From positions 1 to 32,397 of the IMG/VR virus record IMGVR_UViG_3300014496_000427: 32,397 bases of DNA; one strand, given 5' to 3'. Of the stretch, positions 1 through 32,397 are shown in pieces (the first letter of the stretch is position 1; every line of letters begins with the position of its first letter). This stretch comes from a virus. The notes beneath the pieces were generated by a model, which worked only from the letters and a program-made list of their open reading frames with translations, was not told the DNA's origin and searched no databases. Made by a program: the position numbers and the translations under genes.

Positions 1-1113
1 ATGTTCATTACCTTATTAAAAGGCGAATGGGTCTTATACTATATGAAAAATGGAAAAAGAACTAAAATAAAGACCTACGCAAAATCAGAAGAAGAAGCCA
101 ATGCTTTTAAGGATTCTTTTAATATTGTCAAATCAGCTACTCTACCAACTGAGCTATGCCAGCAAAAGAGCAAGAACGTAGAGCAAGAGCAAAATATAAC
201 AACTAATAATGCTAATAATTTGATGCTGGTGGCAAATAAGAAAAATAAAGTTTTAAGCGATGTATTACCACTATTAATTCAAACATATTCTTATAATACG
301 GATGGTGACAAGAAAGCCCTAAAAACAGTCGAACGAACCTGGCGATTTTTAATCGAAGCAAATGGTAATATAAGATTGGATTTTATAAGCCCGACTCATA
401 TTAATAGATTTAAAGCGTATATGAAAGAAAGGAATCCGAAAATAAAAAAAGAAGCTATTGATGTATATTTAAGATTCTTAAAGGCATATTTCAACTATTT
501 GATTAATGAATATAAATTACTGGTAAACAACCCTGTAATAGGTAAGATTCCAAAAAGTCAGAAAGGAAAGCGTTTAACTTTTTCAGATGAACAAATAGTG
601 GCATTATATAATATACTAAAAAACAACAATCCCACTATATTTAATAGTTTTTATATTTCATTGCATACAGGATTCCGTTTAAATGAAGTAATAAATCTTG
701 AATGGAAGAACATAGATTTTGAAAAAGGAACAATTGAATTATATAATAAAGAGGAAATTCAATTTAAAACAAAATCAAGAAAGCCCAGAACAATTGTAAT
801 AGATTCTGATTTTAAACAATTCCTTTTGAATCTAAAAAATTCAGATGAAGGATTTGTATTGGGCAGGAAATTTCACCCTGATTATGTTAGCCACAAATTT
901 AAACATTATTGTTCAAAGCTAAATTTTCATAAGGATTTAACTTACCACAGTATTAGACACTATTATGCATCTACTTTTATTAAATACAATCAGAACATTT
1001 ATATGTTGAAGGAGATGCTGGGACATTCTAGTTTAGAAACCACACAGCTTTATTTGAGCGTTGGAATTGAAGAACAAGCCAGATGCGTTTCAAACATTTC
1101 TTATCCTGTATAA
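1..1113 (+). CDS. int: Tyrosine-type site-specific integrase
   Basis: Phage integrase of the tyrosine recombinase family, expected to integrate and excise the element by strand exchange through a covalent 3'-phosphotyrosine. The 370 residues show an N-terminal arm-binding-like part (1-80), a SAM-like core-binding domain (about 85-180) and a catalytic domain (190-360). Visible catalytic residues are Arg226 (TGFRLNEV), a beta-hairpin Lys near 258, His316 and Arg319 (HSIRH), His342 (LGHSS) and nucleophile Tyr351, so the active site is complete. The ATG is the first base of the window, so its promoter and any upstream attachment site lie outside. It ends 19 bases before the convergent gene at 1133, and a hairpin lies at that junction. 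Family assignment is secure; the target site is unknown. Confidence 0.95.
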   Translation: MFITLLKGEWVLYYMKNGKRTKIKTYAKSEEEANAFKDSFNIVKSATLPTELCQQKSKNVEQEQNITTNNANNLMLVANKKNKVLSDVLPLLIQTYSYNTDGDKKALKTVERTWRFLIEANGNIRLDFISPTHINRFKAYMKERNPKIKKEAIDVYLRFLKAYFNYLINEYKLLVNNPVIGKIPKSQKGKRLTFSDEQIVALYNILKNNNPTIFNSFYISLHTGFRLNEVINLEWKNIDFEKGTIELYNKEEIQFKTKSRKPRTIVIDSDFKQFLLNLKNSDEGFVLGRKFHPDYVSHKFKHYCSKLNFHKDLTYHSIRHYYASTFIKYNQNIYMLKEMLGHSSLETTQLYLSVGIEEQARCVSNISYPV

Positions 1114-1132
1114 TTATATTGGTATAAATTAT

Positions 1133-1948
1133 TCAAAGGGAATGTTCAGAAATGGATGTTCCCTTTTTCTTTTCTTCTTCATTCGCAATTTCTTTCTCGT
1201 TTTCTACTAAATGATTATAAAATTTTATATGTTCGGAATTTAATAATAAATGTTTCGGAAGTATATTTTTAAAAAGTTTAAATTCATCTATAAAGCCACC
1301 ATTTTCCTCAATAAATATTCCAAAATAGAAAAAATATATAATTTCGTGAAAGGAAAAACTCGAAATATAAAGGGAATTATAAAAATTAAATTCTTCAACT
1401 AATTTATTCTTTGTAACAGTTTTTAAAAATCTAATAAATTCTATTAATAAATAAGAATAGTTGGCCATAAAAGGCATTTGCGTGTCAATTATTTTACCAA
1501 AACTATTATTACAAATGTCTTTTTCTTCTTCGATTGTATTTAACATTTTTGGTGTTTGTGTATAAACACTTTTAAAATACGCATAAAATTTTCCGAATGC
1601 ATTATTATATAGTTGTATTTCAGCCTCACCTAAATAAGAATTTAAAAATTCAATTAATTCTTTTCTTTTTTCCAATATTTTGTAAAATCTGCTGTCAAAT
1701 AAATTACTAGTTGTTACTTTTCTTAATTTTACAGTTTCTAATGTATACCACCAAATCACAGCAAATGTAATAAACAAAACAAATAATGTTGCAAGTTCAA
1801 TATGTTTTCCTCGAGTATAATTCCATAATTTTCCGATTTCATTGTTATTTATTATGTCATACCGAACCCAGATAGCTATAATGCCGAGTATTAAAACAAT
1901 AATAACAAAATACCACTTATGTTTTAAATAATTGAAAACTCTTTTCAT
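1133..1948 (-). CDS. Putative abortive-infection (PutAbiC-like) membrane protein
   Basis: A protein of about 271 residues with two N-terminal membrane helices (roughly residues 12-28 and 47-66), then a helical cytoplasmic domain. The stretch SRFYKILEKRKELIEFL followed later by FGKIIDTQMPFMANYSYLL resembles proteins annotated as putative phage abortive infection proteins (PutAbiC); this is recognition by eye of a divergent family. Such proteins are proposed to sense infection and kill or arrest the cell. The ATG at 1948 is preferred to an in-frame TTG at 1954. It reads opposite to the integrase and stands 22 bases after the small membrane protein gene 1971-2357, so the two may be co-transcribed. 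As a phage-borne gene it would exclude competing phages. The alternative is an unrelated two-helix membrane protein. Confidence 0.45.
   Translation of the reverse strand: MKRVFNYLKHKWYFVIIVLILGIIAIWVRYDIINNNEIGKLWNYTRGKHIELATLFVLFITFAVIWWYTLETVKLRKVTTSNLFDSRFYKILEKRKELIEFLNSYLGEAEIQLYNNAFGKFYAYFKSVYTQTPKMLNTIEEEKDICNNSFGKIIDTQMPFMANYSYLLIEFIRFLKTVTKNKLVEEFNFYNSLYISSFSFHEIIYFFYFGIFIEENGGFIDEFKLFKNILPKHLLLNSEHIKFYNHLVENEKEIANEEEKKKGTSISEHSL
1135..1166 (+). terminator. Hairpin terminator after integrase
   Basis: AAAGGGAA (1135-1142) and TTCCCTTT (1159-1166) form a perfect 8-bp stem with a 16-base loop, followed by a T-rich tract. It lies just past the integrase stop and inside the last codons of the convergent gene 1133-1948, so it probably ends + strand transcription and may act in both directions. 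Confidence 0.6.
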
Positions 1949-1970
1949 ATGCAATTAAATATTAAAAATG

Positions 1971-2357
1971 TTATTTAAAAATATTAATAATAAACTTCCA
2001 AATTAGAAAATCATTAGCTATAACTATATTAACTAAAGAAAAAATAAAAAATAAAATTAAAGTAAATAATGTGACATTTTCTTTAATTGTATTTTGAAAT
2101 CTCTTGAACGGTCTTTGATTATAACAAAATTCAAATCCCTTTGGAAGTAGTTCTAATGATGCTTTTATAAATCTTCGACCTTTGTAATTTTGGTCGAAAG
2201 GACCCCGAATTTCTATGCATTCTTCTTTTTTTAATAGTGCAACAACATACAACAACTCTTGGTCATTTTCTTCAATTAATTCATATGTATGTCGTTCGCT
2301 TTTTTCAATTTTAAATAATAATTCTTTTTTTATTTTTTTATACTTTTTGTAATTCAT
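1971..2357 (-). CDS. Small membrane-anchored protein of unknown function
   Basis: About 128 residues. The N-terminal 80 are charged and look like a compact alpha/beta or winged-helix-like fold (helix, then LLYVVALLKKEECIEIRGPF). The C-terminus is a long hydrophobic helix (TLFTLILFFIFSLVNIVIA) that would anchor it in the membrane. The ATG at 2357 is chosen because AGGA lies about 8 bases upstream; a TTG 30 bases further up is possible but less likely. It is transcribed divergently from 2465 and just upstream of the PutAbiC-like gene, possibly as its partner. No family recognised. Confidence 0.6.
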   Translation of the reverse strand: MNYKKYKKIKKELLFKIEKSERHTYELIEENDQELLYVVALLKKEECIEIRGPFDQNYKGRRFIKASLELLPKGFEFCYNQRPFKRFQNTIKENVTLFTLILFFIFSLVNIVIANDFLIWKFIINIFK

Positions 2358-2401
2358 GAAGTGTCCTATTTTCCGTAAAATTAACAAAATTTCCCTATAA
2401 A

Positions 2402-2441
2402 AATCATTCCTTTATTATTTCAGTAAATTTCAATAAATTAT
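2402..2441 (+). promoter_or_regulatory. Repeated upstream element, copy 1
   Basis: A 40-base segment nearly identical (37/40) to 3709-3748. Its core GTAAATTTCAATAAATTAT (2423-2441) ends 24 bases before the start codon at 2465. The same core precedes the genes at 2879 and 3772. It is likely a shared promoter or operator for separately acquired small genes. Confidence 0.6.
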
Positions 2442-2464
2442 AACTTCAAACTTAAATATTATAT

Positions 2465-2779
2465 ATGAAACACTTTAAATATTTTTTGGATTTTACGGAA
2501 GACACTGTAAAGCATTTTCAAGAAGATAAAAAATTTCATTTAGAATCTCTTGAAGAAACTAAAGAGATGGTGTTAAAGGTAAATGAAGCCTTAGATTCAC
2601 TTGAAGAAGGTAATGAAGAACTAAAAAAATACCTTTTAAGGAGAAAAGAAATTTGGGAAAATAATCTCAAAGATAATAATGATGAAATTGAAAAATCAGA
2701 AAAAGCACTTGCTCATTTTATGCCAGCTTTAGAAGTTTTAAAGAAATATGAACAAAAGACTAAAGCGAAAATAGCTTAA
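2465..2779 (+). CDS. Small coiled-coil protein, unknown function
   Basis: 104 residues, almost wholly charged amphipathic helix (many Glu and Lys with heptad-spaced Leu/Val), predicted as one or two coiled coils at about 12-60 and 60-95. No signal peptide, membrane segment or cysteine. It is the first of five short + strand genes of the accessory block and has its own copy of the 19-bp upstream element, which suggests independent expression. Function not recognised; a structural or inhibitor-type small phage protein would fit. Confidence 0.6.
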   Translation: MKHFKYFLDFTEDTVKHFQEDKKFHLESLEETKEMVLKVNEALDSLEEGNEELKKYLLRRKEIWENNLKDNNDEIEKSEKALAHFMPALEVLKKYEQKTKAKIA

Positions 2780-2840
2780 ATATTAAATGGTATTCTAAAA
2801 AGGTCGGGGGAATTTCGTTTGTTATATTAATAAACTAGCT

Positions 2841-2859
2841 GTAAATTTCAATAAATTAT
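2841..2859 (+). promoter_or_regulatory. Repeated upstream element, copy 2
   Basis: GTAAATTTCAATAAATTAT, identical to the core at 2423-2441, ending 20 bases before the start at 2879. The longer flanking homology shared by copies 1 and 3 is absent here. Confidence 0.6.
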
Positions 2860-2878
2860 TTATTTAAATTAAAATATT

Positions 2879-3310
2879 ATGGCAACAATAAAAGACTGTT
2901 ATACTTTAGAATTATATGAAGAAGAAAAACAATTAATTTTAAATGCACTTGAAAATCACGCTACACATTTAAATTATAAATTAGCAGGTATTTACTCAGC
3001 CACAACAAAAGCAATCAAAAATATTTATGATTCAGAAGTGAAATCAAAAAATCGTTATTATGCTGGATTAACTAAAAGCAATGTTTATGATTTACCAAGA
3101 ACATCCTTCTCATCTCGAATAAAAGCAGAAAAATATATTAATCATTATTTTCAGAATTTGGCCGAAATAGAAATCATTAAACTTGAAGAAATAGAAAGCG
3201 AAATCAGAAAATTAATAAGATATATAAGAAAAATTAAAGTAAATGAAATTATAAAAGCATCAAAAGAAAATTATCAGAAAATTCCACATTCACCAAATAC
3301 AATAACATAA
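2879..3310 (+). CDS. Conserved-looking helical hypothetical protein
   Basis: 143 residues, mostly helical, lysine-rich towards the end and without membrane segments or cysteine pairs (one Cys near the N-terminus). The C-terminal half (EIIKLEEIESEIRKLIRYI) is strongly amphipathic. It sits 27 bases upstream of 3338 and probably forms a two-gene unit with it, driven from the repeated element at 2841. I do not recognise the family. Confidence 0.6.
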   Translation: MATIKDCYTLELYEEEKQLILNALENHATHLNYKLAGIYSATTKAIKNIYDSEVKSKNRYYAGLTKSNVYDLPRTSFSSRIKAEKYINHYFQNLAEIEIIKLEEIESEIRKLIRYIRKIKVNEIIKASKENYQKIPHSPNTIT

Positions 3311-3337
3311 ATCAGAATTTAAAATATAATTTATAAA

Positions 3338-3628
3338 ATGGCATTATTTGCAGTTATAAGTTTCACAGAATCAAACAAACAAATTATTATAGATTGCATT
3401 AAAAATGTTTTAAAATCTGAATATGCTGTCTATAAAGATGTAGTTTTATTTTCCGCACCCGAAACTCAAAATGTTATAACAAAAATGTTCGACGATGCTT
3501 TGATTAAAAAAATTGATTTCATGGTAATTTCAATAAATCATATATCGGGTAGAGTTGATGATAATATTACAGAATTTGTAAAGAAACAAAAAAAAGTTCA
3601 AGTAATACCAGATGAAAACAAAAATTAG
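3338..3628 (+). CDS. Small ferredoxin-fold-like protein, possibly Cas2/SinR-like
   Basis: 96 residues with a predicted beta-alpha-beta-alpha-beta-alpha pattern: strand LFAVISF (3-9), helix 12-26, strand DVVLFSA, helix NVITKMFDDAL, strand DFMVISINH, then SGRVDDNITEFV. This layout recalls the ferredoxin-like fold of Cas2 and of small proteins annotated SinR/Cas2-like, some of which accompany defence or toxin genes. The resemblance is to fold pattern only; no Cas1 or CRISPR array is present. It is likely co-transcribed with 2879-3310. Function uncertain. Confidence 0.55.
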   Translation: MALFAVISFTESNKQIIIDCIKNVLKSEYAVYKDVVLFSAPETQNVITKMFDDALIKKIDFMVISINHISGRVDDNITEFVKKQKKVQVIPDENKN

Positions 3629-3708
3629 ATTATAAAAGAACCCCGTTGATTAAAATATATATACCCATTTAAGAATTTCCAGTGGAAGTGTGGGATTCTG
3701 ACCTCTAT

Positions 3709-3748
3709 AATCATTCCTTTTTTATTTCTGTAATTTTCAATAAATTAT
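3709..3748 (+). promoter_or_regulatory. Repeated upstream element, copy 3
   Basis: 40 bases matching 2402-2441 at 37 positions. The core differs from copy 1 at one base (GTAATTTTCAATAAATTAT, 3730-3748) and lies 24 bases before the start codon at 3772, the same spacing as copy 1. Confidence 0.6.
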
Positions 3749-3771
3749 GACTTAAATTAATTCAAAATATC

Positions 3772-4119
3772 ATGAATAACAAAATAATTTGTGAATTTTC
3801 TTTTGAAGACCTATCTTTATTAAAAAATTTGTCTGAAAAGTATGAGTTGGAGAAGATATTGGAAATGAAAAAAGAAAATAAAAACACATATGAGAATCAA
3901 TTAGTATTAAAATATTTCCAAAAAACATCTATGTATATGATATCTGTTCTTCAAAATCCAACATATAATAAAAATAATAATATTTTAATTGAATTTGAAA
4001 GTTTGCAATTAGCATTTTTTGTTGGAAGTTTAGGAAAAGAAAAAGAAAAATTATATAAACCTGAAAAAATAGAATATTACCAGAATCTAATTGATTATAT
4101 TAATAAAATGAATAATTAA
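3772..4119 (+). CDS. Small hypothetical protein
   Basis: 115 residues: a short N-terminal strand (KIICEFSF), a Lys/Glu-rich helical middle and a hydrophobic patch (LQLAFFVGSL) followed by a charged helical tail. No motif recognised. It has its own copy of the 40-base upstream element and ends 20 bases before 4140, so it probably forms a pair with the HEPN-like gene; small antitoxin-like partners of HEPN proteins are common, which makes an antitoxin role a hypothesis. Confidence 0.6.
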   Translation: MNNKIICEFSFEDLSLLKNLSEKYELEKILEMKKENKNTYENQLVLKYFQKTSMYMISVLQNPTYNKNNNILIEFESLQLAFFVGSLGKEKEKLYKPEKIEYYQNLIDYINKMNN

Positions 4120-4139
4120 ATGAATTAATAAATATTTCA

Positions 4140-4757
4140 ATGAAATTATCAGTTGAAAATAAAAAATATAGAACAAATATACTAGAAAATGATTTAAATG
4201 ACCGTAGCAACTTTCCTGATTTAGGGTTCGCAAAAAAACTTGACAAAATAGAAGATGAAGCAGAAATTTTGTTTAACAAAAATACTATTGAAGGCTATAT
4301 TTCTTCTATGATTATATACCACCAATTAATGGATGAACTAATTAAGATGTTAATAAATTGTTCTCGTTATTATATACAATTAAGATTATTTCCTTATAAA
4401 ATAAATAAACGTATTACAAAAAGGAAATTAACTAAAAATTTGCTTGAAGAATTAACAAATTTATTATTGAATCCTAAAATAGAATTATTTATAAAAAAAT
4501 GTTATGAATTAAATGAACTAAGAAATAAAACTGTGCATAGATTAATAACAGTTAAATCAGTCAAATCAACCCTTGTTCAATGTAAAAAAGTAAAAAGATT
4601 ATTCAAAGAAATTTTCAAATTGTTTGAAAAAATATTTCATGAAATTCTAATTTCTATGCAAAATAAAGAATATTTTAAAAACGTAGAAAAATCTTTAGGA
4701 ATTGATTCTATAAAAATTGAAAAATTATTGTTGGAATTTAAAAATCAACAGCAATAA
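4140..4757 (+). CDS. HEPN-like protein, possible RNase toxin
   Basis: 205 residues, all helical. A long helix bundle (EGYISSMIIYHQLMDELIKML) is followed by ELNELRNKTVHRL near residues 122-134, in which R-N-x3-H fits the Rx4-6H signature of HEPN domains, and then further helices. HEPN proteins are frequently metal-independent RNases in toxin-antitoxin and abortive-infection systems; others only bind nucleotides or RNA. It is the last gene of the block, 20 bases after 3772-4119, its likely partner. Lacking a search, this could also be a C-terminal-HEPN fragment or a non-catalytic relative. Confidence 0.55.
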   Translation: MKLSVENKKYRTNILENDLNDRSNFPDLGFAKKLDKIEDEAEILFNKNTIEGYISSMIIYHQLMDELIKMLINCSRYYIQLRLFPYKINKRITKRKLTKNLLEELTNLLLNPKIELFIKKCYELNELRNKTVHRLITVKSVKSTLVQCKKVKRLFKEIFKLFEKIFHEILISMQNKEYFKNVEKSLGIDSIKIEKLLLEFKNQQQ

Positions 4758-4839
4758 TATTTTTTACTGCGGAAGTGTATGAGCATCCCCGTGCCCGTCT
4801 CCTCAACTCGGCGAGAACTTTTCATTCATACCGACCACC

Positions 4840-4919
4840 AAAGTTACCTGCCTATGCTAATACGGAATTAGCCAACTACCTGCATTTTTAATCAAATTTC
4901 AATGAATATAGGTAACTTT
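4840..4919. repeat. Inverted repeat AAAGTTACCT / AGGTAACTTT
   Basis: AAAGTTACCT at 4840-4849 is the exact reverse complement of 4910-4919. The 60 bases between contain a smaller perfect hairpin (GCTAAT/ATTAGC, 4856-4861 and 4867-4872). Together they could fold into a branched structure in the 3' region of either flanking transcript, or be paired binding sites. Confidence 0.45.
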
Positions 4920-4929
4920 CCCTGATTAT

Positions 4930-4968
4930 TGCCTATACTGATTATATACTGCCTATATACTGCCCTAT
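4930..4968. repeat. Short direct repeats TGCCTAT / TATACTGCC
   Basis: TGCCTAT occurs at 4930 and 4950 (also 4849), a variant TGCCCTAT at 4961, and TATACTGCC at 4945 and 4956 with an 11-base offset, about one helical turn. The cluster looks like closely phased protein-binding sites. Confidence 0.4.
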
Positions 4969-5196
4969 ATTTGAGCGTAAATGCGGTCTGGTGGCTTGAT
5001 TTATGCCATCATTAGCCATTTATATACCCTTATTTTATGCAATTTTTGAATGTTTTTCAATGATTTGAAATGAAATAAGTGTTGAAAAAATGAGCAGTTT
5101 AAGAGTGCTGGAAAGAACGTGCGGAAGGTATAATCCCTGCCCACTTTCCTTATACTATTATATATAAACTTTTATATGAATGAATATAATCAAACA

Positions 5197-6120
5197 CTAC
5201 TTCAGTTCTGGAATATGTTCTAATATATACTTATATACTTCTGCTAGACTGAATGAACAGGCACCAGTTGTATAATTATTGTTCTTAATATATTTAAGTA
5301 AATAATCAGATTTAAAGTTTATTAAAGTGTTCTGAATTATTTTATATAATGATTTATTAATTACTTTAATATAAGCAAACATTCTATATGAATGATGGGA
5401 TTGTTGTTTATTAGTTAATAGTTCACCGAAGTCTTGACCTGAACCCCATCGTAACATTTTAAAATCATATTCATTTTTATTGGGAATATAGTTCTTGTCT
5501 TGTTTTCTTATTTCAAATACTTTAACAGCATTCAGATTATATTTAATATATTTAATTGATTCAATATGTTTACAAATAATATAGCATACATTAACAATTT
5601 TTTCAGAATAATCTGGGTCGTTTGGATTCTTTCCGTTTGTAAATATAGTTTGATGCAGTTCTTCTGAATATATTATATTTAAATCTAATTTGTTTCTTAG
5701 GAAAGTGATTGGTAATATGAAGCCAGTATAGCCAGCAATTTTGTTTGATTGTTTAATAAATGCCCTTGCCACCATACTTGCCCTTCCGAATGGTGGATTT
5801 CCTATAATAAGTCTATTTTGTTTGAATGCTAAATTTAATTTTAAATAATCTGCTTTTATTATGTTCTTATTATTTTCTGGAAATAAATCATAAGCAACAC
5901 ATCCTTTAATCTGACTTGAGAATGCACCAGAACCCGCACTTGGTTCAATAATTTCTAATTCATTTATATTTACACCTTCTTTTTGCAGAACTAAAAATGT
6001 TTTTGTTATTAAATTTGATGCTAATTCTGTTGGAGTAAAATATTTGTCATTCGGAATAACATATTTTCGAGCTGCATATTTTGTGCAGTTGTCACCTTTT
6101 CGTTTTTCATTTTTACGCAC
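5197..6120 (-). CDS. Orphan DNA adenine (N6) methyltransferase
   Basis: 307-residue SAM-dependent DNA methyltransferase. The SAM-binding motif I is EPSAGSGAF (59-67) and the catalytic motif IV is NPPF (108-111), the signature of N6-adenine enzymes. No target-recognition or restriction domain is evident. The C-terminal third contains no recognised motif. The start is GTG: it is the only in-frame start before motif I and has GGAAG upstream. It is the last gene of the late operon, 62 bases after portal, with no nuclease next to it, so it is probably an orphan enzyme that protects phage DNA or marks it for regulation or packaging. It is unrelated to the CYCGRG methyltransferase at 29017. Confidence 0.85.
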   Translation of the reverse strand: MRKNEKRKGDNCTKYAARKYVIPNDKYFTPTELASNLITKTFLVLQKEGVNINELEIIEPSAGSGAFSSQIKGCVAYDLFPENNKNIIKADYLKLNLAFKQNRLIIGNPPFGRASMVARAFIKQSNKIAGYTGFILPITFLRNKLDLNIIYSEELHQTIFTNGKNPNDPDYSEKIVNVCYIICKHIESIKYIKYNLNAVKVFEIRKQDKNYIPNKNEYDFKMLRWGSGQDFGELLTNKQQSHHSYRMFAYIKVINKSLYKIIQNTLINFKSDYLLKYIKNNNYTTGACSFSLAEVYKYILEHIPELK

Positions 6121-6182
6121 AGGTCTTCTTCCATATTAAAAAAGGAAATGAAACCTGTTATAAAATTTATTAAATATTTTTA

Positions 6183-7481
6183 TTATTCGTTTGGTATGTT
6201 ATCGTTTGAAACATCTGTATTGTCGTTTATATTATTATCTTCAGTATTTACATCATTGTTTGAATTTGGATTCGTAATATTATTTAAACTTACTGGCGTG
6301 TTTAATCCTGGAAGTGGAGCGTAACCCATATATTTTCTGTATTCGTTCCAAGTTAATCCACCTTTTAATCCTAATTCAAATTCTTTTAATGCATCTATAT
6401 TTTCGATTCTTGGCAATAAATGTCTAATAAAAATATTTTCCTTCGGGTATTGATTATAAATATATTTATTGAATGCAGAATCTATTATATGAATTTCTGG
6501 TAATAGAACATTCTTGTAATAATTTAAAGTATTTTGTTGACCTGTGGAGCGGTTCACAGTTGAAGAATCCCCGAGCATATCGCCAGGTAAAGCCCAGGGT
6601 TTCATTATTGCTTTTTCTGTTTCTTTTCGACCAGAAATAAAGTCCAAATCTTTAGCATTCCAACTTGTTGCAAATGGCTTTATTCCTTCATCTAAAAATG
6701 CTGTTTTTCTCGCATTATTTGGACCAGCAAATTGTGCGTTCCATTGTTCCAAAAATGTTCTTTTTGAATCTGCGGAATATTTTCTGTCTGAAAGTAGAAT
6801 GAAATTTATTTGTGCATCATTCATCAACTGACGTTCCTGATATCTTAATTGAGACTGGTAAAGAGAAAATGTTAATTCATTTTCATAAATAATACTTGTT
6901 CCAAAAAAATAATTTGTATTAAAACTATTATTAGCAATATTTATATTTTTTACAGGTCCAATTATTTGATTTCTTTCAAATCTATTTCCAGTAATTCTGT
7001 CTTCAATTCCAGTTATATTATTATTTGAATCTCTAATTATTTGAACTTGCATAGGATGAACCAGAACAATTTCTTTTGGCTTTCTATATTTAACGCCTCT
7101 TAGAACAACTGGAAATGCAGTTCCATAAATCCATCTGTGAAGACAGATTGTTTGGTATAATTCGTTGGCAGTCATTTCAGATGAGGGATGCAATAATAAA
7201 TCAATAAATTCATGTTGATTTAATTGTTCGTTGTCCATTGCATCAGTTTTGCGAAACATTACAGGTGTGGCTGTCGCAATGTCTGAAGCAATAAAACGCA
7301 TTATATTCATTGGTAGCCCTTGAATTAACTGGGTTAAAGAATAATTGCTTCTGTAAGTTAAATCGTGCCAATTCATATAAGCAACACCGAATCCTGGAAT
7401 CCCTAAATTTGAATTAAATTCTTTTTCAAATGAGTTGTTTTCATTTCTTAAAAATCTGGTAATTTTATTTATTATATTCAT
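6183..7481 (-). CDS. Phage portal protein (HK97-type)
   Basis: Portal protein, the dodecameric ring at the capsid vertex through which DNA enters and to which the tail attaches. The sequence shows the family pattern: an N-terminal region leading to MNIMRFIASDIATATPVMF, then HEFIDLLLHPSSEMTANELYQT, LHRWIYGTAFPVVLRG, and later a long helical region with MKPWALPGDMLGDSSTVNRS. The C-terminal 35 residues are a low-complexity Asn/Asp tail. ATG at 7481 (GGGA 6-9 bases upstream, 432 residues) is preferred over ATG 7487 and TTG 7511. It lies 39 bases after TerL. Portal normally precedes protease and capsid; here those genes are more than 16 kb away. Confidence 0.9.
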   Translation of the reverse strand: MNIINKITRFLRNENNSFEKEFNSNLGIPGFGVAYMNWHDLTYRSNYSLTQLIQGLPMNIMRFIASDIATATPVMFRKTDAMDNEQLNQHEFIDLLLHPSSEMTANELYQTICLHRWIYGTAFPVVLRGVKYRKPKEIVLVHPMQVQIIRDSNNNITGIEDRITGNRFERNQIIGPVKNINIANNSFNTNYFFGTSIIYENELTFSLYQSQLRYQERQLMNDAQINFILLSDRKYSADSKRTFLEQWNAQFAGPNNARKTAFLDEGIKPFATSWNAKDLDFISGRKETEKAIMKPWALPGDMLGDSSTVNRSTGQQNTLNYYKNVLLPEIHIIDSAFNKYIYNQYPKENIFIRHLLPRIENIDALKEFELGLKGGLTWNEYRKYMGYAPLPGLNTPVSLNNITNPNSNNDVNTEDNNINDNTDVSNDNIPNE

Positions 7482-7520
7482 CTGCATTCCCAAAAAATAA
7501 CTGGACAACAAAATCTATTT

Positions 7521-8945
7521 TTATAAGCACACAAATTCTGGCGCTTCTGTTTCAACTAATTCGGAACCGATTAAATAAATAGCATAACCAAGTGAATCAA
7601 CTAAGTGACCGATTCCCTTCCCTTCCCGTGATTTGTCTAATTTTCCATTGGCTTTTAAAACTGCTTGTTCAATGTCTTTGATTGTTTCCTGACAAGATTC
7701 TGAATTTAAAAGCAATCCAACTTCTTTTTTTACATTTAAAACTTTGTCATTAAAAATTGAAACCCTGTCTGAATGAGTTGGATTTTGTTTTTTATAAGTG
7801 AAATTTGCTCCAGGGTAATGACTAAATAAAATGTCCCAAGCATTTTCATTATTTCCAGAAGCTAAATAACTTCTTGCACCACCTGCCGCATCCCCATACA
7901 TCTCGAGATTTCCTTTCCAATCAATTTCATTTAAAAATCTGTCAAGATGTTTCATTTGATTTTGTAGATTGCAGTTTGGATTTTTAAATTCCCAGTGGCA
8001 AATTATAACCTCATTCTGAAATGAATAATCTTCTGGCAATGAAACATATTGCTGAATTACATATTTTGGAACCGACTGAAACATACACCAGCAATGCCAA
8101 GTTTGATTGAAGTCCATTCCAATAGAAAGTGGGAAATCTGGAAATATTGGAAATTCTTGTGAATGAATTTTTCTGTCGAAGTCTGGAAATGCTTTTCCGT
8201 CCATCGATTTAAATTTTGCTTCGTATTCTTGTTCAAATAAAACTGGATTTCTTTTTTTAGCTCTTTCAAGTTTTTCTTTTGTTACGAAAGGACTTTCATC
8301 ACTTCTAAAAGTCCAACTTTTATATACATCATTTTCTTGTTGCCCTAATTCCCAAAAATCAAAAAAGCGATTGAAACCGCGTGGAGTAGAAATAAAAACA
8401 ACTTGCGAATCTGGAGTTAAATTTGCTTCTATTGCAATGTCATAAAAGTCATCTAAATTTTTATATACAGCTATCTCATCGAGCACCACAAAATCCATAC
8501 GTACCCCAACTAAATTGTCACGTTTTTCCGCTGTGAATAAATAAATAATATTATTATTCGGGAATAATATACTTAATTCATGTTCGTTTGTTTTATAGCC
8601 GATTTGAATTTCTTCTAATTCTAATTCAGTTAATTGTCGTTTTGTTTTATTATTTTCTTTACAATATTCTTCTATTCTTCTTTTGTCAATTTCAGTTAAT
8701 ATTTGTTTTAGCAAACGCCAATATATTTTTTTCGTATTACTAAAGTTTTTAGAAATGATATATATTTCTTGCTGTTCTAATCCTTTATTCATTGCCCAAT
8801 CAAGTGCAAGAACTGAACCCAACACCGATTTACCAAAATAACGACCTGCGCAAACTATGCGAATTGGATGCTTGTCGTTATAAACTGCTAACTGCCCTGG
8901 GTGTGCATCGACGATTTTTCCAGATTTTGGAAATTCAAATTTCAA
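7521..8945 (-). CDS. terL: Terminase large subunit
   Basis: ATP-driven DNA packaging motor and headful/cos nuclease, 474 residues. The ATPase domain has Walker A GRYFGKS (34-40), Walker B FVVLDE (152-157) and coupling motif STPRG (186-190). The RNase H-like nuclease domain has the acidic residues Asp278 (IGMDFN), Asp352 (YGDAAGG) and Asp450 (GHLVDSLGYAIY). All expected motifs are present, so the enzyme looks functional. It must start at TTG 8945: a stop codon lies directly upstream in frame and no other start precedes Walker A. It follows the zinc-ribbon gene 8992-9573, the candidate small subunit, and precedes portal. Confidence 0.95.
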   Translation of the reverse strand: MKFEFPKSGKIVDAHPGQLAVYNDKHPIRIVCAGRYFGKSVLGSVLALDWAMNKGLEQQEIYIISKNFSNTKKIYWRLLKQILTEIDKRRIEEYCKENNKTKRQLTELELEEIQIGYKTNEHELSILFPNNNIIYLFTAEKRDNLVGVRMDFVVLDEIAVYKNLDDFYDIAIEANLTPDSQVVFISTPRGFNRFFDFWELGQQENDVYKSWTFRSDESPFVTKEKLERAKKRNPVLFEQEYEAKFKSMDGKAFPDFDRKIHSQEFPIFPDFPLSIGMDFNQTWHCWCMFQSVPKYVIQQYVSLPEDYSFQNEVIICHWEFKNPNCNLQNQMKHLDRFLNEIDWKGNLEMYGDAAGGARSYLASGNNENAWDILFSHYPGANFTYKKQNPTHSDRVSIFNDKVLNVKKEVGLLLNSESCQETIKDIEQAVLKANGKLDKSREGKGIGHLVDSLGYAIYLIGSELVETEAPEFVCL

Positions 8946-8991
8946 CTATATTACCAATTATAAAAGAGAAGAAAACTTTGGTGTGTAAATT

Positions 8992-9573
8992 TTAAAGTAA
9001 ACTTGAATTTAAGTCTTTGTTTGCTTTTTTTGTTATGTTTGTATTTGTTTTGTTGTCACTAATTCCTGTTAATATTTTGCTTACTTTTTCCTTCATTATA
9101 TTATCTTTCCCATCAAATATTTCATCAAACCAGTCGTACATTTTTTCTCTTAATTGAGAATTTCTTAAATTTTCCCTTATGGCGTTTTCTTGAATTATTT
9201 GCAAATTTAAAAATGCAAGAATTTTTTTTACAACTGCATTCTTTAAATACCTGCAAAGTTGATGTTCCGTTATTCCCATTTCTTCTGCTATTTTTTTCTG
9301 GGTAACATTGCCTAGAACGTTTCTATAAAGAATAGTTTTTTGGTATTTGTTTTCTAATTTTACAAATTCATCAAATAAATCTGGAGGTAATACATCCAGC
9401 AATTCATCTCGACTTTGAATAACCTTAATTGGCAGGTCATCATTTTCCAATTGAATTTGAGTATTTGTTATTTCATATATATGCTGACAAAATCCACATT
9501 TACGAAGCATAGAATTACCTTCGACTGCTTCTTGACAATTTATTTTTCTACATTTAGGACACTCTATAATCAT
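8992..9573 (-). CDS. terS: Zinc-ribbon HTH protein, candidate terminase small subunit
   Basis: 193 residues. An N-terminal zinc ribbon has Cys5-x2-Cys8 and Cys26-x2-Cys29. After a linker comes a helix-turn-helix at about 91-110 (TQKKIAEEMGITEHQLCRYL), then a long helical region and a basic low-complexity tail. Position directly upstream of TerL and the DNA-binding HTH fit the small terminase subunit, which recognises the packaging site and assembles as a ring. A zinc ribbon is not usual for that family, so a phage late transcription factor is the main alternative. The starting ATG overlaps no neighbour; the holin-like gene ends 8 bases before it. Confidence 0.65.
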   Translation of the reverse strand: MIIECPKCRKINCQEAVEGNSMLRKCGFCQHIYEITNTQIQLENDDLPIKVIQSRDELLDVLPPDLFDEFVKLENKYQKTILYRNVLGNVTQKKIAEEMGITEHQLCRYLKNAVVKKILAFLNLQIIQENAIRENLRNSQLREKMYDWFDEIFDGKDNIMKEKVSKILTGISDNKTNTNITKKANKDLNSSLL

Positions 9574-9581
9574 TTAATTTC

Positions 9582-9830
9582 CTAATTATTTTTTTCTGCA
9601 AATTTTGAAACTATTTTTCCAGTAACTAAACTTCCCAATAAAACACCAACTAAAACTGTTATTCGGTCAAGTATGCTTAAATCAAATCCCCAATTTTTGC
9701 TTTCCAATGAAATTAGAATAAATATACCTTCTAAAATTGCAACTAAAATTAATCCCATTATAAGAGAAACACGCATTGAACTTATTTCTGGATTTTCACT
9801 AAATAACTTTTTTAAAAATTCTTTAATCAT
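9582..9830 (-). CDS. Holin-like protein, two membrane helices
   Basis: 82 residues with two hydrophobic helices (about 20-45, VSLIMGLILVAILEGIFILI, and 57-75, ITVLVGVLLGSLVTGKIV), an amphipathic charged N-terminus (KEFLKKLFSENPEISSMRV) and a charged C-terminus. Size, topology and the ENPEISSMR lead-in match small phage holins that permeabilise the inner membrane at lysis. It sits with the other small membrane protein (9835-10101) between fibre and terminase, a common place for a lysis cassette. No endolysin accompanies it. Confidence 0.65.
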   Translation of the reverse strand: MIKEFLKKLFSENPEISSMRVSLIMGLILVAILEGIFILISLESKNWGFDLSILDRITVLVGVLLGSLVTGKIVSKFAEKNN

Positions 9831-9834
9831 ATTT

Positions 9835-10101
9835 TTATATTCCTTTTACTAAAATTGCACCCAATATTCCGAGCACAAACGTAAATACACCAATTATAAC
9901 AGATGTAATCCAAGCAGGTCTTTTATTTATATTAATTTGTAATTCGTCAACTTTTTCTTTCATATTTTTGATTACCAAATCTGATTTTATTTCAGCTTTG
10001 TCTAGTGCTATTTTATGTAATTCAAAAGTTAAATCTACTCGTTTTCCTAATTCAATAAATTTCATTTCAATATATTCTTTTAAAGAAATTTCGTTTGCCA
10101 T
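9835..10101 (-). CDS. XhlA/spanin-like small membrane protein
   Basis: 88 residues: an N-terminal coiled-coil helix (about 5-58) and a C-terminal membrane helix (WITSVIIGVFTFVLGILGAILV, given here as roughly 64-85). This layout is that of XhlA-type haemolysin/holin partners, which are C-terminally anchored with the coiled coil in the cytoplasm. It ends 4 bases before the holin-like gene, so both are surely co-expressed. Function in lysis is inferred from architecture and position. Confidence 0.6.
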   Translation of the reverse strand: MANEISLKEYIEMKFIELGKRVDLTFELHKIALDKAEIKSDLVIKNMKEKVDELQININKRPAWITSVIIGVFTFVLGILGAILVKGI

Positions 10102-10138
10102 TAATATTTATTCCTAATATTTTAAATTACCAACTTTC

Positions 10139-12049
10139 TTAAAAAACTGATTCCCATTGCCCATTTGTATGATTTTGGCGAATCCAAGTGTCTATGTCTA
10201 TACAACGAAATTCGAAGTCGTGGTCATAATACATCTCACCCATAAATCCAGTTGAATTTGAATGTTCAATTGTTCGCATTGTATTTATAAATCTGGATGT
10301 TGTTATATTTCCAACAATTGAATTTGCATTAAAAGTATTTACATTTGTTGTTCCAGAAACATAAAAATTTGATGCTGTAGCACTACTAAAATTTGCAGAT
10401 AAACTTGCAACATTTCCTGCTGTTAATGTTTTTGTAAGGTAAATATCTTTTCCGAGAATGTCATTTGTCATTTTCAAATCGGAAGCGGTGATAGAATTTA
10501 ATACAGAATTACCAGAAACATTTAAATCGCCAGTATTTGTTGTGCCATTTACATCAAGACCATCAGAAGATAATTCTTCACTTGCATATATACCTTTAGC
10601 GTTAATAGTATCAGCTGATAATCCTCTATTAATTTTAAAATTAGTTCCGTTGTCAGTAATTATTCCAGTTCCAACACTTAGTTCAGTTGCTGTTGAATAT
10701 TGAATTTTATTTGTTCCCGTAATAATAGGTGTTAATACACTTGTAATTCTTTCACCTGTGCCATTAACAATGGATGGAACAATATTTCCCTTAAATTCCA
10801 CACCTTCACCAAAATCGCAATTATATAAAGTTAATTCGGTCGCGTCTATACAATTAAAAATTATATTTTGGAATCTAATGTTAGTATATATAAATGGATT
10901 TTCAGAATCATTCATATATAATTCAAAACCATCATATACAATTCTACCAACTGCACCAGCACTTAATCCAGTTGTATCTGGGGCAATTTTGACACCAGCC
11001 CCCGATGCTTTAACGTGAACATAATCTTTTGGCTTTACAGACATTCCTATAACACCGCCAGCAGTTCCATTTCCTGGTATTATCGCGGTAATATTTTTAT
11101 TTGATGTTGCATTAGCATTTGCATATGTTATTCCTTCGCTCCATGATGCATATACACTTCCTGTAGTTGTTCCATTTGGAATTATCCTAATAATATTCTG
11201 GCTTTCCTGATATGCACCTGAACCCATTGTGTTTATTCTTGTAGTAATTTCTGAATCAATATACCCTTTATTACTAAGATGCCAATTATTTGTAGGTGGA
11301 CAACTACATATTGGTGGTATACGAGGTGACATATCCAATGGTGTAAATGAAACAATATTTTTAAATACAGTCATTGAATCAACATATTGTGTATTTGAAG
11401 ATGATAATACCAAACAACTTGTAATAGAATCATCAACATATTTTTTTCTTGTTAAAGAATTATCAGTGTCTGGATTTGAATAACAAAAAGGAGCAGAAGC
11501 GTTATCAAATACTACAAAATTTTCAAAACTTGCTATTGAATTAACATATTGAATATTATTTGAAGATAGTGCAAGATATCCCGTAAGTGCACCTGTTACA
11601 GAATTAATTTTATTGTCAATATATGTTTTATTCGTTAAATCATAAGGTGAAATAGGGTCTAAGTTTTGTTTTAATTGACCAGTAATATTTATTCCAATAC
11701 CAGAACCAGTTTCAGATAAAATTGCAACTTGCAACGTTCCTGAAAATAATTTTGTTCCAACTACTGTTTGATTATTAGATAAATCCATAAAATAACTATC
11801 GGGTTCACCAATCCACTGCATTCCAAACCAAGTTTGCCATACATCATCAATATATAAACCACAATATTGCCAGCCTGTAATTCCGCTTGCTGTGTAATTA
11901 CCTTCGTTATTTTGTTTTGTAAAACCTGAATATGAAATATAACTTCCCCAGGTATTACCAGAATATGTTTTGAAATTTACATTACTTTTTACTAAAGTTA
12001 TATTAGGTGTTCCGTCGGGATTCCAAACTCTAAAAGGTACTTCGGCCAT
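10139..12049 (-). CDS. Tail fibre / receptor-binding protein
   Basis: 636 residues, rich in Thr, Ser, Asn and Gly, with predicted beta structure throughout. The N-terminal 115 residues (Trp-rich: WNPDGTP, WQTWFGMQWIG) probably attach to the tail tip. A roughly 60-residue unit of the form KxYxDxxI...LSSxNxQYVxSxxxFxN then occurs twice, at about 140-185 and 200-245, with part of a third copy. The middle (290-420) looks like a beta-helix, and the end carries repeats ending in TWIRQNHTNGQWESVF. Being the last tail gene before lysis, it is the best candidate host-recognition fibre. No endosialidase, S74 peptidase or other enzyme motif was seen. Confidence 0.75.
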   Translation of the reverse strand: MAEVPFRVWNPDGTPNITLVKSNVNFKTYSGNTWGSYISYSGFTKQNNEGNYTASGITGWQYCGLYIDDVWQTWFGMQWIGEPDSYFMDLSNNQTVVGTKLFSGTLQVAILSETGSGIGINITGQLKQNLDPISPYDLTNKTYIDNKINSVTGALTGYLALSSNNIQYVNSIASFENFVVFDNASAPFCYSNPDTDNSLTRKKYVDDSITSCLVLSSSNTQYVDSMTVFKNIVSFTPLDMSPRIPPICSCPPTNNWHLSNKGYIDSEITTRINTMGSGAYQESQNIIRIIPNGTTTGSVYASWSEGITYANANATSNKNITAIIPGNGTAGGVIGMSVKPKDYVHVKASGAGVKIAPDTTGLSAGAVGRIVYDGFELYMNDSENPFIYTNIRFQNIIFNCIDATELTLYNCDFGEGVEFKGNIVPSIVNGTGERITSVLTPIITGTNKIQYSTATELSVGTGIITDNGTNFKINRGLSADTINAKGIYASEELSSDGLDVNGTTNTGDLNVSGNSVLNSITASDLKMTNDILGKDIYLTKTLTAGNVASLSANFSSATASNFYVSGTTNVNTFNANSIVGNITTSRFINTMRTIEHSNSTGFMGEMYYDHDFEFRCIDIDTWIRQNHTNGQWESVF

Positions 12050-12089
12050 TTTATTTAATTCCTATATAAAAATATAATCGTAAACTTTA

Positions 12090-12608
12090 TTATGAAACCT
12101 GCTTTATCCCCCAGTTGACTGGATTGCAACATCCAATATAATAAACTGAATTTGGATTTATCCAATTAAAATCATATTGAGGATACTTTGTTGTAAATTT
12201 TAAAACGAATCCTTCAACACCAACACCTGAATTTATCCCTGTTATAACATTTCTTAATTCAACTTCATCGTTTGTGCATTCAACTTCAAAATATCTCCAT
12301 TCATATTCAGAATGAGGAATAAGAATTAATATTTTATTATTAACTTTTGCCTGCAATAAATCTTGAATATAAAATGTATTAACTAAACGTGATAATGATT
12401 TAAAAGACAACTCAAAATCTAAAAGAAAATATTCGCATTCATAATCCAATGCACCCCATAATAATTGTCGTTTTGTTCCAAAAAATCTTGGAATTTCTTT
12501 TATTCCTTCTTCATCACAACGGTCAAAGTTTAATACTTTTTCAATATTATAATTATCATCAGCAGTATGAATGACAGATGCCCTATTCCCATTTATATAT
12601 TCTTTCAT
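12090..12608 (-). CDS. Probable tail tip / baseplate protein
   Basis: 172 residues, beta-rich, with aromatic-rich strands (LLWGALDYECEYFLLDFEL, HSEYEWRYFEVECT) and a C-terminal YYIGCCNPVNWGIKQVS. It lies between the 645-residue tail protein and the fibre, all on one strand with short gaps, so it is most likely a minor tail-tip component. No family recognised with confidence. Confidence 0.55.
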   Translation of the reverse strand: MKEYINGNRASVIHTADDNYNIEKVLNFDRCDEEGIKEIPRFFGTKRQLLWGALDYECEYFLLDFELSFKSLSRLVNTFYIQDLLQAKVNNKILILIPHSEYEWRYFEVECTNDEVELRNVITGINSGVGVEGFVLKFTTKYPQYDFNWINPNSVYYIGCCNPVNWGIKQVS

Positions 12609-12646
12609 AATATATCCGAATAAAAGAAATACGAAAATTTTTATAA

Positions 12647-14584
12647 TTATACCTGAAGTTGGAGCTCGAGCGTTGTCGTTTCTTCTTTAAAATCAATTTT
12701 CAAATTGTTAAGTCCATATATTCCATCTAAATCATTATTTGGAGCATTTACAATTCTGAATAAAGTAAGAGGATTAAATATTAATCCTTTATATTTTATA
12801 GTTAATTTTCTACTTTGTTTTTGATTTAAATACTTTAAAAAATTATTTTTAAAAATATCAGTTGTTGCATAATCAGAATATGTTTGTATTTTCCCGTCTG
12901 GTAAAATTTTATATAAACAATTTCCATAATTTCCATTGAAAGCTACATCGTTTTCGTGAATTAAATTATCGTCATTTATATTAGCACAAGCACTTTGTCT
13001 ACCATTGCTAACATCATATTGCCAGCCTAGTACTCCTGTTCCACCACCGTCGACAAATAAAATTGTATCTTTTGTTAATGTATAAATATCTGCACCATAA
13101 TAATTTTCAAGTATGTCTTTAACTATTTGATAGGTCCAGCAAACAGAATCTTCGGAATAATATTTTTGCCATTCATTTGGAGAAAAATGTAATCCATATA
13201 ATCCTGACATTCCTACAAATGGAATATTATTTTTTGCATCCTGTCCGCCGTTTGTGAAAATATAAAATCTATTTCCTCTACGTATTGTTCCGAATCCAGA
13301 ATTATTACCACCATAAAATTGTCCATCATTTATGACTATAGAATCATATTCAATTTTTGATTGTGCTTTTGAAGCTGTAAATCCATCTCCATCGAATTTT
13401 CTATAATCTAAATCAATTACATTAAAACTGTTTTCTAATTCACTTCTATTTTTTATATAAAATATTTCATTGTAATAAAAACAAATCCATCCATAAGAAA
13501 AGCATAATTTTTTTATGAATCCCCAAATATTTTCATTAGTTTGATAAATTCTTTCATAACCTGTTTTTAATAAAGTAAAATTATGATTTTCAGAATCTAC
13601 TTTTTTTAATACTGGGTCTCTTGTACATATATAATCACTTAAAGAATCTTCTATCTGAAATATTGATTGATTATTTACTAAACTTTTTATTAACGTATTG
13701 AAATTTAATCTATAATTACTTGTAAAAATCATTTCCATTCCGCCTTCTAGATGTCCGCTTGTGGGTGTAAGTTTTATTTCTTGAGAAGTAGTTGTAAAAG
13801 CATAAGAATTTCCTATACCACCAATTATTTTTGAAACAATAGAAATTGAATTTCCAAAAGGAAATGAAGTTCCTGTAACAAAAGAACTATAATTATTTAT
13901 GCAAGTATTTAAAATTGTTTCCTGTGGATTTGCTATTTGAACATCAAAATGATACCCATGTCTCGGTGAAGTTTTAAAAGTATATATATCTGTTCCGATT
14001 GTTAAAGTGTCACCATCTTGCACCATTCCATATTGTTGTGAAAAATTTATAGTTCCTGTTGCATAAGTTCTTATGCCAGATGTGTCATATTCCCAATTTA
14101 TTTTAGCTGGGTCTAATAATTGTTTATTCGATAAATAATTTCTAAGTTCTTTTAAAAATCCTAATGCTTGAACTTTTATTTCTTTATTATCATTTCCAAT
14201 TTTAAATTGTTCTTCAATAGCTTCTTGATTTACTATTCCCTTCCCGAGTAAATTATTATTTAAATCAAATATTTTTATTATATATTTTATATATGTTGTA
14301 TCTTCAAATATTTTATAAAATATTTTTAAATAATTTTTATTCCAAGTTCCTGAACAAGTAAAAGTAATATCAGAATCTTCGAAAAATAAAATATTTTGTC
14401 CTGAATCGTCACTTGAATTATCAAATGAATATTCTAATTCTCCAATGTCTAATATATAATCTTTTAAATTTATAGTTTCAGTTAATTGAGGTGTTGTATC
14501 CGTTGCAAAAAAATTAACACCTGTCAATGCAGTTGTATCTGGCCATTGGTATTGTTCACAGGTAATTTTAAATTTGTTAATCAT
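12647..14584 (-). CDS. Tail tip / hub protein with inserted beta domain
   Basis: 645 residues, directly downstream of the tape measure (2-base gap), where siphophages encode distal-tail and tail-associated hub proteins. The first 150 residues resemble a hub-type beta domain. Residues about 174-288 form an inserted module of a type widespread in virion proteins, recognisable by DGDTLTIGTDIYTFK, then GNSYAF and SGHLEGG. The remainder includes aromatic-rich strands and ends EETTTLELQLQV. No peptidase or lysozyme motif is visible, so cell-wall cleavage is not supported. The exact role (Dit-like or Tal-like) is uncertain. Confidence 0.65.
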   Translation of the reverse strand: MINKFKITCEQYQWPDTTALTGVNFFATDTTPQLTETINLKDYILDIGELEYSFDNSSDDSGQNILFFEDSDITFTCSGTWNKNYLKIFYKIFEDTTYIKYIIKIFDLNNNLLGKGIVNQEAIEEQFKIGNDNKEIKVQALGFLKELRNYLSNKQLLDPAKINWEYDTSGIRTYATGTINFSQQYGMVQDGDTLTIGTDIYTFKTSPRHGYHFDVQIANPQETILNTCINNYSSFVTGTSFPFGNSISIVSKIIGGIGNSYAFTTTSQEIKLTPTSGHLEGGMEMIFTSNYRLNFNTLIKSLVNNQSIFQIEDSLSDYICTRDPVLKKVDSENHNFTLLKTGYERIYQTNENIWGFIKKLCFSYGWICFYYNEIFYIKNRSELENSFNVIDLDYRKFDGDGFTASKAQSKIEYDSIVINDGQFYGGNNSGFGTIRRGNRFYIFTNGGQDAKNNIPFVGMSGLYGLHFSPNEWQKYYSEDSVCWTYQIVKDILENYYGADIYTLTKDTILFVDGGGTGVLGWQYDVSNGRQSACANINDDNLIHENDVAFNGNYGNCLYKILPDGKIQTYSDYATTDIFKNNFLKYLNQKQSRKLTIKYKGLIFNPLTLFRIVNAPNNDLDGIYGLNNLKIDFKEETTTLELQLQV

Positions 14585-14586
14585 AA

Positions 14587-17298
14587 TTAGTCAACCCTCT
14601 TGCTCTTCATATAAGATTTATATTGAGGTACTGTTTGTTTACTCCAAGAAAGTCCGTCCATGTTTGCACTAATATATACAGGTGTAATTGTTTGTTGTTT
14701 ATTTCCTAAATTTCCTGAAACTAAACTTGCTAAATCTTGATTATTTACCATATATCCCGATTTTCCCATCAAAGCAAGTTCTGGTCCTCTTTCGCCAACT
14801 AAAAAAGCACCTGAATTAAAAGAACCACCTTCGGCTAATGCTCCAATCATACCTTTTGCAGCTTCAAAACCCGCTGTCGCCAATGCTATTTCAGGTAATT
14901 CTTTTATAAGAGTCGCACCAAATGACATTGTTGAATCAACAAAAACTTTTGCTATTTGTGCAAATAAAAGTGCTTGAATAAAATTAAGTGTTGATTGTAA
15001 AAGACCTTTTAATAATTCTTTAAATGCTTTTCCTGCACCTTCACCACTTGCGATTGTTTTAAAGAAATTTCCAAATGCACCAGCCAATTCGTGAATTGCA
15101 TTCTTAACTTGTTCAGCTTGTTTTTTTATTCTATCAAGTGGAGAATCTCCTTGTTCCCAAATATCATGTGCTTTATTTTTATCTCCCTCTGGTATATCAT
15201 AACCCTGTCTTTCATCACCGTTTTTTCCTAATAAATTTTTAACTTGTTTTGTGTATAATTCATCTTTAAGTGTGATTAATTCTTTTGTAAGTTTTATTTT
15301 TTCTTCTAAATCAGTTGTTAATGATAATTCAAGTTCAACTTGTTTTATATTTAATTTTAAATCATCTTCATTTAAATTGTGAAATAACTTATCACCCTCA
15401 AGTTGAAGATTAATATTTTTAATTAAATCGTCATCTAAAGATTTTTTTTCTGAATTAATTAATTTTAATGCTTCACCATAATTTTTTACTATTGCCCATT
15501 TTTCTTTACTTGATTGATTACTTTCCCAATCAGCTTTTGCACTTTCATATTTTTGTTTATAAATTTCAAATTGTGCATTTAAATCATCTTGTGTTAATTT
15601 TCCAGATTCTTTTTGTTGTTCTATATATAATTTTAAATTTGCAATGTCTTGTTCATCAGGAGACATTGGATTAGTTTTACTACCTTTATCTTTTTTAGTA
15701 TTATTACCTCCTGGTGGCTTTTTATTATTTATAACTTCATAAGGGTCGACTTGAACAATTTTTCCATTTACAATTTTTTGAGCAGTACCACCAACTTCTT
15801 CACTTTCTTGGTCACGAGTTTTTTCTTGAGTGGGTGTTGGAATAGAAAATAATTCACCAATCCAATAGACTGCACTTTGTATCCATCCTATAAATGTTTT
15901 TACAGAATCAATAACTACGCCTAATTGAGAATTAAAAGATAAAGCAAAACTACTATTTGCAATCGTATTAAATAAATTTTTGAACCAGTTGTCGACATCT
16001 CTAAATGCACCAATTAGCCAACTTAATGCTTTCAAAATACCACCAACAATCCACATTTCAAGTTTTACAAACATCATGCCAACACCAAATAATACTTGAA
16101 TAAATCCACCTAAAAATTTCATCAAATCTTGATTATCATCATAGAAGTTTTTAAATGCTTTAATTACAAAAAGGATTGCAGGCTTTAAATATTCAAATGC
16201 CTGTTTTAAAAAATTAACGCCACCTTGAACTAATGCTATTAATGTATTTTTAAATGTTCCAACACTATTAGTAATCCCCAAAATATTTTGAACATCACTT
16301 AAAAATCCTTTTCCTAAATTTATAATCGCCATAATTGCATCTTCAACGATTGGAATTATATCTTTAATCACAACTAAAAATGGATTTAAACCTCCAGCAA
16401 TCATTCCCCCGACCTTTTCTTCAGTTTCATCCCAAAGATGTCCTAAAATAGATAATGTTCCTGCGAAAGTTTTTCCTTCAGCTTCAGCAAATCCACCAAA
16501 TTTTTGTTTCATCAAATCAACAATTATATTTGTTCGTTCCATTCCTTGTGCAGAACTAATCATTTTTTTATCATTGTCGGTCAATATAATTCCATACCTT
16601 GTTAATCCCGTAAATACTGCTTCATTTGTTTTACCTAACAATTTTGTTACTTGGTCTAAACTTGCTTCAGTATCACCTGATTTTTTCATTCCTGCAACAA
16701 CATCAAGAATGGTAGGGATTGTTTTTGCAATTTGGTCACCCGCCATTCCATATACTGTTAAAAGTGCTTGTGCATTTTCAATATCTGCTTTTTTAAACAT
16801 TGTAGTTGCAGAAAGTTCTTTTGCCTGTTGAACTAATTTTGGCAAAGAATTTCCAGATGAAACATTATTTAATCCTGTTTCTAATTTTGCTAATGATATT
16901 TGATTTTTTTCAAATACTTCAAGTGAAGATTTTCCAAATTCTATAATTTCACTCGTAATTTTTTTCACGACTTCAAAACTAACAAATGCTTTAGCAACAT
17001 TCATTATGCTGTCTTTAAGTCCATTCATTGTATTTTGTAATTGAGAAAATCCAGAATGTGTTCCTTTTAAATCTTGAGTAATACCATTAATTTGACTTCT
17101 TAATTGAATTTTTTGTTGAGTTAATCCGTGAAGAGTTGTTTCAAGTTGTTTAAATTCAGTTGAGGCAGTTTTCCCTTGAAGTGATAATTTAGCTAAGTCA
17201 CTTTCAACACTTTTGATTTGTTGATTTAATGTTGTCCATACATTTTTATCAGATTCTAAAATTGCTTTTATTCTTATTTGTAAATCTTCACTTGCCAA
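14587..17298 (-). CDS. Tail tape measure protein
   Basis: 903 residues, the longest protein here. An N-terminal coiled coil (1-95) leads into a helical domain with MAGDQIAKTIPTILDVVAGM, as in tape measure proteins. Hydrophobic segments occur at about 300-440 and 770-830. The C-terminus has the typical AEGGSFNSGAFLVGERGPEL. The tape measure sets tail length; at roughly 1.5 angstrom per residue it implies a tail near 130-140 nm, i.e. a siphovirus. The TTG start directly follows the stop of the preceding gene (TAA TTG), so translation is probably coupled. A lysine-rich linker (about 510-560) separates two helical halves. Confidence 0.9.
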   Translation of the reverse strand: MASEDLQIRIKAILESDKNVWTTLNQQIKSVESDLAKLSLQGKTASTEFKQLETTLHGLTQQKIQLRSQINGITQDLKGTHSGFSQLQNTMNGLKDSIMNVAKAFVSFEVVKKITSEIIEFGKSSLEVFEKNQISLAKLETGLNNVSSGNSLPKLVQQAKELSATTMFKKADIENAQALLTVYGMAGDQIAKTIPTILDVVAGMKKSGDTEASLDQVTKLLGKTNEAVFTGLTRYGIILTDNDKKMISSAQGMERTNIIVDLMKQKFGGFAEAEGKTFAGTLSILGHLWDETEEKVGGMIAGGLNPFLVVIKDIIPIVEDAIMAIINLGKGFLSDVQNILGITNSVGTFKNTLIALVQGGVNFLKQAFEYLKPAILFVIKAFKNFYDDNQDLMKFLGGFIQVLFGVGMMFVKLEMWIVGGILKALSWLIGAFRDVDNWFKNLFNTIANSSFALSFNSQLGVVIDSVKTFIGWIQSAVYWIGELFSIPTPTQEKTRDQESEEVGGTAQKIVNGKIVQVDPYEVINNKKPPGGNNTKKDKGSKTNPMSPDEQDIANLKLYIEQQKESGKLTQDDLNAQFEIYKQKYESAKADWESNQSSKEKWAIVKNYGEALKLINSEKKSLDDDLIKNINLQLEGDKLFHNLNEDDLKLNIKQVELELSLTTDLEEKIKLTKELITLKDELYTKQVKNLLGKNGDERQGYDIPEGDKNKAHDIWEQGDSPLDRIKKQAEQVKNAIHELAGAFGNFFKTIASGEGAGKAFKELLKGLLQSTLNFIQALLFAQIAKVFVDSTMSFGATLIKELPEIALATAGFEAAKGMIGALAEGGSFNSGAFLVGERGPELALMGKSGYMVNNQDLASLVSGNLGNKQQTITPVYISANMDGLSWSKQTVPQYKSYMKSKRVD

Positions 17299-17730
17299 TT
17301 ATTTTACCAGATTATAAATGTAATTGAAACTATGATTGCTAAAATATTTTCTTACATCATTTTTTAATTGTTGCCCTAATCCAAAAAACTCTCGAGGTGT
17401 TCCACCTTTATAAGAACCTGTTTGTTGGTATTTTGCGATATCTTTTCTATTGTCTGAAATATAAACTTCCCAATCTTCACCTAATTGTCGTTTTTTAACA
17501 GACTGAAATAATTGACCTGTTCGATTAAATAATTGTGTACCTTTTTTATTCGGCTGTAAAGCAGAGCCAGTATTAAAATGAACACCTGATTGAATGTTAT
17601 TTTCTTGTTTTTTTCTAACAATTTCTGCAATATCTTCAAGCACATTTTCTTTTAATTTTAATCCAATTGGAATTTTTGCAATTACTTCATTTATATTTGA
17701 ATTGAACTCAATATTCAAAATTGTTCTCAC
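17299..17730 (-). CDS. Phage virion morphogenesis / tail completion protein
   Basis: 143 residues with the pattern of the phage virion morphogenesis family: LFNRTGQLFQSVKKR, then IAKYQQTG and GGTPREFFGLGQQLKND near the C-terminus. Such proteins complete the tail or the head-tail junction. The start is GTG. It lies between the tail assembly chaperone and the tape measure; in most phages the equivalent gene stands before the major tail protein, so its position is unusual. Its stop abuts the tape measure start. Confidence 0.75.
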   Translation of the reverse strand: MRTILNIEFNSNINEVIAKIPIGLKLKENVLEDIAEIVRKKQENNIQSGVHFNTGSALQPNKKGTQLFNRTGQLFQSVKKRQLGEDWEVYISDNRKDIAKYQQTGSYKGGTPREFFGLGQQLKNDVRKYFSNHSFNYIYNLVK

Positions 17731-17757
17731 AATTAAAAAATCAATACAAAATCTTTA

Positions 17758-18581
17758 TTAATTCTGACTTTGCTTATATTCACAATAATTTTCGTATTTA
17801 AGCCATAAGGAATAGTCTAAAAAATCTGACATGTCAGTATTTTCTTCAATCCAATTTTTGTCTTTATAGTACCATTTAGTTAGTTTGTAAATCATATAAT
17901 CAACAAAAACAAGTTCTGGAATTTCTGAATAATCTGGAAATGGAATGTCAACACCTGATTTATCTGGAATTGTATATTTTTCTGAAATTATTTTTATATC
18001 CCTAAAATATTCGTAGTCGGTCTTGACATCATTAGAAAAAAACTGAAGGTTCCTTTAATGAAATTAAAATATTCATCATAATCATCTTGTCCACCATCAG
18101 GTTCATAATTAATGCTTTCTGAGTTTTCATAAACAATATTACACAATTCTTTTGCATTTTCATTTTCAAGAAAAAAATCTTCAACAATTTCATTTTTCAT
18201 CAATTTTATTTTACTCATTGCAATAATTACATCACCAGAACTTTCAAGAAATTTGTCCATTACTTCTTCATTCACTTTATCTTTTTTATTTGTCTTATCC
18301 ACTAATTTTATCAGATTTTTATCAGAATAAAGTTTATCAACCTTGTCTCTTAAATCTTTTGGAATATATTGATTTTCAAAATCAGTATATTTTCTTGAGA
18401 ATTTAATTGCTGGAATACGATATTTTTTCCAGTTCTTGTTTCTGATTTTATAAACTATATCCTTATATTTATATTCACGTCTTTCTTTTAATTCATTTGC
18501 AATTATTTCAGTTGGTGATAATATTATTTCTTCATCAACTATTTCGTCACCACTGATTTCATCTTGTTTTTCTAATTCCAT
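17758..18581 (-). CDS. Tail assembly chaperone, -1 frameshift product (GT-like)
   Basis: Predicted 274-residue product made when ribosomes slip back one base at 18042-18036. The first 182 residues are those of the G-like protein, followed by 92 new residues (starting SNDVKTDYEYFRDIKII, ending YCEYKQSQN) read to a TAA at 17758-17760. The extension has ordinary codon use and protein-like composition (several Trp and Tyr) and fills a gap that would otherwise be non-coding. It has no start codon of its own upstream of its beginning: in its frame a stop lies 8 codons before the slippery site. In lambda the T domain binds the major tail protein while G binds the tape measure. Confidence 0.8.
17994..18581 (-). 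CDS. Tail assembly chaperone, short form (G-like)
   Basis: 195 residues, acidic N-terminus, helical, no membrane segment. Its place between the major tail protein and the tape measure matches lambda gpG and its analogues, which coat the tape measure during tail assembly. It ends in-frame at 17994-17996, but 14 codons before that stop it contains a T TTT TTT slippery heptamer leading into an open -1 frame of 92 codons, the second hallmark of this family. Assignment rests on position and frameshift rather than sequence similarity. Confidence 0.8.
   Translation of the reverse strand: MELEKQDEISGDEIVDEEIILSPTEIIANELKERREYKYKDIVYKIRNKNWKKYRIPAIKFSRKYTDFENQYIPKDLRDKVDKLYSDKNLIKLVDKTNKKDKVNEEVMDKFLESSGDVIIAMSKIKLMKNEIVEDFFLENENAKELCNIVYENSESINYEPDGGQDDYDEYFNFIKGTFSFFLMMSRPTTNILGI
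18036..18042 (-). promoter_or_regulatory. Programmed -1 frameshift slippery heptamer
   Basis: On the minus strand the 0-frame codons read AGT TTT TTT CTA, giving an exact T TTT TTT heptamer (X XXY YYZ). An AAGGA about 8 bases upstream (near 18048-18054) could act like the internal Shine-Dalgarno that stimulates dnaX frameshifting. I see no clear stable downstream hairpin. Confidence 0.75.
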
Positions 18582-18631
18582 TTATTTTCTCAAAATATAT
18601 TATAAAAAAGAAAAAATTACCGAAACATTTT

Positions 18632-19198
18632 TTATCCTACCCAATCAACATATGGCTGACCAGCCGATATAGTTACTGTTGTTGCAGTTGTACTAATATT
18701 AAATCCCCCAGAGATTAAAGCGCCAGTTAAAGCAGAGGCACTAAATGTAATATCCGATGGAGCAACAGTTGAATCAAATGTGACTTTTACCTTTTCATCA
18801 CCTTGTTTAACTGTTTGATTTGGGTCAACAACTACTTGAAAATAAAGTCTATGTTGTTTATAGTTTGGATTATTATTTTTGTTAACATATAAACGATAGA
18901 ATTTATCTTTTGATTCATCAGGTAAATTTAAAGTTGGTAAACCTGATTGCTGTAAGTTTGTTGTGAACGAAGGTTCTCTGTCTCTGTAAACAATTAAAAA
19001 AGGATTTGTCGTGTCATCAGCAAATTTCTTTTTAGTTGCTTTGTTATTAAATTCTGAACCGACGATATATCCTAAATCATAAGATTGATTACCTGTAGCA
19101 CTTAAATCTGTACCATCTTCGTTTATTTCTTTTGCTACAACTACACCACCCCATATATCGCTTACTTGTAATTTTGTTCTACTAAAATTTAAACTCAT
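18632..19198 (-). CDS. Major tail (tube) protein
   Basis: 188 residues, beta-rich, with an N-terminal WGGVVVAKEINEDGTD, a central SKDKFYRLYVNKNNNPNYKQ and a C-terminal Ig-like stretch (VTFDSTVAPSDITFSASALTG). Size and place just before the tail assembly chaperone identify it as the tube protein that stacks to make the flexible tail. It starts 63 bases after the second fibre module. Confidence 0.75.
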   Translation of the reverse strand: MSLNFSRTKLQVSDIWGGVVVAKEINEDGTDLSATGNQSYDLGYIVGSEFNNKATKKKFADDTTNPFLIVYRDREPSFTTNLQQSGLPTLNLPDESKDKFYRLYVNKNNNPNYKQHRLYFQVVVDPNQTVKQGDEKVKVTFDSTVAPSDITFSASALTGALISGGFNISTTATTVTISAGQPYVDWVG

Positions 19199-19261
19199 TT
19201 TGATTGATTCCTTTTGCTTAAAGATAAAAGAAAACTAATTTGAAAAGAAAAAATTTGTCTT

Positions 19262-19876
19262 CTACAACAATGAAGTAAGAAGTCCGTTGGTAAATGTTGC
19301 AACTTTTGTTCCCATTGTTGCAGTTGTGCTAATCCCAGAAACTCCATTTGCAGAAATTGTTCCTGTTATATTTACCGAACCATTAATTGTTAAAGAGGAT
19401 GAACTAAAATTTCCATAAATTAACGGAACTGTTGAATTTGAATTATGAATATATAATGTATTTCCGTTTTTTTCTAAGCTACCAGCCATATACCCAATAT
19501 GAACACTATTACTACCAGTCAATGAACTACCAGCTTTATACCCAATTATTGTATTATTACATCCAACAGTATTTGCAGTAAGAGTAAGAGCACCTATTAC
19601 AACATTATAAGCTGAATTTGTTTGTTGAGCTGCTGTGTCACCAATTACTACATTATAATTTGTATTCGTTAAAAATGGGTATCCACTTGCACCATCCCAA
19701 CCAATTAAAGCATTATTCCCAATTGCAATAGTGTTTCCTCCCTTCAAATCATAACCAGCTTGATATCCAATTGCTATATTATAACTACTATTTGTATTAT
19801 AAAGTGAAGTAGTTCCTATTGCGACATTCCTTTGACCAGATACTGAATTTACTAATGTTTGACAGCCTATAGCCAT
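19262..19876 (-). CDS. YadA-head-like fibre module, out of frame with upstream fibre
   Basis: About 204 residues from ATG 19876. It contains degenerate repeats of the form NVAIGxxSLYN / YNIAIGYQAGY / NTIAIGNNALIG / NTIIGYKAGSS, the left-handed beta-roll pattern of YadA-type adhesin heads also found in phage fibres. The C-terminus (SANGVSGISTTATMGTKV... ending LTSLL) resembles the end of the preceding 596-residue fibre protein. The open frame continues upstream of ATG 19876 and overlaps that gene in the -1 frame, but there it encodes a Lys/Asn/Trp-rich sequence that looks like a shadow. No good ribosome-binding site precedes the ATG, 20 bases after the upstream stop, so coupled re-initiation is likely. 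Confidence 0.65.
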   Translation of the reverse strand: MAIGCQTLVNSVSGQRNVAIGTTSLYNTNSSYNIAIGYQAGYDLKGGNTIAIGNNALIGWDGASGYPFLTNTNYNVVIGDTAAQQTNSAYNVVIGALTLTANTVGCNNTIIGYKAGSSLTGSNSVHIGYMAGSLEKNGNTLYIHNSNSTVPLIYGNFSSSSLTINGSVNITGTISANGVSGISTTATMGTKVATFTNGLLTSLL

Positions 19877-19896
19877 ATTATCACTAATATTTGTTC

Positions 19897-21687
19897 CTAA
19901 ATTAAACTTACTATTAAACCTGATTGAATTGTCATAACTTGTGTTCCAAGTAAAGCAGTTGTGGTTATCCCTGATAATCCATTTGAATAAATATTCCCAC
20001 TTACACTTAAATTTCCGCTTACTGATAATTTTTCTGTTGGTGTTCTTGTATTTATTCCAACGTTTCCAGTTGTCCATGGGTCTGAATTATCTGTAATATT
20101 TTTTGACCAAAAACCACACCAAGGTAAGTCAACACGACCAAGACCACCACCTCCACCAAATGGTAAAAAGTTTGAACTATCCCAATAAAGTTGTGCTATA
20201 CCCCTATACACACTAAAAGTCTGACCAGCATGAATTGCCAAAGTATTTCCATCACAATGAATACCACAACTAAATCCACCGTTACCATCAGGCAATGGCC
20301 AATTTGTAGGAAAACCAATTGTATAATTTAAAGAATTTGAAGTTGTTCCAGCAAATTGTAATTGTGAATTTACTTTTACAATATCACCTGTATTACTTAA
20401 TGTTGTTGCTGTTGTTGATTGTCTTGCCCATAAAGAAGGAATTGCAGTTAAACTACCAGTTGTTGCCAATCCTGAACTAAGACTATTAAGAAAATATGAT
20501 GTTAATGAACTACTTGTTGCCAATCCACCTGTGCAACTTGATAATGCATATGCACTTAAATCTGAAGTTAACGCATAATTTGAATGTGTATGGCTTGATA
20601 AACTTAATCCAGAGCTTAAACTATTTAAAAAGTATGCTGATAAAGAATTTGTAGTTGCTAATCCGCCAGTACAACTAGATAATGCGTAAGCATTTAAATT
20701 TGAACTTAAACTTGTAATCGAAGAATTTAAATTTGAAGTTGAAGAAACAAAGTTTGCTGTTGTTGCATAATTACTTAAAGCAGGTGTATCTGTTAAATCA
20801 TTATAAGATTTTTCTGATAAACTTGATAATGAATGATTGTGGCTTGAAGAACTATAAGCATTAAGATTCGGTAAATCATTTAAATTATTATAAGAATGAT
20901 TGTGACCACTTAAACTAAAATTGCCAGTTAAACTATTTAAAAAATATCCTGATAAATTTATTCCTGTAATACTAGAATTTAAATTTGATGTCGCACTTAC
21001 AAAATTTGCAGTTGTCGTAAAATTATTAAATTCATTTTGTAAATCGAGTTGATTATATATATTATCATCAATACTTCCCCAATGTCCGTTTATTCCAGAA
21101 ACACTAATACCAGAAATACTTTGAATTTGTGATTCTAAATATGCTGAAGTAGAATTAGAGTCAACAATTTTTTCATAATCAATTAATATATTTGGTGGAT
21201 TTATAACTGTTCCACTACCAGCAATATTTGTTCTATCTTGTAAATATTTTATCTTTAGAGCAAAACCAACTGTGACTCCGTTTTGACTAAATTCTAAAAC
21301 TGCCATATTGTAAGGAAAACTTACATCAATTATTCCCTCTATATTTCCGAGTCCAGTTCTATAAATTTCTAAAATACTATCGTCACTTGAATAACATCTG
21401 TTTAAATCATATAACATATTATCAGAAATTTCTAAAATTGTATCTTGCGTGCATTTGCAATGAACTTTTATAATATATTCTTGATTATGATATTCACTGC
21501 CATTTTTTAAATCTTCAACATTTTCAACATCTTTTGCGAAATAACATGCAGAAGGAAAATTTAAACTTTCCCCTAGAAATGTTTCTCCAAATATTGCTTC
21601 CTGAATATCACTTAAATATCCTTTTTCAGGTTTGATTTTTAATAAATCATTTTTAAAACAATTATATATGTTTTTCGTTATAGTCAT
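19897..21687 (-). CDS. Tail-terminator-like domain fused to HxH fibre (neck fibre candidate)
   Basis: 596 residues. Residues 1-150 look like a tail terminator / minor tail protein (MLYDLNRCYSSDDSILEIYRT, then DVSFPYNMAVLEFSQ). The rest is fibre: repeats of SSLNSSIT and LSAYFLNSLSSGL (about 230-410), three HxH motifs at 262-264, 283-285 and 366-368 of the kind that bind metal along trimeric fibres such as T4 gp37, a globular part (430-530) rich in Gly and Trp, and an end ITTTALLGTQV. The gene lies between head-tail connector and major tail protein, the place of lambda gpU. A terminator carrying a fibre would put whiskers at the neck. Confidence 0.65.
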   Translation of the reverse strand: MTITKNIYNCFKNDLLKIKPEKGYLSDIQEAIFGETFLGESLNFPSACYFAKDVENVEDLKNGSEYHNQEYIIKVHCKCTQDTILEISDNMLYDLNRCYSSDDSILEIYRTGLGNIEGIIDVSFPYNMAVLEFSQNGVTVGFALKIKYLQDRTNIAGSGTVINPPNILIDYEKIVDSNSTSAYLESQIQSISGISVSGINGHWGSIDDNIYNQLDLQNEFNNFTTTANFVSATSNLNSSITGINLSGYFLNSLTGNFSLSGHNHSYNNLNDLPNLNAYSSSSHNHSLSSLSEKSYNDLTDTPALSNYATTANFVSSTSNLNSSITSLSSNLNAYALSSCTGGLATTNSLSAYFLNSLSSGLSLSSHTHSNYALTSDLSAYALSSCTGGLATSSSLTSYFLNSLSSGLATTGSLTAIPSLWARQSTTATTLSNTGDIVKVNSQLQFAGTTSNSLNYTIGFPTNWPLPDGNGGFSCGIHCDGNTLAIHAGQTFSVYRGIAQLYWDSSNFLPFGGGGGLGRVDLPWCGFWSKNITDNSDPWTTGNVGINTRTPTEKLSVSGNLSVSGNIYSNGLSGITTTALLGTQVMTIQSGLIVSLI

Positions 21688-21691
21688 GCTA

Positions 21692-22300
21692 TTATATTAT
21701 TAATCTCTTATAACTGTCTAAAGTATTCAGAACCTCTTGCGAAACGTCACTGAATGTAATTGTATTTCCAGCATTTACCATACTTTTTATTCCAAGTTGA
21801 GGTTTTGTATTTTGCCCGCTTTTTTGAAATGAATCTGTCACCAATTTTGCACAAGCCTCTTGTAAATCTTCAGGCATTGCTGTCAGTGAATAACCAGCAA
21901 TGTAATTTGTTTTTAATTCAGTCCAACAAAATATATTTTTTAAAAATATTTTCCCTTCTTCTTTTCTTACTTCATAATCATTTGAATCAACTAAAGTCCA
22001 TTCTGCAAACGGAGTCAAACGAACATAAATTGCAGAAACTGACTGAATTGGATAATTATCGGTATTAAAATAATTATAATTAAATAAATTGAATGAATTG
22101 TAAAAATTATTATGATTGAAATAATAACCTTCAAGTTCATTTTCGGCTAAACATCTATTTGTTTGGTGATTGCAAAATCGTGAAGCAGATGAAATCAAGG
22201 AATTATAAAAAGCAGATAATGAAATGTCTGATATTTTATTATATTGTTGAATATAATCAAATGTTATCAAATTAATATTATTTGTTAAATTTGTGTCCAT
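21692..22300 (-). CDS. Head-tail connector / adaptor protein
   Basis: 202 residues with the pattern of gp6-like connectors: an N-terminal helical region (LSAFYNSLISSASRFCNHQTNRCL), a beta insertion (PIQSVSAIYVRL, DSNDYEVRKEEGKIFL), NYIAGYSLTAMPEDLQEACAKLV and a C-terminal helix ending LNTLDSYKRLII. These proteins form a ring below the portal that closes the head and accepts the tail. It starts 14 bases after the small gene 22315-22470 and ends 4 bases before the neck fibre gene. Confidence 0.8.
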   Translation of the reverse strand: MDTNLTNNINLITFDYIQQYNKISDISLSAFYNSLISSASRFCNHQTNRCLAENELEGYYFNHNNFYNSFNLFNYNYFNTDNYPIQSVSAIYVRLTPFAEWTLVDSNDYEVRKEEGKIFLKNIFCWTELKTNYIAGYSLTAMPEDLQEACAKLVTDSFQKSGQNTKPQLGIKSMVNAGNTITFSDVSQEVLNTLDSYKRLII

Positions 22301-22314
22301 ATATTTTCATTTTC

Positions 22315-22470
22315 CTATTTTTGTATATAATTTGAGAACATACGATTTTTATATTTCTTTAAATCTTTTTCTTTTATTAATTTGCCTTCATTTTTTTCGT
22401 TTATTTCTAACAGTAATAATTCAGTCATGCCAGTAGTTCTACCAATTTTTTTGTTCTTTTTTTTCTTCAT
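22315..22470 (-). CDS. Small basic protein between capsid and connector
   Basis: 51 residues starting MKKKKNKKIGRTTGMTELLLLE, highly basic at the N-terminus and with a central acidic/leucine stretch. An upstream extension to 22539 is open but hydrophobic and overlaps the hairpin at 22490-22543, so I reject it. Position suggests a minor head component or a Rho-like SAP-type DNA-binding protein; no family recognised. Confidence 0.5.
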   Translation of the reverse strand: MKKKKNKKIGRTTGMTELLLLEINEKNEGKLIKEKDLKKYKNRMFSNYIQK

Positions 22471-22489
22471 ATATTTTATATTAAAAATT

Positions 22490-22543
22490 AAAGTTGGGAG
22501 GTAAATGAAAAGTGTAATAACACAAAAGAAACCCCCCAACTTT
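22490..22543 (-). terminator. Hairpin downstream of major capsid gene
   Basis: CCCCCCAACTTT (22532-22543) pairs with AAAGTTGGGAGG (22490-22501): 11 of 12 bp, with a 30-base loop that itself contains GTGT-TATT-ACAC. On the minus strand it is followed by AATTTTTAA. It lies 46 bases past the capsid stop and would act as a partial terminator or an mRNA 3'-end stabiliser, giving high capsid expression relative to downstream genes. Confidence 0.6.
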
Positions 22544-22588
22544 TTAACTAACTAAGGAGAAATTTAAATTGAAACTTTATTTTAAATA

Positions 22589-23614
22589 TTACTGAATAGT
22601 GTAAGGACTGCAAGAATCATAATATGTCAAACCAACACCAGCAAACATAAAGTAATGTAAATCAATTATTCCTGTGTCTGCATGTGTAGTTTGGTCAGCA
22701 ATCATTTGGATTCCATTAATATTTCGTCCAATCCAGATTTGAGATAAATCCCCGAACACCCAATATTTTGTTGAGGATGCTGTCGTGCTTGTTGAATTTA
22801 AAACACCGTCAGCCACAACTTCAAATGGGAAATTACAAAATGATTTCGCACCAGTGTTTGCATCAAACAACGGTCTTTTGTTAGAATCCAATAATCCATT
22901 TAACAAAGTCCAATGTGTTCTGTCAATTACAAATTTACTATTTTTCCAGAAAAATGGATTTGTAGTTCCGATGTGTCCAACGATATCTGCATATGTTACA
23001 CCTGTAACTAATCCAGATGCACTTTGCGTATAAGCACTTCCGCCATAAGCACCTGTAAAAGTTGTGCCTTTACCTAAAGCATCCAAATCAAAATCTTGTG
23101 CAAATTTCATTCCCACTTGTGCATTAATATATTGCTGTAAGGAATAAGGAGATGTTTGAAGTAGTTCTTGTGTTAATTGAACTTTGGCATGGTATCTTTT
23201 CATGCTTATTGTTCTTGTTGCAATTGTTGGAGCAGAAGCTGTAGCAGAACTTGTTTCACCTAATCTTGCGTCGCTCAAATTTGCAGTTGTAGTTGGGATT
23301 GTCATTGAGTTGGAAGTGAAATCAAAAATTGTGCAATTTCTTAAAGCAACACCTGCTATTTCAGCGCTCTCCAAAATATTTGGAGCAAACTGAGTTGGGA
23401 CTAAAGTTGTGTTTGTGGTCATCGTTTTGTCAACATATTTACTTCTATTGTTATTAATTGAATCAAGTATAAATTCTTTATATTCTATTGCATTTTTTTG
23501 TTTATCTTCTTCTCCACTAAATATAACTTTCTTTTCAACTGGGTCATCTTCAACTAATTTTTCTAACTTTTCTAACTTTTCTAAAAGGTCTTTATATTCT
23601 TTATTTTCTTCCAT
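22589..23614 (-). CDS. Major capsid protein, HK97 fold
   Basis: 341 residues. A charged coiled-coil N-terminus (1-60; MEENKEYKDLLEKLEKLEKL) acts as the built-in scaffold (delta domain) that the prohead protease removes. It is followed by the HK97-fold body: TNTTLVPTQFAPNILESAE, SMKRYHAKVQLTQELLQTS, ADIVGHIG and a C-terminal YFMFAGVGLTYYDSCSPYTIQ. It lies 117 bases after the protease gene, the usual pairing. The shell protein is expected to need high expression; a hairpin follows the gene. Confidence 0.92.
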   Translation of the reverse strand: MEENKEYKDLLEKLEKLEKLVEDDPVEKKVIFSGEEDKQKNAIEYKEFILDSINNNRSKYVDKTMTTNTTLVPTQFAPNILESAEIAGVALRNCTIFDFTSNSMTIPTTTANLSDARLGETSSATASAPTIATRTISMKRYHAKVQLTQELLQTSPYSLQQYINAQVGMKFAQDFDLDALGKGTTFTGAYGGSAYTQSASGLVTGVTYADIVGHIGTTNPFFWKNSKFVIDRTHWTLLNGLLDSNKRPLFDANTGAKSFCNFPFEVVADGVLNSTSTTASSTKYWVFGDLSQIWIGRNINGIQMIADQTTHADTGIIDLHYFMFAGVGLTYYDSCSPYTIQ

Positions 23615-23731
23615 ATTATTTCCATATAAAAATGAAATACAAAATCATTTGTGTATAATAGTAATTTTATATTTGTGCGTTTTATTTAACCTAATATTTC
23701 CAACTTTTCAGTCTAATATTCCCAGTTTTTA

Positions 23732-24433
23732 TTATAATATTTTAGCAGTCAAATTTTCTATTCTTTGTTTTATGTTTTTTACTTCTTCAGTATTTTTTTC
23801 TTTCTCTTTTATTTCTAAAAGTTTAAATAATTCCTCAATTCTTTTTTCAACAATTTCAAAATTCATTGTATAATTATTTTCAAATTCTTGTAGTTTTTGT
23901 TCAAATTTTATTACTTTTTCTTTTTGCTCATTCTTTTCTATTTCTTTTTCAAATATTTCTTTTAATTCTGGTGTCTTAACACTTTTATAAGCTAATGCTA
24001 AACTTTCTGAATTTGCTGGAACCGTTACCGCACTATATTCAAGTAATTCCCAATTTTTATATACCAATTGTTCTGATTCATTTATTTCAATTTCTTTTGG
24101 CAAAAAGCCAATTGAAAATGCGCTCATGAATCCATCTTTGTATAATTTGGCTACCTCTTGACCGAGAGCAGTTTCTGCGAATTTTAATTTTGAAATAATA
24201 TTATTGTCGTTGCTCTTAATCCATAGAGCTTTAGCAATTGGTAAACCTTTGGAATCATGATTTAATAATACAACTGGATTTTTTTGAAAGGCCGTGAAGT
24301 CTCCACCTTTTGCAGTTACTATTTCGTTATAACGGTCTGGGGAATCTGAAGATATTTTTGCTATTAAAGTATTGTCGCTTTCATCAAAAGTAGAAGTTGA
24401 AGTGAATTGTTTAGTGCGAATTGTATTTTCCAT
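23732..24433 (-). CDS. HK97-family prohead protease
   Basis: 233 residues. The family's fingerprints are present: VVLLNHDSKGLPIAKA with the catalytic His59, GFMSAFSIGF with Ser104/Ser107 and ELLEYSAVTVPAN. The C-terminal 90 residues are a Glu/Lys-rich coiled coil that probably targets it into the prohead as a scaffold-like part. It cleaves the capsid N-terminus and itself during maturation. It is the first gene of the virion operon; repeated operator-like sequences lie 47-110 bases upstream of its ATG. Confidence 0.9.
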   Translation of the reverse strand: MENTIRTKQFTSTSTFDESDNTLIAKISSDSPDRYNEIVTAKGGDFTAFQKNPVVLLNHDSKGLPIAKALWIKSNDNNIISKLKFAETALGQEVAKLYKDGFMSAFSIGFLPKEIEINESEQLVYKNWELLEYSAVTVPANSESLALAYKSVKTPELKEIFEKEIEKNEQKEKVIKFEQKLQEFENNYTMNFEIVEKRIEELFKLLEIKEKEKNTEEVKNIKQRIENLTAKIL

Positions 24434-24480
24434 TTACTTTTTCCTTGCAAGAAAAATAGTAAGAAAACTGGAGTGGACTT

Positions 24481-24543
24481 ATATGACATTCGTGTTATAT
24501 GCCAATGCCACTAACTAATATGACATATTGTGTTAACTAATAT
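24481..24543 (-). promoter_or_regulatory. Repeated operator-like sites upstream of virion operon
   Basis: ATATGACATTCGTGTTA (24481-24497) and ATATGACATATTGTGTTA (24518-24535) are near copies 37 bases apart, and TAACTAATAT recurs at 24512 and 24534. They sit in the 213-base gap before the protease gene, where the late promoter should be. I infer binding sites for a phage late regulator. Confidence 0.5.
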
Positions 24544-24646
24544 AAATAGTTTTGAATAGTTTATTAATTATGAAATTTTTTTGACTGTAAACTATTTGTG
24601 GTATGTTATGTAATTTACTTAATATATTTGCTAATAGCAAGTAATA

Positions 24647-25138
24647 TTATTCTGTATATTCTAAAAGTTCAGCCTGTTCGAGTAATGCTGGAGTAATACC
24701 TGCCTTCCCTCGAGTATTGCCTTCGCTTTTTATTTTTTTAATAAATTTCTGTTTACTATTTTCAAATTCTGCTTTTCTCTTTTGTTCAATTATAGCAAGT
24801 TCAATCGGGTCTTCCACAAAGGTGCTTTCTTTAAACAAATCTTTAGGCACTTTTTTGCTTATATTTTCAAAATCAAATGTTAATATTATTTGATTATTTT
24901 TGACGAATTGAATTTTTAAAGATATAATTTCTTTATATTCTTTTTTTATTTGTTCAAAAAATTCTGCAGGATTTATTAAATTAAAATTATCCTGAAAAAT
25001 AATGTCGATGCTGGATGGCTTTATTCCAATTTTAAATTTTCCATTATAATGGAATTTTTGTTTAACCATTTTCTCAACATTTTCTAAGTTTTTTAACATT
25101 CTCATTTCCTGTTCTTCAGTTAAATTTTCATAATTCAA
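24647..25138 (-). CDS. Hypothetical early-region protein
   Basis: 163 residues, charged: an N-terminal helix, an alternating strand region (KFKIGIKPSSIDIIFQ, NNQIILTFDF) and a basic C-terminal helix ending GITPALLEQAELLEYTE. The start is TTG at 25138, supported by GGAGAA 7 bases upstream. Last gene of the early cluster in transcription order. No family recognised; a DNA-processing or regulatory role is possible from context only. Confidence 0.6.
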   Translation of the reverse strand: MNYENLTEEQEMRMLKNLENVEKMVKQKFHYNGKFKIGIKPSSIDIIFQDNFNLINPAEFFEQIKKEYKEIISLKIQFVKNNQIILTFDFENISKKVPKDLFKESTFVEDPIELAIIEQKRKAEFENSKQKFIKKIKSEGNTRGKAGITPALLEQAELLEYTE

Positions 25139-25193
25139 TTAATTCTCCATTAAATCAAAATGAAACCATTATATAACTTTTACACGCTTGTTG

Positions 25194-25487
25194 TTACCCG
25201 CTTGTTGTTACCAGTAATTTCTTGTTTATAAATTTAATTTCTATAATTTCTGGATGATTTATCTCGAGTTCCGCAATCGCATCATTAATTATTTTTTGAG
25301 TATTTCTTAACTCATCAGCGTAAGCCATATTTTTAAAAGCCTCGAGAATATGCTTACAATTTTTCGTTTCATCTTTCCTGAACTTAAATCCACGGCAAGA
25401 ACAAAAATTTTTTTCACCGATTATGACATCATAACCTTTTATTCTAAATTTTTTGCTTTCCAATTTCCATTCTCCATTAAAATCCAT
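25194..25487 (-). CDS. SWIM-type zinc finger protein
   Basis: 97 residues. CSCRGFKFRKDETKNCKH gives a C-x-C-x12-C-x-H arrangement (about residues 29-46), the SWIM zinc-finger signature, followed by a helix and a C-terminal strand. SWIM domains bind DNA or proteins and occur in transposases, helicases and recombination partners. Here it stands alone, in the replication-side cluster, so a role in DNA metabolism is plausible but not shown. Confidence 0.65.
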   Translation of the reverse strand: MDFNGEWKLESKKFRIKGYDVIIGEKNFCSCRGFKFRKDETKNCKHILEAFKNMAYADELRNTQKIINDAIAELEINHPEIIEIKFINKKLLVTTSG

Positions 25488-25530
25488 TTTATTTTTTCTT
25501 TTAAATAAATATTACTGAAACCTCTTTTTA

Positions 25531-26004
25531 TTACAATAAATCTTTTGGATTCAAAGTTATTAATCCTGGAATGTCACCAATCGGAACAATTCGACCTTCT
25601 GAATGATAATAACAGTTTGTTGTTTTAGTTGTTCCGTTTTCAACTTTATATTTTGTTAAATCTAATTTCTGCAGATTTTTTGGATTGAAAATATAAATTT
25701 TATAATTGGAAAAATCAGTTTCGTTTATCACCGTGTAAAAAATCAAATCTGCCTTACAATAGGAAGCCCAGCCTTCCTGATTTGTTGATTTATTGCTTAT
25801 TGTCTCCGCAAAGATTGAACCCCATAAAACTTTTTGAGCTTTAAGACTTATTTTTTTTATTTCTTCTTTAGAATTTTCAATTAATAAGTCGACATCTTGT
25901 TCTTGGAGGCTTTTGAAAAAATCATTTTTATTATAATCGCAAAAACAAAATTTGCAGTTGCTACGGATTAATAAAGGTCTTATAATTCTACGGTAACATT
26001 GCAT
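25531..26004 (-). CDS. Possible PD-(D/E)xK nuclease-like phage protein
   Basis: 157 residues. The segment from about 33 to 110 (DVDLLIENS... ISLKAQKVLWGSIFAETISN ... QEGWASYCKADLIFYTV ... IYIFNPKNLQKL) resembles small phage proteins thought to have a restriction-endonuclease-like fold, in which an acidic residue, an xExK-like strand and the GWxxxxKAD signature recur. The catalytic set is not clear here, so activity is doubtful. Four cysteines lie near the N-terminus (Cys3, 17, 20, 22). Another possibility is a Holliday-junction or recombination accessory protein. Confidence 0.45.
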   Translation of the reverse strand: MQCYRRIIRPLLIRSNCKFCFCDYNKNDFFKSLQEQDVDLLIENSKEEIKKISLKAQKVLWGSIFAETISNKSTNQEGWASYCKADLIFYTVINETDFSNYKIYIFNPKNLQKLDLTKYKVENGTTKTTNCYYHSEGRIVPIGDIPGLITLNPKDLL

Positions 26005-26052
26005 CTCTAATTTTTCATCTTTTTTGTTTAAACAACTAATTTTATTATCTCC

Positions 26053-26292
26053 TTATTTTATGTTATAATCATAATCTAAATTCGGGAATTGATTATATTC
26101 CTGTTCTTGCAGGTATAATTCTTGTAATTCATCTATATATTCATTATAACCTGAGTATAGATTCTCGGGTATTTCTTGTTCTGCAACTTTTTTTTCCGCA
26201 TCCCCGAGTATATCTTCTACTGTGTATCCCAAATCTTTGTAAATAAAAGTTGTGTTTTTTCTTAAATCATTTATATTTATGCTTCCGTTCAT
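26053..26292 (-). CDS. Small acidic hypothetical protein
   Basis: 79 residues, acidic, Tyr-, Glu- and Gln-rich (ELQELYLQEQEYNQFPNLDYDYNIK). It starts 12 bases after the replication initiator gene and is probably translated with it. Its acidity suggests an adaptor or DNA-mimic-like partner; no family recognised. Confidence 0.55.
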   Translation of the reverse strand: MNGSININDLRKNTTFIYKDLGYTVEDILGDAEKKVAEQEIPENLYSGYNEYIDELQELYLQEQEYNQFPNLDYDYNIK

Positions 26293-26304
26293 TATTATTT
26301 TTCC

Positions 26305-27603
26305 TTATAAATGCCTTTCTTTAAATGGTATGAAATCCTGAGAAATTGGCACTTCAATTTTCTTATTGTTTCTATTTGTTTTCCATTCTTCTTCATATTC
26401 GTCAATATGATTAATAACGTATAGCCACCCTTCTTCTTCAGTTGGATTATTATTTATTCTATAATATTCACCAAATTTTTCCTGGCAAATTTCATAATTT
26501 ATTTTGTAATTCTTTTCTTTAATAATTTTATTTATTGCTTCTTTTACTTCTTTATATAATTTAACTGATTTATCATATGACGCTTTTCTTTTTTCAAAAG
26601 AATCCTGAAAAATCTCCTGAGGTGGATTAATTTTCTTTATTTCTTTTGAAAATGCAGGCTGGTGTTCTGGGAGTTCTGGGTGCTTTTGAACTGGATGAAC
26701 CACTGCCTTACCTTCTTCTTTTTTTGTTTCTTCTTTTATTTTTCCCTTCAAAAAAGATTCCTGAGGTGGGAAAGAATGCAAAACCTCTTCTTTTATAGGT
26801 GCAGGCTGGTGTTCTATTTGTTGTGTTTGTTCTTCAAATTTAAGAACTGGAGCCTTACCCTCGGGTGTATTATTTGTTTCTTCTTTTTCTTTTCCTTTTG
26901 AAAAAGATTCCTGAGATGATTGGGGATTTTCTACTTTTTCATTTCCAGATTCATTTAAAGAATTTGAAAGCGGACCACTCTCTGCTGTATTCTCTTGGGT
27001 ATTTTTTTGAGAATTATATGAAGTATTATATGTAGTATTATATGTATTAGATTTCTGATTTTTGCCTTCCCATTTCTGATTTTCAGAAGTGCATTTCTGA
27101 TTTTTGCCTTCCCATTTCTGATTTTTAACATTCATTTCTGATTTTAATAGTTCCATTTCTGATTTTTCACTATTGCATTTCTTAAAATCAGAAATGCACT
27201 TCTGAAAATCGGAAATGAATAAATTAGTTATCCTATAATGAATAACTGGATGTCCATAAGCCTGGCTTTTCATTCTTTCAATAAATCCTAATTTTTCTAA
27301 TTTAACTGCTACCAATTCAGTTTGATTTTTTGTTAAATGAATTTCAGATTCCCATTCAGAATAGCTTTTATAAATCCACCCGAAATATTTTCCTTTGTCA
27401 ATCCAATACATCAATTGAGAAAAGAATATAGATGCATTTATTAATGGAGTTATTTTTTTAGATTGAAAAAATGAAATTAAAATTTGAGGAATCACCAAGC
27501 ATTTTGAATCGCCAGTGGAGTTTTTGATTAATTCTTGCCATTCTTCTTTTGAAATTATTGCAGGATTTTCTCGAGCGGAAATTACTTCTTTGAGTGATTT
27601 CAT
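26305..27603 (-). CDS. Replication initiator-like winged-helix protein
   Basis: 432 residues. Residues 36-128 match the winged-helix domain of phage and plasmid replication proteins: ITPLINASIFFSQLMYWI, GWIYKSYSEWESEIHLTK, LEKLGFIERM. From 144 to 200 it carries 7-residue repeats (NQKWEGK/NQKCTSE) and 4-residue repeats (TYNT); residues 228-327 are two copies of a roughly 50-residue linker (QESFSKGKEKEET... HQPAPIKEE); the C-terminus (340-430) is a separate helical domain ending SQDFIPFKERHL, which may recruit a helicase, as the lambda O C-terminus recruits P. The repeats are also DNA repeats resembling an origin. ATG at 27603 lies in a duplicated start sequence. Confidence 0.7.
   Translation of the reverse strand: MKSLKEVISARENPAIISKEEWQELIKNSTGDSKCLVIPQILISFFQSKKITPLINASIFFSQLMYWIDKGKYFGWIYKSYSEWESEIHLTKNQTELVAVKLEKLGFIERMKSQAYGHPVIHYRITNLFISDFQKCISDFKKCNSEKSEMELLKSEMNVKNQKWEGKNQKCTSENQKWEGKNQKSNTYNTTYNTSYNSQKNTQENTAESGPLSNSLNESGNEKVENPQSSQESFSKGKEKEETNNTPEGKAPVLKFEEQTQQIEHQPAPIKEEVLHSFPPQESFLKGKIKEETKKEEGKAVVHPVQKHPELPEHQPAFSKEIKKINPPQEIFQDSFEKRKASYDKSVKLYKEVKEAINKIIKEKNYKINYEICQEKFGEYYRINNNPTEEEGWLYVINHIDEYEEEWKTNRNNKKIEVPISQDFIPFKERHL
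27010..27045. repeat. AT-rich 12-bp tandem repeats (possible unwinding element)
   Basis: AGAATTATATGA, AGTATTATATGT, AGTATTATATGT in tandem, 92% A+T, beginning 6 bases from the iteron-like array. Placement and composition resemble the AT-rich 12/13-mers where replication origins melt. In the protein they encode TYNT repeats. Confidence 0.55.
27051..27216. repeat. Iteron-like array inside the replication gene
   Basis: ATTTCTGATTTT occurs exactly six times in direct orientation at 27051, 27072, 27093, 27114, 27134 and 27155: spacings 21, 21, 21, 20 and 21 bases, i.e. two helical turns. The units at 27051 and 27093 are identical over 21 bases. It ends in an 8-bp inverted repeat (GCATTTCT at 27175 and AGAAATGC at 27190), with an inverted exact copy at 27184-27195 and a one-mismatch inverted copy at 27205-27216. 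Regular spacing with the AT-rich 12-mers alongside argues for a replication origin, as in lambda gene O. Confidence 0.65.
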
Positions 27604-27646
27604 ACTTGTCCTTTGTTATACAAAAGACGAAACCTGATTTTTTCAT
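27458..27646 (-). other. Possible leader peptide frame overlapping replication gene
   Basis: An ATG at 27646 preceded by AAAGGACAAG opens a 62-codon frame that overlaps the replication gene out of frame. Beyond the overlap it looks like a shadow. What is notable is its start context, a copy of the one used by the replication gene. If translated, it would be a regulatory leader, as in plasmid rep operons. Confidence 0.35.
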
Positions 27647-27657
27647 ACTTGTCCTTT
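27598..27657 (-). repeat. Duplicated translation-initiation sequence
   Basis: TTTCATACTTGTCCTTT is present at 27598-27614 and 27641-27657, exact copies 43 bases apart. On the minus strand each is AAAGGACAAGTATGAAA, i.e. Shine-Dalgarno plus ATG: one starts the replication gene, the other the upstream 62-codon frame. Confidence 0.7.
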
Positions 27658-27660
27658 TTT

Positions 27661-27713
27661 AATGCTGGTAGCCAGGACAGGGTATGAAGCCTTTTTAACT
27701 ACCAGCATTTTTT
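27661..27713 (+). terminator. Hairpin in rep leader; loop complementary to start sites
   Basis: AATGCTGGTAG (27661-27671) pairs exactly with CTACCAGCATT (27699-27709), followed on the + strand by TTTT: a Rho-independent terminator for + strand transcription, yet no + strand gene precedes it. The loop contains AGGACAGGGTATGAAG (27674-27689), almost the same as the rep start sequence AGGACAAGTATGAAA. In the leader mRNA that loop is therefore complementary to both start sites. It could be an antisense RNA terminator or an intramolecular translation switch. Confidence 0.6.
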
Positions 27714-28057
27714 AAATAAATATATTAACTTGGGATTAATATAATATAAATAGTATTGAAGAACATTTTATTTGAAAATTATTTTTGCCTTATTAAATCC
27801 TCTTATATAAATAGTCTCGAGATTCCTGTAAATTGAAAAAATTGTTGTCGATTTATTGTTTTTTTAACAATCTTTTTTATACTAAATCTTATTAATAATA
27901 TACAAAATATCTTTAAAAGATTCATAAAAAATTGTTATCATTTTATTGTTTTTTCATACCTACTATTTATAAGGTATAATTTATAAATAATCTCTATAAT
28001 AATTTACAAATATTTCTACAAATTGTAAAGCATTTTTAAAAATATTTTTGCAGGGAT
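27714..28057 (-). other. Non-coding region upstream of replication gene
   Basis: 344 bases, about 85% A+T, between the end of the restriction gene and the rep leader hairpin. I find no gene. It holds a 29-base direct repeat (27836-27864 and 27926-27954) and a CTCGAG site at 27816. It should contain the promoter for the replication operon. Confidence 0.5.
27836..27954. repeat. Two 29-base direct repeats, 90 bases apart
   Basis: 27836-27864 and 27926-27954 match at 26 of 29 positions; both begin AAAAAATTGTT and end TTTATTGTTTTTT, with three differences in the centre. Likely operators for the replication promoter. Confidence 0.55.
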
Positions 28058-29017
28058 TTATAAATTAATTAGCCAATTGCAAACTGAAAATAATTGTTCT
28101 TCACCATTTAAATTACAAGCGTTGTCTAATAAATTGTTCTCGAGTTGATTCCATATTTCCGATGCCATACTTATTGCGATTGCCGCACCAATAAAAAATG
28201 TTTTAGGATTTAAATTTTCTTCTCTAAAAGAAGTTTTAATTCTTGCTAATGCAGAAAATGCAGTTTTCCAATGTTCATCTGCGCCTGCAGGGTCAATTCC
28301 ACCTTTTAATTCACCTAAAGCAATGTATTTATTCCCTTCGATTGATTTCTTTTTTCCTTTTCCATTAATCCTATAGTCACCATTTATTAAAATTAAATCA
28401 ATATTTTTAGTAACGATTTTAAGAGTTGAATTAAATAAAAGAGTTCTGTTGTTTTCACCGTTTTTCCAATAAAATCCTTTTGTATGCGATTCAATATTTC
28501 TATCTTCTTCTTTTTTCTTTGCCCATATATATTTTTCTGAATCGAGCCAATAAAATTCAACATCATTTATATTCAAAGTTGCTACAAGTGCTCTCATAAA
28601 TTTTACTTCTGCTAAATACCCCACAACATTACGCATCTGTCCTCCAAGAGAATCTCCTTTTACTAACAAATAACGAAAAATTAGTTCATCAACAAAATAT
28701 TCTCCAGCAGGTTCAAGAAATTTTTCAATTAAATTATTTATTGCATTAACTTTGTCTTCATCTTTTAAATGTCCAATAGCTTTATCAGATAAGCCAGAAG
28801 CAGTTAACAAAGAATGATAAATCTCTTCCATTTTTAATAATTCAATGGGAGATTTTAACTTTGAAATTTTTGATTTAAGTGCTTTAGCTTCCAGAACCAT
28901 CGGTGTAGCCCTCTTATTTTTTTCTAATGCTTGCGCAACAAAACCAGCCCTTACCGATTCGTAAGTTGTTTCTAAATCTTTTGAAGAAGTGAGGTGACTT
29001 TTGTAAGTGTAATTCAT
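28058..29017 (-). CDS. AvaI/BsoBI-family type II restriction endonuclease
   Basis: 319 residues, strongly similar along its length to BsoBI/AvaI, which cut CYCGRG. Recognisable family segments: LEKNKRATP (32-40), FLEPAGEYFVDELIFRYLL (100-118), GDSLGGQMRN (121-130), ALGELKGGIDPAGADEHW (233-250) and FFIGAAI. The PD-(D/E)xK catalytic set is Asp207 (NIDLIL) with Glu236-Leu-Lys238. It forms a homodimer and needs Mg2+. Its ATG overlaps the methyltransferase stop (TAATG), so translation is coupled and follows protection. No controller protein gene is present. Confidence 0.9.
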   Translation of the reverse strand: MNYTYKSHLTSSKDLETTYESVRAGFVAQALEKNKRATPMVLEAKALKSKISKLKSPIELLKMEEIYHSLLTASGLSDKAIGHLKDEDKVNAINNLIEKFLEPAGEYFVDELIFRYLLVKGDSLGGQMRNVVGYLAEVKFMRALVATLNINDVEFYWLDSEKYIWAKKKEEDRNIESHTKGFYWKNGENNRTLLFNSTLKIVTKNIDLILINGDYRINGKGKKKSIEGNKYIALGELKGGIDPAGADEHWKTAFSALARIKTSFREENLNPKTFFIGAAIAISMASEIWNQLENNLLDNACNLNGEEQLFSVCNWLINL

Positions 29018-30429
29018 TATATTTTACTCCATTTATAAATGCATTTTCTTAATTCGTTCCTTCCGTGTTTTCCCATTTGTTGACTGCTATTTCCTTTTCC
29101 CTTTTCTAATATGTAAATATTGTCAACATTAAATCCGACTGTTTCTGCAAATTCACTTAATATTAAATCAACTGGAATAATTTCGCCTGCATACTGAACA
29201 TTATCATTTACATAATAGACAGTACCACCTCTTCTCAAAGTTCTATGCATTTCGTAAATCAAAAAAGCGTGTTCATAAAAATAATGTCGAATCATTTTAA
29301 TAATTCCATTATTATTTAATTTTTTTTCTTTCTTATATTCTTCTAATATCTCAAGAACTTCATTTAAGGCATTATTTTCAGTTCCCAATCTGTCCAGCAT
29401 ATTAAAAACATTTTCACCATATTGGGAAGTATAAAATTCTTTTAAATAAATTTTTCTACCATTTGATTCCACTGTGCTGGAAAGTAATGTTTGTCTTAAA
29501 TTTCTAATTTCAATTTCATCTATTCCCAAATACACAAGTTCTAAAGCATATATTCTTGAATAATCATACCTGTTTACATATGGAGGTGAAGTTATTACCA
29601 AATCAAAAAAATTATTCTCGAGGCTGGGCAATATATTAAAAACATTACCAGAAATTAATTCGGTGTTTATATTTTCATTCTGGAAATCAATTCTTGAAGT
29701 TTCCTGTATGATATCATTTCTGATTATATTTAATTTTTCATTTAACGCATCTTTAAAAGTTGGAATATGGCCTTTATTAAAATCGCTACTTCCTTTTTTT
29801 GCTCGGGCATCCCATCTTAAACATTGACCATCTTTTCTTGTGTAACTTATTTTTTCCAAAATAGAAAAACAGGCAAAATTTATAATTTGTTTAACATTTA
29901 AATCAATATTCAGATTGCTAAAATAATATAAATATTTATTCAAGGCATTTTCATTATTCCTTGAGAATGCTTTTTCCGTAATCTTTATATGTTTATAATT
30001 TGTTTCTGGGTTTGTTTCTAAATTATTATAATCAAGGTTAACAATATTTTCAATTGCATCATTTAATATTGTGATATTTTCCAGATTTTCAAAAGCCAAT
30101 CTTGTTTTAATTATAAATTCTCCAATTGGCAATAATTCAATTCCAACACTATTTATATTGTTTTCTTTTGATGTAAACAATGTTGTTCCAGACCCTGCGA
30201 ATGGGTCGAGAATATTATTTATATTATTCCTGCCAAATTCATCTATTAAATACTGAACTAATTTAGATGCAAAGCCTTCTTTATATGGAAACCAGTTATA
30301 TATAGGTGCTTTTTTATTATCTTGATTGCTTATAAGTTGTCTATTTAAATCAAAATTAGTTGTAATTATACTTTCATATTTATTTTCTAATTCGTCTCGA
30401 GATGTATTATGATTAATATTATTGGGCAT
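29017..30429 (-). CDS. CYCGRG DNA methyltransferase (N4-cytosine type)
   Basis: 470 residues. SAM-binding motif DPFAGSGTT (75-83) and catalytic TSPPY (280-284), the S/T-PPY form typical of N4-cytosine methyltransferases. Residues about 100-270 between the motifs probably carry target recognition. It is directly upstream of and overlaps the AvaI/BsoBI-type nuclease by one base, so it is its cognate protective enzyme, modifying CYCGRG. The target is inferred from the partner nuclease. The operon begins 88 bases after the membrane protein gene 30518-31177 and presumably has its own promoter there. Confidence 0.88.
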   Translation of the reverse strand: MPNNINHNTSRDELENKYESIITTNFDLNRQLISNQDNKKAPIYNWFPYKEGFASKLVQYLIDEFGRNNINNILDPFAGSGTTLFTSKENNINSVGIELLPIGEFIIKTRLAFENLENITILNDAIENIVNLDYNNLETNPETNYKHIKITEKAFSRNNENALNKYLYYFSNLNIDLNVKQIINFACFSILEKISYTRKDGQCLRWDARAKKGSSDFNKGHIPTFKDALNEKLNIIRNDIIQETSRIDFQNENINTELISGNVFNILPSLENNFFDLVITSPPYVNRYDYSRIYALELVYLGIDEIEIRNLRQTLLSSTVESNGRKIYLKEFYTSQYGENVFNMLDRLGTENNALNEVLEILEEYKKEKKLNNNGIIKMIRHYFYEHAFLIYEMHRTLRRGGTVYYVNDNVQYAGEIIPVDLILSEFAETVGFNVDNIYILEKGKGNSSQQMGKHGRNELRKCIYKWSKI

Positions 30430-30517
30430 ATTTCAAAATAATTAATTGAATTGTTATAAAAAATTACTATTAATATGCACTAAATAATTTACTTAAAAAC
30501 GGAAGTTAATTAATTAC

Positions 30518-31177
30518 CTATTCTACATTTCGTATATAGCTTTTTAAATATTCATTTGAACCTATCTGAGAATAATCCTTTTTTGAATTAGTATAAATAA
30601 AAAACAATACAAGAAAAACAATTTCAACTGTTTTAAGACTTATTATAATAATTATAGGAATATTCATATAAAAGCATAGGAAATTAAATCTACTGAATAG
30701 ATTATATAAATAATATAATAATATAATAATCCATACAATAAATATGAAAAAGCTTAACATCTGGTTAATTTTACTTACAGAAAATGAAAAATATTTTGGA
30801 TTTACAGGTTCAAAAGATTCACGTTTTATAAGAATTTTTCTATATAGAGGTTTGTCAAATAATTCCTTTTCAATTAAATCCACGTGATGTTCCCAATTCT
30901 CTTGCCAAAATTTGCTTCCTTTGTTAACTAAATACCAGGAAAATGAAAATACGATGCCAATCAAAATAATAATAAATTGAAAGAAATGGAGACCTTCTGA
31001 ATTTGAATATTTTTCAGTTAAAGAAATTCCATACCCTGCAAATGCAACACCTATAAAAGTCCAAAAATAAGTAGCTCTTTTCCAATATAAATTAATTTCC
31101 ATTTTCCGTTCTGCTATTGCTTTTTCGAATCTATATTCTTTACTTACAAATACTCTTTTTCCATTCTCATAAATCAT
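30518..31177 (-). CDS. RipA-like multi-pass membrane protein
   Basis: 219 residues with four membrane helices (about 34-52, 65-84, 139-160 and 173-195). After an N-terminal charged helix comes YWKRATYFWTFIGVAFAGYG, then FSWYLVNKGSKFWQENWEHH and later SVSKINQML. These segments resemble proteins annotated as RipA family octameric membrane proteins, which occur on mobile elements and whose function is unsettled. It lies upstream of the R-M operon on the same strand. A defence or superinfection-exclusion role is only a guess from its context. Confidence 0.6.
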   Translation of the reverse strand: MIYENGKRVFVSKEYRFEKAIAERKMEINLYWKRATYFWTFIGVAFAGYGISLTEKYSNSEGLHFFQFIIILIGIVFSFSWYLVNKGSKFWQENWEHHVDLIEKELFDKPLYRKILIKRESFEPVNPKYFSFSVSKINQMLSFFIFIVWIIILLYYLYNLFSRFNFLCFYMNIPIIIIISLKTVEIVFLVLFFIYTNSKKDYSQIGSNEYLKSYIRNVE

Positions 31178-31253
31178 ATTTTTAAAAATTAAAATTTAAA
31201 AATAAGTTAATTATTTAAAAGTATTAAAAATAAACTGTTATTTTTAGCCAATT

Positions 31254-31373
31254 TGTTGCCAACATATTATTAATTTAGCTACAATTCCCCCACAAATACG
31301 CCACGTAGCCCTAAAATATTTTTTTTAGCACAGTTTTAGCCCCATCCCAATTATAATACGACCTGTTGCAACA
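31254..31373. promoter_or_regulatory. Pair of related palindromes, possible operators
   Basis: TGTTGCCAACA (31254-31264) and TGTTGCAACA (31364-31373) are perfect palindromes differing by one central base, about 110 bases apart, the second flanked by CGAC and GTCG. The spacing suits a looping repressor or a regulator of the divergent promoters. Confidence 0.45.
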
Positions 31374-31402
31374 CGTCGCAATGCTTATATATAGTGGTTT
31401 CC

Positions 31403-31418
31403 CCCGCTTTTGTGCGGG
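31403..31418 (+). terminator. CCCGC/GCGGG hairpin
   Basis: A 5-bp GC stem with a 6-base loop (TTTTGT), lacking a T tract, right before the promoter-like TTGACT. It may end leakage from upstream or be a 5' structure. Confidence 0.35.
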
Positions 31419-31447
31419 TTGACTTCTCAATAAAATGTCTCTATGTT
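31419..31447 (+). promoter_or_regulatory. Promoter-like TTGACT-N17-TATGTT
   Basis: TTGACT at 31419-31424 and TATGTT at 31442-31447 with 17 bases between, a sigma-70-like arrangement 34 bases upstream of the ATG at 31482. The right box also partly fits the Bacteroidota TAnnTTTG. Confidence 0.45.
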
Positions 31448-31481
31448 GTATTAGAATTTAAAATTAAATAAAACAAATAAA

Positions 31482-31760
31482 ATGAAAACAACAAAAAAAG
31501 AACAAAACCTGCCAGATGAACAAAACCCAATCTATACATTTAGTTGCATCCACACCGATATTTTAGCAAAAGCAATGAAGGGTGAAATTGATTTATTTAC
31601 ATTAGCAAAAAAAGAACTTCAAAATAGAGGTTTAAATAATGATGGATTGTGGGTGGGATTTAAACAAACCAAATTATTAACTCCAAATCAAATCAAAGCC
31701 AAAGAAAGCCTTATCAGAGAAATTAAAGTATTACAAAATCATTTAAGCAAATTATTATAA
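31482..31760 (+). CDS. Conserved mobile-element hypothetical protein
   Basis: 92 residues. The segment TDILAKAMKGEIDLFTLAKK followed by NRGLNNDGLWVGF resembles short proteins common on Bacteroidota plasmids and conjugative elements (DIL...GEID...L.NRGLD..G.WVGF). Function unknown. It is the first gene of the right-hand operon, with the promoter-like TTGACT-N17-TATGTT 34 bases upstream. Confidence 0.7.
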   Translation: MKTTKKEQNLPDEQNPIYTFSCIHTDILAKAMKGEIDLFTLAKKELQNRGLNNDGLWVGFKQTKLLTPNQIKAKESLIREIKVLQNHLSKLL

Positions 31761-31795
31761 ACCATTTAAAAATCAAAAAAAGAAAGGTTTCAAAA

Positions 31796-32083
31796 ATGAA
31801 AAACGCAAACAGTAAGACCACAGCAAAGTCGAATAAGACTATAAAAGCAATCCAGAAACAAGCTAAAAAGGAATTTAAACAAGAAATCAAAAAGGTATTT
31901 AAACCAAATGGAAAACAAAACCCCAACCAACAGTTAAATCAAGAGTTCAAATCTGAAATGAATAAAGTATTTGAATCTAATAAACCCAATACAAAACCCT
32001 TCACAAGAAAAGAAAAAAAGGATATTTTAAAAGAACATACAGATTATTTCACCCCTTCGAATAAAAAAAGAATGGAAAAATGA
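31796..32083 (+). CDS. Lysine-rich basic protein
   Basis: 95 residues with more than 20 lysines, low complexity (QAKKEFKQEIKKVF, FKSEMNKVFESNKPN), and no hydrophobic core. The repeat (K/S)E(I/M)xKVF occurs twice. Basic composition suggests nucleic-acid binding. Its stop overlaps the ATG of the next gene (ATGA), so the two are translationally coupled. GAAAGG lies about 10 bases upstream of the ATG. Confidence 0.6.
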   Translation: MKNANSKTTAKSNKTIKAIQKQAKKEFKQEIKKVFKPNGKQNPNQQLNQEFKSEMNKVFESNKPNTKPFTRKEKKDILKEHTDYFTPSNKKRMEK

Positions 32084-32397
32084 CAAAGGATGCAAAATCA
32101 AAAAAGAAAGAATCTGAAAAATCTGAAAAGAAAGCATCTGAAAAGAAAATTACTTTAAAAAGTATTGTATTAAAAGAAGTTCCTGAAATGTTGAAGGCAA
32201 ACAAGAGCGGAATTAAATTAGCAGAATTAATTAATGCTATTTTAAAAATCAGAACGGAAGCCACCAGAAACTCAGTATGGGGATGTATTTATTCCCTTCT
32301 TCAGAAAGATTGGAAAGGAATGTTAATAATTGAAAAAGGAATCTATAAAATGAAAAATGGAAAAGTTCTGGATTCAAAAACTAATAATAAAAAATAA
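32080..32397 (+). CDS. Basic protein with C-terminal winged-helix-like domain
   Basis: 105 residues. The N-terminal 25 are almost all Lys, Ser and Glu; residues about 30-95 look like a HARE-HTH or winged-helix domain (SGIKLAELINAILKI, TRNSVWGCIYSLLQKDWKG, MLIIEKGIYKM). Such a protein could bind DNA and act as a regulator of this operon. The start ATG overlaps the previous stop. Its stop codon is the last base of the window, so any further genes are outside. Confidence 0.6.
   Translation: MTKDAKSKKKESEKSEKKASEKKITLKSIVLKEVPEMLKANKSGIKLAELINAILKIRTEATRNSVWGCIYSLLQKDWKGMLIIEKGIYKMKNGKVLDSKTNNKK

Follow-up and report, generated by a model that had tools for sequence, protein, structure and literature searches.

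We place the replication origin of an uncultured phage within the gene for its own initiator, with a probability that we put at roughly 0.88 from sequence comparisons. The DNA analyzed (the window) is a 32,397-nucleotide IMG/VR phage record with integrase, terminase, portal, capsid, and protease genes. Read in the coding direction, the initiator gene contains a winged helix, two inverted iterons, six direct iterons, and 12-bp tandem units, in that order (Table 1). In the mechanism that we infer for binding, melting, helicase loading, and origin activity, the N-terminal winged helix would bind 12- to 13-bp iterons (AAAATCAGAAATG) within the DNA that encodes its own linker. The bound iterons (AAAATCAGAAATG) would be spaced by ~21 bp, equal to two helical turns, and the assembled initiator complex would strain and open the adjoining 12-mer element (27010 to 27045), to which the helicase might be delivered either by the C-terminal part of the initiator or by host proteins.

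Table 1. Features of the initiator gene and its candidate origin (window coordinates).
Feature	Position	Strand	Details
Initiator gene, P0001	26305..27603	-	432 aa; PHROG 9773 "replication initiation O-like," E=2e-18
N-terminal winged-helix domain	27181..27549	-	Residues 19-141; AlphaFold2 mean pLDDT 90, pTM 0.81
Predicted recognition helix	27292..27330	-	Residues 92-104, K92-N93 at start; DSSP of model
Inverted iteron, one mismatch	27205..27216	+	AAAATCGGAAAT
Inverted iteron, exact	27184..27195	+	Within imperfect palindrome 27176-27196
Iteron 1	27155..27166	-	Read as KSEM
Iteron 2	27134..27145	-	Read as KSEM
Iteron 3	27114..27125	-	Read as NQKW
Iteron 4	27093..27104	-	Read as NQKC
Iteron 5	27072..27083	-	Read as NQKW
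Iteron 6	27051..27062	-	Read as NQKS
Three tandem 12-mers	27010..27045	-	ACATATAATACT x2 + TCATATAATTCT; variant of family element ACAGAGAYTACT; candidate opening/loading element
Three degenerate 12-mers	26974..27009	-	Same register; CAAAAAAATACC, CAAGAGAATACA, GCAGAGAGTGGT

The initiator and its iteron array

The PHROG 9773 match and the winged-helix model identify the gene product as a phage replication initiator with a DNA-binding domain; weaker matches to DnaD-like loader and replication initiation PHROGs were also obtained. The solved folds nearest to the winged-helix model were themselves winged helices and included those of the RepA_N Rep proteins (4pql, 5kbj, and 4pt7; Z 9.2 to 9.7) and the DnaD N-domain (2v79 and 2vn2; Z 8.6). 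The RepA_N comparison gave an rmsd of >5 Å and was tied with many other winged helices. By sequence, no RepA_N domain was detected, and Pfam returned only a weak winged-helix match (PF13601) below the cutoff. No helicase or loader gene was recognized among the neighboring genes scanned. Two further repeats were seen in and around the gene: a directly repeated sequence, TTTCATACTTGTCCTTT, that lies at the start codon and just upstream of it (27598 to 27618 and 27641 to 27661) and may represent an operator or a duplication of the start region, and imperfect repeats in the C-terminal linker, separated by ~150 bp (PPQESF..KGK..EET; 26608 to 26919).

The array contains six exact direct copies of ATTTCTGATTTT, with the spacings given in the preliminary description, 21, 21, 21, 20, and 21 bp (21, 20, 21, 21, and 21 bp in the coding direction). 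Beyond the array, no exact copy of ATTTCTGATTTT occurs in the whole 32.4 kb. That description had also counted two inverted copies, only one of which is exact, and two frame-breaking spacings; the single 20-bp spacing holds among the full copies, but the 22-bp one involves a half copy (ATTTCTTAAAAT at 27177) that overlaps the exact inverted copy. Since a second IMG/VR contig (L007) carries an array identical to that of the window, the array is not an assembly artifact of one record.

Several observations indicate that the repeats are constrained as DNA. A single 12-mer sequence has three readings: as NQK (four copies in one phase), as KSEM (two copies in another phase), and as ISDF (the two inverted copies). 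Only 1 of 2,000 synonymous shuffles of the initiator gene produced at least seven copies of one 12-mer, and the probability of identical iteron DNA, given the peptides and the codon usage of the phage, is ~2.5e-6. The glutamine of all four NQK units is encoded by CAG, although CAG makes up 19% of the Gln codons phage-wide. We considered whether a hydrophilic heptad linker had simply been duplicated in tandem, with the repeat selected purely at the protein level and the DNA having no function. Four of the six direct copies do recur at 21 bp in a single codon phase, and linkers of this kind are often of low complexity, but the three readings of the 12-mer already contradict this explanation, the rare CAG in every NQK unit speaks against it, and the relatives described below make it highly improbable. 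The repeated peptide (NQKWEGK) is better regarded as a by-product of constraint on the DNA, as had been proposed, given the several readings of one 12-mer both here and in those relatives.

The same iteron in diverged initiators

We scanned IMG/VR for AAAATCAGAAAT-N(8-11)-AAAATCAGAAAT without using any protein information. Besides this phage, only three contigs (L235, L236, and L237) were recovered, and in all three the matches lie inside winged-helix replication initiators (PHROG 11233, E 3e-34 or better). These initiators resemble that of the window in the iteron 12-mer, in its position directly after the winged helix, and in a Lys-Asn pair at the recognition helix; they differ in that their repeats have a 22-bp spacing and fall in different codon phases (PKIRNRNIKNQK, PKSEMDSPKIRNEITQSQK, and EKSEIHLPKIRNGNTQSQK). 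They thus retain the DNA 12-mer yet encode KIRN, KSEM/KSEI, or QSQK/NQK, and these further frames add to the case against a protein-level repeat. Relatives that keep the peptide while losing the DNA repeats, which would have refuted the proposed origin, were not found, whereas these three contigs present the reverse.

The winged helices of the three contigs are far from that of the window (~23% identity; the best, L235, gave E=3e-4). Nevertheless, Lys-Asn stands at the start of the predicted recognition helix in the window and in all three contigs but in 0 of 83 other aligned initiators. This pairing of Lys-Asn with the iteron, seen in aligned sequences and a predicted helix, is what initiator-iteron specificity predicts, although, since the three initiators are 46 to 55% identical to each other, it may reflect a single event. 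In L236, the iterons are followed by a 12-bp tandem of its own (CCTATTAAATAT/CCTATTGAATAC/CCTATTGATAAT; reverse strand from ~4012), which differs in sequence from the family element described below.

DNA-level constraint on the linker extends to the wider family. In the part of the gene before the 12-mers, DNA repeats exceeded those of synonymous shuffles in 55 of 84 nonredundant initiators (P < 0.05), while in the other 29 they were not significant at the power of the test; the mean repeat score was 2.55, whereas shuffles averaged 1.46 and other regions of these genes 1.23. Setting aside inverted-copy offsets of 11 to 13 bp, the commonest spacing was 23 bp (63 cases), followed by 22 and 21 bp. 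Because most of these repeats stand at 22 to 23 bp, their codon phase changes: of the 64 genes holding at least three copies, 60 have them in multiple codon phases or orientations, which a purely protein-level repeat would not explain. Across these genes, the iterons vary between initiators while the layout stays constant. For a codon-level comparison at close range, the only relatives found belong to the same phage (L007, which is identical, and L008, whose repeats fall in an assembly gap), and there were none in 391 genomes of the suggested host class. The L008 sequence (3256 to 4506) lies on a contig of an Ignavibacteriae metagenome-assembled genome (MAG) and is identical to the phage described here except for that gap; this binned contig suggests that the host belongs to the Ignavibacteria.

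A tandem 12-mer element beside the iterons

Next to the array lie the three AT-rich 12-mers noted previously, of which one is divergent (AGAATTATATGA, 27010 to 27021) and two are identical (AGTATTATATGT, 27022 to 27033 and 27034 to 27045); a 5-base gap separates them from the first repeat, which therefore starts 6 bases on, as described. With a G+C content of 6/36, this stretch ranks within the least stable 0.6% of 36-bp windows. It had been taken for an AT-rich melting element, and it is indeed AT-rich and unstable, but it is more than a melting stretch, being a variant of a sequence-specific tandem element of the family.

Relatives were gathered in two separate ways, by the winged helix alone and by the DNA 12-mer alone. 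In 43 genes seeded by the winged helix, with G+C contents ranging from 29 to 64%, the 12-mer ACA-GAG-AYT-ACT is almost codon invariant. Its Thr1 codon is ACA in 109 of 109 cases (37 expected from the same genes), its Glu2 codon is GAG in 91 of 94 (26 expected), and its Thr4 codon is ACT in 69 (35 expected). The blind DNA scan found 80 loci, each with the 12-mer in the TE[IT]T frame and in an open reading frame that reads like a winged-helix initiator; all 8 loci that were picked for diversity and classified matched replication initiation families. That the frame never changes suggests a role for the peptide or for common descent as well. We rejected the idea that the 12-mer is merely the AT-richest stretch of each gene, since its median percentile in low-GC genes was 0.60; its sequence, and not low stability alone, must therefore matter.

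We built a 12-mer matrix from the relatives only, leaving the window out, and scored both strands of the window. The segments 27022 to 27045 and 27010 to 27045 ranked first in the whole window, and the runner-up (26974 to 26997) lies in the same 12-bp register. The window unit ACATATAATACT retains A1, C2, A3, A5, A7, T9, A10, C11, and T12 of the conserved family element and departs from it at G4, G6, and the variable position 8. The initiator therefore has at least two tandem 12-mers after its iteron linker, in the form of this variant; the exact ACAGAGAYTACT consensus is absent from the window. When the variant itself was used for a scan, the only matches were this phage and a low-complexity protein rich in threonine (L229).

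We tentatively propose, at somewhat less than even odds, that many phage winged-helix initiators share a previously undescribed tandem 12-mer origin element, ACA-GAG-AYT-ACT, which is constrained both as DNA and as the peptide TE[IT]T and would serve as a sequence-specific strand-opening and helicase-loading site, the window having an A+T-rich variant of it. The complement of the 12-mer, TAGTAAT (TnnTnnT), resembles the paired TnnT sites opposite DnaA-trios that make up the DnaD recognition element (PMC10201434); we regard this sequence resemblance as a lead only. The family 12-mer is absent from the origin regions of lambda, P22, TP901-1, and 80alpha, and a blastn search of phages with the 12-mer found no matches, for which the low-complexity filter may account. 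We found no description of a shared 12-mer in the literature searched, coverage of which was incomplete.

Since differing winged helices and C-terminal domains meet at the linker and the frame of the 12-mer is constant (90/90), the linker might instead be a recombination joint, with repeats and 12-mers kept because phages swap initiator modules there. That explanation leaves the initiator-specific iterons, their changing phase, and the pairing of Lys-Asn with the iteron unexplained, and we consider it very unlikely on its own, although the linker could serve as such a joint in addition to being an origin.

Comparison with known origins and neighboring genes

Origins inside initiator genes are already established in lambda (gene O; PMC5043065), Stx phages (PMC7466680), SPP1 (oriL in gene 38; PMC6316719), and RepA_N plasmids such as pSK41, in which the Rep boxes are central in rep and the linker is encoded by ori DNA (PMC5703833). 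As in lambda, whose iterons are annotated in O, the candidate origin is central in the initiator gene and directly follows the part that encodes the DNA-binding domain; the winged helix, iterons, and AT element also have the order and polarity seen in lambda O, the AT element lying downstream with respect to coding. However, the iterons are unrelated (ATCCCTCAAAA in lambda, AAAATCAGAAATG in the window), those of lambda being four 18- to 19-bp inverted-repeat iterons without a tandem 12-mer. The combination of lambda iteron and O-P gene pair that marks lambda O proper was not found in the window, with no P-like loader among the neighbors scanned. SPP1 gene 38 and 80alpha gp20 likewise specify replisome organizers that bind direct repeats in their own genes beside an AT-rich element (PMC6316719, PMC5499656), as predicted here for the window's initiator, and the annotated 80alpha origin occupies the same place in gp20 as the array does here; in contrast to the window, both phages have other repeat sequences and adjacent loader genes, and the 80alpha origin is without ACAGAGAYTACT 12-mers. 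The RepA_N initiators, whose winged-helix N-domain fold may be similar to that of the model, also have repeats central in the gene, but they belong to plasmids rather than phages, and a sequence relationship is not detectable.

Iterons often have regulatory roles too. The array could accordingly be a site at which the initiator or a regulator binds for autoregulation, copy control, or partition, while replication starts elsewhere; binding alone would be no proof of an origin, and the computed results do not separate the two readings. We nevertheless consider this alternative unlikely, given the adjoining 12-mer element and lambda-like order, the lack of any other exact repeat copy in the window, and the need for the equivalent 80alpha gene in cis, its deletion (gene 20) not being complemented in trans (PMC5499656). 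Four DnaA boxes (TTATNCACA) occur in the window, which is the chance level, and none is near the array. Cumulative GC skew, which had been suggested as a check, shows no turn at 27 kb and is uninformative here because nearly all genes are on one strand.

In the complete restriction-modification pair upstream of the initiator gene (28058 to 30429, minus strand), a full-length endonuclease of the BsoBI type (PF09194, E=2e-130) is accompanied by an N4/N6 methylase (PF01555); beside the pair is a member of the 8xMP octameric membrane protein family (30518 to 31177, minus strand; PF24838, E=2.6e-36). We counted 18 BsoBI sites (CYCGRG) in the window versus 2.4 expected (0 of 100 shuffles reached 18), with 12 of the 18 sites between 24.7 and 30.4 kb, so that the presumed own target of the endonuclease is enriched rather than avoided.

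Taken as the phage's origin, which the comparison with relatives supports well, as the preliminary description had it, the iteron array and its 12-mers place the probable start of replication of an uncultured phage and offer a DNA-only route to origins in metagenomic phages. The pairing between iteron and recognition helix in the window and the three diverged contigs is a starting point for reading initiator specificity from sequence, and a 12-mer common to phages of 29 to 64% GC suggests a shared opening or loading step at these origins.
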